This document shows positions 1 through 22,956 of a stretch of 22,956 nt of DNA, piece by piece. Position 1 is the stretch's first letter. Every line of letters starts with the position of its first letter. A program made the translations under genes and the position numbers. The notes beneath the pieces were generated by a model. It was given only the letters and a program-made list of their open reading frames with translations, did no database searches and had not been told where the DNA came from. Source of the stretch: a virus; the IMG/VR virus record IMGVR_UViG_3300005735_000028, positions 1 to 22,956 of that record. One strand, given 5' to 3'.

Positions 1-222
1 AGAACATCATTACCTTTTATATTACACCAGGCAGATTTAATGGCGGCTCGTATTGAATTTGAGCGTGAATGGTTACCTAAGTTAAGAGGAGAAAAGAATA
101 ACTTGGATACCCAGAAGGAGAATTTTACATTATCTAACAATAAGTCACAATCTAGTACCAAAAATAAAGCTTTAGGTTCTATTAAAAGTGAAGGTTTAAA
201 AAATATGTTAGATAAACTATGA
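1..222 (+). CDS. C-terminal part of an upstream protein, possibly HD-type phosphohydrolase (5' truncated)
   Basis: The frame is open from the first base of the window, so this is most likely the 3' end of a gene that begins upstream rather than a 60-residue protein starting at the ATG at base 40. The visible part reads RTSLPFILHQADLMAARIEF and then a polar, Lys/Ser/Asn-rich tail. The pattern of a hydrophobic helix with H-x-A-D followed by MAARIEFE recalls the C-terminal end of HD-type phosphohydrolases found in T4-like phages, but that is from memory of the family and the catalytic part is outside the window. The stop overlaps the next start as ATGA, so the two genes are translationally coupled. 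Being a coding segment is likely; the function is a guess. Confidence 0.5.
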   Translation, partial: RTSLPFILHQADLMAARIEFEREWLPKLRGEKNNLDTQKENFTLSNNKSQSSTKNKALGSIKSEGLKNMLDKL

Positions 223-494
223 TAATTGCTGTTATTATTTTGTCGGTTATGGTCGTTACCTTTGGGTATACGACCTTTAACCTTATGAGAAAAAATGAAA
301 AACAAGAAGATATCCTTGCAGGATATATGACTTATCTAAATAAAATCTCAGATTATATTGAGACTACAGATAAGCGTTTGAAAGAAATTGATCAAAAAGG
401 ATCATTTGAATCAGATGATGAAATTGGATTTTTCTTTGAACAATTAAAAAATATACAATCGGTTCTTAATAGTTTCAATGTTAAGAATCTTTAA
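219..494 (+). CDS. Small membrane-anchored coiled-coil protein, conserved in T4-like phages, function unknown
   Basis: A 91-residue protein. Residues 1-20 form one hydrophobic segment (MIIAVIILSVMVVTFGYTTF) followed directly by a basic stretch (LMRKNEK), so an N-in/C-out or N-out/C-in single-pass anchor is plausible; a cleavage site is not evident. Residues 25-60 are charged and helical with a coiled-coil look. The C-terminal half holds FESDDEIGFFFEQLKNIQ, an acidic then aromatic motif that I recognise as recurring in small proteins of marine T4-like phages with no assigned function. It overlaps the upstream gene by ATGA and ends 3 bases before the gp55 start, which places it in the same transcript as the late sigma factor. 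A spanin-like or membrane regulatory role cannot be shown from the sequence. Confidence 0.75.
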   Translation: MIIAVIILSVMVVTFGYTTFNLMRKNEKQEDILAGYMTYLNKISDYIETTDKRLKEIDQKGSFESDDEIGFFFEQLKNIQSVLNSFNVKNL

Positions 495-497
495 AAT

Positions 498-1199
498 ATG
501 CCAAGGAAAAGGAAAAAGAAGTCAAAAAACTATTTTACTCAAGATACAGAGGATGCGATAGTATTATATAATAACACTGATGATCCCGCTATTCGTAGTG
601 ATATTTATCGTGATCGTATTCATTATGCTTTTTTCAAACTAACAGAAAATATCATTCATACCTTTAAGTTTTATTATACTGAAGTAGATGATATTGAACA
701 TCTACAACATGAAGTAATTACTTTTCTTCTTTCCAAATTAGATAAATTTGATCCCACTAGAGGAGCTAAAGCATATTCTTACTTTGGTACTATTGCTAAA
801 CGTTATCTAATATTATCAAACCAAAAAAATTATAAAAAACGTGTAGATAAAGCCCCAGTATCTGTAATAGAGGAAGATGAAAATCATTCTTATATAATAG
901 ATGGAGATAATGTACATGATCGATTATCTTTATTTATAGATGAATATGTAGAATATGTTACTGAAAATATATACACACTATTTCCTAAAGGAAATGATGC
1001 TCAAATAGCTGATGCTATTTTAGAAATTTTCCGTAAACGAGAAAACATAGACGTATTTAATAAAAAGGCCCTTTACATTTATATTAGAGAAATGGTAGAT
1101 GTAAAAACACCTAAAATCACCAAGATAGCAAATCGTTTATACGCTATATTTAAAGATAATTACATATTCTATATAGAGACGGGTTATACAAAGTTCTAG
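498..1199 (+). CDS. 55: gp55-like sigma factor for late transcription
   Basis: A 233-residue protein resembling T4 gp55, the divergent sigma-70-family factor that recruits host RNA polymerase to late promoters together with the sliding clamp. The N-terminus is very basic (MPRKRKKKSKN). A sigma region-2-like segment lies at about residues 60-105, where the LQHEVITFLLSKLDKFDPTR stretch followed by AYSYFGTIAKRYLI matches the core-binding/-10 recognition helix pattern of phage late sigma factors. The C-terminal third is helical and diverges from canonical sigma. T4 gp55 is 185 residues, so this one is somewhat longer. A canonical region 4 is not visible, as expected for gp55. Arginine is mostly CGT/CGA here, unlike the AGA-rich virion genes downstream. 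The start follows the upstream stop by three bases without a Shine-Dalgarno sequence. Identification is from motif recognition, not a search. Confidence 0.85.
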   Translation: MPRKRKKKSKNYFTQDTEDAIVLYNNTDDPAIRSDIYRDRIHYAFFKLTENIIHTFKFYYTEVDDIEHLQHEVITFLLSKLDKFDPTRGAKAYSYFGTIAKRYLILSNQKNYKKRVDKAPVSVIEEDENHSYIIDGDNVHDRLSLFIDEYVEYVTENIYTLFPKGNDAQIADAILEIFRKRENIDVFNKKALYIYIREMVDVKTPKITKIANRLYAIFKDNYIFYIETGYTKF

Positions 1200-1203
1200 T
1201 TTT

Positions 1204-1214
1204 AATATTTATAA
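1204..1214 (+). promoter_or_regulatory. Candidate phage late promoter (AATATTTATAA)
   Basis: AATATTTATAA lies in the 35-base gap after gp55, leaving 20 bases to the next ATG. The same core, ATATTTATAA, sits exactly 20 bases before the ATG at 14739, occurs in the gap before 3846, and is nearly repeated before 20294. T4 late promoters are TATAAATA-type -10 elements without a -35; this motif has the same composition but reads TATTTATA on the coding strand. Promoter function is inferred from position and recurrence. Confidence 0.45.
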
Positions 1215-1234
1215 TAGATTAAAACGTATGTATT

Positions 1235-1588
1235 ATGTCACAATTAGATAGTATTGTATTTGGTAAGAAAAAATTTTCAGATATTCTTCAAGAAATTTAT
1301 ACAAACCAAAATGAAAAAAAAGCCCAAGTAAGTGCTCTAATTTCAGAATTAAAACCATTAATTTCTGATATTGGTGATGCTACTCTTGTAGTTCCCTTAA
1401 TTAAAGAATACATGGAAATTGGAGTTAAAAACGATGAGCAACTCATTAAAATGGCTACAATTGTTCAACGTGCTTTACAAACAGAGACAGCTGAAGGTGA
1501 TTTTTCTATATCAGATGAAGAAAAAGAACAACTACTCGAAGCAATGAAAGAACTTCAAATTGAACCTCCTAAAGACGATAAAAAATAA
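1235..1588 (+). CDS. Small helical protein of unknown function at the head of the spike operon
   Basis: A 117-residue, mostly charged and helical protein with no cysteine, no signal peptide and no membrane segment. The C-terminus is acidic then lysine-rich (ISDEEKEQLLEAMKELQIEP, ending KDDKK). It lies directly behind a candidate late promoter and three bases ahead of the gp5-like spike gene, so it is probably a late protein made with the baseplate hub, for example a small chaperone or baseplate assembly factor; this is only from context. I do not recognise a defined family. The start has the A-rich/TATTATG context common in this window and no Shine-Dalgarno sequence. Confidence 0.75.
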   Translation: MSQLDSIVFGKKKFSDILQEIYTNQNEKKAQVSALISELKPLISDIGDATLVVPLIKEYMEIGVKNDEQLIKMATIVQRALQTETAEGDFSISDEEKEQLLEAMKELQIEPPKDDKK

Positions 1589-1591
1589 ACT

Positions 1592-2809
1592 ATGGGTGAT
1601 AAATATGGTTTTTCTGGGTTTAATAGTGAGATTAATAGTGATTTAATTTCTAGAGTTTTTGATAGAACAAATAACTTTACGGGGGGACAAATAACTCCTG
1701 TTAGAGTTAAAAGTATTGTTTTAAATTCATCTCATCCTTTATGGGATGAAGTAGGACAATATAACGGAATAGGTACAATAGAATATCAATCTATAATTCT
1801 ACCCACCCCTTCAGGTAAAAGTTTAGCTAAACCTTTTTTTACTAATAATAAAAAATATCCTTTAATTAATGAAATTGTATATTTAGTTTCTTTTCCTAAT
1901 ACAGATTTATCACAAACCACTACATCAAAAAGTACATATTATATAGATGTTGTGGGATTATGGAATAGTCCCCATCATAATGCTTATCCCGAAAATCCAA
2001 ATGAACCAACACCATCTCAACAAAAAGATTATGTTGAAACTGAAGCTGGTAATGTAAGAAGAGTAACAGACCAATCTACAGAAATTAATTTAGGAAATAC
2101 ATTTGTGGAAAGATCAAATATCCATCCATTACAAGCATATGAGGGTGATGTAATATATGAAGGAAGATGGGGAAATTCAATTAGATTTGGTTCTACAGTA
2201 AGTGGATTTACAAATTGGTCTACAGTAGGATCTAATGGTGATCCTATAATAATATTAAGAAATGGTCAAGGTGAACAAAGTGATAATGGATGGGTAACTA
2301 TTAATGAAAATATTAATAATGATGATTCATCTATTTATTTAACATCAACCCAAAACATTTCATTAAACCCTACCTCAGAAAAATATAATAGTTATAATAA
2401 CCCCCCTGAAAAAATTAATAAATTTTCAGGAAAACAAGTATTAATAAATTCTGGTAGATTAGTATTTAACACAAATGTAGATCATATTTTATTAAATTCA
2501 CAAAAATCAGTAGGAATTAATGCTATTGAAAGTTTTAATGTAGATTCCCCTAAGTCTGTAATTCAATCTAATGAAATATATTTAGGTAGTAAAAACGCAA
2601 CTGAACCTATATTAAAAGGAGATACAACCATAGAATTACTTTCCCAATTAGTAACCCAATTAACTAGTTTAACTACTTTACTACAATTAGTTACCCCTAT
2701 TGGAGGACCTGGTGTATCTCAAGGTGCATCAGCTTTAATACCTTTTTTACAAACATTAAAGGTACAATTAGAAACAACCACCAAATCAAAAGTAAGTAAA
2801 ACACTATAA
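1592..2809 (+). CDS. 5: gp5-like baseplate hub/central spike protein without lysozyme domain
   Basis: A 405-residue protein matching the gp5/gpV-type central spike of contractile tails as found in marine T4-like phages. Residues about 35-130 look like the OB-fold (TPVRVKSIVLNSSHPLWDEV, then YPLINEIVYLVSFP). The middle carries the strongly conserved QQKDYVETEAGNVRRVTDQS and HPLQAYEGDVIYEGRWGNSI segments. From about 290 to 345 short beta repeats (GKQVLINSGRLVFNT, HILLNSQKSVGINA, ESFNVDSPKSVIQSN, EIYLGSKN) look like the triple-stranded beta-helix needle. The last 60 residues are a helical tail. T4 gp5 (575 residues) has a lysozyme domain between these parts; none is visible here, so peptidoglycan cutting must be done elsewhere. 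The stop and next start share TAATG. The family assignment is by recognition of these motifs. Confidence 0.8.
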   Translation: MGDKYGFSGFNSEINSDLISRVFDRTNNFTGGQITPVRVKSIVLNSSHPLWDEVGQYNGIGTIEYQSIILPTPSGKSLAKPFFTNNKKYPLINEIVYLVSFPNTDLSQTTTSKSTYYIDVVGLWNSPHHNAYPENPNEPTPSQQKDYVETEAGNVRRVTDQSTEINLGNTFVERSNIHPLQAYEGDVIYEGRWGNSIRFGSTVSGFTNWSTVGSNGDPIIILRNGQGEQSDNGWVTINENINNDDSSIYLTSTQNISLNPTSEKYNSYNNPPEKINKFSGKQVLINSGRLVFNTNVDHILLNSQKSVGINAIESFNVDSPKSVIQSNEIYLGSKNATEPILKGDTTIELLSQLVTQLTSLTTLLQLVTPIGGPGVSQGASALIPFLQTLKVQLETTTKSKVSKTL

Positions 2810-3828
2810 TGGCTCAATTACCCCCAGGCATACCGATTGATACTATTTTAGGAGCTATTCCTGATGATTTAAAACCATCAGGATTACAAAAAATTCCTCA
2901 GCTTATTATGGCTCAAGGATTAAAAATTGACACATTAATTCAACCTGCTTTAGATATTGCTGTAAAAGAACTTCCTGAAGATATACAACCACCAATTTCT
3001 GAAATTTTACCTAAACTAATTTCTCAAGTACAAGGAGGAGGAAATATAAATCCTGATGATTTTATAAATGTGGATGATATAAAAAGTCAAGTATATGATG
3101 AAGTATTAGCAAGAGTCCCAATAGAAGAATTTTGTCTCCCTCCAGATGTAACTAATAGAATAATAGAACAAAGAAATAATATTGTAGATATATTAAATAA
3201 AGTTGGAAAACAACTCGATATTCTCTCAGCTACATTAGGTTTAGCTACAGGATTTTTAGGATTAGTCCAAATAATTATTAGAATTTTAGGAGTTGTAGAT
3301 ATTGGATTACTTTTAACTTCTATATATTTCCCCCCAACAGCAGGTAAGATTGCTAACATTAGACAAAATCTCTCAACATTTAAAGATACTGTTATTTTTG
3401 ATGAAGATGGAGAAAGTAGAATTACTCCCATATTACAATCTTTAGGAAGTGCAGCTATTTCGGTATCTGTTGTTAATTCTTTTGTTAAAGTGGCTGTAAA
3501 TACTTTATCTATACTTGATCCTTATATTGAAACTTGTGGAACTAAAGCACAAAAAAATAATTTAACAAAACTTAGTCCTACAATACAAGGTATTTTTGAA
3601 ATACAATCAAAAGCTTTACAAACAGCTAATCAAGCTACTTATAAAGGATTTGTAATTCAAATTGTAGAAGAACCATTTACCCCAACAGTAAATCGTAGAA
3701 GAGCTGTTGGTTTAAATCAATATGGTATACAACAAATTCAAACTAATTTATCATTTACAACAAATAACCAAACATTAATAGATGAATTAAAATTTATTAT
3801 TGACAGAGATAATTTAAAAGCTGATTAA
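2809..3828 (+). CDS. Conserved baseplate-cluster structural protein, function unknown
   Basis: A 339-residue protein with three parts. The proline-rich N-terminal 100 residues contain repeated amphipathic stretches (LPEDIQPPISEILPKLISQV). A strongly hydrophobic segment at about 140-175 (LGLATGFLGLVQIIIRILGV followed by VDIGLLLTSIYFPP) could be one or two membrane-spanning or buried helices. The polar C-terminus contains FTPTVNRRRAVGLNQYGIQQ and ends in a predicted helix (LIDELKFIIDRDNLKAD). This combination occurs between the spike and gp25 in marine T4-like phages as I remember them, without an assigned role. The hydrophobic stretch makes a tape-measure-like, hub-lumen or membrane-contacting component conceivable. 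It is coupled to the spike gene by TAATG and is followed by a candidate promoter. Confidence 0.75.
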   Translation: MAQLPPGIPIDTILGAIPDDLKPSGLQKIPQLIMAQGLKIDTLIQPALDIAVKELPEDIQPPISEILPKLISQVQGGGNINPDDFINVDDIKSQVYDEVLARVPIEEFCLPPDVTNRIIEQRNNIVDILNKVGKQLDILSATLGLATGFLGLVQIIIRILGVVDIGLLLTSIYFPPTAGKIANIRQNLSTFKDTVIFDEDGESRITPILQSLGSAAISVSVVNSFVKVAVNTLSILDPYIETCGTKAQKNNLTKLSPTIQGIFEIQSKALQTANQATYKGFVIQIVEEPFTPTVNRRRAVGLNQYGIQQIQTNLSFTTNNQTLIDELKFIIDRDNLKAD

Positions 3829-3831
3829 TTT

Positions 3832-3842
3832 AATATTTATAA
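3832..3842 (+). promoter_or_regulatory. Candidate phage late promoter (AATATTTATAA) abutting a start codon
   Basis: AATATTTATAA occupies most of the 17-base gap before the ATG at 3846 and leaves only three bases to it. The 15 bases 3833-3847 (ATATTTATAACATAT) are repeated exactly at 14709-14723 ahead of another gene. If transcription starts 6-7 bases after the element, as in T4, the mRNA would begin inside or at the start codon. Promoter function is inferred. Confidence 0.42.
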
Positions 3843-3845
3843 CAT

Positions 3846-4178
3846 ATGAAAACCTCACAATTAAAAACTTTAGTTAAAGAAGCTGTAAAAGAAGCGATCC
3901 AAGAGGAGTTGCGTGAAATTTTATTAGAAGCGGTAAAATCACCAAAAGTGGTTACTGAATCTAAAGATACTTACGCTCAACCTCATATTGAAAATCCTAA
4001 AAAACTAACAGCTGAAGAACGTAAAAATATGTTTTCGGGTATTTTAGGTGAAATGCAACAAGGAGGCGCAGCTACTACAGCTTATAAGGGAACATTTAAT
4101 CCTCAAGGTGTAATGCCTGGTGGTGATTTACCCTCAGGTGAAGTAGGAATGGATCAAATAATGAACATGATTAAATAA
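3846..4178 (+). CDS. Small helical protein ahead of gp25, function unknown
   Basis: A 110-residue protein in two parts. Residues 1-33 form a regular amphipathic, charged helix (MKTSQLKTLVKEAVKEAIQE followed by ELREILLEAVKS). The rest is flexible and Gly/Met/Gln-rich, with GGAATTAYKGTFNPQGVMPG and a C-terminus MDQIMNMIK. The N-terminal helix, including LLE followed by Ala at residues 26-29, resembles the propeptides of T4 internal head proteins cut by prohead protease (L/I-x-E before a small residue), but such short matches arise easily in helical sequence. Position immediately before gp25 argues equally for a baseplate role. The start is taken at the first ATG because the next in-frame Met is residue 62. 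It overlaps gp25 through TAATG. Confidence 0.75.
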   Translation: MKTSQLKTLVKEAVKEAIQEELREILLEAVKSPKVVTESKDTYAQPHIENPKKLTAEERKNMFSGILGEMQQGGAATTAYKGTFNPQGVMPGGDLPSGEVGMDQIMNMIK

Positions 4179-4585
4179 TGCCAGTAGGAGCTCAAAAAAT
4201 ATTTCCAATAGACAGAAGACCTGGTATTGCGGTTGGGGTTAACCTTCCTTTTAATGCTCCCGCTGTATTTAATTCTACTTATACTACTCAAGATGCAGTT
4301 AGGAATAATTTAATTAATTTTTTTCTAACTAATAGAAATGAAAGGTATTTAAATAATTTATTTGGGGGAAATTTAAGAGCAACTATATTTGAACAATTAT
4401 CTAATAATACTTTAGATGGATTAGAAGATATAATTCAAGAACAATTAAAATCATACTTTCCTACAGTTAAAGTCCAAAGTTTAGAAATATTATCTGACCC
4501 CGATAGAAATTCTTTAACTGTAGATTTAAGATATAATATAGTAGATACAAATATAGAAGACGAAATTCAATTACAATTTAACTAA
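4178..4585 (+). CDS. 25: gp25-like baseplate wedge protein (GPW/gp25 family)
   Basis: A 135-residue protein, close to T4 gp25 (132 residues). The family core is plain: DAVRNNLINFFLTNRNERYL followed by NNLFGGNLRATIFEQL, equivalent to the 'RGER-x-x-x-P-x-F-G-s' signature of gp25/gpW-type proteins, then the helix LEDIIQEQLKSYFPTVKV and two beta strands ending LTVDLRYNIV. In T4 gp25 binds the tail sheath start and the gp6-gp7 wedge core and helps trigger contraction; older literature proposed a lysozyme activity, which the fold does not support. It overlaps the gp6 gene by TAATG, the same order 25-6 as in contractile injection systems generally. Strong assignment. Confidence 0.92.
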   Translation: MPVGAQKIFPIDRRPGIAVGVNLPFNAPAVFNSTYTTQDAVRNNLINFFLTNRNERYLNNLFGGNLRATIFEQLSNNTLDGLEDIIQEQLKSYFPTVKVQSLEILSDPDRNSLTVDLRYNIVDTNIEDEIQLQFN

Positions 4586-6450
4586 TGGCAACTACTTTAA
4601 AAAAAAGAAATATACAATATATTAGTAAAGATTTTTCTACATTAAGACAATCTTTAATTAATTATTCCCGTACATATTTCCCCACTACATACACAGATTT
4701 CACTCCAGCATCTCCAGGGATGTTATTTATGGAACAGGCCGCTTATATTGGTGATGTTTTATCATTCTATCTTGATAATCAGATACAAGAAAATTTCTTA
4801 CAATATGCTCGCCAACCTAATAATTTATATGAATTAGCTTATATGTTTGGTTATAAACCAAATGTAACTCAAGTTGCTACTGTTGATATTGATATATATC
4901 AACAATTACCTGTTAAAGGTTCATCTCCTAATATAGAACCCGATTTTGATTATGCTTTATCTATAGCTGAAAATACTACATTAACTTCTACTTTAAATAA
5001 TTCTATAGATTTTTTAATAGAAGAACCAATTGACTTTTCAGTATCAAGTTCAACAGATCCTACAGAAATTACAGTATTAACTGTAAGCTCAGGAAATCCA
5101 ACAGCATTCCTTTTAAAGAAAACTAGAAAAGCAATATCCTCAACAATCAAAACAACAACCTTTTCTTTTGGAGCCCCTACACAGTTTCCTACATTTAATA
5201 TTAATGATGAAAATATTGTAGGAATTTTAGATATTACTGATAATTCAACAGGGGAACAATATTATGAAGTTCCTTATTTAGGACAAGAAATGGTATTTGA
5301 TTCTATTAAAAATACTAATGTAAACGATCCAAACTTCTCAGAATATAATGATGCTCCTTATTTATTAAAATTAAAACAACAACAAAGAAGATTTGTAACA
5401 AGATTTATAAGTACTGGTTCTTTAGAAGTACAATTTGGTGCAGGAACTGCCGCTGATAATGATGAAGAAATTATTCCTAATCCTAATAATGTAGGTATAG
5501 GTTTACCTTTTGAAAAAGATAAATTAACAACTGCTTTTTCCCCTTCTAATTTTTTATTTACTAAAACTTATGGTGTTGTACCTAATAATACAACATTAAC
5601 TGTACGATATCTAACAGGAGGTGGTGTTGATTCTAATGTACCTTCAAACTCATTGACTAATTTTAATGCTGATATTAATTTTTTAAATAACAACTTAGAC
5701 CCAGTTGCTGCAACAACAGTATTCGATTCAGTTAGAATGTCAAATATAAATGCTGCTGATGGTGGTGGTGACGGAGATACATTACAAGAAATTAGAGAAA
5801 ATGCTTCTGCAAATTTTGGAGCTCAATTACGTAATGTAACACAAGATGATTATTTAGTTAGAGCATTATCTATGCCCTCAAAATATGGAGTTATTTCTAA
5901 AGCGTTTATAGAACCAACAAAAATCCAAAATATATCAGCCGGCGAATCTAATTCAATATTAGATTTATACGTGTTATCTTATAATGTAAACAACCAATTA
6001 TCATTATGTAGTGAGGCATTAAAACAAAATTTATCTACTTATCTTTCAATTTATAGAATGGTAAATGATTCAATTAATATTAAGAATGGGTTTATAATTA
6101 ATATTGGAGTTAATTTTGATATAATTGTCCTTCCTGAATTTAATAATAATCAAGTATTACAAAGATGTATTTTAGCTTTACAAAATTATTTTGATATTGA
6201 TAATTGGTCTATTAACCAACCAATTATATTAAGAGATATTTTTGTACTTTTAGATAGAATAGAAGGTGTACAAACCGTAAAAGATATAAAAATAACAAAT
6301 AAAGTAGGAGAAAATTTAGGATATTCACAATATTCTTATGATATATCTGCGGCAACAAATGCTAATGTAATTTATCCTTCATTAGATCCTTCTATTTTTG
6401 AAGTTAAATTTTCAAGTACAGACATACAAGGACGAGTAGTACCTTTATAA
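4585..6450 (+). CDS. 6: gp6-like baseplate wedge protein (baseplate J family)
   Basis: A 621-residue protein matching T4 gp6 (660 residues), which with gp7 forms the wedge core and dimerises to close the inner baseplate ring. The N-terminal signature at residues 45-100 (GMLFMEQAAYIGDVLSFYLD, then QENFLQYARQPNNLYELAYM, FGYKP) is characteristic. The middle is beta-rich with RRFVTRFISTGSLEVQFGAG. A conserved stretch TLQEIRENASANFGAQLRNV followed by TQDDYLVRALSMPSKYG precedes the J-like C-terminal domain, in which INQPIILRDIFVLLDRIEGV is the usual ending helix. It is translationally coupled to gp25 and followed 10 bases later by a small gene. Strong assignment by motif and context. Confidence 0.92.
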   Translation: MATTLKKRNIQYISKDFSTLRQSLINYSRTYFPTTYTDFTPASPGMLFMEQAAYIGDVLSFYLDNQIQENFLQYARQPNNLYELAYMFGYKPNVTQVATVDIDIYQQLPVKGSSPNIEPDFDYALSIAENTTLTSTLNNSIDFLIEEPIDFSVSSSTDPTEITVLTVSSGNPTAFLLKKTRKAISSTIKTTTFSFGAPTQFPTFNINDENIVGILDITDNSTGEQYYEVPYLGQEMVFDSIKNTNVNDPNFSEYNDAPYLLKLKQQQRRFVTRFISTGSLEVQFGAGTAADNDEEIIPNPNNVGIGLPFEKDKLTTAFSPSNFLFTKTYGVVPNNTTLTVRYLTGGGVDSNVPSNSLTNFNADINFLNNNLDPVAATTVFDSVRMSNINAADGGGDGDTLQEIRENASANFGAQLRNVTQDDYLVRALSMPSKYGVISKAFIEPTKIQNISAGESNSILDLYVLSYNVNNQLSLCSEALKQNLSTYLSIYRMVNDSINIKNGFIINIGVNFDIIVLPEFNNNQVLQRCILALQNYFDIDNWSINQPIILRDIFVLLDRIEGVQTVKDIKITNKVGENLGYSQYSYDISAATNANVIYPSLDPSIFEVKFSSTDIQGRVVPL

Positions 6451-6460
6451 AAATAAAATT

Positions 6461-6784
6461 ATGGGACTTTTAGATAAATATAATAAATCAACAACCACAG
6501 GGATAAATAATTCAGGATTAATTAGAAATCCAAATACACCTTTACAATCCCCAAATTCAAACCCTTCTCAAGTTAATACATTTAATAAAACTAATTTAGA
6601 TTTAGAAAATGATCAACCCTTAGGTGGTCCTATTAATGTTCCTTATACTACTAGAGTAGGGGGAATTAACAATGGAGAAACAAAACAATTTTCAACAACA
6701 CAACCTTTTACCCCAAAAAATACATATTTGGATAGTTTACAAGATGATAGATTAATAGCAAGGGCAAGAGATCCTTTTAAATAA
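6461..6784 (+). CDS. Small low-complexity linker-like virion protein, function unknown
   Basis: A 107-residue protein rich in Asn, Thr, Pro, Gly and Gln with no hydrophobic core, so probably extended and ordered only on binding. It begins MGLLDKYNKSTTTGINNSGL and ends LDSLQDDRLIARARDPFK, two short stretches that could be docking segments. It lies between gp6 and a beta-rich virion protein in the same direction with 10- and 4-base gaps, hence a baseplate clamp or linker is plausible. I do not recognise a family. The start follows the AAATTATG context typical here. Confidence 0.7.
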   Translation: MGLLDKYNKSTTTGINNSGLIRNPNTPLQSPNSNPSQVNTFNKTNLDLENDQPLGGPINVPYTTRVGGINNGETKQFSTTQPFTPKNTYLDSLQDDRLIARARDPFK

Positions 6785-6788
6785 TATT

Positions 6789-7967
6789 ATGGCAGTATAT
6801 AAAATTTTCCCCTCTAAAGACGCTACAATATACTCAATGTACCCTACTATGAATACAGGGTTAGATGAGATTATTGAAGCTACTTTAACATCAATAGCTC
6901 CTAATGATCCTAATCCTCAAACTAGTAGATATTTAATTAAATTTGAACAAGATGAAATTGAGGATGTAATTAATAATAAAATTAGTGGTGCTAATTGGCA
7001 AGCTAATTTAAAATGTTATATTGCAAAAACCACAGGATTAAAATTAGACACAACATTAGACGTATTTGCAGTTTCAAGTTCTTGGGGTATGGGAACTGGT
7101 AAATATTTAGATGCACCTCTAACCACAGATGGAGTATCATGGCAATTTATAGATGAGTCAGGCAGTGCTTTATGGGATATTGTAGGAACATTAAATGGAA
7201 TTCCTGTTTCAAATTCATATAATGATACTTATGCTCCATTAGGTGGAGGAACTTGGTATAATCAATATTCTCCTAATAGTACTTCTACTAATACTTTTTT
7301 AACCTCCTCTCAAGTATATAATTATGCTCAAGATAAAGATTTAAATGTTGATGTTACTAATATAGTAAATGTATGGTTAACAGGTTCATTTAATTATTTT
7401 GAGGCTGGTTTAAAAACACAACAAGTATCTAATGATGGTTTTTTAGTTAAACAAAGAGTAGAATGGGTTAATGATAATAATTTTCAACCTGAAATTAAAT
7501 TTTTCTCCATTGATACTAATACTATTTATCCTCCACAATTGGAATTTAAATGGGATGATTTTACATACGATACAGGCAATCTTCCAACTCTTTATGGACA
7601 AGATAATACTATAACATTAGCTGAAAATCCAGGAGTTTTTTATTCAGGAAGTGTAAATAGATTTAGAGTTAATGCTCGCCCAACATATCCTCCTAGAGTA
7701 TGGCAAACAGCTTCTTTATATACTCAAGATTATGCATTACCACAAACATCATACTGGGCTTTAAAAGATTTAGATACAAATGAATATGTAATTGATTTTG
7801 ACACAACTTATACAAAATTAAGCTGTGATCCTAGTGGTAGTTATTTTGATCTATATATGAATGGTCTAGAACCAGAAAGATATTATGCTATATTAATTAA
7901 AACAACCATTGGTAGTTCTACTTATATTTTTAATGATAACTACTACTTTAAAGTAATTAATGGATAA
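6789..7967 (+). CDS. DNRLRE-like beta-sandwich baseplate/tail protein
   Basis: A 392-residue protein. The N-terminus reads KIFPSKDATIYSMYPTMNTG with SRYLIKFE about 30 residues later. This matches the DNRLRE-type beta-sandwich pattern (ATI-x-s-x-x-P-x-x-N-x-G ... R-x-L-I-K-F-D), a fold common in extracellular and virion surface proteins. The middle section (VFAVSSSWGMGTGKYLDAPL) and DVTNIVNVWLTGSFNYFEAG also fit that fold. The C-terminal 130 residues (PTYPPRVWQTASLYTQDY; EPERYYAILIKTTIGSSTYI) look like a second, fibronectin-like beta domain. There is no signal peptide. Its place inside the wedge operon, overlapping the next gene by TAATG, argues for a baseplate component, perhaps taking the place of the peripheral wedge proteins gp8 or gp10. 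The exact equivalent cannot be decided. Confidence 0.7.
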   Translation: MAVYKIFPSKDATIYSMYPTMNTGLDEIIEATLTSIAPNDPNPQTSRYLIKFEQDEIEDVINNKISGANWQANLKCYIAKTTGLKLDTTLDVFAVSSSWGMGTGKYLDAPLTTDGVSWQFIDESGSALWDIVGTLNGIPVSNSYNDTYAPLGGGTWYNQYSPNSTSTNTFLTSSQVYNYAQDKDLNVDVTNIVNVWLTGSFNYFEAGLKTQQVSNDGFLVKQRVEWVNDNNFQPEIKFFSIDTNTIYPPQLEFKWDDFTYDTGNLPTLYGQDNTITLAENPGVFYSGSVNRFRVNARPTYPPRVWQTASLYTQDYALPQTSYWALKDLDTNEYVIDFDTTYTKLSCDPSGSYFDLYMNGLEPERYYAILIKTTIGSSTYIFNDNYYFKVING

Positions 7968-8356
7968 TGGCTAAAGTAGATTTAACAAGACAAGAATTTA
8001 ATAAAAATCAGTATACTCAAGTAATTAATACTGAGTTTACTGAATTAGGACAACCTACAGGTTCAGAAGAAGTTGTAGAAACTATCTCTGTAAATGAATT
8101 TTTTAATAATTATTCAGAAATATTTTTCCGTATACCTAAATTTGGAGAAACTAATTCTCATGAGTATCTTGTTAAAACTAGTGGTGATTATATAGATTTT
8201 ACAACAACGGATGATAATATTCAACCTTTAATTGATGAAATTACTCAATTAAGACAACAAAATGTTGAATTACAACAACAATTAATTGATGTACAATTAC
8301 AAGGAGTACAAGAATTAGAAAATATAAGTTTACCAAGTATAACAGGAAGTATATAA
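7967..8356 (+). CDS. Small virion protein with C-terminal coiled coil
   Basis: A 129-residue protein. Residues 1-85 are mixed alpha/beta (EFNKNQYTQVINTEFTELGQ; VNEFFNNYSEIFFRIPKFGE). Residues 85-118 form a clear coiled coil of about four to five heptads (IQPLIDEITQLRQQNVELQQ and QLIDVQLQGVQELEN). The last residues SLPSITGSI are a flexible tail. The coiled coil suggests an oligomeric linker or trimerisation piece that bundles neighbouring wedge proteins. It is coupled by TAATG on both sides, so it is made in step with the DNRLRE-like protein and the 1184-residue protein. No named family recognised. Confidence 0.75.
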   Translation: MAKVDLTRQEFNKNQYTQVINTEFTELGQPTGSEEVVETISVNEFFNNYSEIFFRIPKFGETNSHEYLVKTSGDYIDFTTTDDNIQPLIDEITQLRQQNVELQQQLIDVQLQGVQELENISLPSITGSI

Positions 8357-11300
8357 TGGCTGATATAGTTAACGTTCAACAAATAGACCCAACAACTTTT
8401 GAGTTCCAAGAATACTCATCAGCGGATACCTCCTTAATTTCATCTTTAGATATTAGTTCTGAATTTGATTCTAATTTTGATTATTTAGAATATTTTGTTT
8501 ATGATCTTAATAACAATATTGTATTCCAAAATACCTCAGGATATCCTAATTTTACTTTATTAGATAACCAAGTATCTATAGATCCTGAAGCTAATTTAAT
8601 ATCAGCAGGATATAATCAGGGAACTTATAACACTTTATATAATTTTTTAAGTACTAAGTTAGGTTCAAATAGTATTATTAAATATTATATTGAACAAATA
8701 TCATCAGATAGAACTGAGCTTAGATTAAACTCTACTCAAATATCTCCTGCTGAAAGAATATTTGAAGCTAATTTATTTATTAATGAACTTGAATCTCAAA
8801 CAGTTGCCTATCCTGATTTTTATTTAAATTTTGACAATAATCAATTAGTAATTGCTAATAATATTAAATTAGATGGTGATACCATATTAATTAAACTTTA
8901 TGAACCTTTACCTAATTCTTTTGGAATTAAATCTGAATTATGGGTAGTTGAAAAAATTGCTAATTCTTTAGCTTATAATATTTCCATTACTCCTGTATTT
9001 GAAATTGAAAGTGATAATATTTCTTTAAAAGGACCTAATTTTAATATTAGTATTAAGGATAATATAAATAATTCTACAGAATATAAAACATATTCTTCAT
9101 TATCATCAACACCTGATTCTCAGGGATCTGGAAGTTTACAATATCAATTAAATAATATTTTAGCTGAAAAAGGCATTAAAATAAATGTAGATTATAATGA
9201 TTATTCTAATTTTATAAATTTTAGTTCTGCTCAAACAAGATTAGAAAATTTTTATTATAAATTAAGCTTAATAGAAGAATATAACTTAAGTGCTAGTTAT
9301 TCTAATACTAATAGTGGATCATATTATGTATCTTCAAGTAATAATATATTTCAATCAAAGATAGATGAAATAATTACAGGATTTGATGGATATGAACAAT
9401 TTTTATATTTTGAATCAGGTTCAAAATCTTGGCCTAAAACAAATTCTTTACCCCCTTATATAAATGCTCCTACTACTAACCCTGGAGTAGGATATAATTT
9501 TTTTGTTACCCAATCAATTACAGCTTCAGCATATGATGCTGAAAATGATGATGCCTTAATTAATTCAATCCCTGAGTATTTAAGAGAAGATTCCAATAAT
9601 GCTCAATATGAATTATTTATTGAAATGTTAGGACAACAATTTGATAATATTTATTTATATATTCAAAGTGTAACGGATAAGTTTGATGCTGATAATAGGT
9701 TAAATTATGGTATTTCAAAAGATTTAGTAGCAGACGCTATTAGAGATTTAGGAGTTAAAATATATCAAAATAATTTTAGTGTTGATGACTTATATGTAGG
9801 TTTACTAGGAATTACCCCATCAGGTAGTTTATTAGGACTCCCAGGTACTACAGGTTTATTACCTACACCTAGTGGTTTTGAATACATTGATACTTATGTA
9901 ACTGCGTCTAATACGGGTTCATTACATCCTACGTCGGATATTAACAAATCAATTTACAAGCGCATATATCACAACTTACCATATCTACTTAAGAAAAAAG
10001 GTACAGTTGAAGGTTTACGTACATTGATTAACATTTACGGTATCCCTGATACAATTTTACGTATTAGTGAATTTGGTGGTAAAGATAAAATTAATGTAAA
10101 CGATTGGGATTATTGGCAAAATGTCTATAATTATAAATTTGATACTGGAGGAAATGGTACTATTGAAACAGAATGGCCATTAAATACAGATTGGAATTCT
10201 AGAAATAATATTCCTCATACAGTACAGTTTAGATTCCAAATGCCTCCTTCTTCATCTGATTCACTAATTTCACAATCTTTGTGGAGTTTAGATGATGGTA
10301 GTGAAGTAAAAATGGTATTAGAATATGATAGAGATTTTACATCTGGATCATATGATGGATCTATTCCTAACCCCGAAAACCAATATGCTAATCTTTGGTT
10401 TTACACAAATGCTGATTCTTCAGGAAGTATTCGTTTACCTTTCTTTGATGGTGGATGGTGGTCAGTAATGGTTGCTCAACAAGAAGATGAAAATTTATTT
10501 GAATTCTATGCTGCTAATAAAATATACAATGGTAAAGATGGATATGAAATAGGATTTATAGCATCATCTTCAGTAACGGCTTCTAATATTAATCCTTGGA
10601 ATAATGCTACTAATTCATATTTTCCATCTCAAGCTCCAATAGGTAGTTATACTAATTTTAGTGGTTCATATCAAGAAATAAGATATTTTACAACTACATT
10701 AACTGATCCAATATTTAAGGATTACACAATGAATCCTAATTCTATTGAAGGATTATCACCTTCAAGTTCAGATGATCAATTAGCATTTAGAGCTTCATTA
10801 GGAGGTGAATTGTATACTGGATCTGTATCTATACACCCTAAAATTACGGGGTCTGAAATTATAAATTCATTTACTGCTGACAGTAATTTTACTATTACTG
10901 AAGGTGGATTTACATCTAATAAAGAAGTATTTTTCTATGACCAAGTACCTGTAGGTATTAAAAATAGAAATACAAATAAGCTAAAACAAATAGATACTGT
11001 TTTACCTCCTACAAGTGGTTCATTCGAAAATATTCCAGTATCATCATCTCTTTCACCGTTTATAAGTGTACAACAAAATTCATACACAAGTGAAAGTTAC
11101 ACAGCCGATGTTGATTACGTAGAAATAGCATTTTCTCCCCAAAATGAAATTAATGATGATATTATTTCCTCTTTAGGATATTTTAATATTGGAGATTATA
11201 TTGGTGACCCTAGACAAATATCATCCTCAGCTGAATCATATCCTGATTTAGATAAATTAAGAGATGAATATTTTTCAAAATATAAATCAAATTATGATTT

Positions 11301-11910
11301 ATGGGATTATATAAGATTAATTAAATATCTTGATAATTCATTATTTAAAATGTTAAAAGATTTTGTTCCGGCTAGAACATCTCTAGCATCAGGAGTAGTA
11401 ATTAAACAACATTTATTAGAAAGAAACAAATATCCCACACCTCAATTAGACACACATACAACAACTTCGTATCAATATCTTAATGATCCATTTGTATTTC
11501 AAAACCTAGAGGTAACAGGCTCTTCTATTATTACAAATACAGTAACTGGATCAAATGGAGGCACAATGCCTGAGTTAAATGGACAAATTTCAGGTAGTGG
11601 TCCTGGATTTAATATTTCTCCTATTACACAAAGTTGGGATGGTACTTTAGATACTATAACAGGTCCTGTAGGGTATACTGCTTCTTCACAACATGAATTT
11701 TTTGATGGTGAATTAAGTGGTTCTAATTTTATAGTTACTAACGGAGAATTAAATCCTGGATGTGATAATTTAAAAGAAGCTCCAACAACAATAGTTAATT
11801 ATTCTGCTAGTTTTGTAATAACAGAATTATCAAGTGATTTCTTCAATATATCAACGTCCCCACCTTCTGGGGAAATATATTTATTATATGATTCAAGTTC
11901 AGTAATCTAA
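8356..11910 (+). CDS. Large baseplate wedge protein in the gp7 position, with internal lectin-like domain
   Basis: A 1184-residue protein, of similar size to T4 gp7 (1032 residues) and following gp6 in the same order. Residues 405-475 (SIPEYLREDSNNAQYELFIE, then LGQQFDNIYLYIQSVTDKFD) resemble the helical core of P2 gpI/gp7-type tail proteins that pair with gp6. Residues 533-575 carry KRIYHNLPYLLKKKGTVEGL then RTLINIYGIPDTILRISEFG, a well-conserved 'short-of-template' helix pair in this group. Residues about 620-815 look like a concanavalin/LamG-type beta-sandwich (GGWWSVMVAQ; FSGSYQEIRYFTTTLTDPIF). Residues 920-1015 (VEIAFSPQNEINDDIISSLG; DNSLFKMLKDFVPARTSLAS) are a second conserved block. 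The first 400 residues are beta-rich and Asn/Ser-rich. The gp7 role is inferred from size, order and the gpI-like core; the lectin-like domain may bind carbohydrate or other baseplate parts. Confidence 0.7.
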   Translation: MADIVNVQQIDPTTFEFQEYSSADTSLISSLDISSEFDSNFDYLEYFVYDLNNNIVFQNTSGYPNFTLLDNQVSIDPEANLISAGYNQGTYNTLYNFLSTKLGSNSIIKYYIEQISSDRTELRLNSTQISPAERIFEANLFINELESQTVAYPDFYLNFDNNQLVIANNIKLDGDTILIKLYEPLPNSFGIKSELWVVEKIANSLAYNISITPVFEIESDNISLKGPNFNISIKDNINNSTEYKTYSSLSSTPDSQGSGSLQYQLNNILAEKGIKINVDYNDYSNFINFSSAQTRLENFYYKLSLIEEYNLSASYSNTNSGSYYVSSSNNIFQSKIDEIITGFDGYEQFLYFESGSKSWPKTNSLPPYINAPTTNPGVGYNFFVTQSITASAYDAENDDALINSIPEYLREDSNNAQYELFIEMLGQQFDNIYLYIQSVTDKFDADNRLNYGISKDLVADAIRDLGVKIYQNNFSVDDLYVGLLGITPSGSLLGLPGTTGLLPTPSGFEYIDTYVTASNTGSLHPTSDINKSIYKRIYHNLPYLLKKKGTVEGLRTLINIYGIPDTILRISEFGGKDKINVNDWDYWQNVYNYKFDTGGNGTIETEWPLNTDWNSRNNIPHTVQFRFQMPPSSSDSLISQSLWSLDDGSEVKMVLEYDRDFTSGSYDGSIPNPENQYANLWFYTNADSSGSIRLPFFDGGWWSVMVAQQEDENLFEFYAANKIYNGKDGYEIGFIASSSVTASNINPWNNATNSYFPSQAPIGSYTNFSGSYQEIRYFTTTLTDPIFKDYTMNPNSIEGLSPSSSDDQLAFRASLGGELYTGSVSIHPKITGSEIINSFTADSNFTITEGGFTSNKEVFFYDQVPVGIKNRNTNKLKQIDTVLPPTSGSFENIPVSSSLSPFISVQQNSYTSESYTADVDYVEIAFSPQNEINDDIISSLGYFNIGDYIGDPRQISSSAESYPDLDKLRDEYFSKYKSNYDLWDYIRLIKYLDNSLFKMLKDFVPARTSLASGVVIKQHLLERNKYPTPQLDTHTTTSYQYLNDPFVFQNLEVTGSSIITNTVTGSNGGTMPELNGQISGSGPGFNISPITQSWDGTLDTITGPVGYTASSQHEFFDGELSGSNFIVTNGELNPGCDNLKEAPTTIVNYSASFVITELSSDFFNISTSPPSGEIYLLYDSSSVI

Positions 11911-14687
11911 TGGCAGCAACTCAAGACATAACACAAGGAATTAAATTTATCAAGATTAATAAAACTGATCTTGAAGGGAATGATAATACTTTAAGTTTAC
12001 AAGGATTAGAAACATTAAGATTAAAATTAAATGATCTAGGAGTAGTTGAATTTAAAGTTATTTCAATTAGTGAAGCAGTAGATTATTATACTTTGTTTGT
12101 AGAACCTAATGATATTTTTGAGTCTAAAGTAATAGGTTCATTTTTAAACCTAAACTCTACTGTAGAATCTACTCCTGTAAGTGGTATATTTACTCTAACC
12201 CCAGGAGCTGCTGTTACTTTTGATGGTTATGCTATTGGATCTACAACTGAAAGTAGTATAGATCCTATAACTGGACAAATTGCCCCTTTCTACCCAGCTA
12301 CTTGTATAGTTCAAGTTGATTATATAGTATCTCAAAGTTCAGATACTGACCAAAACCCCTTAATACCTTATATAAGTGGTTCATTTGGTAAAATATTTGA
12401 GAATGAAATTAATTTAGAAGGTATCAACACATTTGAAACCCATTCAAGATATTTTACAATTACTCCTGAACTAAAATCAATCCCTACAACTAATAATAAA
12501 GATTTAGCAATTAAAACTTTTACCCCAGCTATTTCTTCAAGTAATTTAAATAGTAATACATACGCATTATCTACAACAACTAAAGTTTTTATAAGTCAAT
12601 CGGAATTTGTTATAGATAATAATATTATTCCTGATGCTACTTTAGATACTAAAGATGATACTACTAGAACATTAGCAGAAGGAGTGACAAGAATTATATC
12701 TACTTGGGATGTAGGACAATACTATAATTTCCCCGGAGTAAATACTTTAGGTCCTCTAAGTGTAACTTGTTCGTTTGATGCAGCTACTGATGGATCTGGT
12801 GGTATAGGAGGAAATGGAATATTAAAAATAGATTTAGTTTCTAGTGAACGAGGAATTATTGCTACAACTTCTTCACTACAAGGAAGTAGTTTTCCTCCAT
12901 TATCATATTTACCAACTACTTTATCCCAAAGTTTTTACCCTGTAAATCAAAATGAACAATTTTATATACAAGTATCAAATACTGCTACGGGAGTTGATAA
13001 TATTAGTTATAGAAGTGGTAGTTGGGAAATTAATCAAGGAGTAACGGCTCAATCTTTAGAAACTTTAAATGTATTCTCACCATTTATAACTGAAGGTAAT
13101 TTTAGTATTAGTGATTGTAATCCATTAATTAATAATGCTATTACTGATCGTGTAAATGAATTTTATATGGATGTTGATTATAGTTCAAATGCCATAATCG
13201 CTGTAAATGCTGATACTATTTTAAGTGGGAGTGCTACTAGAGCAAATGTCCAATATTCAAATTATACCACAGCACGAGTAATAAGACCTAGATATGAAGG
13301 TAGTAAAAATACATCTCCTGATTTAAATGAATTAAACGGTAGTCAATTACCTGCTATTGAACAAACAACAGCATTTTTCCTATATAATAGAGGAGGCAAT
13401 TTCAACCAGGTTTCTGATAGATCAGGTAGTGCACACTATAATATTGGATTTTTAATTGATGATTTAGGTAATACTTATGAACCTCAAGAATCAGAATCAG
13501 CTTATCTTCCTAATTTACTTTCAGGATTTGGAAGGGATTCAAAAGTAACTTTTGTAGCGACTGATACAGGATCTGAAGCAGCTGGAACATTTAATGTCCA
13601 TTATCCTGCTGTAAAAATTAAACCAGTTTTATATTCTGATACTGGTTCTTTAGGAAATGACTTTCTAATATCTGGAACAATAGCAGGAGGTAATTTAAGT
13701 ATATATCAAAACCCACAATCTTTTGTAGATTTTAATAGTGAAGTTGGATTAACATCTAATCAAGATGTCTTAATAAATCAAACAGATGATATATTACTTA
13801 CAAATATAACTTCAGACCAGGAAGGTGGGTGGGGGTATAACAGTAGTGGAGACTGGAGTTATACAGTACAAGAATCTTCAAATGTTAGTGGAAGAGTCCA
13901 AGCCCAAGTAGTTGCAGCCGTATTAAATGTTATAAGTCCTGGGGCTACTAATAATGATCTGCAATTACAATTATATAGAAATGGGGTTTTAATTGCTACT
14001 GATTCCGAAACTAGTGTACCTCCAGGTAGTATTAGAACATTTAATATATATAAAACTTTAAGATTTACTAAAGGAGATGAGTATGTTTTGAAATTTAATA
14101 ATTCTGGCGATGCATCTACTGCTAATACAGTAAGACTAGCACCAACATCTGGTTTCGATAATACATTAGTAACAACCGCTGCTGAATTACCTAATTTCCC
14201 AGACCCCGGAAGTATTATTTCAGTCCCCTATACCAACTCTTTTTCAACAGGTACTACAATTTCATCAGTATTAACTGCTTCCCAAGATATAGCAAAATGG
14301 TATGGAGGGGCATATACTCAAGGAAATAATATTCCTGGATATTCATTTAATGTTCCTTTTGTATTTGAACAATATGATGAAGTTAGATGGAATGGAACCG
14401 AAGAAACAGTTTCATTAATTGATCATGTAGAATGGTCTAATACACCTTCTATATCGGGAGATCAATATGAAATGTATATTTATTTAACAGCACCAATAGA
14501 TACTTCGATAATTGATTTAGATTATTATGAATTTAGAAGAAACGTCTTCCAAAAAGATTCAATAATAGTAAACACCCCAGGACCTATTATAGAAAAAGGA
14601 TTTATATTACCTGAATATCAAACTCCTAGACTTAAAGCAAATCTTTCAAATATTATACAAGATCTTACAGATAAAGGGCTAGTTTAA
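11910..14687 (+). CDS. Large beta-rich tail/baseplate structural protein
   Basis: A 925-residue protein with no signal peptide or membrane segment, built of Ser/Thr/Gly/Asn-rich beta stretches. Residues 1-70 form a compact start (LETLRLKLNDLGVVEFKVIS). A conserved centre near residues 410-470 reads NNAITDRVNEFYMDVDYSSN, followed by AIIAVNADTILSGSATRANV and RVIRPRYEGSKNTSPDLNEL, a combination I recognise from tail proteins of marine T4-like phages. A jelly-roll-like section with GGWGYNSSGDWSYTVQESSN follows near 640-730. The C-terminus ends in an amphipathic helix (RLKANLSNIIQDLTDKGLV). It is TAATG-coupled to the gp7-position gene, so it is likely a peripheral wedge or tail-fibre-attachment subunit. 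No specific T4 equivalent can be named from the sequence. Confidence 0.7.
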   Translation: MAATQDITQGIKFIKINKTDLEGNDNTLSLQGLETLRLKLNDLGVVEFKVISISEAVDYYTLFVEPNDIFESKVIGSFLNLNSTVESTPVSGIFTLTPGAAVTFDGYAIGSTTESSIDPITGQIAPFYPATCIVQVDYIVSQSSDTDQNPLIPYISGSFGKIFENEINLEGINTFETHSRYFTITPELKSIPTTNNKDLAIKTFTPAISSSNLNSNTYALSTTTKVFISQSEFVIDNNIIPDATLDTKDDTTRTLAEGVTRIISTWDVGQYYNFPGVNTLGPLSVTCSFDAATDGSGGIGGNGILKIDLVSSERGIIATTSSLQGSSFPPLSYLPTTLSQSFYPVNQNEQFYIQVSNTATGVDNISYRSGSWEINQGVTAQSLETLNVFSPFITEGNFSISDCNPLINNAITDRVNEFYMDVDYSSNAIIAVNADTILSGSATRANVQYSNYTTARVIRPRYEGSKNTSPDLNELNGSQLPAIEQTTAFFLYNRGGNFNQVSDRSGSAHYNIGFLIDDLGNTYEPQESESAYLPNLLSGFGRDSKVTFVATDTGSEAAGTFNVHYPAVKIKPVLYSDTGSLGNDFLISGTIAGGNLSIYQNPQSFVDFNSEVGLTSNQDVLINQTDDILLTNITSDQEGGWGYNSSGDWSYTVQESSNVSGRVQAQVVAAVLNVISPGATNNDLQLQLYRNGVLIATDSETSVPPGSIRTFNIYKTLRFTKGDEYVLKFNNSGDASTANTVRLAPTSGFDNTLVTTAAELPNFPDPGSIISVPYTNSFSTGTTISSVLTASQDIAKWYGGAYTQGNNIPGYSFNVPFVFEQYDEVRWNGTEETVSLIDHVEWSNTPSISGDQYEMYIYLTAPIDTSIIDLDYYEFRRNVFQKDSIIVNTPGPIIEKGFILPEYQTPRLKANLSNIIQDLTDKGLV

Positions 14688-14708
14688 CATAAAAAATTAA
14701 AAATTAAT

Positions 14709-14718
14709 ATATTTATAA
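14709..14718 (+). promoter_or_regulatory. Candidate phage late promoter (ATATTTATAA)
   Basis: ATATTTATAA lies in the 51-base gap after the 925-residue protein, the longest intergenic gap in the window. Exactly 20 bases separate it from the ATG at 14739, the same spacing as at 1204-1214. The flanking bases extend the match with the element at 3833-3847 to 15 identical bases. No hairpin terminator is visible in the gap. Promoter function is inferred. Confidence 0.48.
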
Positions 14719-14738
14719 CATATAATACTTAAAAACAA

Positions 14739-15389
14739 ATGGGATATTTAAATAATTCAGTAGTTACAGTTGATGCTATTTTAACTACAAAAGGTAGAGA
14801 ACTCTTAGCTAGAGGTGATGGTTCTTTTTCTATTACACAATTTGCTCTAGCAGACGATGAAATAGATTATACTTTATATAATCCAAACCACCCATCAGGT
14901 TCTGCTTTTTATGGTGAAGCATTACAAAATATGCCTTTACTTGAAGCGTTCCCTCAGGAAACTCAAGTAATGAAATATAAACTTACTACATTACCTAGAG
15001 GAACTGCTAAAATGCCTATTCTAGATTTAGGTACTTCACAAATTACTCTTAAACAAGGAGCTTCATTAGCATTAACACCTCAAACATTAAATTATGCTGG
15101 TGGAGACACATTTGAAACATCAGGATATACAGCTACTATTTCAGATGTTAGATTGTTATCAACATTTGAAGGTGTAGGTATAGATACTCCTGAAGTAACA
15201 GCATTAAATCAATCAACAACAATTGGTACTAGTGTATCTAAAACAGTTGTTGGTACAACAATTAATTTAAGAGCAACAACAGTAAATACATTATTTGGTT
15301 CAAATACAGTATTAAGAGCAACACTTACTGTAGTAGGTAGAGATAGTGGAGCTAGATTAACAATTCCTGTACAAATAAATAAAGTATAA
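14739..15389 (+). CDS. Conserved virion protein at the head of the tail/fibre operon
   Basis: A 216-residue protein beginning MGYLNNSVVTVDAILTTKGR, with ELLARGDGSFSITQFALADD following and a conserved middle NPNHPSGSAFYGEALQNMPL. The 'TKGR-ELLA' and 'Q-F-A-L-A-D-D-E' pattern is one I recognise as widespread in phages of aquatic Bacteroidota and related myoviruses, without an assigned function. The last 100 residues are a Thr/Val-rich beta domain (TTIGTSVSKTVVGTTINLRA), Ig-like in composition. It has its own candidate promoter and starts the run of four tail-type genes, suggesting a high-copy virion component. It could be a fibre-attachment or sheath-associated protein; nothing in the sequence decides. 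Confidence 0.75.
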   Translation: MGYLNNSVVTVDAILTTKGRELLARGDGSFSITQFALADDEIDYTLYNPNHPSGSAFYGEALQNMPLLEAFPQETQVMKYKLTTLPRGTAKMPILDLGTSQITLKQGASLALTPQTLNYAGGDTFETSGYTATISDVRLLSTFEGVGIDTPEVTALNQSTTIGTSVSKTVVGTTINLRATTVNTLFGSNTVLRATLTVVGRDSGARLTIPVQINKV

Positions 15390-15402
15390 AAAATAAAAAA
15401 TT

Positions 15403-16434
15403 ATGTCATTCAATAGATTAGAAGCAGACGATTTTGTAGTATCAGCAGATAGTATCTCAGCTACTTTATTTTCAGGAGGTGTACCAACATTAACTACGTT
15501 TTTTACTTCTTCAACCCAAGAAGCAGGTTCATCCGGCGATTATTATCTAAACGTATATCAAACAGCATCTACATTAGATACTGCTGCTGTCCAATTTGCT
15601 CTTACTTATGGTAATAGTGACGGTAGTGGTAGTTTAGTATATAATTTAGCAGTAGATGGAAAATCACCAACATCAACTATTTATGGACAATACCAAAATT
15701 TAGTATTAGGAGATGAAAATACAGACTTTGTATTTGGAAATATTACCTCATCTGAATTTTTTGCTATTTCTGTTGATAGAGCTAGATATAAAGAAAAATT
15801 ATTTTTAGAATCTTTAGATCTTCAAATTTCAGGTTCATCAGGTTCTATTTCATTAACAGATAATAGTGCTTATGTAACTTCAGTTCAATTTAATGAAGCG
15901 GGTAGAGTATTTCAATTAATTTCTGGGTCTCGTGGTGTTAAAAATACTTCTCTAAATTCTGATGGATTTACAAATACATCTGGATCTTATGGATGGTTAT
16001 TACCTGATATTGGTACTATTTTATTAAACCCTCATGCTTTATCTACAACTACAGGTAATGGTGGAGCTGGATTTGAATTTAGTGGTTCTAACAGTGGTAG
16101 TTCCTCCCCAAATTCAACACCTATGGCCGCTTTATTCCAAGCAATTAGTGGATCAGAAACATTTAGATTAAACTCAGAAGAAACAATTACTTCGGATTTT
16201 ATATTTGTAAGACCTAGAAGTTCAGAATTTAATTATTCAGAAAATCCATCATTTATTTCAGGTTCAACTGGTGAAGTTATTTATTCTGATTTTATCAATA
16301 ACCCTCAAGTATATGTTACTACAGTAGGTTTATATAATGATTCAAATGAATTATTAGCCGTAGCTAAATTATCAAGACCCTTATTGAAAGACTTTACTAA
16401 AGAAGCATTAGTTAGAGTTAAATTAGACTTTTAA
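15403..16434 (+). CDS. Tail/fibre-type structural protein, paralogue A
   Basis: A 343-residue protein rich in Ser, Gly and Thr, with beta-type composition and no signal peptide. The N-terminal part (EADDFVVSADSISATLFSGG) is followed by a region of Gly-Ser runs. A Gly-rich insert SGSNSGSSSPNSTPMA lies near residue 230. The C-terminal 78 residues are paralogous to those of the next gene: SEFNYSENPSFISG aligns with SEFNFSLNPSLI, and TTVGLYNDSNELLAVAKLSR with TTVGLYNEDQELLAVGKLSQ. The C-terminal motif is therefore likely a shared docking or capping module. The gap to the upstream gene is 13 bases and the start has an AAAATTATG context. A fibre or baseplate-periphery role is inferred from composition and location. 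Confidence 0.72.
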   Translation: MSFNRLEADDFVVSADSISATLFSGGVPTLTTFFTSSTQEAGSSGDYYLNVYQTASTLDTAAVQFALTYGNSDGSGSLVYNLAVDGKSPTSTIYGQYQNLVLGDENTDFVFGNITSSEFFAISVDRARYKEKLFLESLDLQISGSSGSISLTDNSAYVTSVQFNEAGRVFQLISGSRGVKNTSLNSDGFTNTSGSYGWLLPDIGTILLNPHALSTTTGNGGAGFEFSGSNSGSSSPNSTPMAALFQAISGSETFRLNSEETITSDFIFVRPRSSEFNYSENPSFISGSTGEVIYSDFINNPQVYVTTVGLYNDSNELLAVAKLSRPLLKDFTKEALVRVKLDF

Positions 16435-16439
16435 AATGA

Positions 16440-17414
16440 ATGAGCGCATTCAAACAATTTTTAGCATCCGATGTAATTGTAACCCCATTTGAGGTTAATA
16501 AGGCTTTTTCTTTTAAAGGAGGGGATGCTTTAACTGGCTCTAATGTTTCCATTGATAGATTTTTAGGTAAAAATATTGAATCTGAAATTTTTATTTCTGG
16601 TTCAAATCCATCAACAGGATATATATCTAAACAAGATCAAGAATTAGTTTATAATTCTATTAAAGAATTATATTATTCTAATTATTTAAGTTCATCTTTT
16701 GGTGATATTATATTTACTGCTTCTCTTATTCCTGGTGCTGATGAAGAAGGAGATAGATTAGTAGGATCACCTCAATCCACAGGTAGATATTTTAATTACG
16801 AGCAAACCGATTTAAGATATGCTAAATATTTCCCTACAGGTTCAAACAATACTATTGGTGTAATTTCAATCCCTTCAAGATTATTTGGCGATTATATTCA
16901 ACCAAATTCATTTATATTTAATAGCCCAAGTGCTAATTTAACTGATGATGGTGAAGGTAATATTTTAAATAATAATCGAATTGTAGGAAATATATTTTAT
17001 TCTCACGGAATTATTACTTTAACCAGTGATGGAGAACCAGGAAGTGATGGTTATGGGGCTGGAAGATATGGTGAAGCATTATATGGTTTAGGAGATACTC
17101 AATTTATAGGAGACGTTATTAATTCTTCTAATGTAACTTGTTCATTCTCTTCATCATATGATATTTACGAGACACAATATAAATGTACAATTAGGGAAAG
17201 CGAATTTAATTTTAGTTTAAATCCTTCTTTAATAGTTAATAATACAACAGGATCAGCTTTAGGATTTGTAACTGAATCTTACTTTAGTCCTTTTATTACA
17301 ACTGTAGGATTATATAATGAAGATCAAGAACTTTTAGCAGTAGGTAAATTATCTCAACCTTTACCTTCATCGCCTACAACAGATACAACAATACTTATAA
17401 ACATAGATAGATAA
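16440..17414 (+). CDS. Tail/fibre-type structural protein, paralogue B
   Basis: A 324-residue protein that starts SAFKQFLASDVIVTPFEVNK and ends with the C-terminal module it shares with the preceding gene (SEFNFSLNPSLIVNN; FITTVGLYNEDQELLAVGKL). The N-terminal 240 residues do not obviously align with the neighbour, apart from both opening with a short 'A-x-D-x-x-V' segment, so this may be one module on two different bodies. The middle is Gly/Tyr-rich (DGYGAGRYGEALYGLGDTQF). Another ATG four bases upstream (16436) opens a different frame and is ignored. The start chosen gives a five-base gap from the previous stop. A structural tail role is inferred. Confidence 0.72.
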   Translation: MSAFKQFLASDVIVTPFEVNKAFSFKGGDALTGSNVSIDRFLGKNIESEIFISGSNPSTGYISKQDQELVYNSIKELYYSNYLSSSFGDIIFTASLIPGADEEGDRLVGSPQSTGRYFNYEQTDLRYAKYFPTGSNNTIGVISIPSRLFGDYIQPNSFIFNSPSANLTDDGEGNILNNNRIVGNIFYSHGIITLTSDGEPGSDGYGAGRYGEALYGLGDTQFIGDVINSSNVTCSFSSSYDIYETQYKCTIRESEFNFSLNPSLIVNNTTGSALGFVTESYFSPFITTVGLYNEDQELLAVGKLSQPLPSSPTTDTTILINIDR

Positions 17415-17416
17415 TT

Positions 17417-18088
17417 ATGGCTAATTTAGATAAATCAAATGTAGTAAACGGAAACATCATTTCAGCTAGTGATATTACTGCTTTGTATGACACGTTTACT
17501 GGGGTTAATACCGCAAATAATATTGATATTTTAGGTTCAAATAACAATTTTGCAGGTACCGCTTCTAAAGCAGACAATTTAAGATATACAAACGGATCAT
17601 CAAATCATGAATACCCAGTAGTTTTTGTAACTGGTTCTGCTCAATATAAAACAGCATATGTAGATAGTAACGATAAAATTACTTACAATCCTTCTACAAA
17701 TTTGCTTACTGTTACTGCCTCATTAGCAAATACAGGATCTAGATCTATAACATCAGAAACTGCAGATAATTTAGATGATTTTGGAATTATAGACCCAACT
17801 GGTAATCCGGGTACTCTAACCCGCCCTCGTCCTATAGCAGTTACAGTCCAATTCCCCTCAGGCGGTTCAGGAAGTATTGATTTAGCAATAATGACTCCTC
17901 CTATTGCTACAGCTGCTTCTACATTAGGACAAGATATATTTGTTGTAGGACAAACATTAGTAGCCCCTAATCAAATAAACACAGCTGATACTTTAGAAAT
18001 TAATTACACTGCACCTACACTATTTGCAGTAACTTCAAGTAATAATACAGCTTTTGGAGCTATTTTAACTGGTTGGACAACAGCTTAA
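17417..18088 (+). CDS. Small tail-fibre-like structural protein
   Basis: A 223-residue protein, two bases after the preceding stop. The N-terminus MANLDKSNVVNGNIISASDI followed by TALYDTFTGVNTANN is a helix-turn segment seen at the start of many short phage tail-fibre or attachment proteins. The middle has NPSTNLLTVTASLANTGS, the fibre-like beta segment often preceding collar or knob domains. The C-terminal 90 residues are hydrophobic beta strands (RPIAVTVQFPSGGSGSIDLA; SSNNTAFGAILTGWTTA). No chaperone or intramolecular cleavage motif is visible. It closes the virion gene block: the next genes are enzymes with different codon preferences. Receptor binding is possible but not shown. Confidence 0.7.
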   Translation: MANLDKSNVVNGNIISASDITALYDTFTGVNTANNIDILGSNNNFAGTASKADNLRYTNGSSNHEYPVVFVTGSAQYKTAYVDSNDKITYNPSTNLLTVTASLANTGSRSITSETADNLDDFGIIDPTGNPGTLTRPRPIAVTVQFPSGGSGSIDLAIMTPPIATAASTLGQDIFVVGQTLVAPNQINTADTLEINYTAPTLFAVTSSNNTAFGAILTGWTTA

Positions 18089-18100
18089 ATTTAAACAATT

Positions 18101-18553
18101 ATGTGGTTATATAAAAACGAAGAGATTACTTCTCTAGAGGACTTTCCTCCTCAAACTTTTGGATTTATCTATAGGGTTTATCATGAACCTACAGGTAAAG
18201 CGTATATTGGAAAAAAAGTATTACAATTTAATCGTAAAGCTAAATTATCTAAAAAGGATTTAGCATTATATGAAGGTGTTAAAGGTCGTAAACCATCATA
18301 TAAACGTGTTACTAAAGAATCCGATTGGAAAACATATTATGGCTCAAACAAAGCATTACTTGAGTTATTAAAAACAGAACCAAAAGAAAACTTTAAACGC
18401 ACCATTATTGCTTTAGCTAATAATAAAAAACACCTTACTTATCTAGAAACAAAATATCTTTTTGTTTATGAGGTTTTAGAAAAACCTGAAGAATTCTTTA
18501 ACGATAACATTTTAGGAAAGTTTTTTACACGAGACTTGGATATTAATCTATAG
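18101..18553 (+). CDS. GIY-YIG family endonuclease
   Basis: A 150-residue protein with the GIY-YIG nuclease signature: FIYRV at residues 22-26 and KAYIGKK at 33-39, a basic segment (KVLQFNRKAKLSKKDLALYE), and a later YLETKYLF with the likely catalytic Glu near residue 117. SDWKTYYGSNKALLELLKTE is typical of the T4-like phage version of this domain. In T4 the Seg enzymes are homing endonucleases of this class. Here the protein sits between tail and replication genes and has no separate DNA-binding region, so it may equally be a resident conserved nuclease involved in recombination or host DNA degradation. Arginine codons are mainly CGT/CGC, like the downstream replication genes and unlike the AGA-rich tail genes. 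Confidence 0.82.
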   Translation: MWLYKNEEITSLEDFPPQTFGFIYRVYHEPTGKAYIGKKVLQFNRKAKLSKKDLALYEGVKGRKPSYKRVTKESDWKTYYGSNKALLELLKTEPKENFKRTIIALANNKKHLTYLETKYLFVYEVLEKPEEFFNDNILGKFFTRDLDINL

Positions 18554-18571
18554 TTTCGTATATTCCTATCT

Positions 18572-19501
18572 ATGGTAAATCAATCTCTAGTAGCACTGAC
18601 TAACTCTGTGCTTGGTTCTGGGAAATCAACCGCACGAGGCAACAAAGCATATCGTTGTCCTTATTGCAACCACCATAAACCTAAACTAGAAATTAATTTT
18701 ACTGAAAATAAAAAAGGAGATAATCCTTGGCATTGTTGGGTTTGTGATAAAAAAGGTAAAAAACTATACCAAGTATTTAAACAAGTAGAGGCTTCACCTG
18801 AAAAAATGGCTGAATTAAGAGCCATTGTAAAATATGTTGGACCTGAAACCTCAGTTCAAGTATCCGAAGCTGTTAAATTACCTAAAGAATATAAAACATT
18901 TGAAAACCTTAAAACATCTGATGTTGAGGGGAGACAAGCATTACATTACCTAAAAACCAGAGGATTAACCAAAGATGATATTTTAAAATATAATATTGGA
19001 TATTGCACATCAGGTAGATATAGAAATATGGTTATTATCCCTTCTTATGATGCTAATGGTTCCTTAAATTATTTTACAGGACGTTCATTTGAAAAAGAAC
19101 CATATGTTAAATATCGTAATCCTGAAACATCACGTGATATTGTGCCATTTGAATTGTTTATAAACTGGAATATACCCATTATATTATGTGAAGGACCATT
19201 TGACGCTATAGCTATTAAACGTAATGTTATTCCGTTATTAGGCAAAAATATACAATCAAATTTAATGAAAAAAATAGTCACATCGGCTGTTGAAAAAATA
19301 TATATTGCTCTAGATAAAGATGCCCAAAAACAAGCATTAAATTTCTGTGAGCGATTAATGAATGAAGGTAAAGAAGTATATTTAGTTAATATGCAAGATA
19401 AAGACCCGAGTGAAATGGGTTTTGAAAATTTCACAAAACTAATCCAAGAAACATATCCCTTAACATTGTCGGATCTCTTGGAGAAAAAATTATTTTTATG
19501 A
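18572..19501 (+). CDS. 61: gp61-like DNA primase (zinc ribbon plus Toprim)
   Basis: A 309-residue DnaG-type primase resembling T4 gp61 (342 residues), which makes RNA primers on the lagging strand with helicase gp41. A zinc-binding domain lies at residues 27-60: C29-P-Y-C32 and later HC55-W-V-C58. The Toprim fold follows: CEGPFDAIAI contains the catalytic Glu at residue 207, and ALDKDA gives the Asp-x-Asp at 248 and 250. The segment between them contains YFTGRSF and YVKYRNPETSRDIVPFEL, typical of this subfamily. The stop overlaps the next gene by ATGA, coupling it to the exonuclease. No helicase is visible in the window. All expected metal-binding and Toprim residues are present, so it is probably active. 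Confidence 0.88.
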   Translation: MVNQSLVALTNSVLGSGKSTARGNKAYRCPYCNHHKPKLEINFTENKKGDNPWHCWVCDKKGKKLYQVFKQVEASPEKMAELRAIVKYVGPETSVQVSEAVKLPKEYKTFENLKTSDVEGRQALHYLKTRGLTKDDILKYNIGYCTSGRYRNMVIIPSYDANGSLNYFTGRSFEKEPYVKYRNPETSRDIVPFELFINWNIPIILCEGPFDAIAIKRNVIPLLGKNIQSNLMKKIVTSAVEKIYIALDKDAQKQALNFCERLMNEGKEVYLVNMQDKDPSEMGFENFTKLIQETYPLTLSDLLEKKLFL

Positions 19502-20271
19502 GTAAGCGAAATATTAAACGCTCTTACAATCGAATCTTAGAAATATCTGAAGATTCACAACAAATTACTATGCCTGATTCTCGTTACTATAGACGTAATG
19601 GAGAATATTATCCATCTATTACTTATGTTTTAGGTACTTATCCAAAAGGTAAATTTTTTGAGGACTGGCTTAAAAAAGTTGGTTATTCTTCCGAATATAT
19701 TGTTAAAAAAGCAGCAGAACAAGGTACACAAGTACACGAAATGTGTGAAGCATTTTTGTTAGGTGAAGAATTAAACTTTTTAGGACCAAATGGAAATCCA
19801 ATGTATCATCCTGATGTGTGGCAAATGTTTTTACGTTTTGTAGATTTTTGGGAAGAATACAACCCTACTTTAATTGAAACTGAGGTACATTTATTCTCAG
19901 ATGAACTTAAAGTAGCAGGTACTTGTGATTTAGTTTTAGAAATTGATGGTGAATTATGGATTGTAGACTTAAAAACATCTAATAACCTCCAGACAACATA
20001 TGACTTACAAACTTCGGTTTATGGTAAATGTTACGAGGAATGTTATGGTAAAACGGCAGATCGTTATGGTGTTTTATGGTTAAAATCAAATAAAAGAAAA
20101 CCAACAGAAGGTAAAATGCAAGGTAAAGGATGGGAAATGTATGAATCAAAACGTACCCAAGAAGAAAATCTTGAAATTTTTAAAACAGTTAAAACGTTAT
20201 TTGATTTAGAAAACCCAAAACATAAACCAGTATTTACTGAGTTTAGAACGCAAGTAAAAAGAAAATTATAA
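19498..20271 (+). CDS. RecB/Cas4-type PD-(D/E)XK exonuclease
   Basis: A 257-residue single-domain nuclease of the PD-(D/E)XK superfamily in its RecB-like form. Motifs in order: GTQVHEM with His80, a Glu-containing strand around 127-129 (ETEVHLF), GTCDLVL with Asp144, the IVDLKTS signature with Asp157 and Lys159, and QTSVYGKCY with Gln171 and Tyr175 (the QxxxY motif of RecB/AddB/Cas4-type enzymes). The four-cysteine iron-sulfur cluster of Cas4 is not apparent. YYPSITYVLGTYPKGKFFED near the N-terminus is usual for the phage version. A role in DNA end processing, recombination or turnover of host DNA is likely from the fold and the primase neighbour. It overlaps the primase by ATGA. Confidence 0.85.
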   Translation: MSKRNIKRSYNRILEISEDSQQITMPDSRYYRRNGEYYPSITYVLGTYPKGKFFEDWLKKVGYSSEYIVKKAAEQGTQVHEMCEAFLLGEELNFLGPNGNPMYHPDVWQMFLRFVDFWEEYNPTLIETEVHLFSDELKVAGTCDLVLEIDGELWIVDLKTSNNLQTTYDLQTSVYGKCYEECYGKTADRYGVLWLKSNKRKPTEGKMQGKGWEMYESKRTQEENLEIFKTVKTLFDLENPKHKPVFTEFRTQVKRKL

Positions 20272-20280
20272 TATTTATTG
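20270..20280 (+). promoter_or_regulatory. Weaker candidate late promoter (AATATTTATTG)
   Basis: AATATTTATTG sits in the 22-base gap before the kinase, overlapping the exonuclease stop, and leaves 13 bases to the ATG at 20294. It differs from AATATTTATAA only in the last two bases. This would separate the kinase and the long modular gene from the replication genes and place them with late genes. Support is weaker than for the other three copies. Confidence 0.3.
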
Positions 20281-20293
20281 CAAAACGCGTTAA

Positions 20294-21091
20294 ATGATTT
20301 CATTATTACAACTTTTAAATGAAGTAGAGAGAAAACCAAAAGCTATTATATTAGCAGGAGCCCCTGGAGCAGGTAAAGGATATGTTTTAAAAGGTTTAGA
20401 TTTAAATGGTTTAAAAATAATGAATATTGATAATTCATTTATTAATAAACTTAAACAAGCTAATGTATCTTTAGATCTTAAAAACTCAACTCCCGAAGAA
20501 AGAAGTGAAGCCGCAAAAGCTATGGCCGCAGCTAATAAAGAATTTAAAGGTGAATTACAAAATGTAATTGGTGGTAAACAATCCTTTATACTAGATGGTA
20601 CAGCAGCTTCATATAAAAAGACAGCAGAATTAAAACAACAGTTAGAGGAAGCAGGATATAAAGTAATGATGCTTTATGTTTATACTGATCTACAACGCTC
20701 ATTAAGCCAAAACCAAGACAGATATAGAAAATCAGATGGTGAAGATAGAAGTTTAGCACCTGCGATTGTAATGCGTACTTGGAAAAGTGTAACTGAAAAT
20801 TTACCTAAATATGCTGATTTATTTGGAAACAATTTCGTTGCTGTAGCTAATACATTAGATGATAGAATGCAAGATATAGATAAAATTATAGATAAATATC
20901 TTAAACCATTTACCCCTAAAAACACAAAACCAAAAACACCAGCTCAACAAAAGAAATCAGATGAGCGAAATGCACAAGATAAAAAAGAAATTCAAGCTAT
21001 GTTAAGTGATGATTTTGTATATGATGTGATTGAATATACAATGTCTAAGGAAGAAGCTCAAATGCGTATATCCAAATTTTTAAATTCATGA
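20294..21091 (+). CDS. P-loop kinase (zeta-toxin-like) with a short propeptide-like N-terminus
   Basis: A 265-residue P-loop protein. Walker A GAPGAGKG is at residues 22-29, an Asp-containing strand FILDGTA near 98-104 serves as Walker B, and an Arg-rich loop (RYRKSDGEDRSLAP, 143-156) looks like a substrate or lid segment. The hydrophobic strand KVMMLYVYTDLQRSLSQNQD fits the zeta-toxin/gluconate-kinase group of small-molecule kinases; the substrate is unknown. The C-terminal 50 residues are a Lys/Pro/Gln-rich linker followed by a small helical domain. The first ten residues MISLLQLLNE precede the kinase core and end in LNE, which resembles a prohead-protease site. The stop overlaps the next gene by ATGA, so kinase and long modular protein are co-translated. 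It is not proven to be a toxin. Confidence 0.8.
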   Translation: MISLLQLLNEVERKPKAIILAGAPGAGKGYVLKGLDLNGLKIMNIDNSFINKLKQANVSLDLKNSTPEERSEAAKAMAAANKEFKGELQNVIGGKQSFILDGTAASYKKTAELKQQLEEAGYKVMMLYVYTDLQRSLSQNQDRYRKSDGEDRSLAPAIVMRTWKSVTENLPKYADLFGNNFVAVANTLDDRMQDIDKIIDKYLKPFTPKNTKPKTPAQQKKSDERNAQDKKEIQAMLSDDFVYDVIEYTMSKEEAQMRISKFLNS

Positions 21092-22956
21092 GTTTAGTTC
21101 ACGAATTAATTAAAGAGCTTATAGATGATAAGCAAGTGACCGCTGTATATGGAGGGGGGTTTAAACCTCCTATTTATGGTCATTTTTCTATTGTAGAAAA
21201 AGCATTAAAAGATTTTCCGGAAATTGATAAATTTATAATTTATGTTGGAGGGGGAGTCAGAGATGGTATTTCCCAAGATGAATCTTTATTAGTTTGGAAC
21301 ATTTATAAAAAATATTTAGGAGATAAAATTGAAATTATTCCTTCTAAAAGTCCAATAGGTGATGTAATTCGTTATGGAAAAAATAATTCTGATGAAATAA
21401 CATATTTTATTATTGGTGGTAGAGAAGGTAGAGAAGATGATGCTATGGATATTGCTTCTCGAACTAAAGGAGTAGAAGAAAAATACCCTAATATGAAAGT
21501 TAAAGTATTAACCACCACTAATCCAGAAATGAGTGGTACTAATGCTAGAAAAGCTCTTAAAGTATCTGAAGAAGAATTTATTAAATACCTTCCACCTCAA
21601 TTAACAGATGAGGAAAAAATAGAAGTATATAATTTAGTATCTCCTGTTGTAAAAGAAGGAGACACATATGAAAAAATGGCTGCTAAAGGTAAAAAAGCAG
21701 GTAGTTTAAAACAGGGTACAGTTAGAAAAAGATTAGGTATACCTAAGGATAAAAAAATTCCATTATCATTAATTAATAAAGAAATTTCTCGTTTAAAGAA
21801 AATGGATAAAGATCCTGATAAAAAAGGAACTCAATTAGGTGATAAAAATCAAAAATATTATAAAGCACTACAGTTAGCTAAAACATTGAAAACTACAACT
21901 AATGTAAATGAAAACGCTTCATATTCTAAAGACATTGACATTATAGAAAAATGTGCTCAATTAACTAATTACATGCGTGATAAAGGGTATCAAATTGACC
22001 CATTACCATCAATAGAATTTGTTAATGGTGATACTGAAAACGCTAGAGATTTTTTTGGCAAAACAGCATATTACGATCCAAACGAACAAAAAATTGTTTT
22101 ATATACTGAAGGACGTCATCCAAAAGATATTGTTCGTTCATTTGCTCATGAAATGATTCACCATATCCAAAATGTAGAGGGTAGACTAGGACCTATTACA
22201 ACACAAAACACTCAGGAAGACGACCATTTAAATGATATTGAAGCTGAAGCTAACCTAAAGGGCACAATGACTTTTAGAAATTGGACTGATAGTTTAAATG
22301 AAGCAATTGTAGGCGATAAAATTGAATGCGATGATTGTGGTTGGAGTTGGAAAATTATAGATAGTGGGGATGATTTATTTATGTGTCATAAATGTGGACA
22401 TGATAATACTCCATTAAATGAAGATGGTAAAAAAACATCTGAAAAAAATATGGATGATTATAAAAAAGATAATAATCCTAAAGGTGTAAAAGATCCATTT
22501 GGTATAAATGCTTATGCTCGTGAATTAGCTCAAGGTTTAGAAGAAGAATTAGAAGAAGGTCGTAAAAAGAAAAAAGATCCTAAAAAAGGTACAGGTAAAA
22601 AACCAGAAGGATCTGGCCGTAGATTATACACAGATGAAGATCCAAAAGATACAGTAGGCATTTCATTCAAAACCAAGGAAGATATAGTTGATACTTTAAA
22701 TAAAAAATCATTTAAAGCTAAATCTCATGCTCGTCAATCTCAGATTATTAATTTAATTTATCAAAGAGTTAGAGCTGCTTACGGTAGAGCAAAAGATCCT
22801 GAAACTAAAGCAAGATTAAAACGTGGTTTAGATTATATTGAAAAACGTAAAGAAGCATCTAAGAAAAAAACACAACGTTTAAAAGCACAAAAAGAATCAT
22901 TAAATGAAGGTAGATACGATACATTAGCAAATAAATTATCATCAATTGCATTTGAA
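21088..22956 (+). CDS. Long modular protein: nucleotidyltransferase, metallopeptidase, zinc ribbon and basic modules (3' truncated)
   Basis: The frame stays open for 623 codons to the last base, so the gene continues past the window. Modules in order are as follows. Residues 18-160 resemble a cytidylyltransferase-fold nucleotidyltransferase (VYGGGFKPPIYGHF, later FIIGGREGRE and MSGTNARKAL). Residues 190-272 are a basic module (KQGTVRKRLGIPKDKKIPLS). Residues 276-405 hold a zinc metallopeptidase with HEMIH at 354-358 and a probable third ligand in IEAEA near 386. Residues 406-445 are a four-cysteine zinc ribbon (C414, C417, C433, C436). Residues 490-600 are a very basic segment (GTGKKPEGSGRRLYTDEDP), then SLNEGRYD opens a further module. 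L-x-E tripeptides sit at module borders (ends 275, 405, 445, 490, 607). I infer a virion-packaged polyprotein; the enzyme activities are untested. The first His of the HxGH motif is Ile here. Confidence 0.8.
   Translation, partial: MSLVHELIKELIDDKQVTAVYGGGFKPPIYGHFSIVEKALKDFPEIDKFIIYVGGGVRDGISQDESLLVWNIYKKYLGDKIEIIPSKSPIGDVIRYGKNNSDEITYFIIGGREGREDDAMDIASRTKGVEEKYPNMKVKVLTTTNPEMSGTNARKALKVSEEEFIKYLPPQLTDEEKIEVYNLVSPVVKEGDTYEKMAAKGKKAGSLKQGTVRKRLGIPKDKKIPLSLINKEISRLKKMDKDPDKKGTQLGDKNQKYYKALQLAKTLKTTTNVNENASYSKDIDIIEKCAQLTNYMRDKGYQIDPLPSIEFVNGDTENARDFFGKTAYYDPNEQKIVLYTEGRHPKDIVRSFAHEMIHHIQNVEGRLGPITTQNTQEDDHLNDIEAEANLKGTMTFRNWTDSLNEAIVGDKIECDDCGWSWKIIDSGDDLFMCHKCGHDNTPLNEDGKKTSEKNMDDYKKDNNPKGVKDPFGINAYARELAQGLEEELEEGRKKKKDPKKGTGKKPEGSGRRLYTDEDPKDTVGISFKTKEDIVDTLNKKSFKAKSHARQSQIINLIYQRVRAAYGRAKDPETKARLKRGLDYIEKRKEASKKKTQRLKAQKESLNEGRYDTLANKLSSIAFE

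Follow-up and report, generated by a model that had tools for sequence, protein, structure and literature searches.

A modular polyprotein of T4-like phages with prohead-protease-type motifs at its module borders

The window analyzed here, a virus record of 22,956 bases, contains T4-like tail and baseplate genes together with genes for a DnaG-type primase, an exonuclease, and a P-loop kinase, and its last open reading frame (ORF; 21088-22956) encodes a polyprotein of 623 residues that is still open at the contig end. The primase, exonuclease, kinase, and polyprotein genes stand in the same order in G001, a 164-kb relative in which an S77 prohead protease, a scaffold, and a gp23-like capsid gene are encoded about 24 kb downstream of the polyprotein; the contig of the window stops short of the position expected for the protease gene. 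The kinase (zeta-toxin/AAA_33-like; 20294-21091; Pfam PF06414, 1.3e-17), a putative companion cargo gene, starts with the leader MISLLQLLNE, for which a cut is predicted after residue 10 (nucleotides 20315-20323). This gene and all features of the polyprotein described below lie on the + strand.

The polyprotein can be divided into 7 modules with [LIVM]-x-E tripeptides at their borders (a slash marks the predicted cut). Module 1 (21088-21657) opens with a helical, capsid-targeting-like leader, MSLVHELIKE (21088-21117; LxE at residues 6 and 10), and is a HIGH-superfamily nucleotidyltransferase (NMNAT/PPAT fold) with the motif GGFKPPxxGH, assigned from AlphaFold, Foldseek, and a profile match. 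The site VKE/G (residues 188-190; 21649-21657) separates it from module 2 (B1; 21658-21912), which is basic (GDTYEKMAAKGKKAG, pI 10.1) and is also found as a separate, short-leadered gene (L216). Beyond VNE/N (273-275; 21904-21912) lies module 3 (ZIN1; 21913-22302), a zincin-like metallopeptidase with HEMIH at residues 354-358, and beyond LNE/A (403-405; 22294-22302) module 4 (ZNR; 22303-22422), a CxxC-CxxC zinc ribbon recognized by sequence. Module 5 (LINK; 22423-22557), an acidic spacer, is bounded by LNE/D (443-445; 22414-22422) and LEE/G (488-490; 22549-22557), the latter accompanied by a second LEE at 484-486; its conserved helix, KDPFGxNxYARELAxGLEE, is inferred to act as an internal targeting-like helix ahead of a cut. 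Module 6 (B2; 22558-22908) is basic and helical (KKKKDPKKGTGKKPEGSGRRLYTDEDP, pI 10.3) and also occurs as single genes with MIKLxxILxE leaders, whereas the segment behind LNE/G (605-607; 22900-22908) is only the start of module 7 (ZIN2; 22909-22956), a GRYD-type second metallopeptidase stopped by the contig end. It matches GRYDTLTTKLSSIAFE in the L003 relative, where the module goes on with HELEH.

A preliminary description had proposed that tripeptides ending at residues 275, 405, 445, 490, and 607 mark the borders of a polyprotein cut by a prohead protease. All 5 are present in the ORF, and 3 are indeed followed by Ala or Gly, but the list overlooked a sixth border site, at residue 190, where the nucleotidyltransferase gives way to B1. 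The accompanying division into modules stands overall, with the N-terminal leader to be added, and the "next module" placed after residue 607 can now be named as the start of a second HExxH metallopeptidase.

Searches with the whole polyprotein returned no family above cut-off in Pfam or PHROGs, matches far below cut-off in NCBIfam, and no PDB sequence with phmmer. B1 had no match in isolates and B2 only weak pelagiphage matches, whereas ZIN1 showed only weak Pfam similarity, to metallopeptidase DUF6782; an assignment of ZIN1 to effector peptidases (M91, PipA) was rejected, the Pfam matches being below cut-off and read as the common HExxH helix only. In an AlphaFold model built on a 25-sequence alignment (mean pLDDT 69), the nucleotidyltransferase is ordered (residues 21-180, pLDDT about 89 or more) and the zincin is fairly confident, and sites 190, 275, 405, 445, 486, and 490 fall in segments with pLDDT below 50. 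Site 607 lies in a helix predicted with moderate confidence (about 56). The [LIVM]xE tripeptides inside modules are placed differently, those at residues 37, 131, and 161 being in blocks above 90 and that at 287 at about 75. Foldseek matched module 1 to PPAT/NadD (E 1e-5, TMt up to 0.81), and its fold fits phosphopantetheine and nicotinate-mononucleotide adenylyltransferases alike; GGFKPPxxGH is invariant in the nucleotidyltransferase, for which sequence-model matches were mostly below cut-off. No significant fold match was obtained with Foldseek for B2, which is predicted to be helical. The activities of the modules within the polyprotein, including NMN as substrate of the nucleotidyltransferase, are inferred.

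An initial scan of viral contigs yielded 289 relatives, 80 of which were kept; after added scans for the kinase and for individual modules, the set comprised 345 loci. The group is a large one, made up of mostly marine T4-like phages. Among 125 complete polyproteins we counted 52 module orders: the nucleotidyltransferase comes first in these genes and NT5C, where present, last, and zincins, zinc ribbons, basic modules, and others swap places in between. In the Flavobacterium phage immuto and in L078, other domains stand before the nucleotidyltransferase. The polyprotein of immuto 2-6A is KNV73_gp088, with gp087-gp076 as neighbors, and the S77 protease of this phage is KNV73_gp070. Additional modules include, in the polyprotein L023:3071-6832, a complete Fe/Mn superoxide dismutase (PF02777, 4.5e-29) and a plastocyanin/azurin-type cupredoxin (PF00127, 6.7e-14). 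ADP-ribosyltransferases are suggested by matches below cut-off (ART-PolyVal, HYD1-type; for L024 against Pfam ART-PolyVal, 1.2e-4), and ParB-like and Pol-beta-like segments were seen by eye.

The polyprotein of the window contains 13 [LIVM]xE tripeptides, so the motif alone is unremarkable in a single sequence, and the claim that it marks borders is carried by the comparison with relatives. The border sites 190, 275, 405, 445, 490, and 607 are kept in 88% (56/64), 94% (58/62), 84% (46/55), 73% (33/45), 70% (16/23), and 83% (5/6) of aligned relatives, respectively, the last figure resting on only 6 sequences, whereas the interior sites 37, 131, 161, and 287 are kept in 2% to 22% and the leader sites 6 and 10 in 31% to 41%. 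In the 25-sequence alignment, E275 is as invariant as the zinc-binding HExxH (H354, E355, and H358). When module breakpoints were taken from local alignments, without use of the motif, 61% of 479 clusters lay within 5 residues of [LIV]xE, compared with 16% after circular shifts (z = 28). Because the relatives are not independent, such z-values overstate certainty, and the safer argument is the agreement across unrelated modules and many neighbor pairs: [LIV]-x-E is contained in 459 of 466 distinct linkers, representing 38 neighbor pairs. The motif is found at 94% to 100% of the starts of NMNAT, B1, ZIN1, ZNR (66 of 66 distinct starts), B2, and ZIN2 (46 of 47), at 70% of NT5C starts and 61% of LINK starts, but in only 0% to 26% of module middles. 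The homologue comparison thus yielded the pattern that the preliminary description had predicted, L-x-E kept at borders while modules are shuffled, and not the outcome that would have refuted it.

The composition of the borders is equally specific. Breakpoints show no excess of [LIV]xD, xK, or xQ, and when all 20 residues are compared at P1, Glu alone stands out (3.4-fold; the next reaches 1.4). At the clean borders, the starts of B1, ZNR, and ZIN2, Glu occupies P1 in 155 of 157 cases and Asp in none, P2 is free, P1' is often Gly, Asn, or Ala, and P3 is Leu, Val, or Ile encoded by many codons; both GAA and GAG are used for the P1 Glu. Since P3 alternates among Leu, Ile, and Val through different codons, selection acts on the protein, and the border pattern, as far as sequences can tell, is that of a protease specificity and not of a DNA repeat. 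The same motif is avoided inside modules, where LxE occurs at 0.44 and LNE at 0.19 of expectation (LxD, 1.37), whereas the other genes of G001 have 1.10 and 1.53, respectively. LxE, unlike LxD, is depleted within all 7 folded module families, most strongly in B1 (0.00), B2 (0.02), and ZIN1 (0.21) and least, only mildly, in the nucleotidyltransferase (0.76).

Leaders ending in the same motif are widespread in the group. All 131 distinct N-termini of kinase relatives have [LIVM]xE before the domain, mostly as MISLxxLLxE/, and in 164 of 188 cases the kinase gene precedes the polyprotein by no more than 3 kb, usually as its immediate neighbor. Of the 189 polyproteins whose start could be read, 142 carry a leader that includes a site, 44 are leaderless, and 3 have a leader lacking a site. 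When B2, B1, and NT5C are encoded as separate genes, they carry leaders of the MIKLxxILxE or MYKLTDLYKQLKE type. L078 is a natural fusion, with the kinase joined to the upstream end of the polyprotein and a segment resembling a leader enclosed between 2 sites, INE/LTQFLVDSILNE/. A recurrent, leader-like internal segment, DPFGLNQFAREIAE, may serve the leaderless copies; however, 11 of 34 complete leaderless genes lack this LINK motif, and how such copies would enter the head is unclear, which counts against the interpretation we favor.

Between the kinase and terminase genes of G001, leaders are found on 17 of 29 cargo and head genes, against 27 of 175 elsewhere (p = 2e-6), a value that is only indicative because the region was picked after inspection. 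Short leadered genes (MxxFDxxKYLAE/G-type) are clustered between the kinase and terminase genes at G001:96197-114126 (L097, L098) and L082:13889-22964, and the cluster is a probable head-cargo island. The cargo region also encodes a second, unlike long protein with several LNE/-type sites (L082:18039-20564, which is immuto gp079, and G001:103087-105231); a zinc-ribbon-like segment follows one of these sites, and the protein is possibly a second cargo polyprotein.

An S77 (gp21-like) prohead protease, the presence of which in the same genome the preliminary description had made a point to check, was found in 10 of 12 relatives' records, the 2 without it being fragments of 64-66 kb, and in 3 further, pelagic T4-like phages. 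The protease has LxE near both termini, the scaffold and major capsid protein carry the same LxE motif, and the capsid protein keeps ILE/NQAKQ(L/I)VxE/ ahead of its mature part. T4 gp21 cleaves after L/I-x-E (PMC9026906), and this defining feature of gp21/S77 substrates is met at the cut positions predicted here. In the leader of T4 IPIII, Asp at position 10 blocks processing and leaves targeting intact (PMC9026906), a block that the absence of Asp at P1 in the polyproteins fits. These motifs strongly suggest, on the level of sequence and without experiment, that the polyprotein belongs among the gp21 substrates. As for virions, the closest evidence comes from a remote homologue. The Pelagibacter phage HTVC008M encodes a leadered kinase and then a nucleotidyltransferase protein with relatives in cyanophages, and module 1 of the window aligns with the cyanophage GC190 family in hhalign (96.6% probability, E 5e-10, 168 columns). 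The member in Synechococcus phage S-SM1, SSM1_190 (cluster T4-GC190), has the leader MKKFSAFLNE/A, and GC190 is among the proteins detected in purified S-SM1 virions (PMC3037559). These data concern packaging of the module 1 homologue, not of the polyprotein itself; no virion proteomics for immuto or any polyprotein-bearing phage was found in the literature searched, and no cut has been seen.

We consider it highly probable that the locus encodes a cargo polyprotein that is packaged in the head of a T4-like phage and divided at its module borders by the prohead protease; ejection along with the DNA is probable, although cleavage, packaging of the polyprotein, and ejection are all inferred. The chain combines several unrelated effector-type domains, as polyvalent proteins do, and the main competing explanation takes it for an ordinary polyvalent protein that enters both head and host as a single chain, with LxE no more than a habitual linker ending. 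Known polyvalent proteins, among them the N4 virion RNA polymerase, are packaged uncut (PMC5512222). A plain linker would allow Asp at P1 and would have no need of Leu, Ile, or Val at P3, and it leaves unexplained both the avoidance of the motif inside modules and its recurrence in leaders, capsid protein, scaffold, and protease, so we regard this explanation as unlikely. Cleavage without the prohead protease is also conceivable: metallopeptidase autoprocessing was proposed for polyvalent proteins by Iyer et al. (PMC5512222), and ZIN1 is present in most complete copies and could cut the chain itself. The same site, however, marks leadered proteins that have no zincin as well as the capsid, scaffold, and protease genes, and it corresponds to the documented specificity of gp21, leaving self-cutting with little to recommend it.

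Two further readings dispense with cleavage or with the virion. Modules do break at LxE sites, as they would if the tripeptides were recombination junctions, that is, short repeated DNA easing module swaps; yet with 3 or 4 amino acids at P3 from many codons, a free P2, and both GAA and GAG in use, DNA identity is not kept, and we give this reading hardly any weight. Codon use, the choice of Glu over Asp at P1, and the interior avoidance were what led us to set aside the recombination-site and mere-linker readings. It is similarly very improbable that the product stays out of the virion and works in the cytosol of the infected cell, as a multi-enzyme of NAD and nucleotide metabolism: two of the module types, the nucleotidyltransferase and NT5C, are metabolic enzymes, and NAD salvage genes are known in phages (PMC9503650), but such an enzyme would not account for the leaders, for the position amid clustered leadered genes ahead of the terminase and head genes, or for the cyanophage homologue in virions.

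Under the head-cargo explanation, the polyprotein would be made late in infection and brought into the prohead core by its leader or a leader-like helix, and the gp21-like (S77) protease would then cut after [LIV]-x-E at each module border. Inside the head, this would free the nucleotidyltransferase, zincin metallopeptidases, zinc ribbon, and basic peptides and, in relatives, also a 5'(3')-deoxyribonucleotidase, ADP-ribosyltransferase, superoxide dismutase, or cupredoxin, and these pieces would probably be ejected together with the DNA, forming an enzyme kit for a first strike. Since each module has sites on either side, it would be an interchangeable cassette, usable within a polyprotein or alone behind its own cleavable leader. 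The head-cargo reading of the preliminary description is in this sense supported by the conserved border sites, with the corrections given above, whereas cleavage and injection remain unshown. Functions of the freed pieces are likewise inferred: the NAD-type nucleotidyltransferase may oppose NAD-depleting defense, as has been suggested for NAD-synthesis enzymes of phages (PMC9503650), the zincins may act on host proteins, and B1 and B2 may serve as DNA-binding modules in the head. The P-loop kinase next to the polyprotein invites comparison with the NadR kinase.

Known systems share parts of this arrangement. T4 IPI-III and Alt have, like the polyprotein, a leader that is about 10 residues long and closes with LxE, an S77 protease, and a fate as late head cargo, and the putative ADP-ribosyltransferases of relatives recall Alt; however, each gives one mature product through one or two terminal cuts (PMC9026906), whereas the polyprotein has several mature modules, predicted internal cuts, and shuffling between phages. 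The polyvalent proteins that Iyer et al. (2017, PMC5512222) described from phages and conjugative elements are multi-domain proteins of early infection, as is inferred here, and zincin, putative ART, ParB-like, and nucleotidyltransferase domains are common to both groups. Their processing was ascribed to the zincin (PMC5512222), whereas the borders of the polyprotein match the prohead protease and its single modules carry cleavable leaders. The T4-GC190 cytidylyltransferase and its relatives in HTVC008M, Melnitz, and P-TIM68 are homologous to the nucleotidyltransferase with only distant sequence similarity; the cyanophage members have a CTS-like leader with LxE and the HTVC008M member adjoins a kinase gene, but the downstream segments are different and no zincin, B1, or B2 modules were seen in that group. 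The phiKZ-like phages and SPN3US also mature many internal proteins by prohead-protease cuts after x-E; in SPN3US, the cuts other than protease self-cleavage remove N-terminal propeptides, and no multi-product enzyme polyprotein was reported in that study (PMC10052503). By analogy, the polyprotein may be described as T4 internal proteins strung together, with the makeup of a polyvalent protein. A literature search for phage polyproteins processed by a prohead protease brought up nothing but the survey of polyvalent proteins, and a shuffled polyprotein with prohead-protease sites at every border appears to be undescribed in the literature searched.

With less assurance, we favor the broader view that T4-like phages use a general plug-in code for head loading, in which a domain of any kind, provided that it has [LIV]-x-E on both sides and stands behind a leader or leader-like helix, is packaged, released by the prohead protease, and delivered. 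Single cargo enzymes (superoxide dismutase, cupredoxin, ADP-ribosyltransferase, NAD-type nucleotidyltransferase, metallopeptidases) would then be traded as cassettes across Bacteroidota phages, pelagiphages, and cyanophages. If the head-cargo explanation holds, a simple sequence rule (a leader and [LIV]xE/small residue at borders) would reveal hidden head cargo of T4-like phages from genomes, and the question of which proteins are injected, and what they do as infection begins, could be turned into testable lists; there would be a tailed-phage polyprotein processed to several mature enzymes, and ready parts for packaging proteins into T4-type capsids. A short CWDxxK...NCIPK/NCVPK segment, which follows LxE in the L057 polyprotein (residues 347-413), has a similar counterpart in L355:2501-4453 (Melnitz), a protein of a Methylophilales phage, hinting at cassette exchange between distant T4-like phages.

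The phage of the window likely infects Bacteroidota, an inference from 2 matches: immuto is the only isolate in which tblastn found a nucleotidyltransferase along with a zincin module (35.9% identity, with 64% of the query aligned), and the contig of one relative was binned with a Winogradskyella genome. Elsewhere in the window, positions 498-1199 show weak similarity to sigma-70 region 2 and may encode a late sigma factor, and a small protein encoded among the baseplate genes (3846-4178; homologue at G001:78299-78643) starts with MKTSQLKTLVKEAVKEAIQEELREILLEA and has a leader-like N-terminus. Positions 18101-18553 encode a SegE-like GIY-YIG endonuclease (PF19835, 5.8e-28), and the label "NAD synthetase" on its PHROG and on the corresponding immuto gene is probably a misannotation.
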